Positions 1 through 64,000 of a stretch of DNA of 64,000 nucleotides are shown one piece after another. The stretch is taken from positions 1 to 64,000 of IMG/VR virus record IMGVR_UViG_3300032770_000022. One strand, written 5' to 3'. The position numbers and the translations under genes are program-made. The notes under the pieces were generated by a model that worked only from the letters and a program-made list of their open reading frames with translations, was not told the origin of the DNA and ran no database searches. How positions within the stretch are numbered: the first letter of the stretch is position 1; the number at the start of each line of letters is the position of its first letter. Origin of the DNA: a virus.

Positions 1-2
1 AC

Positions 3-2762
3 TGCGCCGGCTGGGCACTGTGCGTGGACAACGACTATGCGTGGCAATCCGCAGTCAATCTCGCGCTGGTCGCAAGCGGCATCAACTGGCATTGGTTCGA
101 TCCCACCAAGCGCGCACCGATTGATCTGGTGAACGACTACCCGAGCGGGATCGCATGGAACAATAACGGTGGCCCTCCATCGGTACAGGAGGTGCAGAAC
201 ACGTCATTCAACCTGACCCTTGCCAACAGCACCGGATCGCCGGTCACTGTCGCAGGCTGTGGCTTGAATGCGCAGTTTCTCGGCCTGACCGTAACGGACA
301 GCGTGACGGGCGGCGTCTTCTACCTGATCGGCGATCCGGGCGATGTGATCGTACCGGCCAATGGCACCGCAACAATCCAGCTTCTCGATTACCCCTTCGG
401 GCCGAACGCCTTCCCGAGCGGCACGCCGCAAATTTCGTACACCAACGGCCAGGTGCCAGGACAGACGGGGCCGGTGCCGACCGGCATCAGTGTCCAGGGA
501 AGCTACCAGAACATCGTTGTCGCCAGCGGATGGTCGATTCAGTCGGGGCACATGGCCTGCCTTGTGAATATCGTGGCGCTCGCAACGGGACATCCCTATT
601 TCATCATGGAGCAGCAGTTCGAATGCAACGGCGGCTTCATCGTTGCGGACGACACCTCCACGACCTTCGGTGCCACCACGCCGCACCTGATCGCCTTCAA
701 TGGCGCGCATCGCTGTCTGGCGTGGCAGACGCGGAGCATCTTCTTCGCACGGCAGTTGTCGCCCACCACTGCACCAGGATGGCTACAGGCCAAGGCGGTG
801 CCTGCCCACTTCTATGAGCAGTGGCTGACGGATTCTCTCTCGTCGATTGCTGCCAACCAGTTGTCGCGGACGGTCTATTACATCTTCGACGACCACTATA
901 ATTCATGCTGCGGAACAGATGAGGGGGGCAACGGCTACCTGTACCCCATGTGGCAGCTAGACTACGTCCACTGGACTCACATGTGGATGTGCTCGCAGGA
1001 CAGTCGGTGGCTGCCAGTCATCCAGTGGGACATGAAGAATCTCTATTCGCGTCTGGGCGACGACGGGACGGGCACTCCGAACGGCTGGGTGGGCCTCGGA
1101 GGCGTTGGAGGAGGCTATCAGTTCACCAACTACTTCTTCCCGCTGTGGCCCCCTGACGCCTTCTCTGGTGGCGGAGGCGACTGGCATGTCTTCTTCCCCT
1201 ACGGCATCGCCTCGGCGACCTGGACCGGGGGCACGCTGACCGTCACCACGAAAGACCCGACGATAGGGGTCAATGTCGGCTCGGTCTTCATGATCACCAT
1301 CTATGGTGCAGACCAGGCAGGCTACAACGCGGCGAACGTTGTCATGACGCTGACCGGCGCGAACACCATGACCGCTCCGCTCGCCGATCCCGGCGCCGCA
1401 ACGGCAACTTCGACGATGAAGGTGACGTTCGGCGGGACGACGATCAACGTTTCATCGATCACCTGGTCATCTGGAATCGCGACGCTGACGACCGCGACGC
1501 CGCATGGGCAGGCAGGGACCGTGACGGGCACGGTGGCGAACGCATGGCCCTATAAGTACAACGGCGCCCAGACCATGACGGTCACCGGCTCCAGCACGCT
1601 GACCTATCCGCTGGCGACCACCAACTTCTTCACCGGCCAGGCGGCAAGCGCTTCACTGTTCTACAATCCCGCAATGGCTCCCGGATATTCCCCGGTCTAC
1701 AACTCCTTCACCAACTACTGGACATACTGCATCAGCCGCGCCTATTTCGAGACCGGCACGCCGAACGGTCCAACTTTGACCGACGCGTGCGACCCGACGC
1801 TTCCGGGCGCGAACTTCGACTATTACACGCTGTTGGAACAGGCGCTCTTCGGCTTCATCCAGAACGGAGCATCCGATCCCTCGGGATGGGCGCCGCAGAT
1901 GAGAACGGCGATCAATGCCGGTATCCTCAAAGGGGGTTCAAGACCATGGAAGCGGTGCATCGCGGGTCCCAGCTCCTACGTCGGCCCCGGCGATGTGGTT
2001 CCCGGAGCCTCATGGTGGGGCGGCCTTCGGGCCTACAATGCTGCGGCGGCAGCGGCCGGTATGACGGCGATCACACTGCTGCGCGCGAGTGACAGCGCGA
2101 CGATGGACATCCATGTGCTCTCCGACGGCTCTCTCGACGTGGCGACCGCCGCGACATTCCTCGCCAGCACGACCGGCGTCGTCACGACGATCTGGGACCA
2201 GACCGGGCACGGGAACAACGTCCAGTCGATCGTGGCGAACGATCAGCCGTTCCCGTTCGTCCTCAACGCCAAGGGAAGCCTGCCGGCCATGCAGGGTGAC
2301 GGCGTGCATTACGTCGGCGCCACGGCGACCAATGCGGTGACGGTAGGGACCGGCTATCCGTCGATGGCGATGGTTGCGCAGCCCGCCGGCTCCAACGTCG
2401 GCGCGCTGCTCGAGATACGGGACCAATTGTTCAACTTCAGTTTCAGCGACGTGGGCGGCACGCAGGCGCACATGTATGGGGGCAGTTTCCTCCAGGCGAA
2501 CTGCGCGGATGGCGTCTGGCACTCGGCTCTCGGCGTGTTCGGCCCGAGCGCCATCGCGACCATCGATGGCGTGGACACGACCGGCAGCACCGGCTCGACG
2601 CCTTCGAGCGGCGTCGCCACCGTTGGCGTGGGCTGGAACGGCGGCGTCGAACCGTTCGATGGGCTGTTCGGCGAGGTGGGCGTCTGGGGCAGCTACGCCT
2701 TCACTCCCACGGACCGGGCGAATCTCTACGCCAACCAGAAGGCGTACTGGGGCACGGCGTGA
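3..2762 (+). CDS. Tail fibre / virion protein with C-terminal lectin-like domain (5' partial)
   Basis: The frame is open from the left edge, and the GTG at 24 has no clear ribosome site, so the true start probably lies upstream. What is visible is about 912 residues. The centre carries two small beta modules (about nt 1207-1430 and 1441-1640) with the pattern hydrophobic-W...TVTTxxPHG...YNG...TVTGSSTLTYPLA, also found in the sheath and baseplate proteins. The last third (nt about 2030-2760) has LLRASD, TIWDQTGHGNN and a repeating glycine-rich beta pattern typical of concanavalin/AbfB-like lectin domains at the ends of phage fibres. Role inferred: host recognition or adhesion. The lytic cassette follows. 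Fibre/structural class fairly secure, exact function not. Confidence 0.6.
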   Translation, partial: CAGWALCVDNDYAWQSAVNLALVASGINWHWFDPTKRAPIDLVNDYPSGIAWNNNGGPPSVQEVQNTSFNLTLANSTGSPVTVAGCGLNAQFLGLTVTDSVTGGVFYLIGDPGDVIVPANGTATIQLLDYPFGPNAFPSGTPQISYTNGQVPGQTGPVPTGISVQGSYQNIVVASGWSIQSGHMACLVNIVALATGHPYFIMEQQFECNGGFIVADDTSTTFGATTPHLIAFNGAHRCLAWQTRSIFFARQLSPTTAPGWLQAKAVPAHFYEQWLTDSLSSIAANQLSRTVYYIFDDHYNSCCGTDEGGNGYLYPMWQLDYVHWTHMWMCSQDSRWLPVIQWDMKNLYSRLGDDGTGTPNGWVGLGGVGGGYQFTNYFFPLWPPDAFSGGGGDWHVFFPYGIASATWTGGTLTVTTKDPTIGVNVGSVFMITIYGADQAGYNAANVVMTLTGANTMTAPLADPGAATATSTMKVTFGGTTINVSSITWSSGIATLTTATPHGQAGTVTGTVANAWPYKYNGAQTMTVTGSSTLTYPLATTNFFTGQAASASLFYNPAMAPGYSPVYNSFTNYWTYCISRAYFETGTPNGPTLTDACDPTLPGANFDYYTLLEQALFGFIQNGASDPSGWAPQMRTAINAGILKGGSRPWKRCIAGPSSYVGPGDVVPGASWWGGLRAYNAAAAAAGMTAITLLRASDSATMDIHVLSDGSLDVATAATFLASTTGVVTTIWDQTGHGNNVQSIVANDQPFPFVLNAKGSLPAMQGDGVHYVGATATNAVTVGTGYPSMAMVAQPAGSNVGALLEIRDQLFNFSFSDVGGTQAHMYGGSFLQANCADGVWHSALGVFGPSAIATIDGVDTTGSTGSTPSSGVATVGVGWNGGVEPFDGLFGEVGVWGSYAFTPTDRANLYANQKAYWGTA

Positions 2763-2766
2763 AGCA

Positions 2767-2783
2767 TTGACAAACGGAACAGG
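2767..2783 (+). promoter_or_regulatory. Repeated element TTGACAAACGGAACAGG, possible late promoter
   Basis: A 17-nt word that starts with a consensus -35 hexamer lies 19 nt before the HTH gene. The identical 17 nt occur at 33082-33098, and a one-base-shorter relative (TTGACA then ACGGAAC) at 25585. No good -10 hexamer sits 16-18 nt downstream (CATGGG here), so it may be a phage-specific promoter or an activator site rather than an ordinary sigma-70 promoter. Confidence 0.4.
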
Positions 2784-2801
2784 CTAGTCCATGGGCGGAA
2801 C

Positions 2802-3011
2802 ATGGCCAGTGAATATGAGTTCGATCCCATCAGGTTCGGCAGCCGCCTGAGAGAGGCCGTGGCCAAGCGGGAATTGACGATCCGCGGTGCCGCCGAGGCG
2901 ATCGGCGTGTCGCAGACCACGCTCCACCGCACAATGCACGGCGGCGTCCCGAACGCACGCAACTACGCGAAGATGAATGCCTGGATTGAACGACCGAAAG
3001 GGAAATCGTGA
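2802..3011 (+). CDS. Small helix-turn-helix DNA-binding protein
   Basis: 69 residues. The segment TIRGAAEAIGVSQTTLHRTMHGG (residues about 27-49) reads as a Cro/CI-type helix-turn-helix with its recognition helix, and the N-terminus DPIRFGSRLREAV resembles the first helix of XRE-type repressors. The stop overlaps the next start (TGATG). It sits in the late/lysis region directly behind the repeated TTGACA element, so it may time the following genes; that is inference. Confidence 0.6.
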   Translation: MASEYEFDPIRFGSRLREAVAKRELTIRGAAEAIGVSQTTLHRTMHGGVPNARNYAKMNAWIERPKGKS

Positions 3012-4063
3012 TGCCGCACAGCTATATCAAGTTCCCCCGAGCGCACCACGACATCGAGCCGTGGTATTACCTGACCGATCTCTATGCCGCATACGGTTTC
3101 CCGCGCAATCTGCCGGGCGGCGGCATCATCGGCATCGGCGAGCTTGGCGGCGGCTGGGTTCAGTCCGACATGGATGACTTCTTCAGGCGCAACAGATTGC
3201 CATGGCCGTCGATTACCGATGTATCGGTGCGGGGCGCGATCAACAACCGTGATCCATCTGACGACGCCTCTGGCGAGGTGACGCTGGATGTCCAGATCGC
3301 ATCCAGCGTCTACAGCTATTGCACCGGCAAGGCCGCGATGGTGCGCATGTACTGGGCACCGAACGACGACACCGCTATCCCCGACGCGACGAAGATGGCG
3401 GCAGCGGACGGCTGCGATGTCATGTCGTGGTCCTGGGGCGAGGACGAGGCACGTGCAGGCGCAGGGTGCCAAGCGATGGAGACCGTCGCAGAGGCGGCGA
3501 CCGCAGGCGGCATGACGATCACGGCGGCGGCGGGCGACAACGACTCCTCGGACGGCGGCCCGACGCCGGCCAACGTGGACTCCCCGGCCTCTTGCCCTCA
3601 CGTCCTGGCCTGCGGCGGCACGCGCATGCCGCGCAACGGCCCGGAGACGGTCTGGAACAACGCCCCCGGCAACTCGGACGGCGATGGCACCGGGGGCGGC
3701 TTTTCCAGCGTGTTCCCGATACCGGCGTGGCAGGCTCCCTACTTTTCCGGCAAGACCGGCCGCGTTGTGCCGGATGTGGCGGCGAACGCCGATCCGGCGA
3801 CGGGCTATGCGATCGTGAGAAGGAACCGTGTGGAGATCATGGGGGGCACCTCGGCGGTGGCGCCATTGTGGGCCGGGTTTATTGCTGCCTGCGGTCCCAA
3901 GCGTGGCTTCATCAATCCCAAGATCTGGGCCAATCCCGCCGCGTTCATGCAGGCGATCGCTGGGGACAACGGCCTGTATTCGCAGCCACCGGTCCCTGGT
4001 CCCTGCTCCGGCATGGGACGGCCGATCGGCGACCAGTTCGCAGCGTTGCTGCTAGGAGCCTGA
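3011..4063 (+). CDS. Sedolisin-family (S53) serine peptidase
   Basis: About 350 residues. The S53 catalytic set is visible (numbered from the GTG at 3008, one codon before the chosen ATG): Glu90 and Asp94 in GEVTLDVQ, Asp177 in AAAGDND for the oxyanion hole, and Ser282 in GGTSAVAPLWAGF. S53 enzymes are normally made with a propeptide of roughly 180 residues and act at acid pH; here the catalytic domain starts almost at residue 1, with no propeptide and no signal peptide. The ATG at 3011 overlaps the preceding stop. It precedes the holin candidate, so it could cleave virion proteins or help lysis or surface penetration; the substrate is unknown. Family assignment is strong, role is inference. 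Confidence 0.85.
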   Translation: MPHSYIKFPRAHHDIEPWYYLTDLYAAYGFPRNLPGGGIIGIGELGGGWVQSDMDDFFRRNRLPWPSITDVSVRGAINNRDPSDDASGEVTLDVQIASSVYSYCTGKAAMVRMYWAPNDDTAIPDATKMAAADGCDVMSWSWGEDEARAGAGCQAMETVAEAATAGGMTITAAAGDNDSSDGGPTPANVDSPASCPHVLACGGTRMPRNGPETVWNNAPGNSDGDGTGGGFSSVFPIPAWQAPYFSGKTGRVVPDVAANADPATGYAIVRRNRVEIMGGTSAVAPLWAGFIAACGPKRGFINPKIWANPAAFMQAIAGDNGLYSQPPVPGPCSGMGRPIGDQFAALLLGA

Positions 4064-4064
4064 C

Positions 4065-4295
4065 ATGAGCGGAACCACTACGCCTGCACCACTGATCTCC
4101 AGCAGCCCTGCCAATCAGGCCACGGCTGCTGCCAGCAATGTGGCGGCTGCGGCGGTCATGACCATCTTGATCTGGGTCACCACCGCATTTTTTCATGTGG
4201 ACATACCGTCCCAGGTGGCGGTGGCGATGGGGTCTTTGGTCGGCATGGGCGTCCACTGGGCGGTGCTGAAATACGGGATACCGACACCGCCATGA
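4065..4295 (+). CDS. Small membrane protein, holin candidate
   Basis: 76 residues with two hydrophobic segments (about 27-44 and 49-68) separated by the short turn FHVDIPSQ, a size and topology usual for class II holins. It starts two bases after the peptidase stop and overlaps the next gene. The neighbourhood contains an endolysin (6097-6696) and exported small proteins, which supports a role in opening the inner membrane. No holin family is recognised by sequence alone. Confidence 0.55.
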   Translation: MSGTTTPAPLISSSPANQATAAASNVAAAAVMTILIWVTTAFFHVDIPSQVAVAMGSLVGMGVHWAVLKYGIPTPP

Positions 4296-4588
4296 GGCAC
4301 CTCGCAGCCGTCGTCGCCGCCATGATGGTCTCGACTGCGTCGGCGCCATCCCACGAGATTGTGGAGGTCATGCCAGGCTGCCTGTCCGCCTGGCGTGAGC
4401 TGCCGGTGCCGGAACCCGCCGGCAGATACGTGATGACCTACGAGGCAAAGATCGCGGCCCCGGTGGGACTTGTGCGGATTGTTGCGGCAAACGGAAAGCC
4501 TGTCGCGACCCTGCAATCCGGCGATGACCGCGTGTGGACCTGCGACTGGCCGACAAGGCCCTCTCCTGGTTCTCCCCCGGACAGTTGA
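4292..4588 (+). CDS. Small exported protein of unknown function
   Basis: 98 residues. An N-terminal hydrophobic stretch (MRHLAAVVAAMMVSTASA) followed by a polar region looks like a Sec signal peptide with a cleavage site near residue 18-20. Two cysteines in the mature part (CLSAW and WTCDW) could form a disulfide. The start overlaps the holin candidate stop (ATGA). Possible periplasmic lysis accessory; family not recognised. Confidence 0.5.
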   Translation: MRHLAAVVAAMMVSTASAPSHEIVEVMPGCLSAWRELPVPEPAGRYVMTYEAKIAAPVGLVRIVAANGKPVATLQSGDDRVWTCDWPTRPSPGSPPDS

Positions 4589-4601
4589 GAGGCAAAGTCC
4601 C

Positions 4602-5162
4602 ATGCGCAATATCGTCCTAACTCTTGCCGCCGTTGTCGCGCTCGCCGGCTGCACCAATCCCCAGCCGATCACGAACCAACCGGGCAGCGCGCTCCTGAAC
4701 ACGGCCGAGAACACGCCGGCCGGCAAGGTGTTCATTCAGGATGCGCTCGACACCGGATACAATCTCAATCAGGCGGTGACGATCGGCGTGCTGCCCGCGA
4801 CCGATCTCGTCGTCGGCTGTGTCAATGACGAGCTGACGAAGCTTGGCTTCGACCCCGCGACTGGCGCGCCTCTCCCCGGTCCTGCTGTCAAGTCGTTCGT
4901 GCCGAAGATCGGCGGTGTCGGGTCGTTTGCCTCCGTCGCCTACATCGACATCCATCAATTCCAGCAGGCGGGCGGCCTGTCGATCCCAGACCCGAGTCCT
5001 GCCTGCTTGGCGGTAATCGGATGGATACACTTCCAGGCGCTCAAGGCGGCAGCGCAGGGCGGCATCAGTCTCGTGGCAGGTCCGGGGCTGTCTTCGATCC
5101 TGAACGGCCTGGCCGGCGGTGGTCTTGGCGCGGTCATCGGCCAGTTGCCGAAGTTGCCATGA
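4602..5162 (+). CDS. Lipoprotein of unknown function
   Basis: 186 residues from the ATG at 4602, chosen because it places a classical lipoprotein signal at the N-terminus: charged start, hydrophobic core and lipobox LAGC (cysteine near residue 18). The mature part is rich in glycine, alanine and proline and ends with a hydrophobic glycine-rich helix. It may alter the host envelope (superinfection exclusion or lysis accessory). No family recognised. Confidence 0.6.
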   Translation: MRNIVLTLAAVVALAGCTNPQPITNQPGSALLNTAENTPAGKVFIQDALDTGYNLNQAVTIGVLPATDLVVGCVNDELTKLGFDPATGAPLPGPAVKSFVPKIGGVGSFASVAYIDIHQFQQAGGLSIPDPSPACLAVIGWIHFQALKAAAQGGISLVAGPGLSSILNGLAGGGLGAVIGQLPKLP

Positions 5163-5344
5163 GTGCTGAGCATCCAGTCGGGGCTTGGCGTCAAGCCGGC
5201 TGGTTTCGAATGACCAAGCGCGAGCAGGAGCTGGAGCATGCAATCTCTTACTGGCTAGATGGCAGTCGTAAATCGGCCGAATTCATGAATTACGTAGCGG
5301 CACTAATCCGTGAATTGCACACTTTGCCAAAGAGGGAAGCATGA
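5159..5344 (+). CDS. Small hypothetical protein
   Basis: 61 residues starting at the ATG that overlaps the lipoprotein stop (ATGA); an internal ATG at 5210 is an alternative start. Its end overlaps the next gene by ATGA. Sequence is acidic/basic mixed and helical (TKREQELEHAISYWLDG). Function unknown; reality supported by tight packing on both sides. Confidence 0.5.
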   Translation: MSAEHPVGAWRQAGWFRMTKREQELEHAISYWLDGSRKSAEFMNYVAALIRELHTLPKREA

Positions 5345-5772
5345 GCGCGCTCGATCCCGAATATGACCACATCTGGGCTGAGTATCAGGAAGCCTCCCGC
5401 GCCAAGGGCCGCTACGGCGTGCCGCGCGGTTACTTCGACGATCCGGCGCAGGCGATGCAACTAGCGATCGACCTGCTGGCGGCAGTGCCGATGCCGGAGA
5501 TGATGAACCCGATGCCTCCCCGCGAAGGCTTGGACGTTGGTATGGGCGCATACAAAGAGGCTGAGGCCCGGTTTCTTTTGGCGTGCGATGCGTGGATCGC
5601 AACTCGCCAGCCTCTCATAGCAAACGCCGCCGCGCACAAGAAGCGCGAAGCCGAGGAACGTGAAGCGCGGTTCCAGGTTGCCAATGCTGCGATCCATCTG
5701 GCGTGGCATATCCGCGCCCGCGCCCGACCTGAACGGTTGCTGACGCCGGAGATGCCGACCAAGGAGGACTGA
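5341..5772 (+). CDS. Hypothetical protein
   Basis: 143 residues, helical and rich in Ala/Glu/Arg, with a heptad-like stretch around AAAHKKREAEEREARF (residues about 97-112). The start overlaps the preceding gene (ATGA) and the next start follows the stop by two bases. No family recognised. Confidence 0.6.
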   Translation: MSALDPEYDHIWAEYQEASRAKGRYGVPRGYFDDPAQAMQLAIDLLAAVPMPEMMNPMPPREGLDVGMGAYKEAEARFLLACDAWIATRQPLIANAAAHKKREAEEREARFQVANAAIHLAWHIRARARPERLLTPEMPTKED

Positions 5773-5774
5773 CC

Positions 5775-6125
5775 ATGCCAGCGATCATCAAGGTGGCGGA
5801 CGGCGTCACCGATGCGCGCATCCGCCGGTTCCTGCCGCCAGACCACCGGATTGCTGCCGTGCGGCCCATGGGAGATCGGCGTGAGTTGCTGATCGAAGGA
5901 CCGATGCTGCCGAAGGATCAGACCGTCGAGGCGGTTCTGCTGAGCGGCATGACCGCCCTGGACTTCATATCGCGCGACAACTTCCAAGTCATTGCCTCGT
6001 GGCTGTTCGACGGCCGGCCAGACCCCGCAGGACGCACATGGGAGGTCGGCATATGGCCGTCGGCAGAGGCGTTCAGCGACGAGATGGCGAAGTTGGATGA
6101 GAACCGGCGTGCTGACCGTCATTGA
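5775..6125 (+). CDS. Hypothetical protein
   Basis: 116 residues, mixed alpha/beta in appearance, no signal peptide or membrane segment. The 3' end overlaps the endolysin start at 6097 by 29 nt in another frame, so the two are probably translationally coupled. Function unknown. Confidence 0.55.
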   Translation: MPAIIKVADGVTDARIRRFLPPDHRIAAVRPMGDRRELLIEGPMLPKDQTVEAVLLSGMTALDFISRDNFQVIASWLFDGRPDPAGRTWEVGIWPSAEAFSDEMAKLDENRRADRH

Positions 6126-6696
6126 CCTGAGCCATTGGAACCCCGTCACCGATTGGGATGCCGTCGCTGCAAGCGGCGTCGTCGGGGTGCTGCACAAATT
6201 CAGCCAGGGTGCGGACGAGCGCGATCCAGCTTACGTCGAACACAAGGCCGAAGCGATGTCGCGCGGTCTGCTCTGGGGTCGCTACCACTTCGGCGACAAC
6301 AGCAACGTATCGGCGCAGGTGGACAACTTCCTCGGCGGCTGGACGCCAGGCGAGGCTCTGGCATTGGATTTCGAGCGCGGCAACAGAACGATGCTGCTGA
6401 CGCAGGCCAGGGCATTCGCAACGATGGTGCTCAACCGCACCGGCATCTGGCCACTGCTTTACAGTGGCTCGCTGCTCAAGGACGACGAGTATCTTGGCGG
6501 CGAGCCTGGCGTTCTTCTGCATTGTCGCCTGTGGCTCGCCGAATATGGTCCGACCGCTGTTCTGCCTCGGGGCTGGTCGTCCTACTGGCTCTGGCAGGAC
6601 ACCGACACTGGCTCTGTGCCGGGGATCAAAGGCAACGTGGACATCGACCGCTTCGACGGCGATCTGGAGACGCTGACGAAGGGATGGGCGGTATGA
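6097..6696 (+). CDS. GH25-family endolysin (muramidase)
   Basis: 199 residues from the ATG at 6097, chosen because it places the first GH25 strand (VIDLSHWN, Asp10) at the N-terminus as in the family. Other signatures follow in order: HKFSQG, GLLWGRYHF (about residues 57-65) and LALDFE with Asp91 and Glu93, the acidic pair expected in the GH25 active site, then YSG and WLAEY. GH25 enzymes cut the MurNAc-GlcNAc beta-1,4 bond of peptidoglycan. There is no signal peptide and no separate wall-binding domain, so release would depend on the holin. Confidence 0.85.
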   Translation: MRTGVLTVIDLSHWNPVTDWDAVAASGVVGVLHKFSQGADERDPAYVEHKAEAMSRGLLWGRYHFGDNSNVSAQVDNFLGGWTPGEALALDFERGNRTMLLTQARAFATMVLNRTGIWPLLYSGSLLKDDEYLGGEPGVLLHCRLWLAEYGPTAVLPRGWSSYWLWQDTDTGSVPGIKGNVDIDRFDGDLETLTKGWAV

Positions 6697-6881
6697 GCAA
6701 AGACGATGACTTTCTTCAAGCGCTAGATAGGATAGTTACGGAGCTATCCGAACGTCCTATCGAGATCGACGCTCGCCGCGTTCAATGGTGTTTGGATCAT
6801 GACATCTCGCCATTTTGCTTGGTTGCTGATGGTGGCATTGAAGCTTGGCAACTTGTGACAGATAGGGAACTCGCGCAATGA
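6693..6881 (+). CDS. Small hypothetical protein
   Basis: 62 residues, acidic, starting at an ATG that overlaps the endolysin stop and ending in an ATGA overlap with the next gene. Third positions are less GC-rich than in neighbouring genes. No family recognised. Confidence 0.5.
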   Translation: MSKDDDFLQALDRIVTELSERPIEIDARRVQWCLDHDISPFCLVADGGIEAWQLVTDRELAQ

Positions 6882-7759
6882 GCGGCGGCACTGACACCGG
6901 CATCGACGGCAGCACCATCGACAGCAACGACTACGACGGCGGCCCGAGCGCCGATGTGAGCGCGTCAACGTCCACCGACAGCTACCTCGGCTATGCCCTT
7001 GGAATGTACGACGCAGGGCCGGGCGTCATCGGCGGCATTGCCAGCGTGATTGAGCAAGCGGCCCTGGATGTCGCGGCAGTCGCCGCCACGCCGCAGGGCT
7101 ACGGCATGGGCTATAGCACCGACCCGAACGCTGCGGTTGATGTGTCTGCGGACGGAAATGACCTCGGCCCCAACTTCACCGCATTCGCTGAGGGAGACGA
7201 AATGGTCTCCGGCGCAATCGTCCTCGGTGCATTGGCCGCCGGCAACGGTCCACTGTTCATCGGCACTGTCAACGGCGCTCCGGTGATGAGCCTGGAGTGG
7301 CAGCCTGGATTGATTCAGTTCACAGTGAACGCGTCGGCCGCCTATCAGGACGTGGCCAACGGCAATGCCGGCGCGACGCTGGCGACGGAGTACACCGCAT
7401 CGGGCTGGCAGCTCGTTGACACCCACAGCGGCGTTGTCATCGGCTCGCCGACTTTCCCCAGCAACACTGATGTTGCAACCGCTGTGTCCGAGGGGGCGAT
7501 CGTCGCGGCGAATGCTGGCGCCTACCTCTGGTTTTCCGCTATCGGCAACACGCCGGTGATGAGCCTGGACGATTTTGCTCCCTATGCGGCGCCGTTCAAG
7601 ATCGACGCATCTGCGGCAGCGGCAGACATACTCAAGGGCGGTGGTAGCGGCGCCCTCGTGGCCGTGGATCGTTTTGGCGGCGTGCCAGGAATAAGCCTTG
7701 TGGACTCCCACACCGCGATGATCGTGGGAAGCGAGGCAACCTCAAGCAGTGGCACTTAG
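6878..7759 (+). CDS. Hypothetical glycine/alanine-rich protein with internal repeats
   Basis: 293 residues, very rich in Gly, Ala, Ser, Asp and Val and almost without basic residues. Two related stretches occur: SGAIVLGALAAGNGPLFIGTV...PVMSLE and EGAIVAANAGAYLWFSAIG...PVMSLDD, showing an internal duplication (about residues 110-140 and 205-230). Composition resembles extracellular or virion beta proteins. It lies between endolysin and small lysis-region genes. Function unknown. Confidence 0.55.
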   Translation: MSGGTDTGIDGSTIDSNDYDGGPSADVSASTSTDSYLGYALGMYDAGPGVIGGIASVIEQAALDVAAVAATPQGYGMGYSTDPNAAVDVSADGNDLGPNFTAFAEGDEMVSGAIVLGALAAGNGPLFIGTVNGAPVMSLEWQPGLIQFTVNASAAYQDVANGNAGATLATEYTASGWQLVDTHSGVVIGSPTFPSNTDVATAVSEGAIVAANAGAYLWFSAIGNTPVMSLDDFAPYAAPFKIDASAAAADILKGGGSGALVAVDRFGGVPGISLVDSHTAMIVGSEATSSSGT

Positions 7760-7772
7760 TGGGGGTGGAAGC

Positions 7773-7922
7773 ATGAGCGAGACCCTATTTACGCCCGAGC
7801 AACTAGCGGAGTTCGAGCGGCGATTACCAGAAGTCCTGCGCAAAGTGGAAGAAGACCTCAAGCGATGGCGCGAAGAGATGGCGGTTGATCGCGATCTGCT
7901 TGATCTGCCGGTGACGATATGA
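7773..7922 (+). CDS. Very small helical protein
   Basis: 49 codons with a G-rich ribosome site (GGGGGTGG) before the ATG and an ATGA overlap with the next gene. The peptide is strongly charged and helical (TPEQLAEFERRL and EEDLKRWREEMA), compatible with a short coiled coil. Possible lysis-cassette accessory; not recognised. Confidence 0.45.
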   Translation: MSETLFTPEQLAEFERRLPEVLRKVEEDLKRWREEMAVDRDLLDLPVTI

Positions 7923-8062
7923 AAACGCTCCTTATCCTGCTGCTCTTAGGCGCCTGCACGGCGGCGCCGCTGTCGTCCGACCCATCGGACAGTGTCTGGC
8001 TTGGCGGCCCTACGGCGGCGTGCCAGGCGCGCGTCGGTGCGGATGGGCAGGTCGGGTGCTGA
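7919..8062 (+). CDS. Very small lipoprotein (o-spanin-like candidate)
   Basis: 47 residues. The sequence begins MKTLLILLLLGACTAAP: a lipoprotein signal with lipobox LGAC (Cys13), followed by a short 34-residue mature peptide with two more cysteines. Size and type resemble outer-membrane spanin subunits (Rz1-like), but no matching inner-membrane spanin is obvious, so the role is tentative. It overlaps both neighbours. Confidence 0.5.
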   Translation: MKTLLILLLLGACTAAPLSSDPSDSVWLGGPTAACQARVGADGQVGC

Positions 8063-8259
8063 TCCTGGTCGCCGCCTTAGCGACCACGCCATCAATCGCC
8101 GACCGCGAGAACTTCGTTCGATGGGCGCGGTGCGAATACGTGGCCGGCGTGTTCACCTATGCGCAGATGAAGCTCGTGACCGGCGCCGACTGGCCGCATT
8201 GGTATGCGCTTCTCACTGAAAATGGCACGGCGGACTGCCCTTGGGATGCGTTCAGATGA
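8056..8259 (+). CDS. Small exported protein
   Basis: 67 residues from a GTG at 8056 that overlaps the preceding stop. The start MLILVAALATTPSIADREN looks like a short signal peptide with cleavage near residue 15. The mature part has Cys residues in ARCEY and ADCPW. Probably periplasmic, in the lysis cassette. The ATG of the HNH gene overlaps its stop. Confidence 0.5.
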   Translation: MLILVAALATTPSIADRENFVRWARCEYVAGVFTYAQMKLVTGADWPHWYALLTENGTADCPWDAFR

Positions 8260-8867
8260 GAGGGATACCAGTAGACATTTCCGGCAGACGTTATGGACGC
8301 CTAGTGGCCATCGAGCGGCTTGGTTTCAGGAAAGGTGAGGCGCTATGGAAGTGCCTGTGTGATTGCGGGACTTCAAGAATTGTTCCGCTGCGATGTCTAA
8401 GAGGAGGCATTTCGTCATCCTGCGGCTGTCATCGGCGAGACAGAATGAAGGCGCTTGCCTTTCGTCATGGGGAAACGGGAACGCCAACTCATAGATCGTG
8501 GTCTTCAATGAAGCAAAGGTGCACCAATCCAGCAGTTATATCGTGGAAGTATTATGGCGCCAAAGGGATTAGGGTATGCAACAGATGGAATGTATTTGCT
8601 AATTTTCTTGCCGATATGGGAGAAAGACCGCCGGGGACTTCTCTAGAGCGTCTAGACAATACCCGTGACTATTGCCCCGAAAACTGCGTGTGGGCTACTC
8701 CTCAACAACAATGTAGGAACAAGCGGACCAACCGCTTGGTGACCTATGATGGGCAAACCAAGCCATTGGCACAGTGGGCAGATGAGGTCGGGATAAACAG
8801 GAAGGCCCTTGCTGCCAGACTAAAACGAGGGTGGACCTTAGAAAAAGCGTTCACAAGTCCGATCTGA
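8256..8867 (+). CDS. HNH homing endonuclease
   Basis: 203 residues. The N-terminal half (about 10-58) shows the paired Cys pattern KCLCDCG...SSCGC of phage HNH/AP2-type endonucleases; the catalytic half has the family landmarks MKQRCTNP, YYGAKGI, NFLADMGERPPG and SLERLDNTRDYCPENCVWAT (about residues 129-148). The C-terminal 40 residues (TKPLAQWADEVGINRKALAARLKRGW) form a DNA-binding helix-turn-helix of the kind appended to such nucleases. Codon use is visibly more AT-rich than the neighbours, in keeping with a mobile gene. It is the last plus-strand gene before a convergent minus-strand operon. Confidence 0.9.
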   Translation: MRGIPVDISGRRYGRLVAIERLGFRKGEALWKCLCDCGTSRIVPLRCLRGGISSSCGCHRRDRMKALAFRHGETGTPTHRSWSSMKQRCTNPAVISWKYYGAKGIRVCNRWNVFANFLADMGERPPGTSLERLDNTRDYCPENCVWATPQQQCRNKRTNRLVTYDGQTKPLAQWADEVGINRKALAARLKRGWTLEKAFTSPI

Positions 8868-8874
8868 TCGTTCT

Positions 8875-9030
8875 TTACGGATTGTCGGGGCAACGGCAAT
8901 CCGCCGTGCGAGTGGGAGGCGTTTCGGTAGTTTTCGGCGGCTTGTGCCCGTCGCTCCATTCGCAGACGCCATCGGCGTGCCATGTCTTGCACTTGCAGTG
9001 CGGGCAGTACTGCACCGTCTCTGTTGCCAT
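8875..9030 (-). CDS. Small zinc-ribbon-like protein
   Basis: 51 residues from the ATG at 9028-9030, which overlaps the stop of the upstream gene (ATGA). Contains CPHCKCKTWHADGVCEW and a late Cys pair (DCRC), a likely metal-binding arrangement. A longer in-frame start exists 48 nt upstream but would overlap the neighbour. Function unknown. Confidence 0.5.
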   Translation of the reverse strand: MATETVQYCPHCKCKTWHADGVCEWSDGHKPPKTTETPPTRTADCRCPDNP

Positions 9031-9521
9031 CACTTCCCTCCCGCCGCCCGCCGGATTACGGCGGCGAAATGGTCGCATCCGTCAGCCCAAGTCCTATCAG
9101 CCGAAAACCACGGATTATTCCACTTGTCGGCTTCGCAAATCTTCGCCGCCTCTTCCATCCCCGCCGCGCGGGCCCGGGTAATTTCGCGGAGACGGCCCTC
9201 AGCAATTATGCCCATGGCGTAGGCTTCGTCCATCCATTTTTTAATCTCCGCCTCGAGCGAGGCGGTGCGATCGAGCGACGCCTTTAGATCAGCAGCCAAG
9301 GCGCGATGTTTTTCATACGGCACGAATGTACCGTCAGCGGAGGACTGATAATGCGGCTCCTCTGCTTCTGCTAATTCTGCGGCTAACTTCGTGCACTCCG
9401 CTTCGAGCGCGGCGATGCGGTCGGCGGCTTCTCTGAGCAGCTTACTGATGGTCAAACCGAGTGGAATGCCATCGTGTTGAACGGTGCGCAGCCGCTGGAT
9501 CAGGTCATCGGTGTTGTCCAT
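9030..9521 (-). CDS. Hypothetical coiled-coil protein
   Basis: 163 residues from the ATG at 9521, preceded by GGAGG five bases away; an alternative ATG lies four codons upstream at 9533. Residues about 15-95 are heptad-rich (REAADRIAALEAECTKLAAELAEAEE), followed by a Trp/Cys-containing C-terminus (KICEADKWNNPWF). This arrangement is common in small early phage proteins of unknown function. Part of the leftward early operon. Confidence 0.6.
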   Translation of the reverse strand: MDNTDDLIQRLRTVQHDGIPLGLTISKLLREAADRIAALEAECTKLAAELAEAEEPHYQSSADGTFVPYEKHRALAADLKASLDRTASLEAEIKKWMDEAYAMGIIAEGRLREITRARAAGMEEAAKICEADKWNNPWFSADRTWADGCDHFAAVIRRAAGGK

Positions 9522-9522
9522 C

Positions 9523-9840
9523 CTATCCTCCATCCACGCGACCGGCCGCTCTCCGCAGCATTCCGACCGTGATTATCCCCGGTGGTTTGTCGTCTTCTGG
9601 CGCGCCATCATCATGCAGATCGTCCTCCCACCATATCATCTCGAAAGCATGACCATCTGGCAGTCCCTCAAGATCACCAGCGGCTTTTAGCACTTGGTCG
9701 CGCAGTTCGCGCAGTCTCTTGACCTCCGCACGAAGCACACGAAGTTCCATCTCGGGACTTATCGCTGTCATTTCCTCCTCCATCCACGCGACCGGCACGC
9801 CGCACAGCCCGGCGATCGTCAGCCAGTGCCAGCGTTTCAC
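9523..9840 (-). CDS. Hypothetical small early protein
   Basis: 105 residues from a GTG that overlaps the upstream stop (GTGA). The N-terminus has a weak hydrophobic stretch (WLTIAGLCGVPVAW), then a helical charged segment (ELRVLRAEVKRLRELRDQVLKAAG). An ATG at 9771 preceded by GGAGGAGG is a good alternative start and would remove the hydrophobic part. A 20-nt stretch around that ribosome site recurs before the next gene (near 9530), suggesting a duplicated junction. Confidence 0.5.
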   Translation of the reverse strand: MKRWHWLTIAGLCGVPVAWMEEEMTAISPEMELRVLRAEVKRLRELRDQVLKAAGDLEGLPDGHAFEMIWWEDDLHDDGAPEDDKPPGIITVGMLRRAAGRVDGG

Positions 9841-10034
9841 AACAGTCCACGAGCGTCAGCCGTAATATCGTCCCAACTCTTTTCCAGTTCTTCGAACACG
9901 CGAAATCGCTGCGGCTCAGAGAGATCGCTTTGTCGGACTTCTTCAATGAACTCATGAAACTCATCCCACGATAGCGCCGACAGCCGCCCCGCCGTCGCCA
10001 GCATCTGCTCGAACAGCTCGTCGAGGATGGTCAT
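9837..10034 (-). CDS. Hypothetical small early protein
   Basis: 65 residues, acidic and helical (TILDELFEQMLATAGRLSALSWDEFHEF). Start set at the ATG at 10032-10034; in-frame starts at 10052 and 10100 are possible. It is the first gene of the distal part of the leftward operon, back to back with the plus-strand gene at 10123. Confidence 0.5.
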   Translation of the reverse strand: MTILDELFEQMLATAGRLSALSWDEFHEFIEEVRQSDLSEPQRFRVFEELEKSWDDITADARGLL

Positions 10035-10122
10035 AGGCGGCATACCCTGCATTGAAGCCCCCGGAATAGATCGTGCTGGCGATATACGCACTCGATCCAC
10101 CAGATCATGCTATCCTCCAGCG

Positions 10123-10398
10123 ATGAAACGAGACGCCGCACATCTCCGCTGGGTCCGGTCCCTGCCGTGCTGCGTGCGCGGATGCCATGGCAGTCCGATC
10201 CAGGCACACCATGTCAGGTCGGCGGCGACGGCCGGAATCGGCCTGAAACCGGACGATCGGTCTGTTGTTGCTATGTGCCATGAACATCACCGGGAAGGGC
10301 ATCAGAAGGGCTGGAAGTGGTTCGAGGCGACGTACCAGATCGATCTGGCGAGCGAGGCGGCGTTCCTGTCCAGAGCGTCGCGCATACCGATGCCGTGA
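10123..10398 (+). CDS. YbcO/DUF968-like putative HNH-type nuclease
   Basis: 91 residues. LRWVRSLPCCVRGCHGSPIQAHHVRSAA followed by VAMCHEHHREGHQKG gives the Cys-Cys/His-His metal-binding pattern of small phage proteins of the YbcO/DUF968 group, linked to recombination. The start is the ATG at 10123; weaker upstream codons are not needed. It is isolated on the plus strand inside a minus-strand operon, so it probably has its own promoter, which I could not locate convincingly. Confidence 0.65.
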   Translation: MKRDAAHLRWVRSLPCCVRGCHGSPIQAHHVRSAATAGIGLKPDDRSVVAMCHEHHREGHQKGWKWFEATYQIDLASEAAFLSRASRIPMP

Positions 10399-10619
10399 CG
10401 GCGGGGCATGCCGCTCGAGCGCGGATCAGCGCCTGGACGGTGCGCAGGGGATGCACGACGGTCTGCTGCCCGAGGAAGCCGTGCCGGAAGCAGGCGAGCC
10501 GGTATCCGCCAGAATGCCCCGGCGCGGGCTTCCTACGCATGCTGGGCGGGTTCTGGGCCTTCCCCCCTGGTGGGGTGCGGGGAAGCCGTCGGCGCCATCC
10601 TGCGCGTCCTGGGGCGGTT

Positions 10620-10730
10620 CTAGGCCCATGCGAGCCTCCAGAGCATCAGGAACAGTTCGGCGGCGGTCGCTGTGAGCAGGAGCGCGGAGAGGATGCCGCG
10701 AGCGGGGGCCAGATCATCGTCGTCGGTCAC
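10620..10730 (-). CDS. Tiny single-span membrane protein
   Basis: 36 residues from a GTG that overlaps the stop of the upstream gene (GTGA), ending at TAG. The acidic N-terminus (TDDDDLAPARG) is followed by one hydrophobic helix (ILSALLLTATAAELFLMLW). The overlap and clear membrane helix support a real gene; function unknown. Between it and the gene at 10123-10398 (10399-10619) I see no convincing gene. Confidence 0.45.
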   Translation of the reverse strand: MTDDDDLAPARGILSALLLTATAAELFLMLWRLAWA

Positions 10731-11473
10731 CGGGGGAACTCCCTAACTATCAGGTCATCCGGCAACGGCCGCACCTTGTCGTACTGCTTGGCGAAGAACG
10801 GCACAAATGACCGGGCGCACTGGTCACGCAGAGAGCGCATCCACGCGAGGTCCATCGGACGGCGATGCGGGCCGCTCTCACCGCCTGCAATGACCCAGTG
10901 AATCAGGACGGGCTTTCCTCGCGCCCACTCCGACTCACAGGCGGCGGGGATATCTATCGGGCCTAGCAGCGGCTCGCATGAGAGAAAACGAACCGCCGCT
11001 GGAACTGTATTGAGGATGGGGATGCGGCGGTTTGCTTCCTCCTGGTTCTCGACGGTGGTGCCGAACCATAAGTTCCCAGGCACATCGCCCTCCCACCAGA
11101 CCGGCATCATGCCGGCGATATTCTGGGGACGTTTGGTCAACAGAAGCCAGTCCAGAGACGGCGTGGCGTCGATCATCGACCAAAGGTCAACGCGCCACTG
11201 CGGATCGACCTGATTGTCGAACACGTCCGCGAGGCTGCAACAGAACACGCGGCGGCGGACACCCTCGGCCTCGGCCCGCTTGTTCCACTTGAGCGGCTGT
11301 TGCCAGTAGGCGGCGGAAGTCCGGCGTCGAGGATGGTTGCCCCACTGGACTAGACCGCTGCGCTTGGACCATGTCTCGGCATAGCAGTTGTCGCAGGCGG
11401 GGCTAACTTTGGTACAGCCCACCCATGCGTTGAACGTGTGATCGGTCCACTCGATCTTGCTATTCTCAACCAT
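10727..11473 (-). CDS. Phage Gp37/Gp68 family protein (DUF5131)
   Basis: 248 residues. The N-terminal signature IEWTDHTFNAWVGCTKVSPAC plus DNCYAE places Cys20, Cys27 and Cys30 in the three-cysteine arrangement of the Gp37/Gp68 family, which resembles radical-SAM iron-sulfur clusters. LLLTKRPQN, LWFGTTVENQ, RFLSCEPLLGPI and WVIAGGESG are further family landmarks. Members are common in mycobacteriophages and other phages, but the reaction is not established. Located in the leftward early operon; start overlaps the upstream gene by 8 nt. Confidence 0.85.
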   Translation of the reverse strand: MVENSKIEWTDHTFNAWVGCTKVSPACDNCYAETWSKRSGLVQWGNHPRRRTSAAYWQQPLKWNKRAEAEGVRRRVFCCSLADVFDNQVDPQWRVDLWSMIDATPSLDWLLLTKRPQNIAGMMPVWWEGDVPGNLWFGTTVENQEEANRRIPILNTVPAAVRFLSCEPLLGPIDIPAACESEWARGKPVLIHWVIAGGESGPHRRPMDLAWMRSLRDQCARSFVPFFAKQYDKVRPLPDDLIVREFPR

Positions 11474-11687
11474 CGCATGATCCTGACGCGTGCCTCGGCG
11501 GCTTTTCCATCGGGTTCTGCCTCAGCCACTCGACGATCGTCTCCACGATGGCGATCTGGCGGTCGGCGCGGGCCTTGCTCAGCGTGCCCCGGTCGATGAA
11601 CTTCGGATAGACAGACCGACGCAGCTTCAACTCGCGCTCAAGCTCGGCGATGGCTTCCTTCGTGGTGACGGGGAACAGGTCGCTCAT
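11466..11687 (-). CDS. Small phage hypothetical protein
   Basis: 73 residues from the ATG at 11687. The core EAIAELERELKLRRSVYPKFIDRGTL followed by ADRQIAIVETIVEWL matches a widespread family of short phage proteins that begin DLFPVT and lack a known function. The 3' end overlaps the DUF5131 gene and the 5' end overlaps the winged-helix gene, showing an operon. Confidence 0.65.
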   Translation of the reverse strand: MSDLFPVTTKEAIAELERELKLRRSVYPKFIDRGTLSKARADRQIAIVETIVEWLRQNPMEKPPRHASGSCDG

Positions 11688-12031
11688 GTCGCCCTGTCCT
11701 CTGCATGCGCGCTGCGCCGGCCGCGTCTCATCCCGCCGATGCGGCCTATCTGTTCTCCCAGCGCAAGTCCTGCTTTGGTCGCGCGCACGAGCGGGATGCG
11801 CCTGTCCTCGTGGTTGGTCGCCAATTCGAGCAGATCGCGGCTGGTCAATTCCCGGATGTAACGCCAAGCCGTCCCGTGGTCCCGCTGGATGGCATCCGCG
11901 ATCTGCGCCGTGCTGACCGGCTTGTTGCATGCCTCCCGCAGCACGAGCAGGTGGATCGTGCGCAGGTCGCGCAGCCTCGGGTCGCTCTCGATCAGCGCGC
12001 CGAGCGCGTCCAGGTTGCCGTTGCGTGGCAT
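11684..12031 (-). CDS. Winged-helix transcriptional regulator (MarR-like)
   Basis: 115 residues. Residues about 23-85 read as a winged helix: LRTIHLLVLREACN, then VSTAQIADAIQRDHGTAWRYI (recognition helix) and a wing RDLLELATNHEDRRIPLVRAT. The C-terminus is basic. Probably a regulator of the early operon or of host genes; no effector domain is present. It lies four bases downstream of the RecT gene. Confidence 0.65.
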   Translation of the reverse strand: MPRNGNLDALGALIESDPRLRDLRTIHLLVLREACNKPVSTAQIADAIQRDHGTAWRYIRELTSRDLLELATNHEDRRIPLVRATKAGLALGEQIGRIGGMRRGRRSAHAEDRAT

Positions 12032-12034
12032 GTG

Positions 12035-13816
12035 TCATCCTCTCCTGTAGACGCTCAGGCGCGCGTGCTTCTGGTCGAACGCGACCTTCGCCTTGGCGAA
12101 CAACTCCGGCTTCTCGACCTTCAACCGCTGCATCGTCTTCATCGCGCCCTTCACGGCTGTATCAAATATCGCCGCGCCCTGGGCGTTGAGCGGGATCGCT
12201 TCAAGGTCCCGCAACTGCGTCTCGACCCATGCCTCGTCGTCATCGGCCTGCGACTCCTGCTTCGCGGCCTTCGCTTTGGGCTTGAGCGCGATGAGCCAGT
12301 CAGGAGCAAACAATCCGTTCTTGCGCAGGAATTGCTCTATCGCCTCCAGCAGCAACGGACGCTGACCCGCTGGCATGCCTTCGATCGTCTGACGCTGCGC
12401 TTCCCACCACGCGTCGGTAATCATGGCCGTAGCCATAACGCGCATGAACTCATGACGGTATGCGGGCCAGTCCAATTTGTCGCCTTTCATCGGCACAGAC
12501 ACAGCGAGAATTATAGGGTCGTCTGCTGGCATCTTCTCGCCATCGCCGTCGTCGCCGGGCAGCGGCGGTTCCTCGTCCAGCACGGCGAGAATACGCGCGG
12601 CCTCCGGAAACGCTCGCGCCGCGCCGATCGCATCCTCGTTGTTCTCTGTGATCGTCGCCATCCAGTCGGTATTGTCATTCACCCCGTTCCACAACGCGAC
12701 CAGATCGCGCGCAAACGCCACCGGATTGCGGTACGGCTCATTCATGACATCGCCATACTGATCGATCAGCACCGCCTCGAATTCGGGCGTGGACTCTGGT
12801 GGCGGCGGTTCCGGCTGACGCTGCGCCGTAGGCGGTTCCTCGCGCCGCCTGTCCGTGTGCGCCGCACCGGGATCGCGCCCCTGCCGGACCGGCTCGCGCG
12901 GATCGGGCTGCTCGTCCTCCGGCACGTCTGGTATGCCGTCCATCGGCGTCGCGGTGCCGTCGATCACCGTGCCGAAATCAAGCCGGTGTCCGCCTTCCTG
13001 CGCGTCCTCGATGCCGATGCCGGCGCGAAGCTCCGGGCACTTCGGCAGCAGCTTCGCGAGACGGCGCAGCACCGTCTTGCGTCCCATCTCCGGCGCATCG
13101 CGCACCCACGCGGCTTCGAGCCATGTGTTCGGGAGGCGTTCGCTTTTGTCCTCCGCGCGTTCCTTCGCCGCGAGCGCGGTGCGGTAGCTCTGGCTGCGGT
13201 TGCGGATGCCGAGGATTTCGGTCCACGACATGATCTCGAATTCCTCGCCCTCGTTGAGGAACTGCGCGATCGCGTAGCAGCCGCGCGGCGTCAGGCTGCT
13301 CGTGTCGAGGTCGATGTTCGGCTTGTGGCGGATGAACCGCTCCGATCCCTTCTCGTAGTCGAATACCTCGCCGGGGAACACGACGCCGGTCGCGATGTCC
13401 TTGATGAACCCGGAACGGAAGGCGAGCTCGACGTAGCCTGGATAGCCGATGATCAGGTTCAGGTCGTACCCCGCATCGACCCACTCACCCTTGACCTTCT
13501 TGCGGCGGGCGAACGGTATCAGATGGCTTTGCTGCAACACGGTGCCGGGCACCAGCCCGAGATAGGTCAGCGACATGAACGCGCCGAGGGACTGGCGCAG
13601 GTCGCACTTGTAGATCAGCGGCGTCTTGCTCGCCGCCTGGATGAACGCGCGCAGCATCGTCTCCGCGTTCAGGTGCTTCGGGATCGCGGCGTTCATAATA
13701 TCTTTCAGTTCCTTCGTGTCGAACGCCTCGGCCAGACTGGTGCAGTCCTTCAGCTTCTTGAACCCGGCCTTCGTCGGCATCGTCGCCACGTTGTCGGCCT
13801 TTGCTGTCTCGCTCAT
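12035..13816 (-). CDS. recT: RecT-family single-strand annealing protein with long C-terminal extension
   Basis: 593 residues. The first ~280 residues follow RecT: LNAETMLRAFIQAASKTPLIYKC, SLGAFMSLTYLGLVPG, the HLIPF...LIIGYPGYVELAFRSG core, and the later MGRKTVLRRLAKLLP helix. RecT proteins anneal complementary single strands during phage recombination, usually with a partner exonuclease; no exonuclease is recognisable in this window. The C-terminal 300 residues are unusual: an acidic/proline linker (about 300-345) and a second helical domain. Start ATG overlaps the upstream stop (ATGA). Confidence 0.85.
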   Translation of the reverse strand: MSETAKADNVATMPTKAGFKKLKDCTSLAEAFDTKELKDIMNAAIPKHLNAETMLRAFIQAASKTPLIYKCDLRQSLGAFMSLTYLGLVPGTVLQQSHLIPFARRKKVKGEWVDAGYDLNLIIGYPGYVELAFRSGFIKDIATGVVFPGEVFDYEKGSERFIRHKPNIDLDTSSLTPRGCYAIAQFLNEGEEFEIMSWTEILGIRNRSQSYRTALAAKERAEDKSERLPNTWLEAAWVRDAPEMGRKTVLRRLAKLLPKCPELRAGIGIEDAQEGGHRLDFGTVIDGTATPMDGIPDVPEDEQPDPREPVRQGRDPGAAHTDRRREEPPTAQRQPEPPPPESTPEFEAVLIDQYGDVMNEPYRNPVAFARDLVALWNGVNDNTDWMATITENNEDAIGAARAFPEAARILAVLDEEPPLPGDDGDGEKMPADDPIILAVSVPMKGDKLDWPAYRHEFMRVMATAMITDAWWEAQRQTIEGMPAGQRPLLLEAIEQFLRKNGLFAPDWLIALKPKAKAAKQESQADDDEAWVETQLRDLEAIPLNAQGAAIFDTAVKGAMKTMQRLKVEKPELFAKAKVAFDQKHARLSVYRRG

Positions 13817-13983
13817 TGTGAGTTCCTTTGGATTTCATTGATGATGGCGCGCTCAATCCAGGCTGACCTGGGTAGGCGACCGCGTAGTTTATCGATCTCC
13901 ATCTTCAAGCTCGGGAGAAGGAAGATGATCTGTTGCTTCCGTTTTTCCTTTTCCGGCTTCGGATCGTCGAATGACAATTTCAT
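13813..13983 (-). CDS. Small ribbon-helix-helix-like protein
   Basis: 56 residues from the ATG at 13983, which overlaps the upstream stop. KQQIIFLLPSLKMEIDKLRG and LPRSAWIERAIINEI fit a ribbon-helix-helix fold (beta strand, two helices). Likely a DNA-binding regulator in the recombination operon. Confidence 0.55.
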   Translation of the reverse strand: MKLSFDDPKPEKEKRKQQIIFLLPSLKMEIDKLRGRLPRSAWIERAIINEIQRNSQ

Positions 13984-14789
13984 CGCTTCATGCCCGGCAA
14001 GGTCTGCTCGGCGACCCACTCGATGCCCTGTATGGGAAGCGGCTTGCCGGTCTCGTCTCGCATCTTCCGTGCCTCGCTTATCTTGTCGGGATCAACCATC
14101 AGATAGGCGCGCGGCACTTTCTTGATGTCCACCACGCGCCATTTCCACGTCTGCCGGATGGATGCGACCGCGCCCATGATGCCGCGCACCCGACTGGTCT
14201 CTGCCGGGCGCGCCGCTGCCTCCCGCTCGGCCCGCGCGGCGATCTCGGCCTGCGCCTGGGCCAGCCGCTCGCGGTCCATCGCCTCGTCGGAGAACAGCCC
14301 GGCGGCTTCCTCCGCTTCCTTGGCGGCCTTCGCTGCGGCTTCCGCAGCTTCACGCTGCGCCTTGGCGATGTCCGCGAGCCGCTTTTCCTCGATCGCCCGT
14401 TTGCGCTGCATGAAATCGAACAGCACGGCCTGCACCGGGGTCAGCGCGGCGACAAGCACGGCATCGAACGCCTGATACCAGCCGTCCACCGCCGTGCCCA
14501 TCTCGCGGATCGGCCGCTTGTGCTCGTCGTGCTTGCGCTTGGCGATGGAGGTCGTCTTGCCGGACAGCGACCGGGCCGTCTCGATATCGTCGGTGAACTT
14601 CTGCGCCGTTTCCTCGTCGCCGTCCTCGATGCGCGGATGCAGCGCCAGCGCATTCCTGAGCGACGGGATGATGATGTTGTCGCGCTGCTCGACGATCGGC
14701 TCGTTCTCGTAGTCGAGCCATTCCTTGACCTGTTCCCTGGTCAGCGGCGCGGGCGGCTCCGGCGCGTTGCTGCGTGCCATGTCATCCAT
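13980..14789 (-). CDS. Coiled-coil phage recombination-module protein
   Basis: 269 residues from the ATG at 14789, overlapping the upstream stop. The middle is a long alanine/glutamate-rich coiled coil (about residues 110-195: AKAQREAAEAAAKAAKEAEE), followed by a compact C-terminal domain with WKWRVVDIKKVPRAYLMVD and PIQGIEWVAEQTL. Proteins of this architecture are common next to RecT or Erf genes in phages; function is not established. A structural or accessory role in recombination is inferred from position. Confidence 0.65.
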   Translation of the reverse strand: MDDMARSNAPEPPAPLTREQVKEWLDYENEPIVEQRDNIIIPSLRNALALHPRIEDGDEETAQKFTDDIETARSLSGKTTSIAKRKHDEHKRPIREMGTAVDGWYQAFDAVLVAALTPVQAVLFDFMQRKRAIEEKRLADIAKAQREAAEAAAKAAKEAEEAAGLFSDEAMDRERLAQAQAEIAARAEREAAARPAETSRVRGIMGAVASIRQTWKWRVVDIKKVPRAYLMVDPDKISEARKMRDETGKPLPIQGIEWVAEQTLPGMKR

Positions 14790-15244
14790 CACGGTTTGCC
14801 CTCCAGGTATTGGAGGAACTCGCCCCACTGGCTCAGGACCTCCGTCTGCGGTTCGGTCGCGCCCTTCGGCATCGACGTGATCGTCATGGCCGCGCCGCTC
14901 TGCCTGCCGCGAAACCAGTCCAGCGCCTCGTCCACGGTCAGCCATTCGATCTCGGCCTGTAGTTCCTCGATCGTCATCGTCGGCGGGAGCGTGTCGTCCA
15001 CCGTGTCCGCACCGGTCAGGATGCCGTTGGACATCATCGGCTGACCGTCTCGGCGGCGTCGGATGCGGAATGCCATCTCGGCCTTGTGCAGCAGCCCCTT
15101 GTCATCCACGAATAGCACGTCGCCGTTCTCGAAGGTCGCGCCGATGCACAGCCCGCCGGGCAGGTATTTGGTCATCCCTGTATAGTCCAGATATTCGATC
15201 TCGGTGATCTGCCGAGCCTTTGCGTCGATCAGATATGCTTTCAT
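14789..15244 (-). CDS. DUF3846-like protein
   Basis: 151 residues. The N-terminal MKAYLIDAKARQITEIEYLD, then CIGATFENGDVLFVDDKGLLH and FRIRRRRDGQPMMSNGILTG match the DUF3846 pattern of phage and plasmid proteins. The C-terminal third is helical and may be a separate interaction region. The start ATG at 15244 is preceded by ACAGAGGACAAC, the same ribosome-site word used in the 26-28 kb operon. Confidence 0.6.
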   Translation of the reverse strand: MKAYLIDAKARQITEIEYLDYTGMTKYLPGGLCIGATFENGDVLFVDDKGLLHKAEMAFRIRRRRDGQPMMSNGILTGADTVDDTLPPTMTIEELQAEIEWLTVDEALDWFRGRQSGAAMTITSMPKGATEPQTEVLSQWGEFLQYLEGKP

Positions 15245-15603
15245 GTTGTCCTCTGTGGTGCGAAGTGTGGGATCAGTCGCCGATGCGAGATCGGCTTGGT
15301 CGGACTGAGGCATGGGTGATCCGGTTCATGCTGCCGCGCCCATGCCTTGACCGCGAGCAGCCAGTCGTACGTCGCCTCGTCGATGATGGTGCCCGTCCAG
15401 ATGTCGGACACTCGCGGCGCGTGTGCGGGATCGTCATGCGGCGCGAACTGCTCGCCGTCCAGCACGGCCCACCAACCGATCTGATCGTGGTGGCAGATCA
15501 TGGCCGGCACCTGCCAACCGCCGCGCACGAGGCGCAGCTTGAACCAGCCGGGCGACGGCGGCCAAATCAAGCGCCGCTGCGAGGGGGCATGCCGGTCGGT
15601 CAT
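15241..15603 (-). CDS. Hypothetical early protein
   Basis: 120 residues from the ATG at 15603, overlapping neighbours on both sides. Tryptophan-rich: PGWFKLRLVRGGWQVPAMI, IGWWAVLDGEQF and YDWLLAVKAWA. This pattern occurs in short phage proteins of unknown function encoded near recombination genes. No catalytic motif. Confidence 0.55.
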   Translation of the reverse strand: MTDRHAPSQRRLIWPPSPGWFKLRLVRGGWQVPAMICHHDQIGWWAVLDGEQFAPHDDPAHAPRVSDIWTGTIIDEATYDWLLAVKAWARQHEPDHPCLSPTKPISHRRLIPHFAPQRTT

Positions 15604-15830
15604 ACCATGCGCCTCTCGATGAACAGTTCGTCTCTCAGATTGGGATTGGCATAGCTGTGATCGGTGAGGTACTTCTGCTTCCTCCACAGGTGCGAATAAT
15701 TGGCGTCCATCAGGCTAGGCGGACAGGCAACGATGCCGAATAGAAAGTCGTCGCTATCCCGATCCAAGACGCGAGACTCCCACCAAGGAATACGGCGTCC
15801 TCTACCCGGATGCTCCCAGGGGCCGGTCAT
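15600..15830 (-). CDS. Hypothetical early protein
   Basis: 76 residues from the ATG at 15828-15830, chosen because it overlaps the TGA ending the DUF551 reading frame (ATGA), the spacing used throughout this operon. A longer open frame extends upstream to 15953 but would run across the DUF551 gene. Contains WWESRVLDRDSDDFLFG and HLWRKQKYLTDH. Function unknown. Confidence 0.5.
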   Translation of the reverse strand: MTGPWEHPGRGRRIPWWESRVLDRDSDDFLFGIVACPPSLMDANYSHLWRKQKYLTDHSYANPNLRDELFIERRMV

Positions 15831-16044
15831 CGCGGCGGCTCCGGCAAAGGCATCCAGTGCGTCAGGTGCCAATCGACCGTCACAAGGCCACCATAGTCGC
15901 CATGTCCCAGGCGTATCCATCGCCTGCGGCCCACACAAACCGGCCGTTGGCAAATGCTGCTGATCCTACCCTCTTGCCGTCCGTGACAAGTATGGGAGCG
16001 ACATCATCCTCAATCTGCGGCGCTGTCTCTATTGGCTGCCACAC
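15827..16044 (-). pseudogene. DUF551 gene with apparent -1 frameshift
   Basis: The GTG at 16044 follows a strong AAGGAAGGGAG ribosome site and starts WQPIETAPQIEDD, ILVTDGKRVGSAAF, the N-terminal signature of DUF551. That frame stops at 15880. The frame one base back carries the conserved DUF551 end (WHLTHWMPLPEPPR) and stops at 15827, exactly overlapping the next ATG. So the gene reads as one protein of about 72 residues if a -1 shift or missing base occurs around 15880-15910. Either a real mutation, recoding or a base error. It is the first gene of the leftward operon. Confidence 0.6.
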
Positions 16045-16068
16045 AACCTATCTCCCTTCCTTCGCAAA

Positions 16069-16097
16069 TCCATTGCATGACATCCCGCGATTGTCAA
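16069..16097 (-). promoter_or_regulatory. Leftward early promoter (candidate)
   Basis: On the minus strand a perfect -35 TTGACA (16092-16097) is followed after 17 nt by AATGGA (16069-16074), a weak -10. It stands in front of the whole leftward operon beginning at 16044 and is back to back with the rightward promoter at 16116. The weak -10 suggests control by an activator. Confidence 0.45.
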
Positions 16098-16115
16098 ATC
16101 CACGTTTTTGCGCGG

Positions 16116-16145
16116 TTGACACGGTTGTGCATCGCGGAGCATGAT
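16116..16145 (+). promoter_or_regulatory. Rightward promoter, candidate for a leaderless transcript
   Basis: TTGACA (16116-16121), spacer 18, CATGAT (16140-16145). The expected transcription start, 6-8 nt after the -10, coincides with the GTG at 16152 of the regulator gene, so that mRNA could be leaderless, as known for some phage repressor transcripts. Its -35 lies 18 nt from the -35 of the opposing promoter. Confidence 0.5.
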
Positions 16146-16151
16146 TCCGCC

Positions 16152-16403
16152 GTGGGAACGCCCCGCATATCCGCCGCCCGCCGCCGCGTCCGCGCCGTGT
16201 TCGCGGCCTGGGGCACATGCGCCGATGTCTGCCGCGACCTGGGCCTCTCCTACTGGACATGCGCGTCTTGGGAGCGGCGCGAGAAAATCCCGCAGAGATG
16301 GTGGCCGGAAATCGTGGCAAGGGCCAGACTGCGCGGCATCGACGACCGGCCGGCCCTGAGACACATCGTCAACGCCGTCATGAACCAAAGGACCAACACA
16401 TGA
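16152..16403 (+). CDS. Cro/CI-like HTH regulator
   Basis: 83 residues from the GTG at 16152. RRRVRAVFAAWGTCADVCRDLGLSYWTCASWERREKIPQRWWPEIV has the helix-turn-helix and following IPxRWW helix characteristic of small Cro-like phage repressors. An ATG at 16077 would be upstream of the promoter and is not used here. First gene of the rightward operon, transcribed divergently from the leftward one, so the likely switch protein of this region. The stop overlaps the next start. Confidence 0.65.
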   Translation: MGTPRISAARRRVRAVFAAWGTCADVCRDLGLSYWTCASWERREKIPQRWWPEIVARARLRGIDDRPALRHIVNAVMNQRTNT

Positions 16404-17080
16404 GCGAATCGCAGCCTAAGCGCGTCGTGCGCGACCCGAACGCGTCCCTCGACTGGATGCGGCAGATACAGACCCAGCAGCGCGCGGGGGAGCACGAGAA
16501 CTCCACGCTCCGGCAAATCTACAAGCGGGCGAAGAACTCCGGCGAGAACGTGGGCGCGATGCGCAAGGTCATCCGCATGCTGCGTTCGCAATCCCCCGAG
16601 GAGATCATCACCGAACTCCGGGACCAGATCGCCTACCTCCAGATGCGCCGGGTGGACATCATCCCCACCGACCTGTTCGACGGTTCCAACATGCCGATCA
16701 CCGAGAAGACGGCGAGGGCCGACGACATGTGGGACGCGGGCGAGAAGGGCTACGGCGCGGGACGGCTCGGGGCGAAGATCGAGGATTGCCCCTACGATCC
16801 GGGCACCGAGCTGCACGTCGAGTGGATCAAGAACTGGCAGGCCGGGCAGGCGGCGATCGCCCGCGAGATGGGACCGGACGCCAAGGTGGCATCCGCGAGC
16901 CGGGGGCGGCCGAGGCGCGGCGACCAGGGCCGCATTCCCGGCACGGAGACGAAGCTACAGGCCCCCCGGAAGGCTGGACGGCCCAAGGGCGCGGCGAAGA
17001 AGGGCAAGGCCCCCAGCAAGGCCGGGAAGGGCGGCAGACGGGCATTGCCGGAGCCGGAAGTCCCGTCCGTCTTCAACTGA
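16400..17080 (+). CDS. GapR/DUF2312-like and Rmf-like fusion with basic AT-hook tail
   Basis: 226 residues, three parts. Residues about 25-95 (ENSTLRQIYKRAKNSGENV, AMRKVIRMLR) resemble the DUF2312/GapR segment in which a helical DNA-binding stretch ends in alkvvr. Residues about 105-165 (ARADDMWDAGEKGYGAGRLG, CPYDPGTELHVEWIKNWQAG) follow ribosome modulation factor: repeated Gly-rich helix, CPY, then W...W..G. The tail (168-220) is Lys/Arg/Gly-rich with RGRPRRG and GRPKGAAKK, like AT-hooks. GapR overtwists-binds AT-rich DNA and Rmf dimerises ribosomes in known bacteria; here a nucleoid or translation takeover role is inference. Start ATG 16400 overlaps the regulator stop. Confidence 0.55.
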   Translation: MSESQPKRVVRDPNASLDWMRQIQTQQRAGEHENSTLRQIYKRAKNSGENVGAMRKVIRMLRSQSPEEIITELRDQIAYLQMRRVDIIPTDLFDGSNMPITEKTARADDMWDAGEKGYGAGRLGAKIEDCPYDPGTELHVEWIKNWQAGQAAIAREMGPDAKVASASRGRPRRGDQGRIPGTETKLQAPRKAGRPKGAAKKGKAPSKAGKGGRRALPEPEVPSVFN

Positions 17081-17087
17081 GGCGGCG

Positions 17088-17288
17088 ATGCGCGGCCAGT
17101 GGCTCTGTGGCGAGTGCGGCAAATGGGTGTCGGACGAGCATGTAGATCACGTGCACCTACACTTTACGCCCAATCCGATCGAGTGGCAGATCAATCCTGC
17201 CAAGCTGCCACAGGAAGCCGGCATGCTGACGTTCACTGTTTATCGTCGCAAGCTGGACGATCCGTGGAGACCGCCAGATGCCGCTTGA
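17088..17288 (+). CDS. Small zinc-ribbon protein
   Basis: 66 residues. CGECGKWVSDEHVDHVH gives a Cys2-plus-His metal-binding knuckle near the N-terminus. It overlaps the resolvase gene by 11 nt. Small single-knuckle proteins recur through this operon (17832, 18116, 21664, 22148). Function unknown. Confidence 0.55.
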   Translation: MRGQWLCGECGKWVSDEHVDHVHLHFTPNPIEWQINPAKLPQEAGMLTFTVYRRKLDDPWRPPDAA

Positions 17289-17835
17289 CCAGTCCTTGCC
17301 GGCGCTCCGCCTGCCTGAGGGCGGGACCTTGGCCCTCGATCTCGCCTCGATTACCGGAGTCGCCTACGGGCGCGAGGGCATCGACCGCAAGCCGTGGTTC
17401 TGCGAATGGCACCTGCCACGTATCGGCGGCGAGGGTGCGCGGTATGCGTCGTTCGAAAATGAGTTGGCGACCGAGATAGACCGGCTGAAACCGAGCGCGC
17501 TCCTGCTGGAATCCACGCTGCCGCTGCCTGCCATGAACAACTACCACGCGGCGGCGCAGCAGTTCGGTCTACGGGCCATCGCCTACAGCGAGGCGTGGCG
17601 CGCGTCGTGCTTGCTGTCGGAGGTGGACGTACACACCGTCCGGCAGGAAGTGCTCGGTGCCGGGCGGCTGATGAAGCGCGAGGAAGCGAAAAAGCTGGTC
17701 GTCGCCTGGTGCCACAAGCGCGGCATGAAGGTGCCCAGCCACAACGCCGGAGACGCCGTGGTGCTCTGGTATTGGCGGATGATGCGCATGACCGGCGCGC
17801 AGCCTGTGGCCGGTCCTCTGTGGAGGGACGCATGA
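17278..17835 (+). CDS. RuvC-like Holliday junction resolvase
   Basis: 185 residues with a RuvC/RNase H-type fold pattern: first strand LALDLASITGVAYG with Asp21, second acidic strand ALLLESTLPL with Glu78, and C-terminal SHNAGDAVVLWYW with His155 and Asp159. VHTVRQEVLGAGRLMKREEAKKLV corresponds to the helix preceding the last acidic residues. Such phage enzymes resolve branched DNA before packaging and during recombination. It fits with RecT and the helicases here. Confidence 0.75.
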   Translation: MPLDQSLPALRLPEGGTLALDLASITGVAYGREGIDRKPWFCEWHLPRIGGEGARYASFENELATEIDRLKPSALLLESTLPLPAMNNYHAAAQQFGLRAIAYSEAWRASCLLSEVDVHTVRQEVLGAGRLMKREEAKKLVVAWCHKRGMKVPSHNAGDAVVLWYWRMMRMTGAQPVAGPLWRDA

Positions 17836-18119
17836 CGAAGGATGATAAGATCGTCACTATGACTTTAACCATCCGCGCCAACTGCGGAGGAGAATGGGAG
17901 GATGGGACGCCATGTGGTGCGTGTGCGCATTGTATCGATACGGCCCCACGGGGAGCCAAGATGCTTGGCGCGCTCATATCAAGTGCTAGCTATGAAGCCA
18001 AATCACGCAACATTGCCGAGGCATTTTCCAAGAAGCATCCGACCATCATGATGTCGTATCACCAGTGGCTCGACCTGATCGAGATGATCGAGCGAGCCGA
18101 CAGTGATCTTGATCTGTGA
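17832..18119 (+). CDS. Hypothetical Cys-rich small protein
   Basis: 95 residues, starting at the ATG that overlaps the resolvase stop. CGGEWEDGTPCGACAHC (about residues 18-34) is a four-Cys cluster likely to bind zinc; the rest is helical (NIAEAFSKKHPTIMMSYHQWLDLIEMI). Function unknown. Confidence 0.5.
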   Translation: MTKDDKIVTMTLTIRANCGGEWEDGTPCGACAHCIDTAPRGAKMLGALISSASYEAKSRNIAEAFSKKHPTIMMSYHQWLDLIEMIERADSDLDL

Positions 18120-18316
18120 CCGCCTTCGCCGCCCTGGTGTGCGCCGATTGCGGCGACGCGGAGATCGTCAGCGTCCGGCCCGGCAAGAACGGGATGCGGT
18201 TCGAGCAGATGGTCGTCACGCGGGAGGTGCCGGATGTCGCATGGTGCCTCGCGTGCTGCGTGCGCCATGGCTGGCTGCTGCCATTTGTTCCTATGGAGGT
18301 TCCACATGCCGTTTGA
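18116..18316 (+). CDS. Small zinc-ribbon protein
   Basis: 66 residues from a GTG overlapping the upstream stop. Two Cys pairs (VCADCGD near residue 8-13 and WCLACC near residue 43-48) suggest a zinc ribbon. Its 3' end overlaps the next gene by 11 nt. Function unknown. Confidence 0.5.
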   Translation: MTAFAALVCADCGDAEIVSVRPGKNGMRFEQMVVTREVPDVAWCLACCVRHGWLLPFVPMEVPHAV

Positions 18317-18644
18317 CCCGTATCCGCCGCTCCGCACAGATGACCCCGCGACGCTGATCGAGCTCGGCATCGAGCGCATCGCGACGCCCGACAGGTGGTG
18401 CAAGCGCATGTGGCGGTCGATCGATTCGACGCAGTGGTGCGGCGTCGGAGCGGTCATGGCGGTCGGTGAGGCTGATGTCATGATACCGCACAATGCCGCC
18501 GACCTGGCGGGTTTCTGGATGGCGGAAGCGGCCATTCGACGCGGCTTCGGCGGCTTCGTCCAGTTCAACGACGCGCCCGAGACGACGCACGCCGACGTGC
18601 TGGCCTGCATGCGCGAGGCGGCCGAGATGGCGAGGGCCAAATGA
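18306..18644 (+). CDS. DUF6197-like protein
   Basis: 112 residues. RIATPDRWCKRMW, TQWCGVGAVMAV and the C-terminal FNDAPETTHADVLACMREA follow the pattern of DUF6197 proteins (WCxxGA, then NDxPxTTHxxVL). The family is frequent in actinobacteria and phages and has no known activity. Member of the rightward early operon. Confidence 0.55.
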   Translation: MPFDPYPPLRTDDPATLIELGIERIATPDRWCKRMWRSIDSTQWCGVGAVMAVGEADVMIPHNAADLAGFWMAEAAIRRGFGGFVQFNDAPETTHADVLACMREAAEMARAK

Positions 18645-18681
18645 CCCGTTTGCCTTCCGCGCGGGACGGGATTATGAGTCA

Positions 18682-18714
18682 AAACGCCCCCAGGCGGTGA
18701 ACCTGAGGGCGTTT
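18682..18714 (+). terminator. Hairpin between early genes, possible attenuator
   Basis: AAACGCCC (18682-18689) pairs with GGGCGTTT (18707-18714) across a 17-nt loop. Only a short T-rich tail follows, so it may attenuate rather than end transcription. The 176-nt gap 18645-18820 contains this hairpin and the ribosome site of the next gene. Confidence 0.4.
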
Positions 18715-18820
18715 CGTAACTTCGCGCTGGAGAGAGCGCGCCAGATGTGTCGTATGCCGGTGAGCAACGACACGGCACAAATGGCACGCTTCCCCCAGCA
18801 ATGCAATAGGGGACGCATCC

Positions 18821-19165
18821 GTGCCAGAACAGGATTCACAGAACTTTGACACAACCCCCGATCCAGACTGGACGCCGCGCGAGTCGATAGCGGCTTTCCT
18901 CCGGTGGGGCCGAGATGCCTTCCCGACCTCGGACCAGGCGGCGGATGCGCTGCTCAAACGGTTGGAATACGACGGGTTCGAGATTGTCCGAAAACGCCGC
19001 AGTATCAGCGCCTTACACATCGACTTTGACGCCAAACGCCGCCAGTTTCTAGCCGTGTTCCGCGCCATTCTCGCCGCCGATCCTGGCCTCGCCGCCGAGG
19101 AACGCGCCGCCACAGTCAACGCCATGCGGCAAATGATCGAGATCGGGGGGCGGAGCAATGGCTGA
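18821..19165 (+). CDS. Hypothetical protein preceding replication initiator
   Basis: 114 residues from a GTG preceded by AGGGGA. Helical, with WTPRESIAAFLRWGRDAFPTSDQAADALLKRLEYDGFEIVRKRR resembling a small DNA-binding helical domain. It overlaps the DUF1376 gene by 8 nt and may act with it at replication start; inference only. Confidence 0.5.
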   Translation: MPEQDSQNFDTTPDPDWTPRESIAAFLRWGRDAFPTSDQAADALLKRLEYDGFEIVRKRRSISALHIDFDAKRRQFLAVFRAILAADPGLAAEERAATVNAMRQMIEIGGRSNG

Positions 19166-19862
19166 AACGTCAGCATGGATGCCGATCTATATCGGTGATT
19201 ATCTGGCTGACACCATGCATCTAACCGGCGCGGAGCATGGAGCTTACTTTCTCCTGATCCTGCATTATTGGCGATCTGGCCCTCTGCCGGATGATGACCG
19301 CGCCCTCGCCGCCATAGCCCGATTTGAACGCCAGGAATGGGAGACAATCGGGCCAGTGGTGCGGCGGTTCTTCAAAGCCTCAGACGGGCTTTTGCATCAC
19401 AAGCGCATAGATTTTGAACTTGCAAAATCTGTCCGTGTGCAATCCACCCGCAGGGCTGCTGCAAATGCAAGATGGATGCAAAGTGGAAGCAGACGCAATG
19501 CACATGCATCCATTTTGCATGAAAGCGATGCAAATGCATCCTCCCCGCATTCCATACGCAATGACCTTAACATTAACAGTACCTCTCCTACGGAGAGGAC
19601 GCGGCAAGCCGCGCCAAGCAATGGTCACGAACTTCGAGACCGACTGTGGCAGGAAGGATTACCGATCTTGCGGACCCTCACCGGGTTGCCAGAAAATCGT
19701 GCTCGCGGTGTTCTGGGCAAATTGGTCAAACAGGGTGGAGACGATTGTTCGTTGGTCCTGGCCGCATTGCAGGAAGCGGTGGATACCAAACCCATCGATC
19801 CGGTGCCCTGGTTGATGAAACGTGTCGAGCCTGAGAAACTCGATACCTGGAACAGTTTCTGA
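19158..19862 (+). CDS. DUF1376 protein, replication-initiator-like
   Basis: 234 residues. The first ~90 residues (WMPIYIGDYLADTMHLTGAEHGAY, LLILHYWRSGPLPDDDRALAAI, HKRIDFEL) are a clear DUF1376 domain, found in phage proteins that take the place of replication protein O. A low-complexity Ser/Asn linker follows (about 100-150), then a helical C-terminal region (LPENRARGVLGKLVKQGGDDCSLVLAAL) of the kind that recruits helicase. The next gene is a primase-helicase, supporting a replication role. GC is lower in the linker. Confidence 0.75.
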   Translation: MAETSAWMPIYIGDYLADTMHLTGAEHGAYFLLILHYWRSGPLPDDDRALAAIARFERQEWETIGPVVRRFFKASDGLLHHKRIDFELAKSVRVQSTRRAAANARWMQSGSRRNAHASILHESDANASSPHSIRNDLNINSTSPTERTRQAAPSNGHELRDRLWQEGLPILRTLTGLPENRARGVLGKLVKQGGDDCSLVLAALQEAVDTKPIDPVPWLMKRVEPEKLDTWNSF

Positions 19863-21667
19863 TGGTCAGCGATCTTCCCGGCCTATTGGCCGACGCGGGC
19901 ATCGGTGGGATCAAGTCCCTCCGCCCCGGTCACAGCGAAAAGTTGATCTGTCCTAGATGCGCCGGTGGCCGCACCAAGGAACATTCGCTTTACATCACGA
20001 TCGACGAAGATGGCAAAGGAGCCGTGTGGAAATGCTACCGCTCCAAATGCCAATGGCAGGCAAACGGACGCATCGACGAGTCGCGACCGATGGAACGGGG
20101 GCAGCGCCCTATGAAGCGCCCCGCCGATCATTCGGCCTCTGTTCAGATAAGGCCGGACGCCCTCTACGAATGGTTCGCCGCTCGGAAAATAGGCGCCAGG
20201 ACGGTGAACGAGCTTGGCATCTACGCGATCGCCGCCAGAAACTTTCCGAAGGCCGGCAAGGTAGCGTCTATTGTGTTTCCCTATCGCTGGCGCGGTGAAT
20301 TGGTGAATAGGAAATACCGGGCCTTGTCTGACGTGAAGGACATGGCGCAGGAGACCGATGCGCAGCACACGCTTTTCAATGTCGATCAGCTAGGAGAGGA
20401 ACCGGAGGAAATCATCTGGGTGGAGGGGGAACCAGATGTCGCAGCGCTTTACGAATGCGGCATCAAGCATGCCGTGACGTTGAAGGACGGCGCTCCAGCG
20501 GAGGCAAAATTCAACGATGACGATCGCAGGTTCGGTGCTCTTAGGACCCATTCTGAAATGCTCGCCAAAGCGAAGCGGATTATCCTCGCTGGTGATATGG
20601 ATGTGCCGGGTTTGGCGCTTCGGGAGGAATTGGCCAGGCGTCTTGGGCGGCATCGATGTTTCGTGGTTGACTGGCCGGCGGGCTGTAAGGATGCATGTGA
20701 CACTCTACTCGAGCATGGCCTTGACGCAGTCCAAGAAGCCGTGCGAGCTGCCGAACCATATCCGATCGAAGGGCTGAATAGCGCGTACAGCGGCAAATTA
20801 GGTCCGCTGCTGGCCAGTCCTCCACCTCCAGTTATGACCACTGGCACGGTGGCCACGGACGATGTGCTGAATCTTCCAGCGGATGGAAGGCTGATCGTCG
20901 TGACCGGCTACCCATCTTCTGGCAAAACAGCGTGGGTCCGTTTCGTAATGATGCACACAGTCGCGGAACACGACAGAAAATGGCTGGTGTTTAGCCCTGA
21001 AATGCAGCCGTGGGAGGAGTTCATCGTTCAGTGCGCCGAGGTCCTGATCGGTAAGCCGTTCTGGCCATCGCCCTATCGCGATCGGATGAACGTCGCCGAA
21101 GTCGCCAAGGCTGAACGATGGATGACGAACAAGGTGATCATGATGGTCAACGATGCACTGGATAAGCCGCCGACACTGGATTGGATATTCGACCATGCGA
21201 GGACGGCGGTTCTTCGTGATGGCGTGACAGACTTGATGATCGACCCCTGGAATGAGATCGATCATGATCGAGGCATGATGTCGGAGACCGATTACATCGG
21301 TCGCAGTCTGCAACGCTTCAAGGCGTTCGGCCAGCGTTACGGATGCAACGTCTGGATGATAGCGCATCCGTCAAAACCTCCCCCAACACGACCAGGAGAG
21401 AAGCGCGGGCCTCCAGGACCATACGACATCAGCGGCAGCGCGAATTGGTTCAATCGCGCAGACATCGGTCTGACCGTTCATTCGCCGGAGGCGGCGGTAG
21501 CGCAAGTGATCGTCTGGAAGGCGAGGTTTCGGCGCTGGGCAAAGCGTGGTGCGCAAGCGGTCTTGGAATTCGATGACATTTGCGGCCGTTACTCTACACC
21601 GCCGAAATATGTGCCTAAGAGCGGGATACCGCCGGCGAATTGGGAACCTTGGGATGATGACCCATGA
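19862..21667 (+). CDS. Bifunctional DNA primase-helicase
   Basis: 601 residues arranged as in T7 gp4-type proteins. Zinc-binding motif with Cys30, Cys33, Cys58 and Cys63; Toprim domain with VEGEPD (187-192) and GDMDVPG (244-250); RecA-like helicase domain with Walker A GYPSSGKT (349-356), the DxxxEID acidic strand LMIDPWNEID and a motif near GCNVWMIAHPSK. It would synthesise primers and unwind the fork. It begins directly at the DUF1376 stop. No DNA polymerase is in this window, so it must use a host or off-window polymerase. Confidence 0.9.
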   Translation: MVSDLPGLLADAGIGGIKSLRPGHSEKLICPRCAGGRTKEHSLYITIDEDGKGAVWKCYRSKCQWQANGRIDESRPMERGQRPMKRPADHSASVQIRPDALYEWFAARKIGARTVNELGIYAIAARNFPKAGKVASIVFPYRWRGELVNRKYRALSDVKDMAQETDAQHTLFNVDQLGEEPEEIIWVEGEPDVAALYECGIKHAVTLKDGAPAEAKFNDDDRRFGALRTHSEMLAKAKRIILAGDMDVPGLALREELARRLGRHRCFVVDWPAGCKDACDTLLEHGLDAVQEAVRAAEPYPIEGLNSAYSGKLGPLLASPPPPVMTTGTVATDDVLNLPADGRLIVVTGYPSSGKTAWVRFVMMHTVAEHDRKWLVFSPEMQPWEEFIVQCAEVLIGKPFWPSPYRDRMNVAEVAKAERWMTNKVIMMVNDALDKPPTLDWIFDHARTAVLRDGVTDLMIDPWNEIDHDRGMMSETDYIGRSLQRFKAFGQRYGCNVWMIAHPSKPPPTRPGEKRGPPGPYDISGSANWFNRADIGLTVHSPEAAVAQVIVWKARFRRWAKRGAQAVLEFDDICGRYSTPPKYVPKSGIPPANWEPWDDDP

Positions 21668-21828
21668 CCTTCGCTGCTGACGACTTTGCCGCGATAGCGG
21701 TGCGCATCCGCGAGATCGCCAACGAGGAAACGCCGTGCGAGCACGAGTTCCAGGACCTGCCCGAGGGCGCCGGCCGCTACTGCGTCAAGTGCTCGCGAAT
21801 CGAAGCCAAGGAGGAACCTGCGACATGA
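21664..21828 (+). CDS. Tiny zinc-knuckle protein
   Basis: 54 residues between the primase-helicase and the next gene, with ATGA overlaps on both sides. PCEHEF and YCVKCSRIE give a Cys-His/Cys-Cys metal knuckle. Function unknown. Confidence 0.5.
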   Translation: MTFAADDFAAIAVRIREIANEETPCEHEFQDLPEGAGRYCVKCSRIEAKEEPAT

Positions 21829-22151
21829 AGATCAGGCTGGAGATAGAACTCGAGTACGACGACGATCTGATGACCGGCGGTGAACCCGAGAGCCGGGCAT
21901 GGTTCCTCGGTCATATCCTGACGGGCACGAGCGGTAAACTGATCCTGCACTCCAACGAAATCGGAGATGAATTGGGACCTGTCACCGTTATCCGCCAGAT
22001 CGAGCCTGGAATGGTCGTAACCGGTGAAGGCGTTGCGCCAGCGGTGCATGATGGCGCGCTTGTGGACGCGCGAATCACCACGGAGAACAGAGATACGCGG
22101 GAAGTGACGATGACCGTTACAGCCTATCCGACAACCAAGGGGGAAGCATGA
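21825..22151 (+). CDS. Hypothetical beta-rich protein
   Basis: 108 residues, acidic, with alternating hydrophobic strands (IRLEIELEYDDD, KLILHSNEIG, VTMTVTAYPT). Start and stop overlap the neighbours. No motif recognised. Confidence 0.5.
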   Translation: MKIRLEIELEYDDDLMTGGEPESRAWFLGHILTGTSGKLILHSNEIGDELGPVTVIRQIEPGMVVTGEGVAPAVHDGALVDARITTENRDTREVTMTVTAYPTTKGEA

Positions 22152-22348
22152 CGGACCGATGGAAAGACGCGCGACGAGGCGACGGGCTGGTGGTGCGGGA
22201 GACGCTGGACCAGACATGGCTGATCCTGCCCGCCGACGATCGGCCGGCGATCTCGATCTGCCCATGCTGCGACAAGCCGTTCGCGAGCCAGAGGGCGGCG
22301 ATGCTGGTAGCGGACGAGGTCTATCCGATGCAGGGAGGGACGGCGTGA
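22148..22348 (+). CDS. Small zinc-knuckle protein
   Basis: 66 residues with a single CPCCDKPF knuckle around residue 39-46. It starts and ends in stop/start overlaps. Possibly a DNA- or protein-binding accessory of the helicase that follows. Confidence 0.5.
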   Translation: MTDRWKDARRGDGLVVRETLDQTWLILPADDRPAISICPCCDKPFASQRAAMLVADEVYPMQGGTA

Positions 22349-23721
22349 GACCAGAATATCAAGATTTCCTCGCGAGCAAGGCGCCGCGTCAGATGGCGGT
22401 CGGCATTGAGCCATCGCCTATGCCCTCGCATTTGTTCGATTATCAGGCCGCATGCACCGAGTTCTGCATCCGCCAGGGACGCGCGGCATTATTCCTGGAT
22501 ACAGGACTCGGCAAGACTGTCTGCGAATTGGAATTCGGCCGCCAAGCTGCAGTTGCGACAAATGGCCGCGCATTGATCCTGACGCCGCTCGCCGTCGCAC
22601 GGCAGATCGAAACTGAAGGGAAACGCTTCGGCTACCATGTGCGTGTTATCCGCGAACAGAGCGACGCTGCAGATGGGATCAACATCTGCAACTACGATCG
22701 TCTTGATAAGCTGGATACTACCTCATTCGGCGGCGTCATCCTCGATGAGTCGAGCATTCTCAAATCCTTCACCGGCGCGACGACGCGGGCATTGATCGAA
22801 GCGTTTGCCGGCACGCGGTTCAAATTGTGCGCGACGGCCACGCCGGCTCCGAATGACCACATGGAACTCGGCCAGCATGCGGAATTCCTGGAAGTGATGC
22901 CGAGTAACGAAATGCTAGCACGTTGGTTTGTATCCGATCAGACGGAGATGGGTCGGTATCGTTTGAAGAAGCATGGCGAGCAGGCGTTCTGGGACTGGAT
23001 GGCGAGCTGGGCGCGCATGGCGGAAAGCCCGGCCGACCTCGGGTTCGATGCTTCGCGTTTCGGTCTGCCTCCGCTCCATGTCGTGCGCCACCGTGCAATC
23101 GGCATAGCGAGGCCGCACAAGGGCTCACTGTTCATCGAGGACGTGTCCGCGACGAACATCCACACCATCAAACGCCAGACATCCAAGGCCCGTGCTGTCG
23201 CGCTTACCGAAGCCGTTCGCAAAGAAGCGGATCAGCCGTGGGTTGTCTGGTGCGATACCGATTACGAAGCGGATGCGTTGATTCAATCCCTCGGCGATTT
23301 TGCGATCGAGATACGTGGGTCGATGACCGCTGAGAGAAAGGAGGATTTGCATGCTGCATGGATGCGTGGCGATCGTCCTGCGCTGATCACCAAAAGCTCG
23401 ATATTCGGCTATGGCATGAACTGGCAGTATTGCGCCCGGATGGCCTTTGTCGGTCGCAGTTTCAGCTACGAGGCGTGGTATCAGGCGGTCCGGCGTTGCT
23501 GGCGCTTTGGGCAGACCGAGCCGGTGCATGTCCATCTGATTGTGGCCGACGGCGAGGATCAGATCGGCCGCGTGATCGATCGCAAGGCCGAAGGTCATGC
23601 GGCAATGAAACGCGCGATGGCTGATGCTATGCGCAGGGACCGCGCGATTGGTTCTGAATTGAAAGTGCCTTACGATCCACAGCACAAAGCGGAGTTCGTG
23701 CAATGGCTTTTCGCTGCCTGA
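22345..23721 (+). CDS. SF2 (Snf2/DEAD-like) helicase
   Basis: 458 residues from a GTG that overlaps the upstream stop. Motif I LDTGLGKT (52-58), motif II LDESS (from Asp134), motif III ATATPAP, motif V-like TKSSIFGYGMNWQ and motif VI YQAVRRCWRFGQ are all present, the set seen in Snf2-type phage helicases. Role: DNA translocation in replication, recombination or remodelling. An upstream in-frame extension exists but would overlap the small knuckle gene completely. Confidence 0.85.
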   Translation: MRPEYQDFLASKAPRQMAVGIEPSPMPSHLFDYQAACTEFCIRQGRAALFLDTGLGKTVCELEFGRQAAVATNGRALILTPLAVARQIETEGKRFGYHVRVIREQSDAADGINICNYDRLDKLDTTSFGGVILDESSILKSFTGATTRALIEAFAGTRFKLCATATPAPNDHMELGQHAEFLEVMPSNEMLARWFVSDQTEMGRYRLKKHGEQAFWDWMASWARMAESPADLGFDASRFGLPPLHVVRHRAIGIARPHKGSLFIEDVSATNIHTIKRQTSKARAVALTEAVRKEADQPWVVWCDTDYEADALIQSLGDFAIEIRGSMTAERKEDLHAAWMRGDRPALITKSSIFGYGMNWQYCARMAFVGRSFSYEAWYQAVRRCWRFGQTEPVHVHLIVADGEDQIGRVIDRKAEGHAAMKRAMADAMRRDRAIGSELKVPYDPQHKAEFVQWLFAA

Positions 23722-24596
23722 ACGAGAAACATGGCGACGCATGGCAGGCGATCCAGGGGGATTGCGTGGATGTGACGGCGCAGATGCCGGATCGGTCGGT
23801 CGACTTCGCGGTCTATTCGCCGCCGTTTTCTGGATTATATATCTACAACGAATCCGCCGCTGACATGGGCAACAGCGCGGACGATGCGGAATTCCTGCGC
23901 CACTATTCCTACTTCGCGACGGAATTGTATCGAGTGATGCGGCCTGGCCGCATCGTGGCCGTTCATTGCAAAGACCTGGTGTTCTATCGCAACCAGCGAG
24001 GGACCGCTGGATTGCGCGATCTTCCCGGCATGCTGATTCGAGCGCATGAAGAAGCCGGATTTACTTTCCATTCCAGGGTGACGATATGGCGCTGCCCGGT
24101 GCGCGAGATGACCAAGACGAAAGCTCACGGCCTGTTATACAAGCAACTCCGCGCCGACTCGTCATTCTCGCGCCAGGGACTGCCGGAATACATCCTTGCC
24201 TTTCGCAAGTGGGCGTCCGAGGAAGACGCCGACGATGTCCTGCCTGTGACCAAGACTCGCGATGACTTTCCGCTGTCATGGTGGCAGGAAACGGCCTCGC
24301 CCGTATGGATGGATACCCGCGAAACCGATGTTCTCAATGCGCAGCGTGATCCGCTGGACGAAAAGCACATTTGCCCGATGCCGCTCGATCTCACGACGCG
24401 AGCGGCCGCGCTCTGGAGCAATCCGAGCGACGTGGTGTTCTCCCCTTTCATGGGGATCGGCAGCGAAGGTGTCGTTGCGCTGAAACTCCGGCGCAAGTTC
24501 ATCGGTGTCGAACTGAAGGAGAGCTATTTCAAGCAGGCATGCCGTCACCTAGGCGCCGCCGAGGCTGGAGCGGTCGATCTGTTTGAGGCGGCCTGA
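23703..24596 (+). CDS. DNA methyltransferase (amino-methyltransferase, SPPF type)
   Basis: 297 residues. Catalytic motif IV SPPF (39-42) lies near the N-terminus and the SAM-binding motif I FMGIG (249-253) near the C-terminus, followed by KFIGVELKESYF, the order of beta-class N4/N6 methyltransferases. SPPF/SPPY is most common in N4-cytosine enzymes, so target base is uncertain. No partner endonuclease is adjacent. Likely protects phage DNA from host restriction or alters methylation-dependent regulation. It overlaps the helicase gene by 19 nt. Confidence 0.85.
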   Translation: MAFRCLNEKHGDAWQAIQGDCVDVTAQMPDRSVDFAVYSPPFSGLYIYNESAADMGNSADDAEFLRHYSYFATELYRVMRPGRIVAVHCKDLVFYRNQRGTAGLRDLPGMLIRAHEEAGFTFHSRVTIWRCPVREMTKTKAHGLLYKQLRADSSFSRQGLPEYILAFRKWASEEDADDVLPVTKTRDDFPLSWWQETASPVWMDTRETDVLNAQRDPLDEKHICPMPLDLTTRAAALWSNPSDVVFSPFMGIGSEGVVALKLRRKFIGVELKESYFKQACRHLGAAEAGAVDLFEAA

Positions 24597-25372
24597 TGTC
24601 GCGCAAGCGGGTGCCCTGGGACGGGCCCTATCCGTCGCCGGGCGAGTACCTCCAGACGCGCACGGCCGAGACCGCGCTGCTGATCCGCTCCGTCGAGCCT
24701 CTGGCCCGGCAGGACATATCCGGCGCCCGGCTGGTACTCGAGCTCGTCTCCGTCGCCCGCGACGCGATCCCGTTCGGCTCGGTTATCCACCCCTGGCCGC
24801 GTTTCCAGACGCACGAACTGGAAGGCCCGGCGCGCGTGCGCCAGGTCGTAAGCGGCTCGGCGGCGGTCATGCGCGCGACATGGAGGGACCCGGACGACAT
24901 CAGGCCCACGGCGGCGCGCAGGGCGCGGGAGATCACCGGCTGGCGCGCGTTCTGTCCGCTGCGACGGATGGCGGCGAACCGTGGCAGCGACATCACGGAG
25001 CGCCAGATACTCGCCGCCGACCATCTGCGCTGCCTCGCTGAGCAGGCCCTGGTCGGGTTCTCCGGCCGGTCGATGGAGGCGGTCACGATCGGGTTCGGGC
25101 CGCGCGATGGTCCCACGGCGGCGGCGCTCGCCCAGGCCTATGCGTGCCTGGACTTCGCCCGGGCGATGCGGCGATTCGACGGGCGGCAGCGCGCGCTGAT
25201 CACCCACGTGGTGCTGCTGTGCCGCCCGCTGGCGGCGTGGTGCGCCCAGGCGGGACAATCCCTGCCCGGAGAGACGAGGCGGCTCCTGGACGCTCTGGCG
25301 CGGCTGGAGGGGCACTTCGCGAGCGAAGTCGATCGGGCAATAGCGGGCGAGAGGTTGGTAAGGGCCGCGTGA
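24596..25372 (+). CDS. Hypothetical protein, possible late regulator
   Basis: 258 residues, Arg/Ala-rich and helical. The stretch DITERQILAADHLRCLAEQAL and the C-terminal pattern DGRQRALITHVVLLCRPLAAW resemble the DUF6456-like helical domain of alphaproteobacterial regulators, but the match is weak and from memory. As the last gene of the early rightward operon it occupies the place where a late-gene activator is often found. The ATG overlaps the methyltransferase stop. Confidence 0.45.
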   Translation: MSRKRVPWDGPYPSPGEYLQTRTAETALLIRSVEPLARQDISGARLVLELVSVARDAIPFGSVIHPWPRFQTHELEGPARVRQVVSGSAAVMRATWRDPDDIRPTAARRAREITGWRAFCPLRRMAANRGSDITERQILAADHLRCLAEQALVGFSGRSMEAVTIGFGPRDGPTAAALAQAYACLDFARAMRRFDGRQRALITHVVLLCRPLAAWCAQAGQSLPGETRRLLDALARLEGHFASEVDRAIAGERLVRAA

Positions 25373-25404
25373 TCGTGGTATGGTGCGCCCGGCCATCAAG
25401 AACG

Positions 25405-25480
25405 CTCGTGCGTGAGGTGTCCTCTGTGAATGAGGCCCGGCAGGGTCCAATCTCCCTTGGTTCCCATCCCTGCCGGCGCT
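25405..25480 (-). promoter_or_regulatory. Orphan copy of the hairpin plus CAGAGGAC element
   Basis: Read on the minus strand, CCGGCAGGG...CCCTGCCGG (25437-25445 with 25468-25476) forms a 9-bp stem with an inner CCAA/TTGG pair, followed after 8 nt by CACAGAGGACA. This is the order seen before three genes of the 26-28 kb operon, but here no start codon follows. The gap 25373-25650 holds this element and the TTGACA-ACGGAAC repeat at 25585; I see no gene. Confidence 0.4.
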
Positions 25481-25584
25481 TCACGCGAATCGCTCCCGCG
25501 AAGTTGTGCATCTGGACGGATCGGCGCCGTGCGCAGGAAATCTCTGTGCCATCGGCGCTTTCCCCCCGCGTCGCTCGCGGATAC

Positions 25585-25597
25585 TTGACAACGGAAC
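25585..25597 (+). repeat. Third copy of the TTGACA-ACGGAAC element
   Basis: TTGACAACGGAAC differs from the copies at 2767 and 33082 by one missing A. It lies just after the early operon and before the minus-strand terminator, with no gene of its own downstream. Confidence 0.35.
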
Positions 25598-25650
25598 TGA
25601 GATTCGGGCAGGCTTTCTGACAGATTGGCGAAATTGCTGCCCGATGGGCA

Positions 25651-25688
25651 CGAAAAAAGGCGGCCAGGAATCTCTCCCCGGCCGCCTT
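25651..25688 (-). terminator. Rho-independent terminator of the DUF932 operon
   Basis: AAGGCGGCC (25657-25665) pairs with GGCCGCCTT (25680-25688). On the minus strand the 9-bp stem is followed by six T residues, a classical intrinsic terminator. It ends the operon that starts near 28843. Confidence 0.85.
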
Positions 25689-25703
25689 GTCAGGCGAAAT
25701 CAG

Positions 25704-25844
25704 CTACTGGCAGGCGACGTTAGTCGCGATCTTGTAAGCAGCCAGAAACAGCAGCGTGGCTAAACTCAGCCCCACCAACGACACAGCGATCATTGCAAAA
25801 TTCATTACTGCATCCAGCAGGGTAAACTGTTCTTTGGTTCTCAT
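25704..25844 (-). CDS. Small single-span membrane protein
   Basis: 46 residues from the ATG at 25844, preceded by GGAGG. One hydrophobic helix (about residues 12-36: NFAMIAVSLVGLSLATLLFL). Last gene before the terminator. Could be an exclusion or stress-type membrane peptide; function unknown. Confidence 0.55.
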   Translation of the reverse strand: MRTKEQFTLLDAVMNFAMIAVSLVGLSLATLLFLAAYKIATNVACQ

Positions 25845-26065
25845 GCCCTGATCCTCCGTTGTATCAGCTTCAATTCCACGCGCTCGGCGCGGCAGTTCGA
25901 GCATAGCCGGGCGATCTCGCCCTCGGGCGACAGCCCGCACACCCATTGTCCGCAGTTGCAGCAGTCGAAGCCGGTCGGATCGGTCGGCGACGGCGGATGG
26001 CGGTTGCGCGTCAGTTTCTCCCTGGCACCCTGCTCGCGGGTGCTGTAGCGCACGATGGCGTCCAT
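25841..26065 (-). CDS. Zinc-ribbon protein
   Basis: 74 residues. CCNCGQWVCGL and LCSNCRAE (about residues 35-62) make a four-Cys zinc ribbon followed by a basic helix (ERVELKLIQRRIRA). It overlaps both neighbours. Probable small DNA-binding protein. Confidence 0.55.
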   Translation of the reverse strand: MDAIVRYSTREQGAREKLTRNRHPPSPTDPTGFDCCNCGQWVCGLSPEGEIARLCSNCRAERVELKLIQRRIRA

Positions 26066-26283
26066 CAGCCGCCTCCCTGGTTGATGACGTTCGTGGCCCA
26101 GATCGACGCGTCGAGCAGTTCCTCCCAGACGCGCTCGGGGATGGGCTGGCGCTGGATGTTGCGATTGATGACCATCGCCGCCGCGTCGCGCAGACGGCGC
26201 AGCGCGTCGAGCTTGATGTCGTCCTCGATCACGGAGATCGCGTCGGCGATCAGTCCGCGCGAAACCGGAAACTTGTCGCTCAT
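26065..26283 (-). CDS. Small hypothetical protein
   Basis: 72 residues from the ATG at 26283, preceded by the CAGAGGACAAC ribosome site and the double-hairpin element at 26306-26349. Helical (LIADAISVIEDDIKLDALRRLRDAAAMV). Function unknown. Confidence 0.55.
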   Translation of the reverse strand: MSDKFPVSRGLIADAISVIEDDIKLDALRRLRDAAAMVINRNIQRQPIPERVWEELLDASIWATNVINQGGG

Positions 26284-26356
26284 TGTCGGTTGTCCTCTGT
26301 GGTTCCCTGGCTGGTCCAGGCAGATGCAGCGGACGTTCCGCTGCATCTGTCGCGGA
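26284..26356 (-). promoter_or_regulatory. Double-hairpin intergenic element, copy 1
   Basis: Minus-strand order: stop codon, TCCGCGAC, a 13-bp perfect stem (26321-26333 with 26337-26349), a 5-bp stem CCTGG/CCAGG (26306-26310 with 26316-26320), CAGAGGAC, ATG. Two related spacers occur at 26816 and 28037. The hairpins may protect or separate transcripts or regulate translation. Confidence 0.6.
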
Positions 26357-26815
26357 TCAGGCTGTGATGCGGGGACATGCTCCATCGTTCTTGATGACCC
26401 GTTGGACGCGGTCGATGACATCGCCCGGCGTGATCTTCCACGATCTGTTCGGATACGAATCCGGGTCGAACAGGTACGCCGCGGCGCTCTTGGTGATGTC
26501 GTAGAATTCGGCCGCCGCCTCATAGTCCATGCTTCCTGCGAAGCAGGGCGTGCAACGCAGTCCGGTGTTTCCTTTCAGCCTTTCGTTGTATTCCTCGATG
26601 GTGTGGATGGTGTTGCCTAGGACGTCTCCGCCGAGGTAGACGCGCAGGCTAAGACCTGCGGCCTGCATCAGCGGATCGAGCGCGGCGTAGCCGAAGGCAC
26701 ACGCGACCGTGCCGCATGCCTCTCGTTCGATCCACGAACCCATGTTGAACGCGAGATGCTGTTCCTCGACGCGGCGCAGGATCGCGATCTGGTGCTGTAG
26801 TCTGTCTAGGTTCAT
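26357..26815 (-). CDS. Hypothetical protein with CGTVACAFG motif
   Basis: 152 residues from the ATG at 26815. WIEREACGTVACAFGYAAL (about residues 28-46) carries the Cys-x-x-x-x-Cys-Gly motif of small phage proteins of unknown function; two further Cys (LRCTPC) follow. The gene is flanked on both sides by double-hairpin elements. Confidence 0.5.
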   Translation of the reverse strand: MNLDRLQHQIAILRRVEEQHLAFNMGSWIEREACGTVACAFGYAALDPLMQAAGLSLRVYLGGDVLGNTIHTIEEYNERLKGNTGLRCTPCFAGSMDYEAAAEFYDITKSAAAYLFDPDSYPNRSWKITPGDVIDRVQRVIKNDGACPRITA

Positions 26816-26905
26816 TTCGGTTGGTCCTCTGCTCGGGTTGTCCTGGACTGGTCCAGGCGGAAGGGGCAACGCACCCTTTCGGATGCGTGCCCCTGCCGTC
26901 GCGGA
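26816..26905 (-). promoter_or_regulatory. Double-hairpin intergenic element, copy 2
   Basis: After the DUF932 stop: TCCGCGACGGCA, a 10-bp stem with one bulge (26863-26873 with 26884-26893), a small stem CCTGGA/TCCAGG (26842-26847 with 26852-26857), then CAGAGGAC and the ATG at 26815. Flanks match copy 1 closely while the stem sequences differ and still pair. Confidence 0.6.
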
Positions 26906-28036
26906 TCAGGCTGCGATGCGGCGACGTGCCGGCGCGTTGTCCTGCGCCGTCGCGATCTGCTTCCACTCTCCCGGACCCAGATCAATTATCTCGCCGCCGA
27001 TGCGTTCGAATTCACTCGCACGGTCGTAATTCTCCAGGTCCTCGGCGGCGCGCGTGATGCTGTTGAACAAGCCATAGCGGGTTAACGATCCGCCCTCGAT
27101 CAGATGCCGCAGCACCCCGCCCTGCTCCGTCTCGGTCATGCCGAAGCGGCGCGCGGCGAACTCCACCACCTTGACCGGATCGCCCTCGATCTTCTGGGCG
27201 ACGGTTTCGGTGATCTTGGCGATGCGCGCCTGGAAACGCGCCTCGTCGAACGCGGCCCGCGCGACGTCGCGGACCTGCATCCACAGCGCCTTGTCGGTCT
27301 GCGCCCTGGTCTCGTCCGACAGCAGTTCCATCACCCCGTCGCCGGCGGCGATCTCGTGCCGCGCGCCGACGTGGCGCCGCTTCATGCTCTCGGTCTTGAA
27401 CACGGCGAGATTGGTGCAGGCCCGCGTCCACACGGCGGTCTCCACGCTGATCGCGCCAGCGCCCACCTCCGAGTTGGAGATGACGATGGCGGGGACGCAG
27501 GTGTCGAAGATCGTGTGGCTGCCGTCGCCCATGCGCCCGCGCGGGATGTCCGCGTTGATGCTCTGGTCGACCGCCTTGAGGTAGAGCCGCCGCTCCGTAA
27601 GCTCGCAGGAGATGACCTCCAGCCTGAGGTCGGCGAACACGGGCAGCACCGCCTCCGCCAGATCGACGTTCTCCAGCGGGCGGTACTTGTCGGACAGCAG
27701 CGCTCGCACGTTGCCGTCCATCGCCCTGACCAGCCTATTCTCGTGCTTGAGGTCGAACCAGGTGTTGACGTTCTGCACGAGCAGGTGCGGCGCCTCGGCG
27801 AGCATGCGGTCGTAGTACTTGCCGGGGATTTCCGTGTAGGTGCCGATCTGGTCGTGGGCGAGCGAGTTGATCCCGAACACGTCGCGGTCGCCGACGCCGA
27901 GCAGCACGCCTGACGGCCTGTCCGGGTTCTTGACGAGCATCGCGATGTCCTGGGTGGACGCCACGAGGTCGCGCTTGGCGTTCTGCTGCCGATCGATCTC
28001 GATCGCGAGGTCGGTCAGTGATTTGCCGGTCTTCAT
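26906..28036 (-). CDS. DUF932 family phage/plasmid-like protein
   Basis: 376 residues from the ATG at 28036. GVGDRDVFGINSLAHDQIGTY, IPGKYYDRMLAEAP, ALLSDKYRPLENVDL and the middle SNSEVGAGAISVETAVWTRACTN are DUF932 landmarks. The family is widespread on phages and plasmids; the activity is not established. It is the largest gene of the operon and the likely reason for its separate control. Confidence 0.85.
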   Translation of the reverse strand: MKTGKSLTDLAIEIDRQQNAKRDLVASTQDIAMLVKNPDRPSGVLLGVGDRDVFGINSLAHDQIGTYTEIPGKYYDRMLAEAPHLLVQNVNTWFDLKHENRLVRAMDGNVRALLSDKYRPLENVDLAEAVLPVFADLRLEVISCELTERRLYLKAVDQSINADIPRGRMGDGSHTIFDTCVPAIVISNSEVGAGAISVETAVWTRACTNLAVFKTESMKRRHVGARHEIAAGDGVMELLSDETRAQTDKALWMQVRDVARAAFDEARFQARIAKITETVAQKIEGDPVKVVEFAARRFGMTETEQGGVLRHLIEGGSLTRYGLFNSITRAAEDLENYDRASEFERIGGEIIDLGPGEWKQIATAQDNAPARRRIAA

Positions 28037-28119
28037 TGTGTTTGTGTCCTCTGTTGGTGTCCTTGCTCCTGGCAAGGCGGTAGCAGCGCCACCTCGCGAT
28101 GCGCGCTGCTGCCGTCACG
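28037..28119 (-). promoter_or_regulatory. Double-hairpin intergenic element, copy 3
   Basis: After the HTH stop: GTGACGGCAG, a long stem (28079-28089 with 28103-28113; core AGCAGCGC/GCGCTGCT), a small stem CCTTGC/GCAAGG (28061-28066 with 28072-28077), then CAGAGGAC and the DUF932 ATG at 28036. Same architecture as copies 1 and 2 with different paired bases. Confidence 0.6.
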
Positions 28120-28317
28120 TCAGGATGAAAGCAGCCACTCACGGCATTCTGGCGACCGCTCAGCCAGCACCAGCAGTCGCCGCGTCGGCTCAGGTATCCT
28201 CATCGTGCCGGCGAGGTAGCGTTCGGCTGTTCTGGTATCGACGCCCACCAGCCGCGCGAGAGCGCCCACGGTGAGGCCCAGGCGCTCCCGGTAGGCGCGC
28301 AGTTCCTCGGCGGTCAC
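28120..28317 (-). CDS. XRE-family HTH regulator
   Basis: 65 residues. MTAEELRAYRERLGLTVGALARLVGVDTRTAERYLAGTMRIPEPTRRLL is a textbook XRE helix-turn-helix. Probable autoregulator of the DUF932 operon, lying between the operon promoter and DUF932. It overlaps the upstream gene by ATGA. Confidence 0.75.
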   Translation of the reverse strand: MTAEELRAYRERLGLTVGALARLVGVDTRTAERYLAGTMRIPEPTRRLLVLAERSPECREWLLSS

Positions 28318-28607
28318 AGCGACCCGCCGTCCGCGTCGCCCTCGGCCTCGGCCTTGGCTGGCGAGGTATCTGCCTTCCTGGGCCTACCCGGCCGTTTCCG
28401 ACCGTCTCCGTTGAGCCGGGCAATCAAGTCGCGCACCTCGTCCAGCCGCGCCTGGGTCATCGCCAGTTGCATGCCGTGTTTCGCCTCATCGGCGACAAGC
28501 TGGCGTTCCCGCTCCAGCAACGCGGCCAGAGCGGGTGACACAGAGGTCTCGTCCATCGGTATCCTCCGGTTGTTGCGGGTCGGTCGGTAGGCGGTGACGA
28601 TCGTCAT
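28314..28607 (-). CDS. Small coiled-coil protein with AT-hook-like tail
   Basis: 97 residues from the ATG at 28607 (overlaps the upstream stop); an ATG at 28556 preceded by GGAGG is an alternative. Heptads in PALAALLERERQLVADEAKHG, then RKRPGRPRKADTS, an AT-hook-like GRP core. Likely DNA-associated; function unknown. Confidence 0.5.
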   Translation of the reverse strand: MTIVTAYRPTRNNRRIPMDETSVSPALAALLERERQLVADEAKHGMQLAMTQARLDEVRDLIARLNGDGRKRPGRPRKADTSPAKAEAEGDADGGSL

Positions 28608-28843
28608 GACTGCTTGCTCCTGGAGTAGGCCAGAACTTCCTCCATCTCGGTCTCCAGCGCCTCGATCTGCTGGACGAGCCAAGCGGCATCTTCAGCGTGG
28701 AAATCCTGCGGATTGCGGATGAGCGCCTGCCAGGCATTGTGCTTGATGCTCGCCAGTCGTTCCTCGCGGGTGAAAGGGCGTTCTTTCCAGGCCCGGTCCT
28801 GGCGATCGTGGATCGCATCCATGCGGGCTGCGTAGTTGGTCAT
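28604..28843 (-). CDS. Hypothetical protein, first gene of the DUF932 operon
   Basis: 79 residues, helical and charged (ALIRNPQDFHAEDAAWLVQQIEALETEMEEVLA). Ribosome site AAAGGAGCAAG before the ATG. The promoter at 28888-28916 lies just upstream. Confidence 0.55.
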   Translation of the reverse strand: MTNYAARMDAIHDRQDRAWKERPFTREERLASIKHNAWQALIRNPQDFHAEDAAWLVQQIEALETEMEEVLAYSRSKQS

Positions 28844-28887
28844 CTTGCTTGCTCCTTTGGTCCGGCATGAACGCCGCGACAGGAAGC

Positions 28888-28916
28888 AATATACCCGACG
28901 ATCCGCCGGTGTGCAA
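28888..28916 (-). promoter_or_regulatory. Sigma-70-type promoter of the DUF932 operon
   Basis: Minus strand: TTGCAC (28911-28916), exactly 17 nt, TATATT (28888-28893). Five of six consensus bases in each box apart from the last two of the -35. It is the best promoter in the window and stands 45 nt before the first gene. Confidence 0.75.
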
Positions 28917-28946
28917 TAGGCTTGAAATGGAAAAGGCCCGAAAACA

Positions 28947-28982
28947 GAGCGGGAGCCGCATCAGTTGACACGACTCCCGCTC
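28947..28982 (-). terminator. Inverted repeat, possible terminator for minus-strand readthrough
   Basis: GAGCGGGAG (28947-28955) pairs with CTCCCGCTC (28974-28982), 18-nt loop. On the minus strand it is followed by TGTTTTC. It would insulate the DUF932 operon promoter from upstream transcription. The loop contains a TTGACA on the plus strand. Confidence 0.5.
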
Positions 28983-29357
28983 CGGCGTTCAGATGGAGGG
29001 GTCAGACAGCGTTTCCAGCGCTCCTGACCACGGACCCGATGCGTGCAGGCGCTATCGTTCCGCTGGCCTCTCTCCCGGTCATATGCCGGTTTTGGGCCGC
29101 CGAAACAAGCCCCGCCAACGCGACGTTCCCGTGAAAGGGTCAATGGAGTTGCGTTGCGGGATCAGCCACCGGACAACCCGGCATGTCGCTCCCCGCCGCC
29201 CGGCGGCTTCGCATGAAAAGCTGGCGCGCACGCGTCGGCAGTGGGGATCGCCGCAAACTGCCGTCCCCTGAGAGGCCCCGGTAGCTCGCCTCGCTGGGAA
29301 TGCCTCGATCGACGGCCGCAAGGCCAAAGGAGCGCGGAACGCCGCAAGGCACGGGTC

Positions 29358-29486
29358 ATGGTCGAACGCCCCGATCCGCATGGCGAGTGTCTGGGACCAG
29401 ACTGCGGGACGGTCGGGCGTATCCAGATCACATCTTCCCATGAGGGAAGGTGTGTCCAGAAGCCGCCAGCGAACAATCAGGCGTAA
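29358..29486 (+). CDS. Tiny Cys-containing ORF upstream of terminase (uncertain)
   Basis: 42 codons from the ATG at 29358. ECLGPDCGTVGRI and GRCVQ give three cysteines. No clear ribosome site and no family. The stretch 28983-29357 before it holds no convincing gene or RNA: it is GC-rich with short open frames on both strands. Confidence 0.3.
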   Translation: MVERPDPHGECLGPDCGTVGRIQITSSHEGRCVQKPPANNQA

Positions 29487-29508
29487 GCCACTGACAAGGA
29501 GGCAATCA

Positions 29509-29574
29509 TGCAGGCCGCGCGCACCTTTGCTGAGATCGCTGCCGAGCGGATTTGGGCGCTCGCTGCGGCTTAGG
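29509..29574 (+). CDS. Possible leader peptide before terminase
   Basis: 21 codons (MQAARTFAEIAAERIWALAA, then Ala) behind a perfect AAGGAGG ribosome site spaced 6 nt from the ATG, ending 16 nt before the small terminase gene. The strength of the ribosome site suggests it is translated, perhaps coupling translation to terminase. Confidence 0.4.
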
Positions 29575-29590
29575 CTGCAGGGTTCTTCGT

Positions 29591-30088
29591 ATGTCTATTG
29601 GTCCTGACGACAAACCAGAGGAACAAAAGCCGCCGGAAAGGAACAAGGGCGGCCGGCCTCGTTACCAGCCGAAACCGCAGGACAGGCAACTCGTTCATGC
29701 CCTCCATGCCCACGGTTTCAGCCTTCGGTTTATCGCCAAGAAAGTCGGCATCGATGTGACCACGCTGCGCAAGGCGTTCCGCGAGGACCTCCGCCAGGCG
29801 CATGAAGAGATCAAAGCGGCGATGGTCGCCTCGCTCCTGCGGTCAGCCAACGGCGGAGCCTGGGGTGCAGCGAAGTACTGGCTCATGTGCTTCGGCGGGC
29901 CTGAATGGAAGCCGCCCAGGGAAGCTGAGGACGTACTGCCGCCAGGCGCGAACGCCGGGAACACCACCATCGTCATCCGGGGCGGGCTGCCGCCGCAGGT
30001 TTACACCGACGCCGGGCCGGACATCGAGGGCGTGCCCCCGAAGATGAACGGCAGGGGCAATGGTGCAGACCCAGACCATCCAGCTTGA
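29591..30088 (+). CDS. terS: Small terminase subunit
   Basis: 165 residues from the ATG at 29591. RNKGGRPRYQPKPQDRQLVHALHAHGFSLRFIAKKVGIDVTTLRKAFREDL contains an AT-hook-like start and a helix-turn-helix typical of small terminases, followed by a helical oligomerisation region (MVASLLRSANGGAWGAAKYWLMCFGGPEW) common in this group. It recognises packaging sites and feeds DNA to the large subunit, whose gene overlaps it by 29 nt. Confidence 0.75.
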   Translation: MSIGPDDKPEEQKPPERNKGGRPRYQPKPQDRQLVHALHAHGFSLRFIAKKVGIDVTTLRKAFREDLRQAHEEIKAAMVASLLRSANGGAWGAAKYWLMCFGGPEWKPPREAEDVLPPGANAGNTTIVIRGGLPPQVYTDAGPDIEGVPPKMNGRGNGADPDHPA

Positions 30089-31412
30089 CGCCCATCGCTC
30101 GAAGGGCTGGCGCGCATCGCAGAAGCGGCGGGACGGAGGGCTGGAGCTAGAGCTCGACCTGCCCACGCTGCACGAGGACCAGGCGCGGGCCTACAACATG
30201 CCGGCGCGGTTCAAGGCGATCCGGGCGGGCAGGCGCTGGGGCAAGACGAGTCTTGCAGAGCTGGTCGCGATCGACGCGGCGGTGCGCGGCGAGTACGTGG
30301 GCTGGTTCGCCCCTGAGTACAAGTTCCTGTCGGAAGCCTATACCGACATCGCCGGGCAGATGGCGCCGCTGATCTGGTCATCGTCCAAGGTCGAGGGCGT
30401 GATGCGCACTACGACAGGCGGGCGCATCGACTTCTGGTCGCTGGACAATGAGCGCGCGGGCCGGTCGAGGCGCTACCACAAGGTCATTATCGACGAGGGC
30501 GCGTTCACCAAGCCGAACATGATGGACATCTGGGACAAGTCCATCCGGCCCACGCTGGTCGACTACCGAGGCTCCGCGCTGGTCACGTCCAACACGAACG
30601 GCATCGACGCGACCAACTTCTTCTACTCGATCTGCAACGACCCGAAGCACCAGTTCAAGCAGTACCACGCGCCGACGCACCGCAATCCGTACATGCCGGC
30701 GGACGAGCTCGCGGAGATCGAGGCGAAGACGCACCCGCTGGTCTATCAGCAGGAATACCTCGCCGAGTTCGTGGACTGGTCGGGGCAGGCGTTCTTCAGC
30801 CAGATGTCGCTGCTCGACAAGGACGGCCACGCCTATCCCTATCCGGTCGTGTGCGACGCGGTGTTCGCGGTGGCCGACACCGCGATCAAGGACAAGAGTG
30901 AGAACGACGGAACTGCGGTGACGTTTTACGGCCGCAACCGCGCGGTGCCCGGCGTGCCGCTGCTGATCCTGGACTGGGACATCATCCAGGTGCAGGGATC
31001 GCTGCTCGAGGTCTGGCTCGCCAAGGTGTTCGAGCGCCTGGAGCAATTGGCGAAGATGTGCCGGGCGCGGCACGGCTCGGTAGGTGCATGGATCGAGGAC
31101 AAGGGATCGGGTACGATCCTGCTACAGCAGGCACGCAGGCGGGGCTGGGACGCGCACCCGATCGACAACGACCTGACGAAGCTCGGCAAAGACGCCAGGG
31201 CGATCAACGTCTCGGGCTACGTGCATCGCGGCATGGTCAAGTTCACGCAGCCCGCTTACGACCGCGTGGTGACCTACAAGGGCGTAACGCGCAACCATCT
31301 GCTCGCCCAGGTCGTCGGCTACCGTGTGGGCATCGACAGCGGCGCGGACGACGCGCTGGACACGTTCACCTACGGCGTGGCTATCGCGCTCGGTGATGCC
31401 AAGGGGTTCTGA
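30060..31412 (+). CDS. terL: Large terminase subunit (ATPase/nuclease)
   Basis: 450 residues. Walker A AGRRWGKT (56-63), Walker B KVIIDEGAF, coupling motif LVTSNTNG; the nuclease domain shows VADTAIKDKSENDGTA, AWIEDKGSGTILL and DDALDTFTYGVA with the acidic residues expected for an RNase H-type fold. It drives DNA into the prohead and cuts it. The stop overlaps the portal start. Confidence 0.92.
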   Translation: MVQTQTIQLDAHRSKGWRASQKRRDGGLELELDLPTLHEDQARAYNMPARFKAIRAGRRWGKTSLAELVAIDAAVRGEYVGWFAPEYKFLSEAYTDIAGQMAPLIWSSSKVEGVMRTTTGGRIDFWSLDNERAGRSRRYHKVIIDEGAFTKPNMMDIWDKSIRPTLVDYRGSALVTSNTNGIDATNFFYSICNDPKHQFKQYHAPTHRNPYMPADELAEIEAKTHPLVYQQEYLAEFVDWSGQAFFSQMSLLDKDGHAYPYPVVCDAVFAVADTAIKDKSENDGTAVTFYGRNRAVPGVPLLILDWDIIQVQGSLLEVWLAKVFERLEQLAKMCRARHGSVGAWIEDKGSGTILLQQARRRGWDAHPIDNDLTKLGKDARAINVSGYVHRGMVKFTQPAYDRVVTYKGVTRNHLLAQVVGYRVGIDSGADDALDTFTYGVAIALGDAKGF

Positions 31413-32893
31413 TGTCCGACAGCTTCAACTCCCCTCCGTCATCGACGCTGAACGCGGGCGGCTCGCAGCTCGGCACGGAGTTGATGTCGCTGCTGATCGC
31501 CAACGACATCCAGCCCGGTGACTCGCCGTCCTACCAGATATGCAAGACGATCTATCTCTATCACCCGCTCGGCGCGAAGATGGTCGAGGCGCCGCTGAAC
31601 ATCGCGCAGTCCCAGGCGCGCGAGATCGACGTGCCGGGCCATCCCGAGCGCGTGGCGCGCGCCTTCCTCGACGAATGGAAGCGCCTGCACACGGACGTGC
31701 TGATCTTTAACACCGCGAGGACCGCGCGCATCTACGGCATCTCGTCGGTGGTCGTGGGCGCGGTGGACAAGCCCACGAACGCGCCGCTGACGCCCAAGGA
31801 GCTCGCCGGCGAGCAGCTTTTCTTCAACGTGCTGGACCCGCTGAACACGGCGGGCAGCCTGGTGCTGAACCAGAACCCGAACTCGCCCGACTTCCAGGCG
31901 GCGACGACCGTGGTGACCGGCGGGCAGACGTACCACCGCTCCCGCGTCTGCATCATCATGAACGAACAGCCGATCTACATCGCCTACACAAGCTCGTCCT
32001 TCGGCTTCGTCGGCCGCTCGGTCTACCAGCGCGCGCTGTTCCCGCTCAAGTCCTTCATCAACACGATGATCGCGGACGACATGATCGCGCGGAAGCTCGG
32101 GCTGCTGATCGCCAAGATGGAGGCGCCGTCGTCCGTCATCGACAAGATGATGACCGGCCTGCTCGGCATGAAGCGCGCGCTGCTCCAGCAGGCGCAGACG
32201 GACAACGTGCTGGGCATCGGCAAAGAGGAAGACATCGCCACGCTGAACATGATGAACGTGGACGGCGCGGGCACATATTCGCGTAACGATATTCTGAAAA
32301 ATTGCGCAACCGCAGCGGATATGCCGGCGGTGCTGTTGGAGAATGAGACGTTAGTGCAAGGCTTCGGCGAGGGGAGGGAAGACGCAAAACGCATTGCTGA
32401 ATATGCCGACCGCGTGCGCGAATGGATGCAGCCGCTATACGACTTCTTCGACGGCATCGTGCAGCAGCGTGCATGGAACCGAGACTTCTTCGCCTCGATG
32501 CAGCAGGATGATCCCGAGACTTATGGCAATATGCGTTATGAGGCGGCGCTGTCCAAGTGGCGCGCAGCGTTCACCGCGACTTGGCCATCGTTACTGCGAG
32601 AACCTGAATCGGAACGAGTCAAAGTTGATGATACTAGGCTCAGGGCAACCATCGCACTGATGCAAGTCATGGTGCCGATGCTCGATCCGACCAATAAGGC
32701 GACGTTCTTCTCGTTCGTCGAGGATGCGATCAACTCCGCTGAAATGTTGTTCCCTGGTAAGTTGACGTTGGATGTCGAGGCTCTGGCTGATTTTACCCCG
32801 CCGACACCAGGCATGAATGGCGAAAGCGGGGATCAGGGAGGTGGCTTGGCTCAGCCAAAACCACCAGCATTCAGAATGAAGGCTGCCGCCTGA
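31412..32893 (+). CDS. Portal protein (DUF1073 type)
   Basis: 493 residues. Position after TerL and the pattern ICKTIYLYHPLGAKMVEAPL, RTARIYGISSVVVG, VFGSSFGFVGRSVYQ-like SSSFGFVGRSVYQRAL and LLENETLVQGFGEGREDAKRIAEYADRVREW identify a DUF1073 portal. Twelve copies would form the DNA channel. Databases often label this family anti-CBASS Acb1-like; nothing here shows the phosphoesterase residues of Acb1. From about nt 32270 third positions become clearly more AT-rich, suggesting a recombination junction within the gene. Confidence 0.8.
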   Translation: MSDSFNSPPSSTLNAGGSQLGTELMSLLIANDIQPGDSPSYQICKTIYLYHPLGAKMVEAPLNIAQSQAREIDVPGHPERVARAFLDEWKRLHTDVLIFNTARTARIYGISSVVVGAVDKPTNAPLTPKELAGEQLFFNVLDPLNTAGSLVLNQNPNSPDFQAATTVVTGGQTYHRSRVCIIMNEQPIYIAYTSSSFGFVGRSVYQRALFPLKSFINTMIADDMIARKLGLLIAKMEAPSSVIDKMMTGLLGMKRALLQQAQTDNVLGIGKEEDIATLNMMNVDGAGTYSRNDILKNCATAADMPAVLLENETLVQGFGEGREDAKRIAEYADRVREWMQPLYDFFDGIVQQRAWNRDFFASMQQDDPETYGNMRYEAALSKWRAAFTATWPSLLREPESERVKVDDTRLRATIALMQVMVPMLDPTNKATFFSFVEDAINSAEMLFPGKLTLDVEALADFTPPTPGMNGESGDQGGGLAQPKPPAFRMKAAA

Positions 32894-32920
32894 TTTGCTT
32901 TGGTGCGTTGGTCTGCATAC

Positions 32921-33043
32921 AATCGGCCTCGGCTCGGCAAGGCATGGATTGCCAAGGCAACGCTGGGTGCGGCACGACGCGTCGCGGCAGGCATGGCACG
33001 ACCCGGCGCGGCTCGGTATGTCAAGGCTCGGTATGGCGTGGTG
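32921..33043 (+). repeat. Short GC-rich repeat cluster, left side of accessory cassette
   Basis: Non-coding stretch after the portal with words GGCTCGGCAAGG (32931-32942) and GGCAGGCATGGC (32986-32997), both repeated exactly in 34391-34737 (34536-34547, 34596-34607, and 34718-34728 for the first 11 bases). Confidence 0.6.
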
Positions 33044-33074
33044 AAAGAGGCGGCTTCGGTCGCCTCTTTCTTTG
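33044..33074 (+). terminator. Rho-independent terminator after the portal
   Basis: AAAGAGGCG (33044-33052) pairs with CGCCTCTTT (33061-33069); the loop is closed by C(TTCG)G, a stable tetraloop, and the stem runs into TTTCTTT. Ends terminase-portal transcription before the accessory cassette. Confidence 0.8.
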
Positions 33075-33081
33075 CCCGCAT

Positions 33082-33098
33082 TTGACAAACGGAACAGG
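33082..33098 (+). promoter_or_regulatory. Repeated element TTGACAAACGGAACAGG, possible cassette promoter
   Basis: Identical over 17 nt to 2767-2783. It follows a terminator and precedes a 140-nt structured leader, the place expected for a promoter. The hexamer 17 nt downstream is TTAGGG, a poor -10. Confidence 0.5.
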
Positions 33099-33112
33099 GA
33101 CGGCTTAGGGTC

Positions 33113-33230
33113 GCATCGCGTTGCCATCACAGCGCAAGCGCGATGCTGATCCAGGACTTCCAATGGCCCCGGTGATGCTTCGCATCCCCTGTGTTCGCGC
33201 CGGGCGTGATGGGCCGGGCGCCATTGGAGG
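33113..33230 (+). promoter_or_regulatory. Structured 5' leader with two stem-loops ending in the ribosome site
   Basis: Stem 1: GCATCGCG (33113-33120) with CGCGATGC (33139-33146). Stem 2: 33160-33172 with 33214-33227, 13 bp with one bulged C, closing a region that includes the small hairpin GATGC-TTC-GCATC. The GGAGG of the next gene (33226-33230) starts inside the last two bases of stem 2, so folding could mask or present the start at 33237. Confidence 0.6.
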
Positions 33231-33236
33231 GCTAAC

Positions 33237-33953
33237 ATGCCACTAGACCAAGCAACTGCCGGGCGGCGTTCCCGCACGGAGAAGATCACCATCCCGTCGC
33301 TGTCTGCGGCGGAAATCGAAGCAGCCAAGGCAGCCGGACAGCCAGAGATCATCCGGATCGAAAAGCCGAAGCTGCGCACGGCCTCCATCCCGATCGTTGG
33401 TATCTCGCCATACGTGCAGCATGCGTTCAGCGAGAAGCAGCGGAAGAAGATGGAGGAGACGCAGCGGGCCGGACAGCAGGCGCGCGGCAAGAAGAACCGC
33501 CAGCCCAAGGACTTCGAGGAGGTCTACGAGGCCGCGAAGCACATCAGCAAGGACGGCTGGTGCGGCATTCCGGCTCCCGCATTCCGCAACGCGATGATCG
33601 ACGCGTGCCGGCTCGTGGGCTTCAAGATGACGCACGCCAAGCTGTCGGTATTCGTCGAGGCTGACGGGTTCGATCGCAACGACGGGACACCGCTAGTCAA
33701 GATCGTCGGCGAGCCGCACATCCACGAGGCGGCGGTGCGCAACGACAGCGGCGTGGCGGACATCCGCTGGCGGCCGATGTGGGACGAGTGGTCCGCGCTC
33801 GTGCGTGTCACCTGGGACGAGGACCAGTTCTCGGCAACGGACGTAATGAATCTGATGCTCCGCGCCGGCTTGCAGGTGGGCATCGGGGAGGGACGGCCCA
33901 ACAGCCCGAAGTCGAACGGGCTGGGCTGGGGCCGGTTCGAGGTGAAGTCATGA
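33237..33953 (+). CDS. RAMP/Cas7-like accessory protein (tentative)
   Basis: 238 residues. After a basic N-terminus, ASIPIVGISPYVQHAFSEK starts a beta-alpha-beta pattern; then GIPAPAFRNAMIDACRLVG, LSVFVEADGF, VRVTWDEDQFSATDVMNLMLRAGLQVGIGEGRPNS and a Gly-rich end NGLGWGRFEV. The order of an early helix, GxxxEGRP and a terminal glycine-rich strand resembles RAMP-fold proteins such as Cas7 homologues carried by phages. No catalytic residue is evident. Own terminator upstream, own regulatory leader. Homology is from pattern only. Confidence 0.4.
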   Translation: MPLDQATAGRRSRTEKITIPSLSAAEIEAAKAAGQPEIIRIEKPKLRTASIPIVGISPYVQHAFSEKQRKKMEETQRAGQQARGKKNRQPKDFEEVYEAAKHISKDGWCGIPAPAFRNAMIDACRLVGFKMTHAKLSVFVEADGFDRNDGTPLVKIVGEPHIHEAAVRNDSGVADIRWRPMWDEWSALVRVTWDEDQFSATDVMNLMLRAGLQVGIGEGRPNSPKSNGLGWGRFEVKS

Positions 33954-34390
33954 GCGCGCGCATCCAAGCTGAATTGCTCACTCTGCGCGACAGCAACGGC
34001 ATCATCGACGCCCGCCGTGCCGTCGATTGGGCGAAGCAGCACCAGGACAGCGCCTTGTATCAGGCGCTCGAATGGGACGATGCGACGGCGGCGATCGAAT
34101 ACCGCATCAGTCAGGTGCGGCGCTTGATCGCGGTGCATATCGTGGACGCAGAAGGCCATCGGCAGGTCGTGTCGCTGTCGGTCGATCGCCAACAGGGCGG
34201 CGGCTATCGCAGCGTCCAGGACGTGCTGTCGGTCGATGACCTGCGTGCGGTGATGCTGTCCGACGCGCTCGAAGAATTGCAGCGAGTTCAGCGGAAATAT
34301 GAGTATCTACAAGAACTGGCGAAAGTCTGGGAAGCCGCTCAGCAGGTCGAGCAGGAGACGCGACCGAGGCGCCGCCGCCGCGCGGCGTGA
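33950..34390 (+). CDS. Phage hypothetical protein (accessory cassette)
   Basis: 146 residues starting in an ATGA overlap with the RAMP-like gene. LLTLRDSNGIIDARRAVDWAKQHQDSALYQALEWDD and RISQVRRLIAVHI belong to a widespread family of phage proteins with a C-terminal helix (EELQRVQRKYEYLQELAKVW). Its function is unknown; pairing with the preceding gene suggests they act together. Confidence 0.6.
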   Translation: MSARIQAELLTLRDSNGIIDARRAVDWAKQHQDSALYQALEWDDATAAIEYRISQVRRLIAVHIVDAEGHRQVVSLSVDRQQGGGYRSVQDVLSVDDLRAVMLSDALEELQRVQRKYEYLQELAKVWEAAQQVEQETRPRRRRRAA

Positions 34391-34737
34391 TCACGATCAG
34401 GCAGGGCAGGCGGAGCATGGACCGTTCCGTCCTGGCATGGCGTGGCACGCTAGGGCTCAGCAGGCGGAGCATGGAGGGCAGGGTCGGGCGCGTCGCGTTA
34501 AGGCTGTGCTTGGCGCGGTTCGGGATGGCTCGGCAGGCTCGGCAAGGTTCGGCGCGATCAGGCCTGTCCAGGTCAGACTCGGCATTGCGGGGTAGGGCAG
34601 GCATGGCCCGGCAGGCGGAGCTTCGCTTGGCGCGGTCAGGCATAGACCGGACCGGATCGGCAGGCTCGGTTAGGCGCGGCGCGAAGCGGCATGTCGCTGC
34701 TCGGCTGGTCCTGGAACGGCAGGCATGGAGGTAGCCG
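34391..34737 (+). repeat. Short GC-rich repeat cluster, right side of accessory cassette
   Basis: 347-nt spacer made largely of reiterated short words: CAGGCGGAGC at 34407-34416, 34461-34470 and 34612-34621 (the first two continue as ATGG), GGCTCGGCAAGG at 34536, GGCAGGCATGG at 34596 and 34718. An open frame of 115 codons runs through it but encodes only Arg/Ala/Ser-rich low-complexity sequence, so I treat it as non-coding. Confidence 0.6.
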
Positions 34738-35562
34738 GTGGCAACTTCTTTCTTCCAAGTTGTCACCGACGCCATCAATGACGTTGCCGAATTCGGATAC
34801 GAATCAGAGGAACGGCTAGCGTATTGGCTAACGGAGATACGCCAGGCAGCCGAGCGCGATCTGATCTCCGAGGGCGGGCTACAGGCGCAACTCGATCGCG
34901 TGCTGGTCGCGACGTACCAGCGGCTGGTGGATCGCGGTCGCGTGTTGCAGCGCCATTCCGGGATCGCGAGATATACGCTCGAACAACTGCGGCCGCAGCT
35001 CCGTGCTGAACTGGATCGCAGAATCGCGGCATCCGCGAACCTGATCCGGCTCAATCGCGCGACGGCGATCAACGAAACGTTGCAACGGTTCTCTGGATGG
35101 GCGTCGTCCGTTCCCGCCGGCGGGACCGACATTACGAACCGACGAGAGGTCAAAGCTAACGTCCGCAAGTCACTGGCAGGACTGCCGTTTGAGACCCGGC
35201 GTGTACTCGTGGACCAATCACATAAACTCTCGGCTGCGATCTCCGACATCGTTGCGATGGACCAAGATGCGATCGGCGCCGAGTGGCACTCGCACTGGCG
35301 CCAGCAAAACTATCAATATCGACCGGAACACAAAGCCAGAGACGGGATCGTGTATCCGGTCAAGGACAGTTGGGCCGCGCAGCGCAGGTTCGTCAAAGCG
35401 GACGAGCATGGATTTTACGAAGATCACGAACGCGCAGGCGAAATGATTTTCTGCCGCTGCTGGATTCGCTGGATTTACGCGCTCAGGGATATGCCGAAGG
35501 AACTGCTGACGGACGCGGGGCGCAGGGCACTCGCGGACGCGCGGGCGAAGGTGATGGCCTGA
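34738..35562 (+). CDS. Phage head morphogenesis protein (Mu gpF/SPP1 gp7-like)
   Basis: 274 residues from a GTG. N-terminal helical region, then ETRRVLVDQSHKLSAAISDI and the family pattern EWHSHWRQQNYQYRPEHKARDGIVYPV, finishing in FCRCWIRWIYALRDMP. These minor head proteins sit near the portal and are needed for head assembly or DNA entry. Codon use is more AT-rich than the terminase genes. Confidence 0.7.
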   Translation: MATSFFQVVTDAINDVAEFGYESEERLAYWLTEIRQAAERDLISEGGLQAQLDRVLVATYQRLVDRGRVLQRHSGIARYTLEQLRPQLRAELDRRIAASANLIRLNRATAINETLQRFSGWASSVPAGGTDITNRREVKANVRKSLAGLPFETRRVLVDQSHKLSAAISDIVAMDQDAIGAEWHSHWRQQNYQYRPEHKARDGIVYPVKDSWAAQRRFVKADEHGFYEDHERAGEMIFCRCWIRWIYALRDMPKELLTDAGRRALADARAKVMA

Positions 35563-35646
35563 TCCGAGATGCGCGCGACGGTCGCGCTCATGCCTGGCCG
35601 GGAGGCGGTTCCCGGTGTCGTTAGTGGACGTTTCCTCCCAACCTTG

Positions 35647-35694
35647 AGCGGCGCGCGTCTCTCTGACCCCTTCCTTGGTGCGCCGCTTTCTTTT
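35647..35694 (+). terminator. Terminator after head morphogenesis gene
   Basis: AGCGGCGC (35647-35654) pairs with GCGCCGCT (35680-35687) and runs into TTCTTTT. It lies between the head protein and the ATG at 35710, which supports that ATG rather than an upstream in-frame codon at 35569. Confidence 0.65.
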
Positions 35695-35709
35695 CCCCCC
35701 GGAGACGCG

Positions 35710-37659
35710 ATGCCCGGCTTCGAGCTGATGTCGGGCGTGGGGGAGGACGACGCTGCGGCGGCCGAGCGCATCATCGACGCGCGGCTGGCAGAGCTAGGAG
35801 CGAGGTATCCGCGCCTGATCGCGCTGCTGGGCGGCACGCACATACGGCTCGCGCCTGGGGCGTTGCTTGAGGATAGCTGGCACGGCCAGAGCGACCCGGG
35901 CCGCATCACGCTGCCGGTGGAGCTGAAACAGGACCGATCGCCCGCGTCGCCCGGCGGCAGGCGCGTCGAGTTCGAACCGTCCCTGCTCGGTGTGCTGGAC
36001 CACGAGATCGGCCATGAGATCGAGGCCGGGTTCGCTAAGGCAGCGGGCCTGGATATCGGCGAGTTGTTCGCGCGCCAGGACAGGGCGGCGATCGAGACCG
36101 GTCTCTCGCCCTACGCGGCGCAGGACGAGCACGAGTGGTTCGCGGAAAGTCTCGCCGCATGGCTGCATCCCGAGCGCCCGGCGGTGCACTTCGACCTGGA
36201 CCCCGATCTCGCGCAGGCGTTCCAGCGCATCCTGACGACGCGCGGCGCGCACGACGCATCGTGGTGGACGTATCAAGCATCATCGCCGACTCCATCGTGG
36301 GAAGAAGCAATCGCCGCCGGAGCGTTCAAAGGCAGCAAGTCTGAATGGGAAAGCCTGTCTCCCGGCATGCGCCGCGAGATATTGCGGACCTGGAAACGGA
36401 AAGCCGACAGCGCCGGCCTGATCACGGTGGACGACGGCGAGATCACGCCTCACGTCGAGAAGCACGAGGCGGACTACACGAACACGGGCGACGTGGAGCA
36501 TTGCCGGCTGTGCGAGTTCTGGCGGCCGCCCGATGCGTGCGCGCTGGTGATCGGCACGATCAGCCCGGTCGGCTGGTGCAAGTTTTTCCAATGGCCCGAC
36601 GGGCGGGCCGACACCGCAGGCGAGGCAGGCGACGATCCGGCGCAGCCGCTGGTCCGTGGCGCGGGCATGCTGCTGATCCATCACGGCGACGGCGGCGACC
36701 GCGTGCTGTTTGTGCTCAACAGGGAGCGCGGCACCTGGGAATTTCCCGGCGGCGCCATCGAGGGCGACGAGACCGCCGAGGAAGCGGCCAAGCGGGAGAC
36801 GCTGGAGGAAGTCGGCGAGATACCCTACGGCAGCGTGTCGCTGATGCTGCGCGACCGCATGACCGGCGTGGACTACTCGACGTTCATGGCGCAGGCGACG
36901 GGCACGCCCGAGCCGACGCTGAGCGACGAGCACACGGCCTGGAAGTGGGCCGCGCCGGGAGAACCGCCCGAGCCGCTGCATCCCGGCGTGCGCCTCGCCC
37001 TGGCCCGCCTGGGCATGAACGAACTAGACCTCGCGCGGGCGATCGCGTCGGGCGAGTACTCGAGTCCGCAGCAGTTCGAGAACATCTGGCTCTATGCGCT
37101 GCGCATCACCGGCACCGGGATCAGCTACCGGCCCGAGTTGAGTGAATTCGTCTGGCGCGATCCAAAGCTCTATCTCAATGCGGACTTCCTCGCACGCTGC
37201 AACGGCCTGGCCGTCATCTGGCAGCATCCGCCGGGGGAAAGCCTGACGCAGGACGAGTACGAGAACCGCGTGCTGGGCGCGATCATGCTGCCCTACGTCG
37301 CTGGCGACGAGGTGTGGGGCATCGCGAAGATTTACGACCAGGACGCGGCGCTGATGATGCTCAACCAGCAGCTATCGACCTCGCCAGCTGTCGTGTTCCG
37401 TGATCCTGGCGCGAATAAAATCCGCAAATTAACTGGCGGCAAGCATTTACTAATCGAGGCGGAGCCGTCACTCTTGGACCATCTCGCGATCTGTGGCTTG
37501 GGCGTATGGGACAAGGGCGGCAGCCCGACCGGCGTCGCTGTGGGCGAAGCAGAGATGGCAGATGGCCATATCGAGGTTCCAGATCGAGCGGACGCAATTG
37601 CCGAACTGAACCGTGCAATTGCTTGGATGGACCTCACAAGGGTCACGTCCGCGCTCTGA
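35710..37659 (+). CDS. Metallopeptidase-like, Cys-cluster, Nudix and DUF2213 prohead-protease fusion
   Basis: 649 residues, four parts. (a) HEIGHEIEAGF at 98-108 with downstream DEHEWFAESLAAWL: zincin-like peptidase signature. (b) Cys265, Cys268, Cys277 and Cys290 in a CxxC...C...GWC cluster like HiPIP-type iron-sulfur sites. (c) Complete Nudix box GGAIEGDETAEEAAKRET-LEEVG with Gly348, Glu354, Arg362, Glu363, Glu366 and Glu367. (d) From about 440, ITGTGISYRPELSEFVWRDP and CNGLAVIWQHPPGESL, DUF2213, a prohead-protease family. Known Nudix enzymes hydrolyse nucleoside diphosphate-linked compounds. Such a fusion is unusual; role in head maturation is inferred from position. The last ~90 codons are more AT-rich. 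Confidence 0.75.
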   Translation: MPGFELMSGVGEDDAAAAERIIDARLAELGARYPRLIALLGGTHIRLAPGALLEDSWHGQSDPGRITLPVELKQDRSPASPGGRRVEFEPSLLGVLDHEIGHEIEAGFAKAAGLDIGELFARQDRAAIETGLSPYAAQDEHEWFAESLAAWLHPERPAVHFDLDPDLAQAFQRILTTRGAHDASWWTYQASSPTPSWEEAIAAGAFKGSKSEWESLSPGMRREILRTWKRKADSAGLITVDDGEITPHVEKHEADYTNTGDVEHCRLCEFWRPPDACALVIGTISPVGWCKFFQWPDGRADTAGEAGDDPAQPLVRGAGMLLIHHGDGGDRVLFVLNRERGTWEFPGGAIEGDETAEEAAKRETLEEVGEIPYGSVSLMLRDRMTGVDYSTFMAQATGTPEPTLSDEHTAWKWAAPGEPPEPLHPGVRLALARLGMNELDLARAIASGEYSSPQQFENIWLYALRITGTGISYRPELSEFVWRDPKLYLNADFLARCNGLAVIWQHPPGESLTQDEYENRVLGAIMLPYVAGDEVWGIAKIYDQDAALMMLNQQLSTSPAVVFRDPGANKIRKLTGGKHLLIEAEPSLLDHLAICGLGVWDKGGSPTGVAVGEAEMADGHIEVPDRADAIAELNRAIAWMDLTRVTSAL

Positions 37660-37664
37660 AAAGG

Positions 37665-37690
37665 AAAAGGCGGCCGAAGCCGCCCTTTCC
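37665..37690 (+). terminator. Terminator-like hairpin after the fusion gene
   Basis: AAGGCGGC (37668-37674) pairs with GCCGCC (37679-37684) around a CGAA loop, continuing with one bulged C into CTTT. Short T tail. Followed by a GC-rich spacer. Confidence 0.6.
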
Positions 37691-37770
37691 ACCATGCCAT
37701 GCCGGGCCTCGCTCGTCCCAGCCACGCCTATCCTCGCCTTGACGCACTGATATTACCCGACCGCATAGCG
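37691..37770 (+). repeat. GC-rich intergenic repeat cluster, inverted orientation
   Basis: Contains ATGCCATGCCGGGCCTCGC-like words whose reverse complement (GCGAGGCCCGGCATGGC) resembles the GGCAGGCATGGCCCGG words at 34596. The 218-nt gap 37660-37877 has the hairpin, this cluster and the ribosome site of the next gene. Confidence 0.4.
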
Positions 37771-37877
37771 GACGGCAAACCCAACCCGATCAGGGATCGC
37801 CCCGGCCTGATCGGCTCTTTCTCGTGGGCAACACGATGCGCACCGCCGATATGGCGTCGCAGCAGGAGACAACTGAA

Positions 37878-39017
37878 ATGGCTGACAATTCGTCTTCGCT
37901 TGAGGCGAAGCTCGATGTGCTTGTCGCCGCGACGACGAAGATCGGCGAGGCGGTGACCGCTCAGAACGCACGAATGGACTCGATCGAACAGCGGATCGGC
38001 GCCCGCAAGGACGACGATGACAAGCGCGATGATGACCGGAAGCGGGACGACGACGACGACCGCAAGGATCGCCGTCGCGATGACGATGACCGTCGCCGGG
38101 ATGATGCGCGCCGCCGCGCCGATGCCTTCAAGTTCAGCCCACGCAAGGACGACGATGACGACGACGCGTTCAAGAAGCGTCGCGATGCGGAACAGGGCGA
38201 GCTTGAGAAGGAGTTGAAGGAAGGCGGCGAGGACGAGGGCAAGGCGAAGGAGACCGCTGCCGACCGCCGCAAGAAGGCGGACGACGACGACGACAAAGCG
38301 CGCAAGGATGCGATGGACAAGAAGCGCGACGATGCGCGCAAGCGGGCGGACGCGTTCAAGTTCTCGCCCAGGCACGACGACGACGACGACGACAAGGCGA
38401 AGTCGCGCAGGGACGCCGAGGAGGAAGAACTCGCGAAGGCGCACGAGGAAGGCGGCGACGACAAGGACGACGCCCGCCGCAAGGCCAAAGATGCGCGCAA
38501 GAAGGCCGACGACGACGACGACAAGAAGCGGGACGACGCGCGCCGCGACAGCACGTTCGACCGCCGGCTGCGCGATCTGGAGCGCGCCCGCAGCATGTCC
38601 GACGAGGAAGTCAACAAGCTCGCGGAGATGCAGCAGTCGTGGGCCGAGGTCGCTCAGGCGCACGGCCTGACGGTGCACCGCACGGTCGACGGCGACACGC
38701 CGGAGAGCTTCAACCGCAGGCAGGCCAAGCGCTTCCAGAAGTTCTCCAAGAAGTGGAAGGACGAGGACCTCGGCGGGCTGCCGACCACGACGATGACCAA
38801 CATCGCCGGGCCGGAAATCCGCACGGATTCGATCAAAGCCGCTTACCAGGGCGTCGGTGCCGAACCTGGAGTTTTACGGGAGATCAAGCGCTACGATCGA
38901 GTGGGCCGGCCGATAAGCGAGTTCAGCGGCCCGATCAGCGCGATGCTGGACCAGTTCAGCCTGCCGAACATGAAGGTCGTCGGCGGCATCAACCCGCAGC
39001 GCGCCGCCGGCTTCTGA
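37878..39017 (+). CDS. Charged-repeat scaffold-like head protein
   Basis: 379 residues from the ATG at 37878 (preceded by AGGAGA). The N-terminal 45 residues form a helix (SSSLEAKLDVLVAATTKIGEAV), then a very long stretch (about 50-255) of Asp runs alternating with Arg/Lys. Two copies of a module RADAFKFSPR-(K/H)DDDDDD-RRDAE..EL.K...EGG lie about 80 residues apart. The C-terminal 110 residues are ordinary (QQSWAEVAQAHGLTVHR, GPISAMLDQFSLPNMKVVGG). Highly charged helical proteins next to the prohead protease and capsid are usually scaffolds; inference. Confidence 0.6.
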   Translation: MADNSSSLEAKLDVLVAATTKIGEAVTAQNARMDSIEQRIGARKDDDDKRDDDRKRDDDDDRKDRRRDDDDRRRDDARRRADAFKFSPRKDDDDDDAFKKRRDAEQGELEKELKEGGEDEGKAKETAADRRKKADDDDDKARKDAMDKKRDDARKRADAFKFSPRHDDDDDDKAKSRRDAEEEELAKAHEEGGDDKDDARRKAKDARKKADDDDDKKRDDARRDSTFDRRLRDLERARSMSDEEVNKLAEMQQSWAEVAQAHGLTVHRTVDGDTPESFNRRQAKRFQKFSKKWKDEDLGGLPTTTMTNIAGPEIRTDSIKAAYQGVGAEPGVLREIKRYDRVGRPISEFSGPISAMLDQFSLPNMKVVGGINPQRAAGF

Positions 39018-39036
39018 GCATAGAAAGGGAAATCCA

Positions 39037-39918
39037 ATGGCTTCGAACATCTCCTTCAACCCTGTGCTCACCACGGTCGCGGCGGGCACGTTCACCGTCC
39101 AGACGGACGGATTCATGCAGGGCGTCTTCCTCGACGATCCCGCGATCAGGAACGAGCTGGTCCAGGGCATCTTGGCAACGACCGAGACGCTGCCGATGTG
39201 GGGCGGCATCGCGATCTATGAGAATATCCCCGGCGTCTCCGGCGGCCCGGCGGACAATCTCGGCTCGGTCATCGGCCGCGCCACGAGCAATGCGGCTATC
39301 GCTGGCTTCTCGACCTTCAACCAGGCGTCGAACTTCATCACGACGCCGCAGAGCGAGGCGCCATCCGCTGGCCAGAGCATGTCGGTGCCGTACTTCCGGC
39401 TCGGCTCCGGCGCGCGCATCGCCGTGCAGTGCGATCCGGGCCTCGCCGCGCTTGAGGGCGCGACGACCAGCCCGCAGGTGTCCTGGGATATCAACAACCA
39501 GGTCTTGCAGGAGTACGTCGCCTCCGGCGCGACCGAGGCGGTTACGTCGATGACCTGGAGCGCCACCAACGGCGGGCAGATTGCCGTGGTGATGACTGGC
39601 GCATCGGTCTTCGGGCTGGGCGATCAGGTCTACGTGTCGGGCGCGACGAACACTGGCACCGGTGGCGCGTCTGCCGTCAACGGCAGGTTCGTGATCAACA
39701 CCTGGACGGACACGACGCACTTCACGCTGCTCGCTCCCGCCGCCTCGGGCGTGATCGGCACGATCGGCGGCACGATCGTCCTGAACGTCGGCATCGGCGC
39801 TTTGGCTGTCAAAGTGCTGAGCCTACACCTCGGGAACAGCCGCACGATCCTGTACGATCCGGTGCAGAATTTCGTCCACTGGCAGAACGGCGGGAACGTC
39901 GCGATCATCCAACTCTGA
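39037..39918 (+). CDS. Capsid decoration / structural cement protein (DUF2190 position)
   Basis: 293 residues, beta-rich, Gly/Thr/Ser-rich. The middle (about 165-250) holds the beta module shared with other virion proteins: AVTSMTWSATNGGQIAVVMTG, GLGDQVYVSG, VNGRFVINTWTDTTHFTLL. In DUF2213-DUF2184 phages a decoration protein is encoded at this position. A terminator follows, so it may be made in high amount. Confidence 0.6.
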   Translation: MASNISFNPVLTTVAAGTFTVQTDGFMQGVFLDDPAIRNELVQGILATTETLPMWGGIAIYENIPGVSGGPADNLGSVIGRATSNAAIAGFSTFNQASNFITTPQSEAPSAGQSMSVPYFRLGSGARIAVQCDPGLAALEGATTSPQVSWDINNQVLQEYVASGATEAVTSMTWSATNGGQIAVVMTGASVFGLGDQVYVSGATNTGTGGASAVNGRFVINTWTDTTHFTLLAPAASGVIGTIGGTIVLNVGIGALAVKVLSLHLGNSRTILYDPVQNFVHWQNGGNVAIIQL

Positions 39919-39921
39919 AAC

Positions 39922-39955
39922 AAAACGGCTGGCTCCGAAGAACCAGCCGTTTTTC
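39922..39955 (+). terminator. Strong rho-independent terminator
   Basis: AAAACGGCTGG (39922-39932) pairs perfectly with CCAGCCGTTTT (39943-39953), 10-nt loop, followed by TT. The best intrinsic terminator on the plus strand. Confidence 0.88.
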
Positions 39956-39956
39956 C

Positions 39957-40060
39957 ACTCCATGTCTCGCCCCGCCTCGGCTGGCCGTTTCCAGACGTGC
40001 CCAGCCCCGCCTCGCCTCCATGCCAACCCGGCTCGCGCCAGGCGCGCTAGCCTTTAGCAC
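39957..40060 (+). repeat. GC-rich intergenic repeat cluster before the capsid gene
   Basis: Words CTCGCCCCGCCTCGGCTGGCC and CAGCCCCGCCTCGCC repeat CCCCGCCTCG; the reverse complement resembles the clusters at 32921 and 34391. No gene in the 154-nt gap 39919-40072. Confidence 0.4.
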
Positions 40061-40072
40061 AAGGATACCGAA

Positions 40073-41086
40073 ATGGCCACAATCAGCCCGAGCTGGACGC
40101 AGGTGCATCCGAGTTTCATCGAGCCGGACATCCTGCTTCAGTACAACCAGGCGTCCGGTTTCCGCTATCTCCTCGCCGGTTCGGAGCCTCGTACGAAAAT
40201 CGGCAGCGAGGACCTCTACGTTTACATTAAGCGGATGGATATACGCACGCGCGTCTCGTCCGCGCAGGCGGCGGGCAACCAGCTTCCGTCTGTCTCGGTG
40301 TCGATGAACATGATATCGACGCCGACCTATCTCGATCGGGTGCGCGCGGAGTACGACCACCACGACACGGCTGCGACCGCCGAGTGGGGCGCGTCCATCG
40401 TCGAGGTGCAGCGTCTTGGCATGCGGCAGGGATGCAACCAGCTCCTCCGCAACAAGACGCTGTATGGCCTCAATCCTGGCGAGGGGATCGTCAATACGCC
40501 CAGCGCGACCACCGTCTCGCTGCCGGCGGATACCAACGGCAACACGACGTTCTCGACCTACGACAACGGGCAACTTGCGCTGTTCCTGTTGACGCAGATC
40601 ACCGCGCTCAAGTCGCGCACGATGCAGTTCGGCATGCCCAACCGGTTCCAGTTCCTCGGGCCGCAGCGCATCTTGGGCGGCATGGCGACGCAGAACATCG
40701 TGCAGCTTGTCCAGTACCAGCGGCCCGGCGCGGGCACCGACACGACGCGCGGGCTTGTCACGAAGGTCGAGGAGGAACAGGGCGACGAAATCCTGTGGAC
40801 CTACGACGATACGCTGATCGGGAGGGGATCGGGCGGCACGGACCTGATCATCCTGGCCATGCCAGAGGTGAGAAAGCCCACGGCATCGCCATTCAACACC
40901 AACGAGTTCGCCAATCTCGCGCCCGGGCTGGACGCGTGCCTGCTCCAGTACATCGACATGCCTGCGCCTCGGGAGATTCCAACGCCGCTGCCGGGCGGGG
41001 CGATTGATGTGGTGTCTGAATGGCGTTCGACATGCGGCTGGGCACCGAGGCCAGAAGCGGTTACACTGATCAGCATGGGCTTCTGA
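40073..41086 (+). CDS. Major capsid protein (DUF2184)
   Basis: 337 residues. PSWTQVHPSFIEPDILLQ, YVYIKRMDIRTRV, TPTYLDRVRAEYDHHDTAATAEWG, RLGMRQGCNQLLRNKTLYGLNPGEGI and the late QYIDMPAPREIPTPLPGGAI fit the DUF2184 capsid family with HK97-type fold. Placement after protease, scaffold-like and decoration genes agrees. A GC-rich hairpin (41090-41115) follows. Confidence 0.8.
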   Translation: MATISPSWTQVHPSFIEPDILLQYNQASGFRYLLAGSEPRTKIGSEDLYVYIKRMDIRTRVSSAQAAGNQLPSVSVSMNMISTPTYLDRVRAEYDHHDTAATAEWGASIVEVQRLGMRQGCNQLLRNKTLYGLNPGEGIVNTPSATTVSLPADTNGNTTFSTYDNGQLALFLLTQITALKSRTMQFGMPNRFQFLGPQRILGGMATQNIVQLVQYQRPGAGTDTTRGLVTKVEEEQGDEILWTYDDTLIGRGSGGTDLIILAMPEVRKPTASPFNTNEFANLAPGLDACLLQYIDMPAPREIPTPLPGGAIDVVSEWRSTCGWAPRPEAVTLISMGF

Positions 41087-41129
41087 ACAGGCGGGCGGCG
41101 GCTTCGGCCGCCTCCCCGAAAGGACCACC

Positions 41130-41687
41130 ATGCAGCTATACATCGCAAACCTCACCAGTCAGGATCACGACTTCACGTATCGTGTGCCGGCAGAGACCGG
41201 CTTCACGAAGCGTTTGCATATACAGAAGCTGCGAGCGGGCATGCAGCAACTGATCCATACGGACGCGCCGCCGCAGGTGTTGGAGGCGATTGTAGACCAG
41301 CACCGGATATACGGTCTGGTGCCGGTAGCCGAAGCGACGAAGCGCAAGGGTTTCGTCGGGTTTTGCTACTCGTTCGACAAGCCGGTCAGCCTGGACGTGA
41401 TGAAGTACTCGATCGATCACAACAAGGGCGTGCAGGACGAAAAGGCGCGGGAGAATCGCGAGATCGCTGCGATCGCCGTGGACCAGACGCTCCAGAGCGC
41501 GACGGTCGAGGCGCAGCGCCACGGCGTGCCGCTTCCTGCGCTGACCGGCATCGATGTGGAGTTCCTGGAGGACGAAGCCAACCCTACGTTCGCCGAGGCC
41601 ATCCGCGTCGATCATGGAACGCAGCGCGCCGATGGGAAGCAGTTGCCGACCAGATCAGGTCGCTCAGGAAGGCGTGACCGCGCCTGA
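41130..41687 (+). CDS. Hypothetical head/neck-region protein
   Basis: 185 residues. The first 70 residues are beta-rich (LYIANLTSQDHDFTYRVP, QKLRAGMQQLIHT), then a helical part with KGFVGFCYSFDKPVSLDVM and ATVEAQRHGVPLPALTGIDVEF. The position after the capsid suggests a neck or capsid accessory. Family not recognised. Confidence 0.5.
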   Translation: MQLYIANLTSQDHDFTYRVPAETGFTKRLHIQKLRAGMQQLIHTDAPPQVLEAIVDQHRIYGLVPVAEATKRKGFVGFCYSFDKPVSLDVMKYSIDHNKGVQDEKARENREIAAIAVDQTLQSATVEAQRHGVPLPALTGIDVEFLEDEANPTFAEAIRVDHGTQRADGKQLPTRSGRSGRRDRA

Positions 41688-41690
41688 TCC

Positions 41691-42155
41691 ATGTCCGGCT
41701 TCCTGACGCCGACGACGCCGAACCAGACGGACTACACCACGTTCCTGCGCGGGCACGTGGGCATCGGGCCGGACCCGCTGCCCGACGACAGCATGTGGAT
41801 CACCACGACGCTCGCCATCGCTCAGGATGTGGTGAACGACCAACTCAATCAGGTACAGCCGATCATCTACACGCTGGCGGTCTACAACTACGCGGCCGAC
41901 CGGCTGATCAACTTCGCGATCGACGTGGGCGGCCTGACCTATTTCCGCGATCTGCGGTCGCAGTTGGGCATCAACGTATTCGCGGCCGGCGTCGTCGCCA
42001 GTTCGTCCGACCAGGGCACGTCGCAGTCGCTCGAAGTGCTTCGGTCGATGAAGGGCCTGACGATCGGCCAGATGCAGATGATGAAGACGATCTACGGGCG
42101 CCAGTATCTCGACTTCGCGCAGGCGTACGGGCCCAGTCCGTGGGGGCTAACGTGA
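41691..42155 (+). CDS. Head-tail adaptor-like protein
   Basis: 154 residues, mostly helical: FLRGHVGIGPDPLPDDSMWITTTLAIAQDVVN, LAVYNYAADRLINFA, MKGLTIGQMQMMKTIYGRQYLDF. Size, helical content and position fit a connector (gp6/gp15-like) protein. Inference from context. Confidence 0.5.
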   Translation: MSGFLTPTTPNQTDYTTFLRGHVGIGPDPLPDDSMWITTTLAIAQDVVNDQLNQVQPIIYTLAVYNYAADRLINFAIDVGGLTYFRDLRSQLGINVFAAGVVASSSDQGTSQSLEVLRSMKGLTIGQMQMMKTIYGRQYLDFAQAYGPSPWGLT

Positions 42156-42352
42156 CCCGACGAAAAGGGCGATTGGGCCGAGCGGTGACTGTTTACTTGA
42201 GTGAGGATGCGATCGAGCGTCTCCGGGTTTTGGCCTTCGGTTTCCAGAAGCCTAGCCGAAGCGCCACCGTCGAGCACTTGGTCCAGATTATGCCGAAGCC
42301 GCCAATTCCTCGCGCGGACACGACCGGACCGACCAGATCGGGCCTGACCTGA
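42152..42352 (+). CDS. Ribbon-helix-helix protein within the structural operon
   Basis: 66 residues from a GTG that overlaps the upstream stop. GRAVTVYLSEDAIERLRVLAFG and SRSATVEHLVQI fit a ribbon-helix-helix DNA-binding fold. A DNA-binding regulator between neck genes is unusual. It overlaps the next gene by one base. Confidence 0.5.
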   Translation: MTRRKGRLGRAVTVYLSEDAIERLRVLAFGFQKPSRSATVEHLVQIMPKPPIPRADTTGPTRSGLT

Positions 42353-42690
42353 TGGCGGGATTCCAATGGCCATGGGCTACGCCGGCCCAACTAGCGGCGC
42401 TACAATCGCAAGTCACAACCCTAGCAGCACAGGTGAAAGCCATGTCCGACACATTCGCCAACGAACTCGCCACCCTCGGGACCGACGTGACCGCCCTGAC
42501 CGCAGCCGTGACGGCCGCGACCAATGAGATGAACGCGCTCGTGCAGCAGATCGCCGCAGGGGGCGGGGCGCCCACAGCGGACCAGCTCGCCCAGATGGCG
42601 ACGCTCAACAGCAACATCGCCGCCGCCACCTCCGCGCTCAATGCGGCCGTCGCCGCCGCCACCACACCGGCGGCACCGCCTGCCGCTTGA
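42352..42690 (+). CDS. Coiled-coil structural protein
   Basis: 112 residues. Heptad-rich alanine coiled coil (AALQSQVTTLAAQVKAMSDTF, TALTAAVTAATNEMNALVQQI) over about residues 13-105, with a Pro/Ala end. Probably a trimeric fibre or neck whisker-like component; inference. Confidence 0.5.
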   Translation: MAGFQWPWATPAQLAALQSQVTTLAAQVKAMSDTFANELATLGTDVTALTAAVTAATNEMNALVQQIAAGGGAPTADQLAQMATLNSNIAAATSALNAAVAAATTPAAPPAA

Positions 42691-42696
42691 AACGGC

Positions 42697-43107
42697 GTGG
42701 GCATCCTTACCCCACACCTGATCTACAACGGCGTCGCCAGCTATCCGCTGAACGGCCAACTCAACCCGGCCGTCAGCACGCCGTTTCCATCCTCGCAGGT
42801 GGTGCGTGCCCGGCTGTCCGTCGTCGCGTTCGGCGTGGCCCAGGTCGATGTCATGGTCATCAGCAAGACGGGCGTTGACCTCGGCACCTACGGCGCGCTG
42901 ATCGAGGCACACGATTTCCACCCGCACGGGTTCTCGCCGGGGCAGTACGCGAACCCAGCATGGGGACCGGGTTTCAGCGGCATGTGGATCAGCGAGCAGA
43001 CGGTGGACTTCGGCGTCAACGCGGTGATGGCGGACACGTTCGACGTGTATGCCTACGGGGCTTCCGGCTCGTTCAACATCGGGCTGGTCGTCTGGACCTC
43101 GCCATGA
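42697..43107 (+). CDS. Hypothetical structural protein
   Basis: 136 residues from a GTG, beta-rich with aromatic/Gly loops (SVVAFGVAQVDVMVISKTG, FSGMWISEQTVDFGV, GSFNIGLVVWTSP). Jelly-roll-like appearance, possibly a decoration or neck-fibre protein. Overlaps the next start. Confidence 0.5.
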   Translation: MGILTPHLIYNGVASYPLNGQLNPAVSTPFPSSQVVRARLSVVAFGVAQVDVMVISKTGVDLGTYGALIEAHDFHPHGFSPGQYANPAWGPGFSGMWISEQTVDFGVNAVMADTFDVYAYGASGSFNIGLVVWTSP

Positions 43108-43346
43108 CGACGCTCCGCAGGCGTGGCTTCTTGTCTGGCCTGACAGCATTGGCCGCGCCGGCTATCATCCGCACACCTGGACTGCTGATGCCTGTTTCCA
43201 GCGGTCCGTTCTTGTCCTTCAATCAGGAAATGGGCCTGTTGTCCTTCGATGAAATAGTCGCGTGGCTTGAACGGATGGCGCAGCAATCGCTCATGGAAGC
43301 GCTGTCGAGCAGTTCGCAGATACCTGTCCGGTATCTGATGCCATGA
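43104..43346 (+). CDS. Small protein with twin-arginine (Tat) leader
   Basis: 80 residues. MTTLRRRGFLSGLTALAAPAII contains RRxFLxG followed by a moderately hydrophobic segment, the form of a Tat signal; cleavage could occur near residue 20-24. The mature part is helical (LSFDEIVAWLERMAQQSLMEAL). Tat leaders are rare in phage structural operons. Function unknown. Confidence 0.55.
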   Translation: MTTLRRRGFLSGLTALAAPAIIRTPGLLMPVSSGPFLSFNQEMGLLSFDEIVAWLERMAQQSLMEALSSSSQIPVRYLMP

Positions 43347-43777
43347 CCGTGCTTCACCTAGGCGTCGTGGACATGCCCTATGCGGGCAAGGGCTCGACCA
43401 CGACCGGGGACGTCGCCGAAATCCTGGAGGCGAAATACGCGCTGTTCCAGGTGTTCTGGGACATCCATCAGGCGGTGATCCAGCACGACATCGAAAACTC
43501 GCTGGGCGGTGCGTTGGAGACGATGATCCAGAATCCCGGAGGCACGCACTCCGTCGCCAGGGCGCTCGCGTCGGCCACCAGCGACATCGAGACGCTGTTC
43601 AGGGACGCGATCGACAAGCAGACCTACGACCACCGCATCCGCGGCGTGCCGACGCAGGCGGCGTTGAACGGCGTCAAGCACAGCCTCAAGCATCCGTATG
43701 CCAAGCGCGGACCCAGGCCCAGCTTCTATGACACAGGACTCCTGGCATCCTCGATGAGGGCTTGGGTGGAAGACTGA
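43343..43777 (+). CDS. Tail-completion-like protein; 3' end modified at homing gene insertion
   Basis: 144 residues, helical; pattern GVKHSLKHPYAKRGPRPSFYDTGLLASSMRAWVED resembles neck/tail completion proteins. The last codons (RAWVED, stop) are repeated with synonymous changes after the adjacent GIY-YIG gene at 44453-44473, showing that the endonuclease inserted at this gene's end. Confidence 0.55.
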   Translation: MTVLHLGVVDMPYAGKGSTTTGDVAEILEAKYALFQVFWDIHQAVIQHDIENSLGGALETMIQNPGGTHSVARALASATSDIETLFRDAIDKQTYDHRIRGVPTQAALNGVKHSLKHPYAKRGPRPSFYDTGLLASSMRAWVED

Positions 43778-43828
43778 GGTGCTGTAAAATGACGGGGCCT
43801 GATCGGTGCGCCACACCGACCCGGCCCC
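43761..43828 (+). promoter_or_regulatory. Promoter and hairpin leader of GIY-YIG gene 1
   Basis: TTGGGT (43761-43766), 17-nt spacer, TAAAAT (43784-43789), overlapping the end of the tail gene. Just downstream GGGGCC/GGCCCC and CGGTG/CACCG pair around CGCCA (about 43792-43828). GIY-YIG gene 2 has the same order of elements. Confidence 0.5.
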
Positions 43829-43856
43829 TGACCCGACGACCTGATGGAGCAGATCG

Positions 43857-44447
43857 GTGGCTGACAGCACGTTACATCATTTCTACGTCTACGTCTTGTT
43901 CCGCCCGAATGGCATCCCTTGCTATGTCGGGAAAGGATCCGGCAACCGTTGGCAGCGGCAAAGTCGATATCCGCACAGTTCGCATCTCCGCCATATCGTT
44001 AGACAGGCCGGGGGTGAATTGCCTGTCGTTCTTGTTCGCGAAGGAGTGTCGGAACGTGAAGCCTATCTGACCGAGACCGCTTTGATAGCGGTCCTTGGTT
44101 TGGAGCGGGATGGCGGTCTACTGGTCAATCATGGCTTGGGTGGAGAAGGTGGCCCCCATGGTGTCCGCCACTCTGATGAGCAGAAGGCGAAGCGTTCCGC
44201 TGATGCGAAGGCGATGTGGGCGGACCCAGAGAAACGGGCGCAGATCATCGCGAAACAACAGGGGAACCGGAACAGCAAGAAGCCGCACACTCTGACGCCG
44301 GAATGGCGACAGAAGCTAACCGAAAAGATGAAAGGAAATACTGCGACTCTCGGGATGCGTTTCCCTGGGAAAGCGCTTTTCTCAGAGCACCGAGCCAAGT
44401 TATCAGCTTCAAGGCGTGCCAAGGCGAGGCAACTATGGTTGTTTTGA
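43857..44447 (+). CDS. GIY-YIG homing endonuclease 1
   Basis: 196 residues from a GTG. HHFYVYVLF and PCYVGKGSGNRW are the GIY and YIG elements (residues about 7-32); LVREGVSEREAYLTETALI carries the family Arg and Glu; HGLGGEGGPHGVRHSDEQ leads into basic helices resembling NUMOD3 DNA-binding repeats. Mobile nuclease inserted in the structural operon; codon use is less GC-biased than neighbours. Confidence 0.85.
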   Translation: MADSTLHHFYVYVLFRPNGIPCYVGKGSGNRWQRQSRYPHSSHLRHIVRQAGGELPVVLVREGVSEREAYLTETALIAVLGLERDGGLLVNHGLGGEGGPHGVRHSDEQKAKRSADAKAMWADPEKRAQIIAKQQGNRNSKKPHTLTPEWRQKLTEKMKGNTATLGMRFPGKALFSEHRAKLSASRRAKARQLWLF

Positions 44448-44475
44448 GCTTCCGCGCCTGGGTGGAGGACTGACC

Positions 44476-44757
44476 ATGGCCATCAAGAAAGGTTCCAGCG
44501 GACCGCAATGGCCCGACGAGACGATCGCGCGGTTGCGTGCGCTGTGGGAGGAAGGGCTGTCGGAGAACGAAATCGGCCGCAGGCTTGGCAAATCGAAGAA
44601 CGCTGTCGTCGGCAAGGTCCATCGGCTCGATCCTCCGGTCACGCCGCGACCGTCGCCGATCAAGCGAAGCAAACCGTATCCCGAGGCACGCCAAGCCAAG
44701 GTCCAGCCGGTGCGCGTCGGCAAGGTGTCGCTTCCGCCGCTGCCGTCGGTCGCGTAG
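44476..44757 (+). CDS. GcrA-like cell-cycle regulator homologue
   Basis: 93 residues from the ATG at 44476. PQWPDETIARLRALWEEGLSENEIGRRLGKSKNAVVGKVHRL (residues about 10-51) is the GcrA N-terminal DNA-binding domain pattern; the rest is a short basic Pro-rich tail rather than the full GcrA sigma-binding region. GcrA works with sigma-70 at promoters methylated at GANTC in alphaproteobacteria. A phage copy could redirect host cell-cycle transcription. It stands in the structural operon right after the homing gene. Confidence 0.75.
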   Translation: MAIKKGSSGPQWPDETIARLRALWEEGLSENEIGRRLGKSKNAVVGKVHRLDPPVTPRPSPIKRSKPYPEARQAKVQPVRVGKVSLPPLPSVA

Positions 44758-44808
44758 TCCCGCCAGACATAGTCAGGGCGGCCCGTAGACGATCCTGGAG
44801 GCCGCTCC

Positions 44809-46083
44809 ATGCCGACACTGGACGAACTGTCCGGCCTGCCGCCGGAGGACCTGTACGCGGCCCTGGCGGCCGGCCTCGACGATCTATCCAAGCACAAGCG
44901 CGTCCACTTCGGCGTCTACACGCGCACGGTCCTTCCCCTGGACGGCTACGTGTTCTGGCTGCGCTCCGGTTCCTACAGCGCGACCGGCGTCGTCCACCAC
45001 ACGGCAGAGCGGTCGCAGGACGAGGACGAGACCTACGCGCAGGACAGTATCGTCTTCACGACCAAGCAGCCGCTCGTCGAACTGAACGCGTCGAACACGC
45101 AGACGCTGCTGGTGGGAGAGGTCGAGGGCGTCAAATACGCGTTCCGCACGCACGGGTGGTTCTTCGCGCAGGCGGGCATCTGGCACTACACCGGCATGTC
45201 GGTGCGCGCGGCGAAGGCGATCCAACTGATCGACAATCCAGCGCAGTTCGACGCGAACGCGCTGATCGTCTCCAACAGCCTGCCGTCCTGGCTGGCGCTC
45301 GCCACCTACAGCCCGGAGTGGCTGATCCCGCCGAATCCCGGCATCCCGCTGTTCCCGTCCTTCCTGGTGCCGGACAACCTATCGCCGCCCTACGGGGCCA
45401 TCCACATCGAGGAAGCGGAGACCAGGGCCATCCAGGGCGTGCCGTGGCTGCGCGCCGTGGGCACGCCTGGGACCGCGCCGACGCAGCACACGCAGCTAGC
45501 GTCCGACCGTGTGCGCGTGACGCTCTGGGGCTGCGACAACCCGACCGCGCTCGCGTTCCTCGATCTGGTGCTGAGCTACTCGCGAGACACCGACGCGATC
45601 GGCCTGATGAACACGCCCATCGTGCGCGACGGCAAGCGGACGTGGCCGGAGGGCATGATCCTCGGCCAGCACAAGACGATCGAATTCGAGGTCAGCTACC
45701 TACAGGCGGCGCAGTATGCCGTGGCCGACCAGCTCGTGTTGCAGGCCGCAGCGACCGTGCAGGCGTTCGACACGACGGGTCCAGGCCCGTCGCTGACGGG
45801 ATCGTTCGTGATCCCGAGCCAGTTCCCGCAGGCGCTGCCTTCGGGCGCGCGGATCACCGGAGCGATGTTCCAGACGGTGATTGGCACCGCCACGGTGGAG
45901 GTCGGCACCACACCAGGCGGCAATGATGTGCTCGCCGGCGTCGTGCTCGACGGGACGCCGATTACCCTGCCGCAGTCGTCGTTCCTTCAAACGACGTTCC
46001 CGACCGAGCAGGAGTTGTTCGTCTCGGCGATCGACGGCTTCGGCAACGCGCTGGTCGAGGCGACGATCTTCTACAACCCATAG
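44809..46083 (+). CDS. Tail structural protein (unassigned)
   Basis: 424 residues behind a GGAGG site. Mixed alpha/beta, with HFGVYTRTVLPLDGYVFWLRSG, TKQPLVELNASNTQTLLVGEVEGVKYAF, a C-terminal beta-rich Gly/Thr domain (about 325-424: VEVGTTPGGNDVLAGVVLDGTP). Position before the sheath suggests tail terminator, neck or tail-associated protein. Not recognised. Confidence 0.55.
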   Translation: MPTLDELSGLPPEDLYAALAAGLDDLSKHKRVHFGVYTRTVLPLDGYVFWLRSGSYSATGVVHHTAERSQDEDETYAQDSIVFTTKQPLVELNASNTQTLLVGEVEGVKYAFRTHGWFFAQAGIWHYTGMSVRAAKAIQLIDNPAQFDANALIVSNSLPSWLALATYSPEWLIPPNPGIPLFPSFLVPDNLSPPYGAIHIEEAETRAIQGVPWLRAVGTPGTAPTQHTQLASDRVRVTLWGCDNPTALAFLDLVLSYSRDTDAIGLMNTPIVRDGKRTWPEGMILGQHKTIEFEVSYLQAAQYAVADQLVLQAAATVQAFDTTGPGPSLTGSFVIPSQFPQALPSGARITGAMFQTVIGTATVEVGTTPGGNDVLAGVVLDGTPITLPQSSFLQTTFPTEQELFVSAIDGFGNALVEATIFYNP

Positions 46084-46101
46084 ACCACAAGGAGACTACC
46101 G

Positions 46102-46428
46102 ATGCCCCAAAGCCCGATCCCCGTTCAGGCTGTCATCACCGATGGCACGCGCAGCACACTCAACGTCAACGCCGCCGGAGTGATCAAGGCGTCGCCCGGC
46201 CGGCTGGCGAAGATCACGGTCGGCGGCACGGTGGGAACCGGCGGCTCGTACACGTTCAACGATTGCACGACCACGGCTGCGGCTGCGGCGGCGAACCAGA
46301 TATTCACCACGGCCGGGACGCTCGCGGTGGGATCGGTGATCGACCTCAACGTGCCGTGTCTGTCCGGCATCACGCTGTCGGCATTCGCGACCGGCGGCGC
46401 GCCCACGCTCGCGATCTTCTGGGAATAA
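46102..46428 (+). CDS. Small beta-rich virion protein
   Basis: 108 residues, Gly/Ala/Thr-rich beta protein (VIKASPGRLAKITVGGTVGTGG, NVPCLSGITLSAFATGGAPTLAIFW). The strand pattern resembles small decoration domains (KITV...V.NDC...AI.W). Between tail genes; likely decorates tail or head. Confidence 0.55.
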   Translation: MPQSPIPVQAVITDGTRSTLNVNAAGVIKASPGRLAKITVGGTVGTGGSYTFNDCTTTAAAAAANQIFTTAGTLAVGSVIDLNVPCLSGITLSAFATGGAPTLAIFWE

Positions 46429-46465
46429 CGCGCGCATCCTGGCCCTCTGACGGGGAGACATCGAC

Positions 46466-47842
46466 ATGCCGTCGATCGTGACATTGAACGTCTCGCTGTT
46501 GCAGGCGCCGACGCCCAACACCTTGCAGCAGACCGGCGCCCTGATCAGCCAGGGCGCGACGACCAAGGCGCAGAACACGCTGACGCTGCTGACCCAGGTG
46601 TCGGACCTGACCGCGATCCTCGCCGGCACCAAGGCGCTGTCGAACCTGACATGGGCGACAAACACGGTGACCGCGACGACGACCGCGCCGCACGGATACA
46701 CCAACGGCGATACGGTGGAACTGACGATCGCGGGCGCGGCCCCGGCCGGATACAACGGCTCGTTCCTCTGCACGATAACCGGGGCGTCCACCTTCACCTA
46801 TCCGCTGGCGGTCAACCCTGGCACGATGACGACTCCCGGCACCTACACGCCGGAGGATGTGGCCGAGCTCCTGGCGATGGCGACGACCTACTTCGCGCAG
46901 GGCACGCAGGCGCCGGTTTACGTGCTGGAGTTGGGCCAGGGCGGCGCGAACGACGGCGTGGCGACGCTGACGACCTATCTCCAGACCAATCCGCTGACGA
47001 TCTACGCGGTGTGCGTGCCGCGCACCTGGGACGCCAACGCCAACTTCCTCTCGCTGATCGCGAGTTACGAGGCGCCCACCGGCAAGTTCTACTTCTTCGT
47101 CACGACCACGACGACGAACTATACCAGCTACACCGCGCTGATGAAGGACGTGTTCGCGCTGATCGAGGCGCCCGGCATCCCGGCGCTGGAGTTCAGCGTG
47201 GCGGGTGCGATGCAGGCGCTGCTGCGGCGCAACCCGTCGAACACCAACCGTGCCACGCCGTTCGCGTTCACCGAACTGTTCGGCGTCACGCCCTATCCCA
47301 CGATGGGCAACGGCGCGCTGCTGACGGCGCTCAAGGCGGCGGGCGTCAACGTGATCGGCACCGGGGCCGAGGGCGGAGAGAGCAACACGATCCTGCTCTG
47401 GGGCACGACGATGGACGTGCGCGACTTCGCCTACTGGTATTCGCTCGACTGGGTGCAGATACAGACGCAGCTGAACATCGCCAACGAGGTGATCAACGGC
47501 TCGAACAACAACATCAACCCGCTCGACTACGACCAGGATGGCATCAACCGCCTGGAGGGGCGGCTCGTCCAGGTGATGAAGAACGCCGTCACCTTCGGCC
47601 TCGCGGTCGGCACGGTGACGCAGCTTCAACTCGACGGACCCACGCTCGCGCAGCAGATCGACGCCAATGCGTTCAGCGCCCAGGCGGTGGTCAACGCGGT
47701 GCCGTTCGTCACCTACACGACGGCGAACCCAGGGGACTACAAGATCGGCCGCTACAACGGGCTGTCGATCATCTACATCCCGCAGCGAGGGTTCATCTCG
47801 ATCCTCATAAACATTTTGGCGTCGGATTTCGTAACGTTCTGA
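46466..47842 (+). CDS. Contractile tail sheath protein (DUF3383-like)
   Basis: 458 residues. The N-terminal LNVSLLQAPTPNTLQQTGALIS, central VYVLELGQGGANDGVATLTTYL, TWDANANFLSLIASYEAPTGKFYFFV and the C-terminal FALAVGTVTQ-type FGLAVGTVTQLQL match the sheath-like DUF3383 group. An inserted beta module (about residues 57-118: LTWATNTVTATTTAPHGYTNG, YNGSFLCTITGASTFTYPLA) interrupts the sheath fold. Its presence makes the phage a myovirus. Confidence 0.78.
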   Translation: MPSIVTLNVSLLQAPTPNTLQQTGALISQGATTKAQNTLTLLTQVSDLTAILAGTKALSNLTWATNTVTATTTAPHGYTNGDTVELTIAGAAPAGYNGSFLCTITGASTFTYPLAVNPGTMTTPGTYTPEDVAELLAMATTYFAQGTQAPVYVLELGQGGANDGVATLTTYLQTNPLTIYAVCVPRTWDANANFLSLIASYEAPTGKFYFFVTTTTTNYTSYTALMKDVFALIEAPGIPALEFSVAGAMQALLRRNPSNTNRATPFAFTELFGVTPYPTMGNGALLTALKAAGVNVIGTGAEGGESNTILLWGTTMDVRDFAYWYSLDWVQIQTQLNIANEVINGSNNNINPLDYDQDGINRLEGRLVQVMKNAVTFGLAVGTVTQLQLDGPTLAQQIDANAFSAQAVVNAVPFVTYTTANPGDYKIGRYNGLSIIYIPQRGFISILINILASDFVTF

Positions 47843-47862
47843 CGCCGAAGGAGTGATGTGGC

Positions 47863-48306
47863 ATGCCGATCACGAACCCCATAATCCCCCAGGGAAACCT
47901 CAACAGGCTCCGGGCTTCGATCGTGTTCCCGTCGAACGCGTCGTTGAACGTGACCGCGCCTTTCCTGACGCGGATGGGGATCAGGCTGGCGCTGGACGGC
48001 GATACGACGCTCTATATCCCGACGATGACGGGAGCGATCACGTCGCCTGAGCCGTTCCAGATGGCGACGATCACGGTGCACCTGAACAAGGCGAACCAGT
48101 TGTCGGCGCTCTACAAGGCTCAGATGGAGCTCCAATCGACGATCGGGGACTGCACGATCTTCCCGGACAACAACTCGCTGACGGTCTACAGCATCAACAA
48201 CGTCTCGATCCAGAGCCTGCGGGAGTTGGACTTCTCCGGCCAGGAAGGCGATTTCGCGATCGCGCTCCGTGGATATTACTTTCTTAATGCTTCGTTGTGG
48301 GCCTGA
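47863..48306 (+). CDS. Tail tube protein
   Basis: 147 residues immediately after the sheath gene. IPQGNLNRLRASIVFPSN, NVTAPFLTRMGIRLALDG and GDCTIFPDNNSLTVYSINNVSIQSLRELDFSGQEGDFAIALRGYY look like a tube fold. Order sheath-tube-chaperone-tape measure is standard. Confidence 0.75.
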   Translation: MPITNPIIPQGNLNRLRASIVFPSNASLNVTAPFLTRMGIRLALDGDTTLYIPTMTGAITSPEPFQMATITVHLNKANQLSALYKAQMELQSTIGDCTIFPDNNSLTVYSINNVSIQSLRELDFSGQEGDFAIALRGYYFLNASLWA

Positions 48307-48399
48307 TGCGGCTCTACCGATCTGCCTCTGGCGGCTTCGTCGTTGTCCTGTTCCGTTGGTGGTGGCATATTGACCGCACCGGGATCAGGAGGTGCTGAG

Positions 48400-48903
48400 A
48401 TGGATACGGAATTCATCGAGTTGGACCTGCGCCGTCCGATGCGTGTCGGAGGCGCGGCACAGGTGTCACCGACCAAGCTGCTGCTCACCGTAACCACCGG
48501 ATCAGAGCAGCCGGGATATACTGGCGCTTTGCAGGTATCGCTGGATGGCACGAGGTTTGTGCCTGGCTCATCGCTTGTGACCGACCGCGCCTCGACCGAT
48601 CCGACGATCTGGGCAGCACTCGAAGCCGAGAACGCCAGTCTGCGCGCGGAGGTGCGCGAGATCGCTGTCAAGCTCGCGGACGCGGAGAACCGCATATCGG
48701 CGATCGAGCAGGGCGCGGTCGTCGAGGGCGAGAAGACCGAAAGAAGCCCCGTCGATACCGTCGTGGAAAGCCTGACGAGGGGCGAGGTCAGCAGACCCGA
48801 CAAGCAGAGGCTTCGCGGCGCGCTCGACAAGGCGGACGCACCCGCGACCGGCCGCGCGGCCTCGGATCAGGCGCTCGGGCGCATAGCCGGAAAATCGTGG
48901 TGA
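48400..48903 (+). CDS. Tail assembly accessory protein
   Basis: 167 residues from the ATG at 48400, preceded by AGGAGGTG. N-terminal beta region (FIELDLRRPMRVGGAAQVS), then a coiled coil (ALEAENASLRAEVREIAVKLADAENRISAIEQG) and a charged tail. Lies between tube and chaperone; possibly a tube-associated or chaperone-like protein. Not recognised. Confidence 0.55.
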   Translation: MDTEFIELDLRRPMRVGGAAQVSPTKLLLTVTTGSEQPGYTGALQVSLDGTRFVPGSSLVTDRASTDPTIWAALEAENASLRAEVREIAVKLADAENRISAIEQGAVVEGEKTERSPVDTVVESLTRGEVSRPDKQRLRGALDKADAPATGRAASDQALGRIAGKSW

Positions 48904-49565
48904 CCATCCGCATCGACGAGCAGCTCAACCTCGTGTTGCCGATCGACCGCTCGGACGGCGCGGTGATCTGGCTCCATGCGGCGCCCATCTCGCGCGAGGT
49001 ATTCCAGCAGCACTGGCTCGTGCTGAGCAAGACGTTCATGGGCATGGTCGCGCACGAATTGACGGGACTGCCGCAACTGTGCGGCAACATGCTGCGGCAG
49101 ATGGCCGAGAGTCTGAACGTGTGGGACGGGCCGGCGGGCGTGTCGATGACGCTGCTGCCAGAGATCAGGCGGCTCGCGAACGTCGTGGTGCCGGGAGGGA
49201 CGAACGGAGCGTCAGGCTGGCAGCCTATGCCGCTGGACGAAGCGGTGCGGCGCAAGATGGTGGACCCCGAGGACGCGGACCAGATCGAGGGCGTGTTGAT
49301 TTTTTTTTCGGCCGCATGGCGGTTGCTGCCTCGGAAGGACCGGGCGACGCGGACGGCTGGCGCTGTGAGTGTTCTGGATGCTTCGATCAGATCGCAACCC
49401 TTGTCGGACTTCGTCGCTTCTTTGCCGACCTTGACCGAGACCGCCAGTACTGGCGCGACGCCCCCGGCTCCGTCGTCGCCACCGTCCTGGATTGGGGTGC
49501 CGGGCCCGGTTTCGAGCAGTGCTTCTGGGAGCGCGACACCAGCTTTCCCTGGCGTTCCGCACTAG
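48900..49565 (+). CDS. Tail assembly chaperone, zero-frame product
   Basis: 221 residues from the GTG at 48900 (GTGA overlap). QLNLVLPIDRSDGAVIWLHAAPISREVF, LSKTFMGMVAHELTGLP, then VLIFFSAAWRLLPRKDRA and SLPTLTETAS follow the pattern of tail chaperones encoded between tube and tape measure. In the middle (49300-49308) a run of nine T residues read as ATT TTT TTT TCG is a canonical -1 slippery site. The zero frame ends at 49565 with a Ser/Pro-rich tail. Confidence 0.65.
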   Translation: MTIRIDEQLNLVLPIDRSDGAVIWLHAAPISREVFQQHWLVLSKTFMGMVAHELTGLPQLCGNMLRQMAESLNVWDGPAGVSMTLLPEIRRLANVVVPGGTNGASGWQPMPLDEAVRRKMVDPEDADQIEGVLIFFSAAWRLLPRKDRATRTAGAVSVLDASIRSQPLSDFVASLPTLTETASTGATPPAPSSPPSWIGVPGPVSSSASGSATPAFPGVPH

Positions 49566-49603
49566 AGTTCCGCCAGCGCAATCAGCAGCCTCGCGCTCTA
49601 TAA
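48900..49603 (+). CDS. Tail assembly chaperone, putative -1 frameshift product
   Basis: If the ribosome slips back one base at TTTTTTT (49301-49307) it continues FGRMAVAASEGPGDADGWRCE and on to 49603, adding about 98 residues with GCFDQIATLVGLRRFF, WRDAPGSVVATVLDWG and ERDTSFPWRSALEF. Both frames after the site look coding. This gives the G/GT arrangement known from many tailed phages. A homopolymer error in the sequence would be the alternative explanation. Confidence 0.55.
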
Positions 49604-49618
49604 CGACAGGAGGCCGCC

Positions 49619-51559
49619 ATCGCACTTAGGTCGATCCTCAACATTGATGTGAATAGCGCCGGCTTCGACGCGTTCGTCCGCAAGTTCCAGGAGTTCCAGA
49701 AGGCAGGGCGGACGGTCATGCCGACCGGCCCTGGCGGCATCGGCGGCGGGGCTATGGGCCAGTCCAAGACGGCGATGCAGGAGCAGTTGACGTTCGCCGA
49801 TCGGCTGAACCGGGCGAACAGGCAACTGCTGCGTGACTGGCAGGGCATCCGAGACGCGTCCGCGCTAGTCGTGCGGCACGTCAAGGAGATCGGCAGCACG
49901 CTGCTGCACATGGGCGCGCTGTCGGGGCTGATAGGCGGCCTCGCGACCGGCTTTGGGTTCCTCGGCATGGATATGCTGGGGCGCGGGACGGCGGGCTACA
50001 GGCGCAGCGCGCTGGGCCTCGGCACGTCCATAGGCGGCATGCGGGCGTTCGGCCTCGACTTCGGCCGGTTCGTCGATACAGGTTCCGTGCTGGGCGGCGT
50101 GTCGGCGGCGATGCGCGATCCGATGAAGCGCACGGCGCTGCTGTCGCTCGGCATCAACCCAGCCGAGGGAGAGGATGCCGCTTCGGTGGCGGTGCGCACG
50201 CTGGAGCGCACGCAGCAACTCGCCAAGCAGACGCCGGAGTCGATGCTGGGCACACTGCTGCAATCGCGGCGGCTCGGCGAACTCGGCATCTCGCTGCAAG
50301 ACCTGACGCGGCTGCGCAACATGTCGCCGGAGGAACTGCGACAGCAAGGCGCGCAATTCCGGACGGACGTCACCAATCGCGGCCTCAACCTGACCGACGA
50401 TCAAGCGAAGAAGTGGCAGCAGTTCATCACGACGATCGACCGGGCGAGGATGACGGTCGAGACCTCGTTCATCCGTGGCCTGACGCCGCTCGCGCCCGCG
50501 TTGGAGAAATTGTCGCAGGCGTTCAGTAAGACGATCCAGGCGCTGCTGTCCAAGCCGGAACTCCAGCAATGGATCGACAACCTCGCGGAAGGCATCAAGC
50601 GGTTCGGCGACTACGTGGCGACGCCGGCCTTCCAGAAGGACGTGGAAGATTTCGCGACCGCCGTCGGCCGCATGGCGAAGGCGCTTGTCAGCGGCGTCGA
50701 GTGGATCGCCGAGAAGCTGGGAGCGCTGGGCATCGGCGTCGGCGGGAATGCGGGCAGCAAGACTGGACCAGCCGCTCCTGCCGCACCTTTGGGGCGCGGC
50801 GTGCAGCCCGGCGCGGTGCCGATCCCAGGCACCGGATCGATCTTCGGCAATCAGCAGGATACGCTGATGCGCAACCCGGACGGGACGATCGTCAACCCGT
50901 CCACCGGCGCGCTCTACCGGCAGCTTCCGGGCGGCGAGTTCCAGTGGCTCGGCACCTATGCTCCGGCGCAGAGGTCGTCGTTCATGTCGCCCGGCCTGCG
51001 CGGCGGCATCCAGCCGGCATCGTTCGCGGTGCCGATGACGGACCGGACGAAAGAGGCGCACGATTATTTCACGAGGCTCGGCTACAGTGAGATCGCGACG
51101 GCGGGGCTGCTCGCGAACATCAAGGGCGAGAGCGGATTCAATCCGGCGGCGTTCAATCCCGAGGGCGGCGGCCAGGGCGCGCAGGGCATCATGCAGTGGC
51201 GCGGCCCGCGCATCGACCAGTTCCGCCGCATGTTCGGCCACGATCCCAGCCAGGGCACGTTCGAGGAGCAGCTTGCGTTCACGCAGTGGGAACTGACGCA
51301 CACGGAGAAGGGCACGGCCTACGCGCTGTTCGGCGCGCGCACGGCGGCCGAGGCGGCGAAGGAAGTGCTGCGGCTCTACAGCCGGCCGGACCCGATGGGA
51401 CAGCAGCCGCTGGGCGCACAGCGCGGCGGATGGGCGGACCAGTACTACCGCAACTTCACCGGCGTTCCCTCTGGCCCGCAGAAGGCGACGAACGTCATCA
51501 TCACGGTCAGGAACGAGACGGGCGGCAACGCGATAACCTCCATTGCCCAGGTCGCGTGA
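49619..51559 (+). CDS. Tape measure protein with C-terminal tail lysozyme
   Basis: 646 residues if started at the ATC at 49619, which lies five bases after a perfect AGGAGG; the first GTG (49649) lacks a ribosome site and would cut off RSILNIDV, part of the usual start of tape measures. Residues about 100-125 hold a hydrophobic segment (MGALSGLIGGLATGFGFLGMDML). The C-terminus (about 475-620: YFTRLGYSEIATAGLLANIKGESGF, GAQGIMQWRG, FEEQLAFTQWEL) is a tail-lysozyme domain of the Phage_lysozyme2 type for local wall digestion during injection. 646 residues imply a short-to-medium tail. Confidence 0.75.
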   Translation: MALRSILNIDVNSAGFDAFVRKFQEFQKAGRTVMPTGPGGIGGGAMGQSKTAMQEQLTFADRLNRANRQLLRDWQGIRDASALVVRHVKEIGSTLLHMGALSGLIGGLATGFGFLGMDMLGRGTAGYRRSALGLGTSIGGMRAFGLDFGRFVDTGSVLGGVSAAMRDPMKRTALLSLGINPAEGEDAASVAVRTLERTQQLAKQTPESMLGTLLQSRRLGELGISLQDLTRLRNMSPEELRQQGAQFRTDVTNRGLNLTDDQAKKWQQFITTIDRARMTVETSFIRGLTPLAPALEKLSQAFSKTIQALLSKPELQQWIDNLAEGIKRFGDYVATPAFQKDVEDFATAVGRMAKALVSGVEWIAEKLGALGIGVGGNAGSKTGPAAPAAPLGRGVQPGAVPIPGTGSIFGNQQDTLMRNPDGTIVNPSTGALYRQLPGGEFQWLGTYAPAQRSSFMSPGLRGGIQPASFAVPMTDRTKEAHDYFTRLGYSEIATAGLLANIKGESGFNPAAFNPEGGGQGAQGIMQWRGPRIDQFRRMFGHDPSQGTFEEQLAFTQWELTHTEKGTAYALFGARTAAEAAKEVLRLYSRPDPMGQQPLGAQRGGWADQYYRNFTGVPSGPQKATNVIITVRNETGGNAITSIAQVA

Positions 51560-51583
51560 GATAGGATACAGTCGTCATAGACC

Positions 51584-51648
51584 GGTTCGAAGCCCGTCCG
51601 TGAGGACCGGCGGAGACTTGCGGGTTCGAATCCCGTCGCCTTGCACCA
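51584..51648 (+). other. Tandem tRNA T-arm-like sequences (tRNA 3'-end remnant)
   Basis: GGTTCGAAGCCCGTC (51584-51598) and GGTTCGAATCCCGTC (51623-51637) are two T-loop-like copies 39 nt apart; the second is followed by GCCTTGCACCA ending in CCA at 51648. No matching 5' acceptor or anticodon arm is found upstream, and the acceptor spacing is off by one base, so this is not a complete tRNA. Gap 51560-52011 contains this, a promoter at 51918 and otherwise nothing I can assign. Confidence 0.35.
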
Positions 51649-51917
51649 AAAAGCCTCGGCTGGATGATGCAGTGAGGAAGCGGGGCGCGGCTGCGTGAGG
51701 GACCAGCGCCGGTTGCGAAATTCCTCGGGGCCGGGATACGCGCCCCACATCGAGCGGGCCGGGGCGATCTCCATCGACAGGGAGCAACGACCCCGGCCAC
51801 CCTTCCCAGAATCCCCCTACGATCGCCGTACACGGCGTCCAGCTTTTCCCGGTAGGGTAACAGCGGCCAGACCGCGCATCGGCGCCAGCGCTCGTTCTAT
51901 CGCGGCGCCGGGCCTGT

Positions 51918-51989
51918 TTGGGAGCCAAGGGCACTTGCTGTATGATACGGGACCGGACGGCGCTTCCAACGCCGATCCGATCCCTGACC
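51918..51989 (+). promoter_or_regulatory. Promoter and hairpin leader of GIY-YIG gene 2
   Basis: TTGGGA (51918-51923), 17-nt spacer, TATGAT (51941-51946). The leader then folds as GGGA-CGGA-GGCG / CGCC-TCCG-TCCC around CTTCCAA (about 51950-51985). Same design as before GIY-YIG gene 1 although the sequences differ. Confidence 0.5.
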
Positions 51990-52011
51990 TGATCGCTACT
52001 GAGGGGCGACC

Positions 52012-52803
52012 ATGGCTGCCGTCAAAGATATACTCCGCCGGTTCTATGTCTACATCATCTTCCGATGGGACGGCTCACCATGCTACGTCGGCAAGGGCAG
52101 AGGCGATCGGTGGCTGAGACATGCCAAGAATAGCACCAATCGCCACCTCGGGCGCATATATGCTCAAGCTGGCGGAACCCTTCCGATCATCAAAGTGCGC
52201 GAAGGGCTGACGCACGCCGAAGCATGCGAAACCGAGATTGCTTTGATTATCGCGATTGGACGTGCCGACTTGGGACGTGGCCCTCTGGTGAATTTCACCG
52301 ATGGAGGAGAGGGTATGCTTGGCCATCGTCCATCCCCGGAGACATGCGAGAAGATTGCGTCGAGCCATAGAGGCCGACCGCTTTCCGCAGAACACAAAGC
52401 GCAGATCGGCGAGACCCAGCGGGGTAAGCCAAAACCTGACGGACACGGCGCCAAAGTAGCTGCTGCGCTTATCGGCCATGTCATATCAGAAGCGACTCGG
52501 GCCAAGATCGGTGCGGCAAATCGTGGCCAGAAGCGATCTCCTGAACAGGTCGAGCGGATGCGTATCGTCGCATCATCACCTGACGTAGTTGCAAGACTGC
52601 GTGCTGCCAATCTCGGGAAGAGAGCAACGCCCGAAGCGCGTGCCAAAATGATCGCATCGCGGAAAGGCAAGCCAAGCCCGAAACCACCTGGGTTCGGAGC
52701 CACAGTCAGCGCAGCAATACGCAGAAGGAAGTTATTAGCGCAGTGCCGCGAGGGGGCCGGCGCTGGACCATTGTTCGACTATCGACCGGAATCTGATCAA
52801 TGA
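52012..52803 (+). CDS. GIY-YIG homing endonuclease 2
   Basis: 263 residues. RRFYVYIIF and PCYVGKGRGDRW are the GIY/YIG elements; KVREGLTHAEACETEIALI carries the catalytic Arg and Glu; NFTDGGEGMLGHRPSPETCEKIASSHRG, PLSAEHKAQIGETQRGKPK and SEATRAKIGAANRGQKRSPEQ are three or more NUMOD3-like DNA-binding repeats. Inserted between tape measure and a tail gene, ending in an overlap with the latter. Confidence 0.88.
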   Translation: MAAVKDILRRFYVYIIFRWDGSPCYVGKGRGDRWLRHAKNSTNRHLGRIYAQAGGTLPIIKVREGLTHAEACETEIALIIAIGRADLGRGPLVNFTDGGEGMLGHRPSPETCEKIASSHRGRPLSAEHKAQIGETQRGKPKPDGHGAKVAAALIGHVISEATRAKIGAANRGQKRSPEQVERMRIVASSPDVVARLRAANLGKRATPEARAKMIASRKGKPSPKPPGFGATVSAAIRRRKLLAQCREGAGAGPLFDYRPESDQ

Positions 52804-53540
52804 GTGGCTATTCGCCTGGGCTTTTTGCCTATCGTATGGGATTTCAATTGTGTCCAATTTTGTTGACAGGCGGCATCGCTGATTTCGTCCCCGGTAACAT
52901 CCTGCCGATCACGCTGTTCACCGAGGCGCTGAACCTCGCCTTCACCGGCGGCTCGATCGGGCCGGATGACTTCTTCGCCAATTACCAGCCGCAGCCGGGC
53001 TCGACCATCATCGACAACCAGGTGGCGGTCTACCCCTTCGCCAACCAGGCGGTCGCGGCCAACGCGCAGATCGCCCAGCCGCTCCAGATCAGCCTGCGCA
53101 TGATATGCCCGGTGCGCGATCCCGGAGGCTACGCGGCGAAGCTGGTGACGATGATCGCGCTGCAATCCACGCTCGACCAGCACAACCGAAGCGCTGGCAC
53201 CTACACGATCGCGACGCCGAGCTTCTTCTACACCGACTGCATCATGACCGGGATGCGCGACATCTCCGGGGCCGAGAGCCATCAGGCGCAGTGGGTGTGG
53301 CAACTGGATTTCCTCAAGCCGCTGCTGACGCTCGAGCAGGCGCAGCAGGCGCAGAACTCGCTGATGGCCAAGCTGACCTCCGGGCAGCAGACTTCGGACA
53401 ACCCTTCGTGGTCGGGCGCCGACGCGCAGGTCGGATCGATCTCGCCGCTCGCGCCCACGCAGCCCGCCGCCTCGGCGGCCGGTTCATCCATCGTCGGGCC
53501 GCAGAACGCATTCACGCCATTTGGCGGCGCGTCGCCTTGA
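52800..53540 (+). CDS. Tail/baseplate protein
   Basis: 246 residues. GFQLCPILLTGGIADFVPGNILPITLF, GSIGPDDFFANYQPQPGSTIIDNQVAVYPF and IMTGMRDISGAESHQAQWVWQLDFLKPLLT match a conserved contractile-tail protein of phages of this type; the last 45 residues are Ser/Ala-rich. Probably part of the baseplate-tube junction. The start overlaps the homing gene stop. Confidence 0.6.
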   Translation: MSGYSPGLFAYRMGFQLCPILLTGGIADFVPGNILPITLFTEALNLAFTGGSIGPDDFFANYQPQPGSTIIDNQVAVYPFANQAVAANAQIAQPLQISLRMICPVRDPGGYAAKLVTMIALQSTLDQHNRSAGTYTIATPSFFYTDCIMTGMRDISGAESHQAQWVWQLDFLKPLLTLEQAQQAQNSLMAKLTSGQQTSDNPSWSGADAQVGSISPLAPTQPAASAAGSSIVGPQNAFTPFGGASP

Positions 53541-53818
53541 CCACCTTCATCCCGTTCGTCCCGCAACCCTCGCCGCGCCGCCCGCCGTTCGCCTTCACGG
53601 CGACGCTGGACGGGCAGACCTATCAGATCAACGCTCGTTGGAATGCGTTCGGGCTGCGCTGGTATCTTGTCTGCAATGACTCGTCGGGCAACCTGCTGTT
53701 CAACCTGCCCATGATCGGCTCGCCGGACACGGGTGACATCAACATCGTCAAGGGCTACTTTCTGGTGAGCACGCTCGTGTTTCGCGTGTCCACACAGACT
53801 TTTGAAATAAACCCCTAG
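53537..53818 (+). CDS. DUF6983-like baseplate-region protein
   Basis: 93 residues from a TTG that overlaps the upstream stop (TTGA). FIPFVPQPSPRRPPFAFTATLDGQTYQINARWNAFGLRWYL fits the small phage family DUF6983, with beta strands and a conserved W-N-x-x-G-x-R-W-Y. Located in the baseplate gene block as in related phages. Confidence 0.6.
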   Translation: MTTFIPFVPQPSPRRPPFAFTATLDGQTYQINARWNAFGLRWYLVCNDSSGNLLFNLPMIGSPDTGDINIVKGYFLVSTLVFRVSTQTFEINP

Positions 53819-53834
53819 TCATAGGGAGGTTAAT

Positions 53835-54914
53835 ATAAGGTTTTACCGCATCGAGATGAAATGGCACGACAGCGGCCAGCCGGTGATCTTCCCGTCGCTG
53901 AATGGTTCCGGCATGCCGCCGGGCGTGATCACGTCGCTGCTGCCTGACGGCACGACGAACCCCGCCGCGCTGAACATCGAACTAGACCTGCCGCAGTACT
54001 GGGGCCATACCGGGGGCGGCGACATATCAAGCTATCTGCGCATCTGGGGCCTGTCGCTCCTGGAACTCGGGCAGGCGTTCAATCTCGCAATCCCCACGAG
54101 GGCGGTGGACATCAAGATATTCGGCGGCATGGCTCAGGGCTACCCGCTCGCCGACCCGACGCAGCAGGGCATCATCACCCAAGGTCAGATCAACCAGGCG
54201 TTCGGCAACTGGCTGGGGACGGACATGACGCTGGACATGTACATCCGCCCGCCCGCGTCCGGCTCGGCGTACAACCCGGACAACCCGCTGAACTTCACCT
54301 TCACGTGGTCCACCGGCCAGACGTTGAAGGACGCGATCGCTGCGACGCTCTCCAAGGCGATGCCCGGCGTGCAGCAGAACATCAACGTCAATGCGAACCG
54401 CGTGCCGAACGCGACGAAGACGGGCTACTATGCCTCGTTCAGCCAGTTCGCCACGATGATCCAGGAGATGACGGCCGGCGAACTCGGGTCGGACGACATG
54501 GGCGTGGTGATGGCGCACACAGGATCGGCGGTGAACGTTTACGAGGGCACGCCTGGGCCGCCGCCGACGACCGGCATCACGCAGATCAAGTTCCAGGACC
54601 TGCTCGGGCAGGTGACGTGGGCAGCGCCGAACCAACTGACCGCGAAGCTGGTGATGCGCGGCGACCTCAACATCTCGGACTGGATACAGTTCCCGCAGGG
54701 TCTCGTGGCCACCACGACAGCGAGCGCGCTGCCGGCCTTCGGTGGGACCGGCGCCAATCCGTCGAACAACCTGACGTTCAGCGGCAAGTTCCAGATCGCG
54801 CAGATTCAGCATTGGGGGAATTTTCGCAATCCAGACGCACTTTCGTGGAATACTACCATATGGGCGAATCTACAGCCTCAACAGGGCAGCGGCGCGACTT
54901 CTACGTCTATGTAG
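53835..54914 (+). CDS. Baseplate hub-like protein, probable ATA start
   Basis: 359 residues from ATA at 53835, which lies five bases after GGGAGG; the first ATG (53856) has no ribosome site and would remove a plausible first strand (RFYRIE). GMPPGVITSLLPDGTTNPAALNIELDLP, FGGMAQGYPLADPTQQGIITQGQI and SDWIQFPQGLVATTTASALP look like a T4 gp27/Mu gp44-type hub. The last ~18 codons overlap the start of GIY-YIG gene 3. Confidence 0.6.
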   Translation: MRFYRIEMKWHDSGQPVIFPSLNGSGMPPGVITSLLPDGTTNPAALNIELDLPQYWGHTGGGDISSYLRIWGLSLLELGQAFNLAIPTRAVDIKIFGGMAQGYPLADPTQQGIITQGQINQAFGNWLGTDMTLDMYIRPPASGSAYNPDNPLNFTFTWSTGQTLKDAIAATLSKAMPGVQQNINVNANRVPNATKTGYYASFSQFATMIQEMTAGELGSDDMGVVMAHTGSAVNVYEGTPGPPPTTGITQIKFQDLLGQVTWAAPNQLTAKLVMRGDLNISDWIQFPQGLVATTTASALPAFGGTGANPSNNLTFSGKFQIAQIQHWGNFRNPDALSWNTTIWANLQPQQGSGATSTSM

Positions 54915-55609
54915 TGTTCCGCTTGTCCACCGGCATCCCATGCTATGTCGGCAAGGGATCGGGCGGTCGTGCGAAGGAGTCGGTGACGAAATCGCACAAT
55001 AAAGTCCTGCGCGGAATTCGGCGCAAAGAAGGGGACCTGCCGGTTGTGATAATCCGCGATGGTCTGCTTGAACCACAGGCATTCGAGATTGAGCGCATCA
55101 TGATCGCGCTGATCGGCCGTCGTGATCTCGGAACCGGACCGCTGGTGAACCTGACGGATGGCGGCGAAGGTGTCAGCAATTTCGGACCGGAAACGCGATT
55201 GCGTAAATCGATCGCCGGAAAAAGTCGTAAACATTCTCCCGAAACGCTAGCGAAGATCGCCGAGGCCAGGAAACGATGGGCAGGACACTCAGAAGAAACC
55301 AAGGAATTCCTGCGAGCACTTTGGACGGGCCGCCGACATACTGAAGAAACTCGTGCCAAGATGTCTATATCGCAGAAAAGACGCCCTCTACCCGGCCCGA
55401 TGCCCTTTGCCCAACGCGAAAAAATACGAACGAGCAATCTTGGAGTTCCCCGATCCATAGCGGCGCGGGAGAACATGACAGATGCAAAGCGACAATCTTG
55501 GGCACGTAATCCGGCGCAAGGCATGACCGGCAAACATCATTCCGAGGAGACGCTTGCAAAGATGCGCAAGGCTTGGGAGCGGCGCCGCGAACGTATGGCC
55601 ACCTCCTGA
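54860..55609 (+). CDS. GIY-YIG homing endonuclease 3
   Basis: 249 residues from the ATG at 54860, inside the 3' end of the hub gene. DFYVYVVF and PCYVGKGSGGRA, then IIRDGLLEPQAFEIERIMIALIG; NLTDGGEGVSNFGPETRLRKS and several NUMOD3-like repeats (SPETLAKIAEARKRWAG, SEETKEFLRALWTG, SEETLAKMRKAW). Different from the other two but clearly related. Codon use is AT-richer than flanking genes. Confidence 0.88.
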   Translation: MGESTASTGQRRDFYVYVVFRLSTGIPCYVGKGSGGRAKESVTKSHNKVLRGIRRKEGDLPVVIIRDGLLEPQAFEIERIMIALIGRRDLGTGPLVNLTDGGEGVSNFGPETRLRKSIAGKSRKHSPETLAKIAEARKRWAGHSEETKEFLRALWTGRRHTEETRAKMSISQKRRPLPGPMPFAQREKIRTSNLGVPRSIAARENMTDAKRQSWARNPAQGMTGKHHSEETLAKMRKAWERRRERMATS

Positions 55610-56277
55610 TGGCAGCTTCAAACGCCCAAAAGACTCCGCTCACCCGCGCGCTGCACGACCACACGCGGGGACGGGTCAAGAACGGCATCCAGCTTATCGG
55701 CAAGGCGCTCGCGTGCAGCGTCACGCACATCGTCTCCAGCAAGATCGTCACGGTCAAATGGGAGATCAACGATCCCGACTGGCCTGTGACGCTGCCTCCG
55801 GTGACGATGGCGGTGATGGGCACCGAGTACGTCCGCGAGCCGATCCAGGTCGGCTGCAAGGGGATGGCGGTGCCGGCCGACGTATTCATGGGCGCGATGA
55901 CGGGCCTCGGCTCGGGCGTGGCGACGTTCAACACGCAGCCCAACCTCTCCACCCATGTCTTCATGCCGACCGGCAACACTGGCTTCGCTGCGGTCGATTT
56001 CAACACGCTCTGGCTGTACGGCGCGTCCTCCGGCACGCTGATCAGCGACAGCGCGGCGAACCATGTGACCGTGGCGATCACGTCGACCGGCATCACGATC
56101 AACCTGAACGGGCATACGATGCTGATCGAGAACGGCGACCTGCATGTGACCGGATCGATCATCGGCGGCTTCGGCGGCGGCGATCAGATCGGACTGCTCA
56201 CGCACACGCACACGCAGCCGGCGGACAGCCACGGCGATACCGAGGCGGCGGTCAATCCTCCGACAGCGGGCACATAG
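55609..56277 (+). CDS. Baseplate spike protein (Gp138-like)
   Basis: 222 residues from the ATG at 55609, overlapping the homing gene stop. PPVTMAVMGTEYVREPIQVGCKGMAVPADVFMG is the OB-fold start of Gp138/gpV-like spikes; the C-terminus (NGHTMLIENGDLHVTGSIIGGFGGGDQIGLLTHTH, then a second TH) ends in a His-rich tip that could bind a metal ion, as in membrane-piercing spikes. Confidence 0.72.
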   Translation: MAASNAQKTPLTRALHDHTRGRVKNGIQLIGKALACSVTHIVSSKIVTVKWEINDPDWPVTLPPVTMAVMGTEYVREPIQVGCKGMAVPADVFMGAMTGLGSGVATFNTQPNLSTHVFMPTGNTGFAAVDFNTLWLYGASSGTLISDSAANHVTVAITSTGITINLNGHTMLIENGDLHVTGSIIGGFGGGDQIGLLTHTHTQPADSHGDTEAAVNPPTAGT

Positions 56278-56289
56278 GGGAGATAGACC

Positions 56290-56742
56290 ATTCGTACTTA
56301 TGGGCGCGTCACGGACCCGCAGACCGGCGCGCGGTGGTGGGTCCAGGTCGATCCCGACGCGAACGGCTTTGCTGATTCGGTGTATCTGACCGCGCTCTGC
56401 CAGACGCTCAAGCTGAACCTCGGCGAAAGCCCGTTCTATGGCGATTGGGGCATCCCGGCCAAGGAGAGCGTGCTGACGCAAATCCAGCCGGACTACTATG
56501 TGATGCGCACGCAGCAGCGATATGCGCCGTATTTCTTGTTCCTCGGCGTGCAGAAGCTTCCCGGCACGTTTCCGCCGCTGCCGACGTACGACGTGACGGT
56601 CATCTTCCATACCGGAGCGCAGGACTCGGTGACCGTGATACCCGTCGCTCAGGTGGACGGATTCGGCATCGTGCAGGTGGACGGCCACGGCAACGCCCTA
56701 TCGACGGGCCAGACGAAGACGGGACGATATGTGGCGCAATAG
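56290..56742 (+). CDS. Conserved baseplate-region protein, probable ATT start
   Basis: 150 residues from ATT at 56290, six bases after GGGGAGA. That start gives RTYGRVTDPQTGARWWVQVD, the recognisable N-terminus of a conserved phage baseplate protein; the first GTG/ATG-type codon (56380) would remove 30 residues of it and has no ribosome site. LCQTLKLNLGESPFYGDWGIPA and FAPYF-like RYAPYFLFLGVQ are further landmarks. Function unknown, probably baseplate wedge. Confidence 0.65.
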   Translation: MRTYGRVTDPQTGARWWVQVDPDANGFADSVYLTALCQTLKLNLGESPFYGDWGIPAKESVLTQIQPDYYVMRTQQRYAPYFLFLGVQKLPGTFPPLPTYDVTVIFHTGAQDSVTVIPVAQVDGFGIVQVDGHGNALSTGQTKTGRYVAQ

Positions 56743-58123
56743 GCTGCTCCTGCTCGCTGTGGTGCTGCTGGCATCCCTGCCGGCGATGGCGCAGAACAAC
56801 TGCAATCCGCCGCAATCGCCGTTGGGATCAATGGGGTGCCAGCCAGCCATCCCGCAACCGTTCCAAGGCGGCGACCTGATCCAGGTTTGGCGGCCGACCT
56901 CGTTTCCGAACTCCCTGGGGACGGGCACGCTGACGAACCTGTCCTCATACATCAACCAGCAGTTCGGCCTGGTGCCCACCACGTTCACTTCGCTCCAGAC
57001 ATTCACCGCCTCGCCCACGGGCATCGCGGTGACGCACAACGAGACGATCGGCGGCGCGCTGGTAATGACCGGCAACCAGTCGGCGATCGGCGCGAACCAG
57101 TCGATCCTGACGGAGACATTCGACCAGACTCTGTCGAACTCAACCACTAACCAGACCGTAACCCAGGCTTATCTGACTCACAGCATCAACGGTCAGCAGC
57201 TTTGGAACAACTTCGATGTGATGTATTACAATGTCCCAGGCGGAGACAGCGTTGCCTTCCCAGGCGGGGATATCGTCACCCGGTACGTCTCGGCCATCCA
57301 CCAGACCAATGCACCGAATGTCTCCCAGGAGACATTCATCGCGGCGATGAACGACTTCACATTGCAGCCGTCGTCGGTATCGGGGTCGCTGCTGACCGAA
57401 GAACTCGACATGGCTGTGGCCGGCGCGGACGACAGCCCGCACTATGGCAGGCAAGTGCTCCTGGTATCCGGGGCGAGGGCGCCGGGATACGCAGGAACCG
57501 ATACTGTCATCACGCAAGGCATCAACCTGATCAGCGACGCCAACACGACATTCAAGAACGGTTTCGCGATCAACGCCGCTTTCAATCACGCAGGAATCGA
57601 CTTCACGGCGGCGAGGCCCGTATCGAATGCACCGGCCATACAATTGGCGACGGGCCAGATCATCGGCCTGGACAACGCTGGCAGCGGTGGCATTCCTGTC
57701 GTCAGCATCAAGAGCGACGGCGCAGGCGTCATCAGCAGCACAGGTTTTGGAACCACGGGGGCGGGGCAAATTTCGTTCGCTTCTGGCGCAGGAGGCATAG
57801 GCTACGATTCCGGGACAAACTCGATCGTCACCTACTTCGGTGGAACCAAATACTTCTTCGTCAACTCGGCCAACATAACGGCGACGCCGCTTTTCACCGC
57901 CAGTGCAGGAATGATCTCGGGCGCGAGCATCCTCACGACGGCGGCTGGGGACATTGCGTTGTCCAAGTCCGCCGCATCGAATACGGCGCCTGGGGCTGGC
58001 GGCATGAGGCTGCGAGCGGTGTGCGGGACTTCGGGAACGCTCACTCTTGAGGCGTTCGCCGGCACGTCTTCGACGCCAGTGGCAATCGTCAGCAATGTCG
58101 GAACCGGAGTAACGGGATGCTAG
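56729..58123 (+). CDS. Tail-fibre-like protein with Sec signal peptide
   Basis: 464 residues. The first 21 ([20 protein letters not shown], Ala) form a strong Sec signal with an A-M-A-Q cleavage site. The body is Gly/Ser/Thr/Ala-rich beta sequence with [19 protein letters not shown] (about 98-116), a motif repeated in the 60355 protein. The C-terminus ([29 protein letters not shown]) resembles fibre tips. Export of a fibre-like protein is odd; it could be secreted or form part of an envelope-facing structure. Confidence 0.55.
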
Positions 58124-58338
58124 GTCGTCTTCTGCTGATCGTCGCGCTCCTGGCGCCATCCGTCGCGTTCGCACAGGCACCGGCACCGACTCCGCAGGAC
58201 CAGCAGCAGGCGGAGGCAGCGACGCTCGCGGACCTCGGGGCGCAGATCGTGTCGCTGCGTGCTCAATACCTCGCGGACCAGCGGCGCATCGCGGACCTCG
58301 AAAAGCAGATACCGAAGCCGCCGGACAAACCGAAGTAG
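58117..58338 (+). CDS. Small exported coiled-coil protein
   Basis: 73 residues. [20 protein letters not shown] is a Sec signal with A-F-A-Q cleavage; the mature part is an alpha-helical, Gln/Ala-rich coiled coil ([32 protein letters not shown]). Could be a spanin-like or fibre-associated periplasmic protein. Confidence 0.5.
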
Positions 58339-58347
58339 GAGCATCGC

Positions 58348-58614
58348 ATGGCAACGACTGGCTTCACGCCTCCGAACTCTCCTGTCGGCGACGGCCCTGT
58401 GGTGCGGGGCTTCTCGATCACCAAGAGCGACACGACGGTATTCGCCCCCACGCGCTACATCTTCGTGGGCGGCACCGGAGCGCTCGCGGTCGTGCTTGCT
58501 GGGGACGATACAGTGCTGACGCTGAGCGCGATCCCGGCCGGCACGATGCTGCCGCTCTGCGCGATCAAGGTGATGGCGGCGACGACCGCCACGCTGCTCG
58601 TCGGGCTGTACTGA
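58348..58614 (+). CDS. Small beta-structured virion protein
   Basis: 88 residues ([63 protein letters not shown]). The pattern TRYIxVGGxGxLAV...V.AGTxLP is typical of small phage spike or decoration domains. In the fibre block. Confidence 0.6.
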
Positions 58615-58625
58615 GGGAGGCTGAC

Positions 58626-58856
58626 ATGCCGCTGCTCGGGGGTTCATCGCGCGAAGTCGTGTCCAAGAACATCGAGACCGAGATGAATGCCGGCAAGCCG
58701 CAGCCTCAAGCGGTCGCGATCGCCATGTCCAAGGCCGGGCTGTCGAAGAAGGACGATTGCCCGCAGACGAGCTACATGGACGCGTGCCGACGCGGCGACG
58801 GTGCCGCGATGGCCTCACACTCGGCGGCGATGCTGCGCGGTCGCGTGGTGCGGTAA
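58626..58856 (+). CDS. Small conserved phage protein (DUF-type)
   Basis: 76 residues. [37 protein letters not shown] is the conserved core of a small phage family of unknown function usually encoded near structural genes; the C-terminal half is basic with two cysteines. Confidence 0.6.
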
Positions 58857-60350
58857 ATGAGCGGCTTCTACTTCGGGGACCCGCTGCCGCCCCCGAACCC
58901 GCTGATCTACCCGATCGTGATGACGCAGGCCGGGGTTCTCCCGCAGAACCCGCAGGACCTGCTCACGGCGCTCATCAACCTCGTCACGTACGGCACCGAC
59001 CAGACCGGGGCCTCGGTGATGACGCCGGACCCCGGCTACACCGCGTCCCTGCCCGGCAGCCTGATCGAGGACATATCTTCAACCGACATAGGCGCCTGCG
59101 TGCTGATGGATCAGGCGCGCGTCGAGCTGATCAACTCGCTGACGCCATACGGGGCGAACGCGTTCATCCTGGCGCAGTTGGGCAGCCTGCTCGGCGTGCC
59201 AATCGGGCTCCAGTCGAACATGAGCGTGTCGGTCATCTTCTCCGGCACGCCCGGCTTCCTGATCCAGTCCGGGTTCCAGGTGTCGGACGGCAACCACACA
59301 TACGTGACGCAGCAGCCCACGGTGATCGCGGGCAGCGGATCGTCGCTGCCGGTGACCGCCGTCGCGGAGATCGCGGGCGTCTGGCAAGTGCCGCTGAACT
59401 CGGTGACGACGATCGTCACTTCGGTTCCGACCGGCGTGACGCTGACGGTAGACAACCCGTTCGCCGTGGGCATGCCGGGGACGATCCAGGAGAGCGAGCA
59501 AGCCTACCGACTGCGCGTGCTCCAGGCCGAGACGGTAGCCTGCCAGGGCACTGCGCCGTTCCTTAAGACGCTGCTGTCGCAGGTTCCGGGCGTGGTGCCG
59601 AACCAGATCGCGGTGCAATCCGTATCCGGCGGCGGCTGGAAGGTGATCTGCGGAGGGTCGAGTCCTGACACTAACCAGATCGCGGCGGCGATCTACCTCG
59701 CGGTGCCGGACATCGGCATGCTTGTCACGTCCACCCTGGCGGTGACGGCGATCACGCAGGCGAATCCAGGCGTGGTGACGACGGACCTCAACCATCTGCT
59801 GGTCAACGGTCAGACCGCGACGATCAGCGGATCAAACCCGACGAACTACAACGGGTCCGGCACGGTGACGGTGATCGACGAGAAGAACTTCTCCATCGCG
59901 ATCAACACGACCGGCTTCCCGTCCTACGTGGGCAGCGCGATCGTCACGCCGAACATCCGCAACAATCTCGCCACGATCGACGACTACCCGGACAGTTACG
60001 TGATCCCCTTCATCACGCCGCCCTCGCAGACGGCGACGGTGGTGCTGACCTGGAACACGCCCAACCCGTTCGCCGCCGCGATCGTATTCAATCAGGCGGC
60101 GCAGACGGCGATCATCCAGTATATCAACGCGATCCCGGTAGGCGCGCCGATCAACCTGTTCGCGATGCAGGAAGCGGTGCAGGCGGCCACGTCGAGCATT
60201 CTGCTTCTGTCGCAACTCACGCGCATGGTCTGGTCGGTAGCGATCAACGGCGTGACGACGCCGCCCATCTCCGGGACTGGCGAGATCGTGGGCGATCCTG
60301 AATCATATTTCACCAGCTCGCCCGCGACGGTCACCGTTACGCAAGGATAG
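58857..60350 (+). CDS. Baseplate J-like protein
   Basis: 497 residues. LIEDISSTDIGACVLMDQARVELIN, GSLLGVPIGLQSNMSVSVIFSG, GTIQESEQAYRLRVLQAETV, LLSQVPGVVPNQIAVQ and the late PFAAAIVFNQAAQTAIIQYINAIPVGAPINLFAM follow baseplate J/gp6. A beta module (about residues 295-365: LAVTAITQANPGVVTTDLNHLL, YNGSGTVTVIDEKNFSIAI) is inserted. J-family proteins form the baseplate periphery. Confidence 0.8.
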   Translation: MSGFYFGDPLPPPNPLIYPIVMTQAGVLPQNPQDLLTALINLVTYGTDQTGASVMTPDPGYTASLPGSLIEDISSTDIGACVLMDQARVELINSLTPYGANAFILAQLGSLLGVPIGLQSNMSVSVIFSGTPGFLIQSGFQVSDGNHTYVTQQPTVIAGSGSSLPVTAVAEIAGVWQVPLNSVTTIVTSVPTGVTLTVDNPFAVGMPGTIQESEQAYRLRVLQAETVACQGTAPFLKTLLSQVPGVVPNQIAVQSVSGGGWKVICGGSSPDTNQIAAAIYLAVPDIGMLVTSTLAVTAITQANPGVVTTDLNHLLVNGQTATISGSNPTNYNGSGTVTVIDEKNFSIAINTTGFPSYVGSAIVTPNIRNNLATIDDYPDSYVIPFITPPSQTATVVLTWNTPNPFAAAIVFNQAAQTAIIQYINAIPVGAPINLFAMQEAVQAATSSILLLSQLTRMVWSVAINGVTTPPISGTGEIVGDPESYFTSSPATVTVTQG

Positions 60351-60354
60351 ATCG

Positions 60355-62025
60355 ATGATCCGCAAGCTGCTCGCCGGCCTGCTGCTGATGTTGCTGCCCG
60401 CCTACGCGCAGGCGCAGCGCGTGATCTCGGACTATTCCCCCGCGCCGTCAATCAACCTCGGCGACAAGCTGCTGCTGCAACAGGGACCGCGCACGACGCC
60501 GTACACCTACGGAACGCCGGCGCAGTTGCAGACGCTGTTCCAGGCGCAGCCGTGGACATTCGGTGCGACAGGCACCGGCCTCGCCGTCACCAACAACGAG
60601 ACGGTCGGCGGAACTCTCACTGTGGGCGGCACGATCGCTACGGTTCCTCCCGCCACCGGGGTTGCTTCGACAGACACCACGAATCTCCAGACTGCGGCGA
60701 CGGCAGCGGCAGGAGGAATGATGATAATCCCGGCCGGGACGTATGCGCAGAACACACCGGTCACCATCTTTTCCGGCACCCACGTCCTTTGCGCCAGGGG
60801 CGCGATCCTTCAGGCATCAGCGACCTGGGTCGGATCGGTGTTCTTCCTTCTCACCAACCAGCACAACACGGATGGGCAGGGGGTACTCACCGACCACGAC
60901 ATCACCATCCAGGGATGCACGCTGGATGTCGGAACCAACCGGCCGACATCGTTCCAGTTCCATGCGATTCACATGGAATGGGCGTCCAGGATCAGGGTGC
61001 GCGATGTCTACTGCTTCGGCGGCGGCGATTGCACAGCGATGGTCGCGGACCAGGATACAGTCGTTGAAGCCAGCACATCCGTAGGGACAGGGAACGCCTG
61101 CTGGGATCATTGGTTCCATCCCGCAGACGGAGTCGTGGTCAATTCCTATTGTCAGCCGAACGCGACGCAGGGCGGATGCGTTCTTTACAACGGGCCGGAG
61201 AATGGCGGCGACAACAGCAGCACAACCGGAGGGTATTTCTCGGGACTGACCTGTACAGGGCTATCTGCTGGACAGGCGGGAATCTGGATAGGCTCCATCG
61301 CCGGAGTGCCGTCCGGATCAGGTGGACACGGGGCAGTGGTCACGCACAATTACATCGATGGCGGGAGCAATGCCGTCAATGCGTGCATAAAGAACGAGGG
61401 TGCGGAGGTCGGGACCATCATCGATGGAAACACCTGCATCAATGCCTCGGCGACCGCGACTTCGGGTATCGCTGACATTACGGACACGGGAGGCACGCCG
61501 ACCGATACCGTGATCTCGAACAACGTGATGACCAACTGGGGCAGCGCCGGGTCGGTGTTCTGGACGGACGGTGCGCGGACGAAGATAAGAAGCAACCGGG
61601 TTGGGACAGCCACGTTTGCCTTCGATGTCCGGCTGAACGGCAATCAGGACTCCTCTGTGGATAATTACTGGCCGGCCGGAGGCAGCGGGACATACAATCT
61701 GAGCAGCGGAACGAATTACGTCATCAAGGACCTGTTCCAGTCGGCGCCGCAGACTCCGTCATCATGCGGCACAAGCCCGACCTTTTCCACTTCATCGAAT
61801 GACCGTGCCTGGACGCTCAATGTCGGCAGCGGCGGTCCGGTGACTGCCTGCAATTTTTCGTTCCGGGTTGCCTTCGCCCTGACGCCGACATGCGTCGTCA
61901 CGAGTGATCTTGCTGGGGCCAATCCAAGCATATCGGCAATCACCACAACCTCAATCACAATCGCCACGGCATCGGACGTGACAGGCAAACATCTCTACGG
62001 CGTCTGCCAGCAACCAGGATCATGA
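60355..62025 (+). CDS. Beta-helix tail spike-like protein with Sec signal peptide
   Basis: 556 residues. MIRKLLAGLLLMLLPAYAQAQ is a Sec signal (cleavage A-Q-A-Q). Then TGLAVTNNETVGGTLTVGG (shared with 56729), and from about 90 a right-handed beta-helix: GMMIIPAGTYAQNTPVTIFSGTHVLC, HDITIQGCTLDVG, SRIRVRDVYCFGGGDCTAMVA, VVTHNYIDGGSNAVNACIK, NNVMTNWGSAG. Parallel beta-helix spikes often bind or cut surface polysaccharide. Many cysteines suggest disulfides, in keeping with export. Confidence 0.65.
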   Translation: MIRKLLAGLLLMLLPAYAQAQRVISDYSPAPSINLGDKLLLQQGPRTTPYTYGTPAQLQTLFQAQPWTFGATGTGLAVTNNETVGGTLTVGGTIATVPPATGVASTDTTNLQTAATAAAGGMMIIPAGTYAQNTPVTIFSGTHVLCARGAILQASATWVGSVFFLLTNQHNTDGQGVLTDHDITIQGCTLDVGTNRPTSFQFHAIHMEWASRIRVRDVYCFGGGDCTAMVADQDTVVEASTSVGTGNACWDHWFHPADGVVVNSYCQPNATQGGCVLYNGPENGGDNSSTTGGYFSGLTCTGLSAGQAGIWIGSIAGVPSGSGGHGAVVTHNYIDGGSNAVNACIKNEGAEVGTIIDGNTCINASATATSGIADITDTGGTPTDTVISNNVMTNWGSAGSVFWTDGARTKIRSNRVGTATFAFDVRLNGNQDSSVDNYWPAGGSGTYNLSSGTNYVIKDLFQSAPQTPSSCGTSPTFSTSSNDRAWTLNVGSGGPVTACNFSFRVAFALTPTCVVTSDLAGANPSISAITTTSITIATASDVTGKHLYGVCQQPGS

Positions 62026-62026
62026 G

Positions 62027-62746
62027 ATGAGCGGCGCCTACGTCGGCGATCCGTCCGGCGGTTATCTCGGCGATCCGTCCGGCGGCTACGTCGCGGACCC
62101 TGGGGGCGTCGTGCCGCAGGGGCCGCCGTTTCCGCCATCTGGCCCGGTATCCGTGACGCGGGTCCTGCCATCGTATCTCTATCAGCAGTACACCGACGAC
62201 GACGCGCTCCAGACCTTCGTCGCTGCGTACAACGTGATGGCGCAGCAATGGCTGGACAACATCAACGCGCTCAACCTGCCGGTCTGGTCGAACCTCTCTG
62301 GCATGCTGCTCGATTGGGTCGGCGCCGGGTTGTATGGCATCCCGAGGCCGACGCTGTCCTACGTGCAGACGACGTTCGTCGCGGGCTACGGCGTCGCGCC
62401 CTACGGCTTCCTGCCATACGCCATGCCGTTCGGCACCGCGCACGTATCGGTGCTGCCGGTCAACGACGACATCTACAAGCGGGTGATCACCTGGCACCGC
62501 TACAAGGGCGACGGCTACCAGTACTCGGCGCGGTGGCTCAAGCAGCGCGTGCATCGCTTCCTGAACGGATCGAACGGAGTGCTCACGGTGAATGACAACA
62601 CGTACGACGTGAGCGTGAGCTACGCGGGCGCTGTGGTGACGATCACCGTGGCGAATACGCCGATCGGCACGATCCTCAAGTTCGCCATCGCCGATGGCAT
62701 CTTGGCGCTTCCGTTCCAGTATTCCTTCTCGGTGACATTGGTCTGA
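62027..62746 (+). CDS. Baseplate/tail protein with N-terminal GDPSGGY repeats
   Basis: 239 residues. The N-terminus repeats YVGDPSGGYLGDPSGGYVADP, then a helical part (DALQTFVAAYNVMAQQWLDNINALNLP) and beta part (GVLTVNDNTYDVSVSYAGAVVTITV). Position after J and spike and the MLLDWVGAGLYGIPRP motif suggest the gp48-like/tail protein I place that links baseplate and fibre. Confidence 0.55.
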   Translation: MSGAYVGDPSGGYLGDPSGGYVADPGGVVPQGPPFPPSGPVSVTRVLPSYLYQQYTDDDALQTFVAAYNVMAQQWLDNINALNLPVWSNLSGMLLDWVGAGLYGIPRPTLSYVQTTFVAGYGVAPYGFLPYAMPFGTAHVSVLPVNDDIYKRVITWHRYKGDGYQYSARWLKQRVHRFLNGSNGVLTVNDNTYDVSVSYAGAVVTITVANTPIGTILKFAIADGILALPFQYSFSVTLV

Positions 62747-62747
62747 C

Positions 62748-63506
62748 ATGGCCCTGTTCGTCTTCTCCGACTTCGCGACGACATCGCTCGCGGCGGCGGC
62801 GTCCGCCGGCTCGACCTCGCTGACGCTGGCACCCGGTACGGGGGCGCTGTTCCCCAGCCCGCCGGCCGGCCAGGAATTCGCGCTGGTGCTGAACGACCTC
62901 GCCACGCGGCTGAAGTTCGAGATCGTCTACTGCACCGCGCGCACGCTCGACGTGCTGACCGTCGTGCGCGGCCAGGAAGGCACGACGGCCCAGGCGTGGT
63001 CGATCGGAGACCTTTGCTGGAACGGCCCCACGGCGGGGCAGATCGCCAACGCGGTGCAATCCCCGCACATGCTGGACGGCTCGATCAGCCCGACGTTCGG
63101 CAACATCACATCCAACGGAACCATCGTCGGAAACGGGCCTGGGTTACTTGCAATCGGCGCTGCCGGTTCCGGCAACAATTCGCGCATGGTCAATCTGGGA
63201 GATTTTACGGCTGGCGGTTCTGCTATACCGGGGTCAGGCTATTTGGTTTTGCCGAATAGCTGGATATTTCAATGGGGCGTCGGTACTACATCGTCCGGAG
63301 GCACAGCAACAGTCACATATCCCCTTCCATTCCCAACGGGAGTATTCGGACTGGCCGCTGTCGTATTTGGTGATCTCTCCGACTCGCAACCAGGAATCAG
63401 TATAACGTGGAATCCGCTCGATGCCGCGCATTTCCAGCTTATCAGCTACAACACTACCAGTTTAACGGGGCCGGTCTCCGCTAGTTATTTCTGCATAGGC
63501 CGGTAA
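62748..63506 (+). CDS. Tail fibre protein with gp53-like C-terminus
   Basis: 252 residues. LALVLNDLATRLKFEIVYCTARTLDVLTVVRGQEGTTAQAW is an N-terminal fibre domain seen in many phages; the C-terminus WIFQWGVGTTSSGGTATVTYPLPFPTGVFGLAAVVFGD is the gp53-like tail-fibre tip that contacts host surface. GC falls in the C-terminal third, suggesting domain exchange. Confidence 0.7.
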   Translation: MALFVFSDFATTSLAAAASAGSTSLTLAPGTGALFPSPPAGQEFALVLNDLATRLKFEIVYCTARTLDVLTVVRGQEGTTAQAWSIGDLCWNGPTAGQIANAVQSPHMLDGSISPTFGNITSNGTIVGNGPGLLAIGAAGSGNNSRMVNLGDFTAGGSAIPGSGYLVLPNSWIFQWGVGTTSSGGTATVTYPLPFPTGVFGLAAVVFGDLSDSQPGISITWNPLDAAHFQLISYNTTSLTGPVSASYFCIGR

Positions 63507-63911
63507 ATGTTGATCCCTCAGATCGACTTCGCGCTGGAGCCGCCGCCGATCCCATTAGGAGCGATGGCGCCCAACTCGGATCAGGACGGATCGTTCCTGA
63601 TCGACGCGACCGCCAACATGACGCTGCGCGCGACGACGATCGCGAGCATCGGCTCTACGCCCATCGTCAAACGGCTGGACACGCATCCGATCACGTCGAG
63701 CGACATCGTGGTGTCCAACGTCGCTGTGCTCACGGTGCCGCAGCCGTTCGGCACGTCGGGCCAACTGATCCAGCCCGGCTACGGCTGGACGTTCACCGTC
63801 ACGACCAATGGCAACGTCGGTTTCTATCTGATCGGCTTCCAGCTATCGCTCGCGAGCGGCAGCATGATCACGCGATGGGCAGGGCTTCCGGTGATCCCGT
63901 ATCCCGGCTGA
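63507..63911 (+). CDS. Small virion protein in fibre block
   Basis: 134 residues, beta-rich (NMTLRATTIASIGSTPIVKRLD, WTFTVTTNGNVGFYLIGFQLSLASG). A fold similar to capsid or fibre decoration proteins is likely. Function unknown. Confidence 0.5.
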   Translation: MLIPQIDFALEPPPIPLGAMAPNSDQDGSFLIDATANMTLRATTIASIGSTPIVKRLDTHPITSSDIVVSNVAVLTVPQPFGTSGQLIQPGYGWTFTVTTNGNVGFYLIGFQLSLASGSMITRWAGLPVIPYPG

Positions 63912-63936
63912 CGGCAAACTCAGGAAAGGAACTTCG

Positions 63937-64000
63937 ATGGCTCAGACGGGTTATCTCGCACGGAATGTCGAGAACTTCGTGGGCGGCAGCGTCGCGATGC
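63937..64000 (+). CDS. Start of a further late gene (3' partial)
   Basis: ATG at 63937 behind AGGAAAGGA; the first residues are MAQTGYLARNVENFVGGSVA. It continues beyond the window. Too short to assign. Confidence 0.5.
   Translation, partial: MAQTGYLARNVENFVGGSVAM

What the first reader, a model, noticed from the sequence alone, without database searches (positions are those of the whole stretch)
26284..28119. Three intergenic elements with compensatory paired hairpins before CAGAGGAC ribosome sites
The spacers 26284-26356, 26816-26905 and 28037-28119 (minus strand) share one design: stop codon, TCCGCGACGGCA-like flank, a long stem (13, 10 and 11 bp), a small stem (CCTGG/CCAGG, CCTGGA/TCCAGG, CCTTGC/GCAAGG), CAGAGGAC, ATG. 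Flanks are conserved while stems differ and still pair, so structure itself seems selected. A fourth, gene-less copy lies at 25405-25480. This could be a phage RNA element for mRNA processing, stabilisation or translational control.
Basis: partly seen in the sequence, partly recalled or inferred. Interest (0 to 1): 0.75.

Follow-up and report, generated by a model that had tools for sequence, protein, structure and literature searches.

The report
Candidate ribozyme elements between phage genes
Three short spacers between genes of an uncultured phage belong to a previously unlisted family of folded RNA elements, seen here about 48 times in nine phage contigs, that sits exactly where related phages carry known self-cutting RNAs, so it may be a new kind of self-cutting RNA that chops one long phage message into single-gene messages.

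Summary
D (25405-25480) is not a member. I found about 48 such elements in nine IMG/VR contigs, covering nearly every gene junction of an operon in five of them. P1, P2 and the CCU...RGG stem all covary; none matches Rfam. In contigs G001, G002 and G012, the same junctions carry hammerhead II/III or twister ribozymes before the same ribosome site. At four sets of homologous genes this element in one phage is replaced by a hammerhead (one of them degenerate) in another. Best reading: an intercistronic mRNA-processing element interchangeable with self-cleaving ribozymes, and plausibly a new ribozyme class itself. Cleavage is inferred, not shown; in vitro transcription would settle it. RNase III processing and non-cleaving leader functions remain open.

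The parts
28119..28125 (-). Element A, P1a TCCTGAC; contains the TGA stop (28120-28122) of the upstream HTH gene
   Evidence: sequence; parser; stop position
28115..28118 (-). Element A, J strand GTGA
28078..28114 (-).
28061..28077 (-).
28046..28053 (-). CAGAGGAC ribosome site; start codon ATG at 28034-28036
26906..28036 (-). Gene after element A, 376 aa, phrog_1362; 71% identical to the gene after element L234-9314
26903..26909 (-). Element B, P1a CTGATCC, containing the TGA stop of the 376-aa gene
26899..26902 (-). Element B, J strand GCGA
26858..26898 (-). Element B, P2 long hairpin
26842..26857 (-). Element B, CCT + P1b GGACCAG (26848-26854) + S 3' strand TCCAGG
26824..26831 (-). CAGAGGAC ribosome site; ATG at 26813-26815
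26357..26815 (-). Gene after element B, 152 aa, weak phrog_889 match
26354..26360 (-). Element C, P1a CTGATCC, containing the TGA stop of the 152-aa gene
26350..26353 (-). Element C, J strand GCGA
26321..26349 (-). Element C, P2 long hairpin (13 bp)
26306..26320 (-). Element C, CCT + P1b GGACCAG (26311-26317) + S 3' strand CCAGG
   Evidence: covariance model hit 43.5 bits
26292..26299 (-). CAGAGGAC ribosome site; ATG at 26281-26283
26065..26283 (-). Gene after element C, 72 aa, no family found
25405..25480 (-).

Best explanation
A, B and C are members of a structured RNA class, called class X here, that fills the spacers of a phage operon from the stop codon of one gene to the ribosome site of the next. 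The RNA has a 7-bp helix P1 whose 5' strand holds the stop codon, a J strand ending in GA or GTA, a long variable hairpin P2, an invariant CCU, the P1 3' strand, and an RGG that pairs with CCU. The last stem (S) can extend to about 6 bp only by taking nucleotides from P1, so P1 and S compete. SHOWN: the class, its covariation, its position, and that in related phages the same junctions hold hammerhead or twister ribozymes before the same CAGAGGA ribosome site. INFERRED: it does the ribozymes' job, cutting the polycistronic transcript between genes and leaving each downstream mRNA with a hairpin just 5' of its Shine-Dalgarno sequence; and it most likely does so by cutting itself. The cut site is unknown. 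By analogy with the type II hammerheads I would look first at the P2/CCU junction and in the J strand. Confidence that it is a processing element equivalent to the ribozymes is about 0.75; the value given here is for self-cleavage.
For: Relatives found by terminase carry ribozymes at these sites. Rfam hits in L023: twister-P1 E 5.6e-9, 6.4e-6, 3.8e-5; hammerhead III 4.5e-6; twister-P5 2.5e-4. Weaker hammerhead III hits lie in L027 (0.018) and L233 (0.019). Exact-core hammerhead II/III regex hits fall before CAGAGGA starts, with one false hit in about 1.1 Mb. Homologous downstream genes have class X in one phage and a hammerhead II in another: L233-12041/L234-8076/L027-2998 vs L024-3907; L024-1011 vs L023+4922; L233-9933/L027-1462 vs L024-266 (degenerate core); L233-13411 vs L027-3402 and L024-4269 (weak homology, E about 1e-5). 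P1: 5.29 of 7 pairs vs 4.04 when partners are swapped, 0/20000; P2: 5.72 of 6 vs 4.05, 0/20000. Pair counts: covariation score 0.603 vs 0.242 shuffled and at most 0.185 when slid; 114 double changes vs 33. S extension 2.42 vs 1.86, 0/20000, and all 48 elements have an RGG partner for CCU. P1 follows the stop codon in it: CTAACCC/GGGTTAG, CTAGCCT/GGGCTAG, CTGACCC/GGGCCAG. About 41 of 46 CAGAGG starts in the five richest contigs carry it vs 6/879 ribosome sites elsewhere.
Against: No cleavage has been shown. Class X shares no catalytic core with any Rfam ribozyme. Few nucleotides outside helices are invariant (CCU, the J A, one P2 G), fewer than in most known ribozymes. Replacement by hammerheads shows equivalence of place, not of chemistry. 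In A, B and C the S hairpin is about as stable as, or more stable than, P1, so which state forms is uncertain. Element choice used a parser that rewards pairing, which inflates the pairing figures somewhat, although the X-rich contigs were nearly exhausted without selection. Orthologue matches with E near 1e-5 are weak.
Confidence: 0.5

Rival explanations
1. The elements are cut by a host ribonuclease, most likely RNase III at the long P2 hairpin, as at the intercistronic sites of phage T7 early mRNA (from general knowledge). They would replace the ribozymes functionally without being catalytic.
For: Intercistronic place; P2 is a 10-20 bp hairpin of freely changing sequence; ribozymes occupy the same junctions in relatives.
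Against: A plain duplex site does not explain the separate covarying helix P1, the invariant CCU with its RGG partner, or the conserved J strand. P2 is as short as a 26-nt hairpin in some copies, below the usual RNase III length.
Confidence: 0.22
2. A non-cleaving leader: a bistable RNA whose P1 holds the stop codon, so that a terminating ribosome opens P1 and lets S form, tuning translation or stability of the next gene.
For: The stop codon lies in P1a in 32 of 48 cases; P1 and S share nucleotides and both covary; the ribosome site follows S by a median of 4.5 nt.
Against: Neither state pairs the Shine-Dalgarno sequence. Hammerheads and twisters without this switch replace it at homologous junctions. 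Overlap with the stop codon may only reflect compact packing.
Confidence: 0.2
3. A binding site for a phage or host protein that stabilises or autoregulates the mRNAs.
For: Many near-identical architectures in one operon; conserved positions beside helices.
Against: No protein candidate was found; replacement by unrelated ribozyme folds at the same sites is hard to explain.
Confidence: 0.06
4. Intrinsic terminators, mobile repeats or chance hairpins.
For: Strong G+C-rich hairpins in spacers.
Against: No T-run follows any stem; 6 of 879 comparable ribosome sites fit elsewhere; covariation; stems share no repeat sequence.
Confidence: 0.02

Closest known systems
Hammerhead ribozymes clustered between genes of (pro)phages (Perreault et al. 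2011, PMC3088659)
   Same: Several copies flank single genes in phage operons; that paper proposes processing of long phage transcripts into single-gene mRNAs. Type II and III hammerheads occur at the same junctions in relatives of this phage.
   Different: Class X lacks CUGANGA, GAA and the three-way junction; its helices are P1, P2 and S with a P1/S crossing.
Twister ribozymes (RF03160, RF02684)
   Same: Found at the same junctions in L023 and, by its sequence motif, in L027; enriched near phage genes and hammerheads (PMC10085705).
   Different: No UAA...AAGCC...GAGG core in class X.
HDV-like ribozymes (HDV-F-prausnitzii, RF02682)
   Same: One junction element in L024 looks HDV-like by eye (P1 GTTCAAC/GTTGGAC) and is weakly matched there (19.2 bits, E 5.8). 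Class X also has a 7-bp P1 crossing a short C/G helix.
   Different: In class X the hairpin lies outside the CC strand, there is no P4 or J4/2, and no Rfam hit.
SAS/ESAS of cluster K mycobacteriophages (PMC3203893)
   Same: Repeated start-associated elements with inverted repeats just upstream of ribosome sites in phage non-structural genes.
   Different: There the 17-bp inverted-repeat sequences are conserved and the spacer varies; here stem sequences vary freely and flanks are conserved. The 13-bp GGGATAGGAGCCC is absent.
Non-circularly permuted hammerheads (type SGC, CSG; PMC10085705)
   Same: Pseudoknotted small RNAs sought near known ribozymes.
   Different: They keep all hammerhead core blocks; class X has none.

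Membership tests
Hammerhead ribozyme | CUGANGA, GAA and NUH core in a three-way junction | tested here: not met
   No Rfam hit in the window even at E 10; no regex hit in the window. Met by neighbours in L023, L024, L027 and L233.
Twister ribozyme | Conserved UAA, AAGCC and GAGG with two pseudoknots | tested here: not met
HDV-like ribozyme | Nested double pseudoknot with P1, P2, P3, P1.1 and catalytic C in J4/2 | tested here: not met
   No Rfam hit for class X; topology by hand differs
Other Rfam families (pistol, hatchet, twister-sister, RAGATH and the rest) | Match to a covariance model | tested here: not met
   cmscan of all 4227 families, window elements at E 10, L233/L234/L225 at E 2
Self-cleaving ribozyme (as a kind) | Self-scission giving 2',3'-cyclic phosphate and 5'-OH ends | not testable with these tools
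   Needs in vitro transcription
Self-cleaving ribozyme (as a kind) | Compact conserved structure with crossing helices and covariation | tested here: met
RNase III intercistronic site (T7 type) | Long duplex as main determinant, cut by host RNase III | tested here: inconclusive
   P2 hairpin 26-70 nt in all, but other conserved parts are unexplained
Intrinsic terminator | G+C-rich stem followed by a U-run | tested here: not met
   No U-run after any stem
SAS/ESAS | 13-bp GGGATAGGAGCCC at starts, conserved 17-bp inverted repeat | tested here: not met
   Sequences compared with PMC3203893

The most novel reading that the evidence does not exclude
Class X is a new class of self-cleaving ribozyme, built around a helix that contains the stop codon of the preceding gene and competes with a protective 5' hairpin of the following mRNA. 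Cleavage could then answer to translation of the upstream gene, and each phage could cut nearly every gene junction of an operon with its own copy.
Probability: 0.45. Interest if true: 0.92.

Novelty: new variant of a known kind. Interest (0 to 1): 0.82.

Why it matters
Clusters of hammerheads and twisters near phage genes have been known since 2011, and a 2023 paper still calls the reason unknown (PMC10085705). Here ribozymes of at least two and probably three classes, plus an unlisted RNA class, alternate at homologous junctions immediately before the same ribosome site. That is direct comparative evidence that intercistronic cutting itself is what selection keeps. It also hands the field a compact, testable candidate for a new ribozyme class with about 48 natural variants.

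Tried and rejected
Flank-based pattern scan TGATCCGCGAC...CAGAGGAC in viral contigs: five hits, none with element-like structure. Relatives by the 376-aa gene (L002, L003) lack the element; L002 has its own operator-promoters. Relatives by the 152-aa gene: none. Rfam on the window: nothing. GenBank phages: no close nucleotide relative; nearest terminase is Shewanella phage QDWS at 49%, and neither it nor Faecalibacterium phage Roos gave a convincing element. Bacterial genomes: the ribosome-site pattern gave 47 loci without elements; the class X pattern gave one spurious match in 754 genomes of two classes. The covariance-model search of whole genomes scored only 150 of thousands of candidates per genome and is uninformative. 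I considered class X as a permuted hammerhead, pistol or HDV ribozyme by hand and rejected it for want of the core nucleotides. Element D was rejected as a member. Three of the 27 rows of the covariance-model alignment (A5) were abbreviated by hand; that model was used only for the searches, not for the covariation statistics.

Full report
CHECK OF THE OBSERVATION. The window is 64 kb of a 65,141-bp IMG/VR virus record. It has a primase/helicase, RecT, terminase and portal, so it is a tailed phage. The three spacers lie in a leftward operon that runs from about 29.4 kb to a terminator near 25.65 kb. Each contains a long hairpin, a short hairpin, CAGAGGAC and ATG. Folding is better than shuffled sequence for all three (z -3.5, -3.3, -3.9). 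The fourth site D has a hairpin and CAGAGGAC but fits neither the class parser nor the covariance model.

FINDING RELATIVES. Scans with flanking patterns and with the neighbouring genes gave little. The large terminase subunit gave 14 and then 80 viral loci. Two adjacent hairpins followed by CAGAGGAGCACC and ATG appeared in L009 and L014 with different stems. Listing every CAGAGGA start in these records gave about ten per record, all on the operon strand.

RIBOZYMES IN THE SAME PLACE. Many of those elements are self-cleaving ribozymes. cmscan found twister-P1 (E 5.6e-9, 6.4e-6, 3.8e-5), twister-P5 (2.5e-4) and hammerhead III (4.5e-6) in L023; a hammerhead III in L027 (0.018) and in L233 (0.019); and a weak hammerhead II in L024. 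These are below Rfam's curated gathering scores, but the catalytic cores are intact: an exact-core search finds hammerhead II at L024 -3970, -4628, -3121 and -4348, L023 +4849 and L027 -2521, and hammerhead III at L023 +3956 and L027 -3570, nearly all just before a CAGAGGA or CAGAGGG start, with one false hit in about 1.1 Mb. L024 -5193 looks HDV-like by eye, and the HDV-F-prausnitzii model matches that very stretch, but only at E 5.8; I treat it as tentative.

CLASS X. The rest of the elements, and A, B and C, share another plan: P1a, a J strand ending GA or GTA, P2 hairpin, CCU, P1b, RGG, ribosome site. Further copies came from a P1-based pattern and from the ribosome-site pattern: L160/L233, L215/L234, L221/L288, L154/L286, L284/L287. 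I tabulated 48 elements in nine contigs with a fixed geometry. In the five X-rich contigs about 41 of 46 CAGAGG starts carry one, and one of the exceptions is a hammerhead III (L233 -13788). Among 879 ribosome sites in other loci the parser fires six times, at four distinct places.

COVARIATION. With identical geometry for all, P1 forms 5.29 of 7 pairs against 4.04 when partners are swapped between elements, and P2's outer six pairs form 5.72 against 4.05; no permutation of 20,000 reaches either. On the 43 distinct sequences, 114 cells show changes on both sides against 33 in shuffles, and the covariation score 0.603 falls to 0.185 or less when the partner strand is slid. CCU has an RGG partner in 48 of 48, and the next three nucleotides of that stem also covary (2.42 vs 1.86, 0 of 20,000; for the nine elements without GG there, 2.67 vs 0.94). 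Those three nucleotides are also the start of P1b, so P1 and the full S stem exclude each other. Both being conserved suggests two states or a strand exchange; this is inference.

STOP CODONS. The upstream gene's stop codon lies in P1a in 32 of 48 elements, including A, B and C. P1b changes with it: GGGTTAG opposite CTAACCC, GGGCTAG opposite CTAGCCT, GGGCCAG or rarely GGGTCAG opposite CTGACCC-like strands. With TGA the fourth pair is usually an A.C mismatch (25 of 48) although an A-U pair was available. An A+.C wobble with a role is possible but not tested.

REPLACEMENT AT HOMOLOGOUS JUNCTIONS. Comparing the genes after the elements with the element classes: one family has class X in L233, L234 and L027 and hammerhead II in L024; a second has class X in L024 and hammerhead II in L023; a third has class X in L233 and L027 and a degenerate hammerhead II (CCGAUGA) in L024; a fourth, with weak homology, has class X in L233 and hammerhead II in L027 and L024. 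L234-5604 (class X) matches L023+5830, which is twister-like but degenerate. The gene after window element A is 71% identical to the gene after L234-9314; both have class X.

INTERPRETATION. Position, repeated use, strand, ribosome site and one-for-one exchange with known ribozymes point to the same job: defining mRNA ends between genes. Perreault et al. 2011 proposed this job for clustered phage hammerheads (PMC3088659), and the 2023 permutation paper describes collecting RNAs near known ribozymes as a lead to new ones (PMC10085705). Whether class X cuts itself cannot be decided from sequence. RNase III at P2 is the main rival. Class X has no Rfam match and lacks the hammerhead, twister and HDV cores, so it should not be filed under any of them.

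LIMITS. All relatives are uncultured metagenomic contigs; the host is unknown; no element was found in 754 sampled bacterial genomes or in the two GenBank phages examined, with limited search power. Cleavage, cut site and effect on expression are untested.

Noticed in passing
L002 6430-6500, 6960-7030, 4817-4850: Relative L002 has repeated palindromic operators (TAGGACACCGTGTCCTA) lying between TTGCGA-like and TATATG-like promoter boxes 17 bp apart, followed by a hairpin leader and a GGACAC ribosome site: probably repressor-controlled early promoters in multiple copies.
   Followed up: no
L024 5196-5262 (minus): Junction element with HDV-like layout by eye and a sub-threshold HDV-F-prausnitzii match; would add a third ribozyme class to this phage group.
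   Followed up: partly
L289 4043-9325 (plus): Contig G015 carries variant elements with CCCC/GGGG in place of CCU/RGG before ACAGAGG starts; possibly a divergent branch of the class.
   Followed up: partly
L024 -4553, -4269; L023 +4922; L027 -2451: In the type II hammerheads the stem I loop can pair with sequence after CUGANGA (TTGCCC/GGGCAA, TGCCCT/AGGGCA, TGCCC/GGGCA), a possible covarying tertiary helix just before the ribosome site.
   Followed up: no
window 43911, 52072, 54932: Three repeats encoding GIPCYVGKG-like peptides; the two ORFs at 52012 and 54305 match NUMOD3, so probably GIY-YIG homing endonucleases inserted among late genes.
   Followed up: partly
(48 elements): An A.C mismatch is kept at the fourth P1 pair in 25 of 48 elements although A-U would be allowed by the stop codon.
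   Followed up: no

What the first reader, a model, noticed from the sequence alone, without database searches (positions are those of the whole stretch)
49608..56292. Three tail genes appear to start at ATC, ATA and ATT
At 49619 (ATC, tape measure), 53835 (ATA, hub-like) and 56290 (ATT, baseplate protein) a strong Shine-Dalgarno (AGGAGG, GGGAGG, GGGGAGA) lies 5-6 nt before a near-cognate codon, while the first ATG/GTG further in has no ribosome site and would remove residues that look like the family N-terminus. In each case no ATG, GTG or TTG lies between. Such starts are rare (infC ATT is the known bacterial case) and are discriminated by IF3. Three in one 7-kb tail block suggests deliberate low-level or late-phase initiation.
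Basis: partly seen in the sequence, partly recalled or inferred. Interest (0 to 1): 0.75.

Follow-up and report, generated by a model that had tools for sequence, protein, structure and literature searches.

The report
Phage tail genes starting at AUU/AUC/AUA
Three tail genes of an uncultured phage almost certainly begin at isoleucine-type codons (ATC, ATA, ATT) instead of the usual start codons, and the same odd starts, always with a strong ribosome-binding site, have arisen repeatedly in the same few tail genes of related phages, where ordinary gene finders mis-annotate them.

Summary
The tape measure (ATC 49619), hub (ATA 53835) and a small baseplate protein (ATT 56290) have no ATG/GTG/TTG between the upstream in-frame stop (5, 8 and 1 codons before) and the near-cognate codon; homologues place ATG/GTG exactly there. 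In 162 dereplicated relatives I found 18 such ATT/ATC/ATA starts in 14 genomes (hub 5, baseplate protein 9, tape 3, spike 1), of several origins. In hub, baseplate and tape families 17 of the 19 members lacking a canonical start have ATH at the aligned position. ATH starts carry much stronger Shine-Dalgarno pairing than ATG starts (median -10.0 vs -5.0 kcal/mol, p=1.5e-8). Sister phages 18-22% diverged keep AT(T/C) and a strong SD but not the downstream GTG. Two genomes (this one and L229) have three each. A sheath-ascertained, AT-richer sample had none. Best explanation: true fMet initiation at AUH, rescued by strong SDs, tolerated in low-copy tail proteins. Sequencing error, downstream starts and readthrough fusion do not fit. 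'Deliberate low-level or late-phase' control is untested; host and protein evidence are missing. New variant of a known kind (infC-type AUU starts).

The parts
49608..49613 (+). Shine-Dalgarno AGGAGG of the tape measure gene
   Evidence: read directly; 6-nt anti-SD match, 5-nt spacer
49619..51559 (+). tape measure / tail lysozyme gene, start codon ATC at 49619-49621
   Evidence: phrog_7694/9570 and PF18013; residue 1 aligns with M/V of homologues MAxKSIxDIDV; in-frame stop TAA 49601-49603
53825..53830 (+). Shine-Dalgarno GGGAGG (GGAGGT) of the hub gene
   Evidence: read directly
53835..54914 (+). baseplate hub gene, start codon ATA at 53835-53837
   Evidence: phrog_196 baseplate hub; IRFYRIE aligns with MRYYRI/VRYYRI, R2 and Y4 invariant
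56277..56283 (+). Shine-Dalgarno GGGGAGA (GGAG core) of the baseplate protein gene, overlapping the last base of the upstream TAG
   Evidence: read directly
56290..56742 (+). small baseplate protein (gp25-like, weakly supported), start codon ATT at 56290-56292
   Evidence: phrog_7986 E 2.7e-36 from profile position 1; IRTYGR aligns with the MRTYGR-type N-terminus of the family, 109 unique sequences; Foldseek ranks T4 gp25 first and third but at E 0.09-0.1
55609..56277 (+). spike-like (gpV) gene upstream of the baseplate gene, canonical ATG start; approximate start
   Evidence: ORF and family alignment

Best explanation
The three codons are the real translation starts. A strong SD places the 30S subunit so that initiator fMet-tRNA (anticodon CAU) pairs with the first two bases of AUC/AUA/AUU and mismatches at the third. 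Such starts are inefficient and opposed by IF3, and the strong SD offsets the weakness. They persist in the tape measure, hub and small baseplate genes probably because few copies of these proteins are needed per virion, so weak starts (also GTG and TTG) are tolerated or useful there. Shown from sequence: position, absence of alternatives, homology, SD compensation, recurrence, clustering in two genomes. Inferred: initiation with fMet, lower yield, IF3 sensitivity, the low-copy reason.
For: Homologue N-termini coincide with the ATH codons. In the baseplate family every other odd codon at position 1 (AAG, AGC, GCT, CTA, TTA) has an ATG 1-9 codons upstream, while ATT/ATC members have no canonical codon within 14 codons upstream. 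Hub 5/139, baseplate 9/114, tape 3/107 have ATH; phrog_7750 0/116, f11 0/42, f13 0/32; three tail families 17/323 vs other families 2/398, Fisher p=6.6e-5. SD pairing: ATH -10.0, TTG -6.6, GTG -5.8, ATG -5.0 kcal/mol. Repeated origins: 6 changes on the baseplate tree (at least 2 forced by well-supported branches), 5 on the hub tree (at least 3 forced). L015 (ATC) vs L040 (ATT) and L246 vs L247 (both ATT) differ at 77/345 and 68/381 nt, keep AT(T/C) and a strong SD, and do not share the first downstream GTG. In L050 the first downstream canonical codon is at codon 72 of 123. Hub, tape and baseplate protein also have high GTG+TTG fractions (0.36, 0.27, 0.19) versus 0.00-0.03 in phrog_7750, f11, f13. 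Published: weak starts are paired with stronger SDs (PMC5622118); IF3 represses noncanonical starts (PMC5472188).
Against: No protein or ribosome data. The host of the window phage is unknown, so its IF3 and initiator tRNA could not be examined. A sheath-ascertained sample (41 loci, mostly lower GC) showed no ATH among about 60 scorable tape, hub and baseplate starts, so the frequency depends on lineage and ascertainment. Copy numbers per virion are from general knowledge. The tail sheath, a high-copy protein, also has a high GTG+TTG fraction (0.29, though its start column is poorly defined), which does not fit a simple low-copy rule.
Confidence: 0.8

Rival explanations
1. The genes start at the first downstream ATG/GTG and the upstream codons are not translated.
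For: Such codons exist (49649, 53856, 56380), 10, 7 and 30 codons in; losing 7-10 residues from tape or hub might be tolerated.
Against: N-terminal residues are family-conserved; no SD precedes the downstream codons; downstream codon positions are not conserved between sister phages; in L050 and L229 the first downstream canonical codon is at codon 72 and 50.
Confidence: 0.06
2. Sequencing or assembly error of ATG.
For: The window is a single uncultured record.
Against: Three errors would have to hit the third base of three start codons. The state recurs in 13 other genomes, in identical form in several contigs of one virus (L040 group), and with T/C interchange between sisters.
Confidence: 0.02
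3. The proteins are made as fusions by readthrough or frameshifting from the upstream gene.
For: In the window the baseplate gene is in the same frame as the upstream spike gene, and tape is in frame with the upstream -1 frame ORF.
Against: Two in-frame TAG codons separate spike and baseplate genes in the window; in relatives the upstream stop lies 0 to 53 nt before ATH with no constant frame; strong SDs would be pointless.
Confidence: 0.03
4. Termination-reinitiation: ribosomes finishing the upstream gene restart at the ATH codon, where start-codon checking might be laxer. This could act together with the main explanation.
For: In 11 of 17 cases an upstream stop lies 5-25 nt before the ATH codon.
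Against: Published coupling without an SD fades over tens of nucleotides and re-initiation remains sensitive to IF3 (PMC2268962); gaps of 36 and 53 nt occur; canonical starts in the same genes overlap the upstream stop more often than ATH starts do.
Confidence: 0.2
5. Hosts or phages of this group have relaxed start selection (altered IF3, initiator tRNA or a phage factor), so ATH starts are near-neutral genome-wide.
For: Two genomes carry three ATH starts each; 0 of 20000 permutations gave two such genomes.
Against: No other window gene lacks a canonical start; no tRNA gene in the window; most ATH genomes have only one.
Confidence: 0.2

Closest known systems
infC (IF3) AUU/AUC start, E. coli and Streptomyces
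   Same: near-cognate start that differs from AUG only at the third base
   Different: infC is an autoregulated host gene; these are phage structural genes with no sign of feedback, and their IF3 response is untested
Streptomyces sigR GTC start (PMC5472188)
   Same: non-canonical start in a functional gene, mis-annotated by gene callers, repressed by IF3
   Different: single stress regulator, different codon type; here recurrent in phage tail genes
Streptococcus thermophilus phage TP-J34 orf28 AUU start (PMC3952083)
   Same: phage gene with an AUU start, resequenced to exclude error
   Different: one gene in one phage group, no homologue series or SD comparison
T4 baseplate gene 26 internal AUU start (own memory, not verified here)
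   Same: AUU initiation in a baseplate gene
   Different: internal second start producing a shorter product, not the sole start

Membership tests
genes with a near-cognate (AUH) start codon | no ATG/GTG/TTG between upstream in-frame stop and the conserved N-terminus | tested here: met
genes with a near-cognate (AUH) start codon | homologues have a canonical start at the same codon | tested here: met
genes with a near-cognate (AUH) start codon | Shine-Dalgarno at proper spacing | tested here: met
genes with a near-cognate (AUH) start codon | fMet N-terminus or initiation peak demonstrated experimentally | not testable with these tools
   no proteomic or ribosome-profiling data
infC-type IF3-regulated genes | expression falls with rising IF3 level; autoregulation | not testable with these tools
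   needs experiment; the gene products are tail proteins, not IF3
phage baseplate hub (phrog_196) | profile match | tested here: met
   E 2.8e-13
gp25-like baseplate wedge (third gene) | sequence or fold match to gp25 | tested here: inconclusive
   no sequence match in PDB; Foldseek ranks T4 gp25 first and third but E 0.09-0.1, prob 0.4-0.75, model pLDDT 68

The most novel reading that the evidence does not exclude
Near-cognate AUH starts with strong SDs are a selected, IF3-gated control of low-copy tail-tip proteins in a group of phages, evolved repeatedly and concentrated in some genomes, so that hub, tape measure and baseplate proteins are made in the right number or late in infection.
Probability: 0.2. 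Interest if true: 0.8.

Novelty: new variant of a known kind. Interest (0 to 1): 0.58.

Why it matters
Gene callers usually allow only ATG, GTG and TTG, so these proteins are annotated without their true N-termini. AUH starts are thought to be very rare; here they occur in about 9% of the dereplicated genomes sampled through these genes, in the same few tail genes, with a clear SD trade-off. That offers a natural series (ATG, GTG, TTG, ATH at one aligned site) for testing how SD strength and start codon trade off and whether phages exploit IF3.

Tried and rejected
First family test gave hundreds of false candidates because it trusted BLAST extension upstream; replaced by a modal start-column test. 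CTA, TTA, AAG, AGC and GCT at position 1 were rejected as starts because an ATG lies just upstream. L149 hub ATA rejected: TTG four codons upstream. L031 spike ATC left out: canonical codons at -11 and +4. Local RNA folding around starts does not differ between ATH and ATG. Phage initiator tRNA: no tRNA genes; Rfam: nothing. Scans of viral contigs with the window tape or hub protein alone found no relatives. Cultured relatives (Shewanella QDWS, Pantoea PdC23, Klebsiella Chronis and RothD, Yersinia 29.18, Rac-SA53, pPE4) all have ATG or GTG. Comparison with published switch rates (2 AUU among about 550 switches to non-AUG starts, PMC5622118) gives Fisher p about 1.6e-10 but is biased, because that study used annotated starts. 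The genome-contig scan found four loci only.

Full report
Observation. From the in-frame stop the reading is CGA CAG GAG GCC GCC ATC (tape), ACC CCT AGT CAT AGG GAG GTT AAT ATA (hub) and ACC ATT (baseplate protein), so there is nowhere else upstream to begin. The window is most of an uncultured 65.1 kb virus record. Of about 50 predicted genes only these three lack a canonical start near their beginning.

Homologues. tblastn against 80 relatives and seven cultured phages puts ATG or GTG at the ATC, ATA and ATT positions: MAxKSIxDIDV (tape), MRYYRI (hub), MRTYGR (baseplate). The residues that a downstream start would remove include invariant positions. The window's closest relatives have canonical starts at or within two codons of these sites, so the ATH states are probably derived.

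Recurrence. In 109 unique baseplate homologues the start is ATG 73, GTG 20, TTG 4, ATT 5, ATC 2; the five other odd codons all have an ATG 1-9 codons upstream. With 300 loci, hub has five ATH starts (window ATA, L135 ATT, L229 ATC, L230 ATT, L262 ATC), the baseplate protein nine, tape three (window ATC, L239 ATT, L281 ATT), spike one (L229 ATT), and a tail-fibre-like family one less certain case (L254). In hub, baseplate and tape, 17 of 19 members lacking a nearby canonical codon have ATH; the other two are divergent baseplate homologues (L221, L223) whose N-terminus does not align. Neighbouring families phrog_7750, f11 and f13 have none. By genome, 14 of 162 carry at least one; the window and L229 carry three each, and none of 20000 permutations produced two triples. 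Parsimony needs 6 changes on the baseplate tree and 5 on the hub tree; well-supported branches force at least 2 and 3.

Compensation and maintenance. SD pairing energy is graded ATG -5.0, GTG -5.8, TTG -6.6, ATH -10.0 kcal/mol; ATH vs ATG p=1.5e-8, ATH vs GTG p=5.6e-7. These p-values treat homologues as independent, which they are not fully. L246 and L247 differ at 68 of 381 nt and both keep GGGAGG and ATT; L015 and L040 differ at 77 of 345 nt and keep a strong SD (AAGGAG, GGGAG) and AT(C/T). In neither pair is the first downstream canonical codon shared. L068 (ATT) and its 90%-identical ATG relatives seem to differ by an insertion that brings in an SD and leaves a short ATG-AGA-ACG-GAA-TAG reading frame upstream (my reading of the sequences; no alignment was made).

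Mechanism. The simplest account is fMet initiation at AUH, made possible by strong SD pairing and kept because these proteins are needed in few copies. Hub, tape and baseplate families also have high GTG+TTG fractions, in line with tolerated weak starts, but the high-copy sheath family does too, so the low-copy reason is only inference. Whether AUH is selected for lower or IF3-responsive expression cannot be told from sequence. Re-initiation after the upstream stop may contribute: 11 of 17 lie 5-25 nt after a stop, but others are at 36 or 53 nt.

Limits. No protein data; host unknown; loci were collected through the baseplate protein and hub themselves, and a sheath-ascertained, AT-richer sample showed none, so the frequency applies to the mainly high-GC relatives examined. 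The published rarity figure (PMC5622118) is biased against AUU if annotation pipelines cannot call it. The gp25 identity of the third gene is weak.

Noticed in passing
window 52012-52803 and about 54914-55609: Two homing-endonuclease-like genes (NUMOD3 motif by Pfam, GIY-YIG-like N-terminus by eye) inserted between tail genes, directly after tape and hub.
   Followed up: partly
window 56729-58856: About 2.1 kb of genes (the largest, tested, has no PHROG or Pfam match) between the baseplate protein and baseplate J, which adjoin each other in cultured relatives L082, L083, L085-L087; so each of the three near-cognate genes is followed by an insertion.
   Followed up: no
window 48897-49603: Overlapping ORFs in 0 and -1 frame upstream of tape (phrog_11810, phrog_14324): probably a -1 frameshifted tail chaperone; T_TTC_CCT at 49544-49550 is in register but unverified as the site.
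   Followed up: partly
window 35569-37659: Protein combining NUDIX-like, portal-like and phrog_6216 matches.
   Followed up: no
L229:6001-8388: A second genome with three near-cognate starts in one tail block: hub ATC, spike ATT, baseplate ATT.
   Followed up: yes
L254, tail-fibre-like family: Possible ATT start with AAGGA SD in a tail-fibre-like gene.
   Followed up: no
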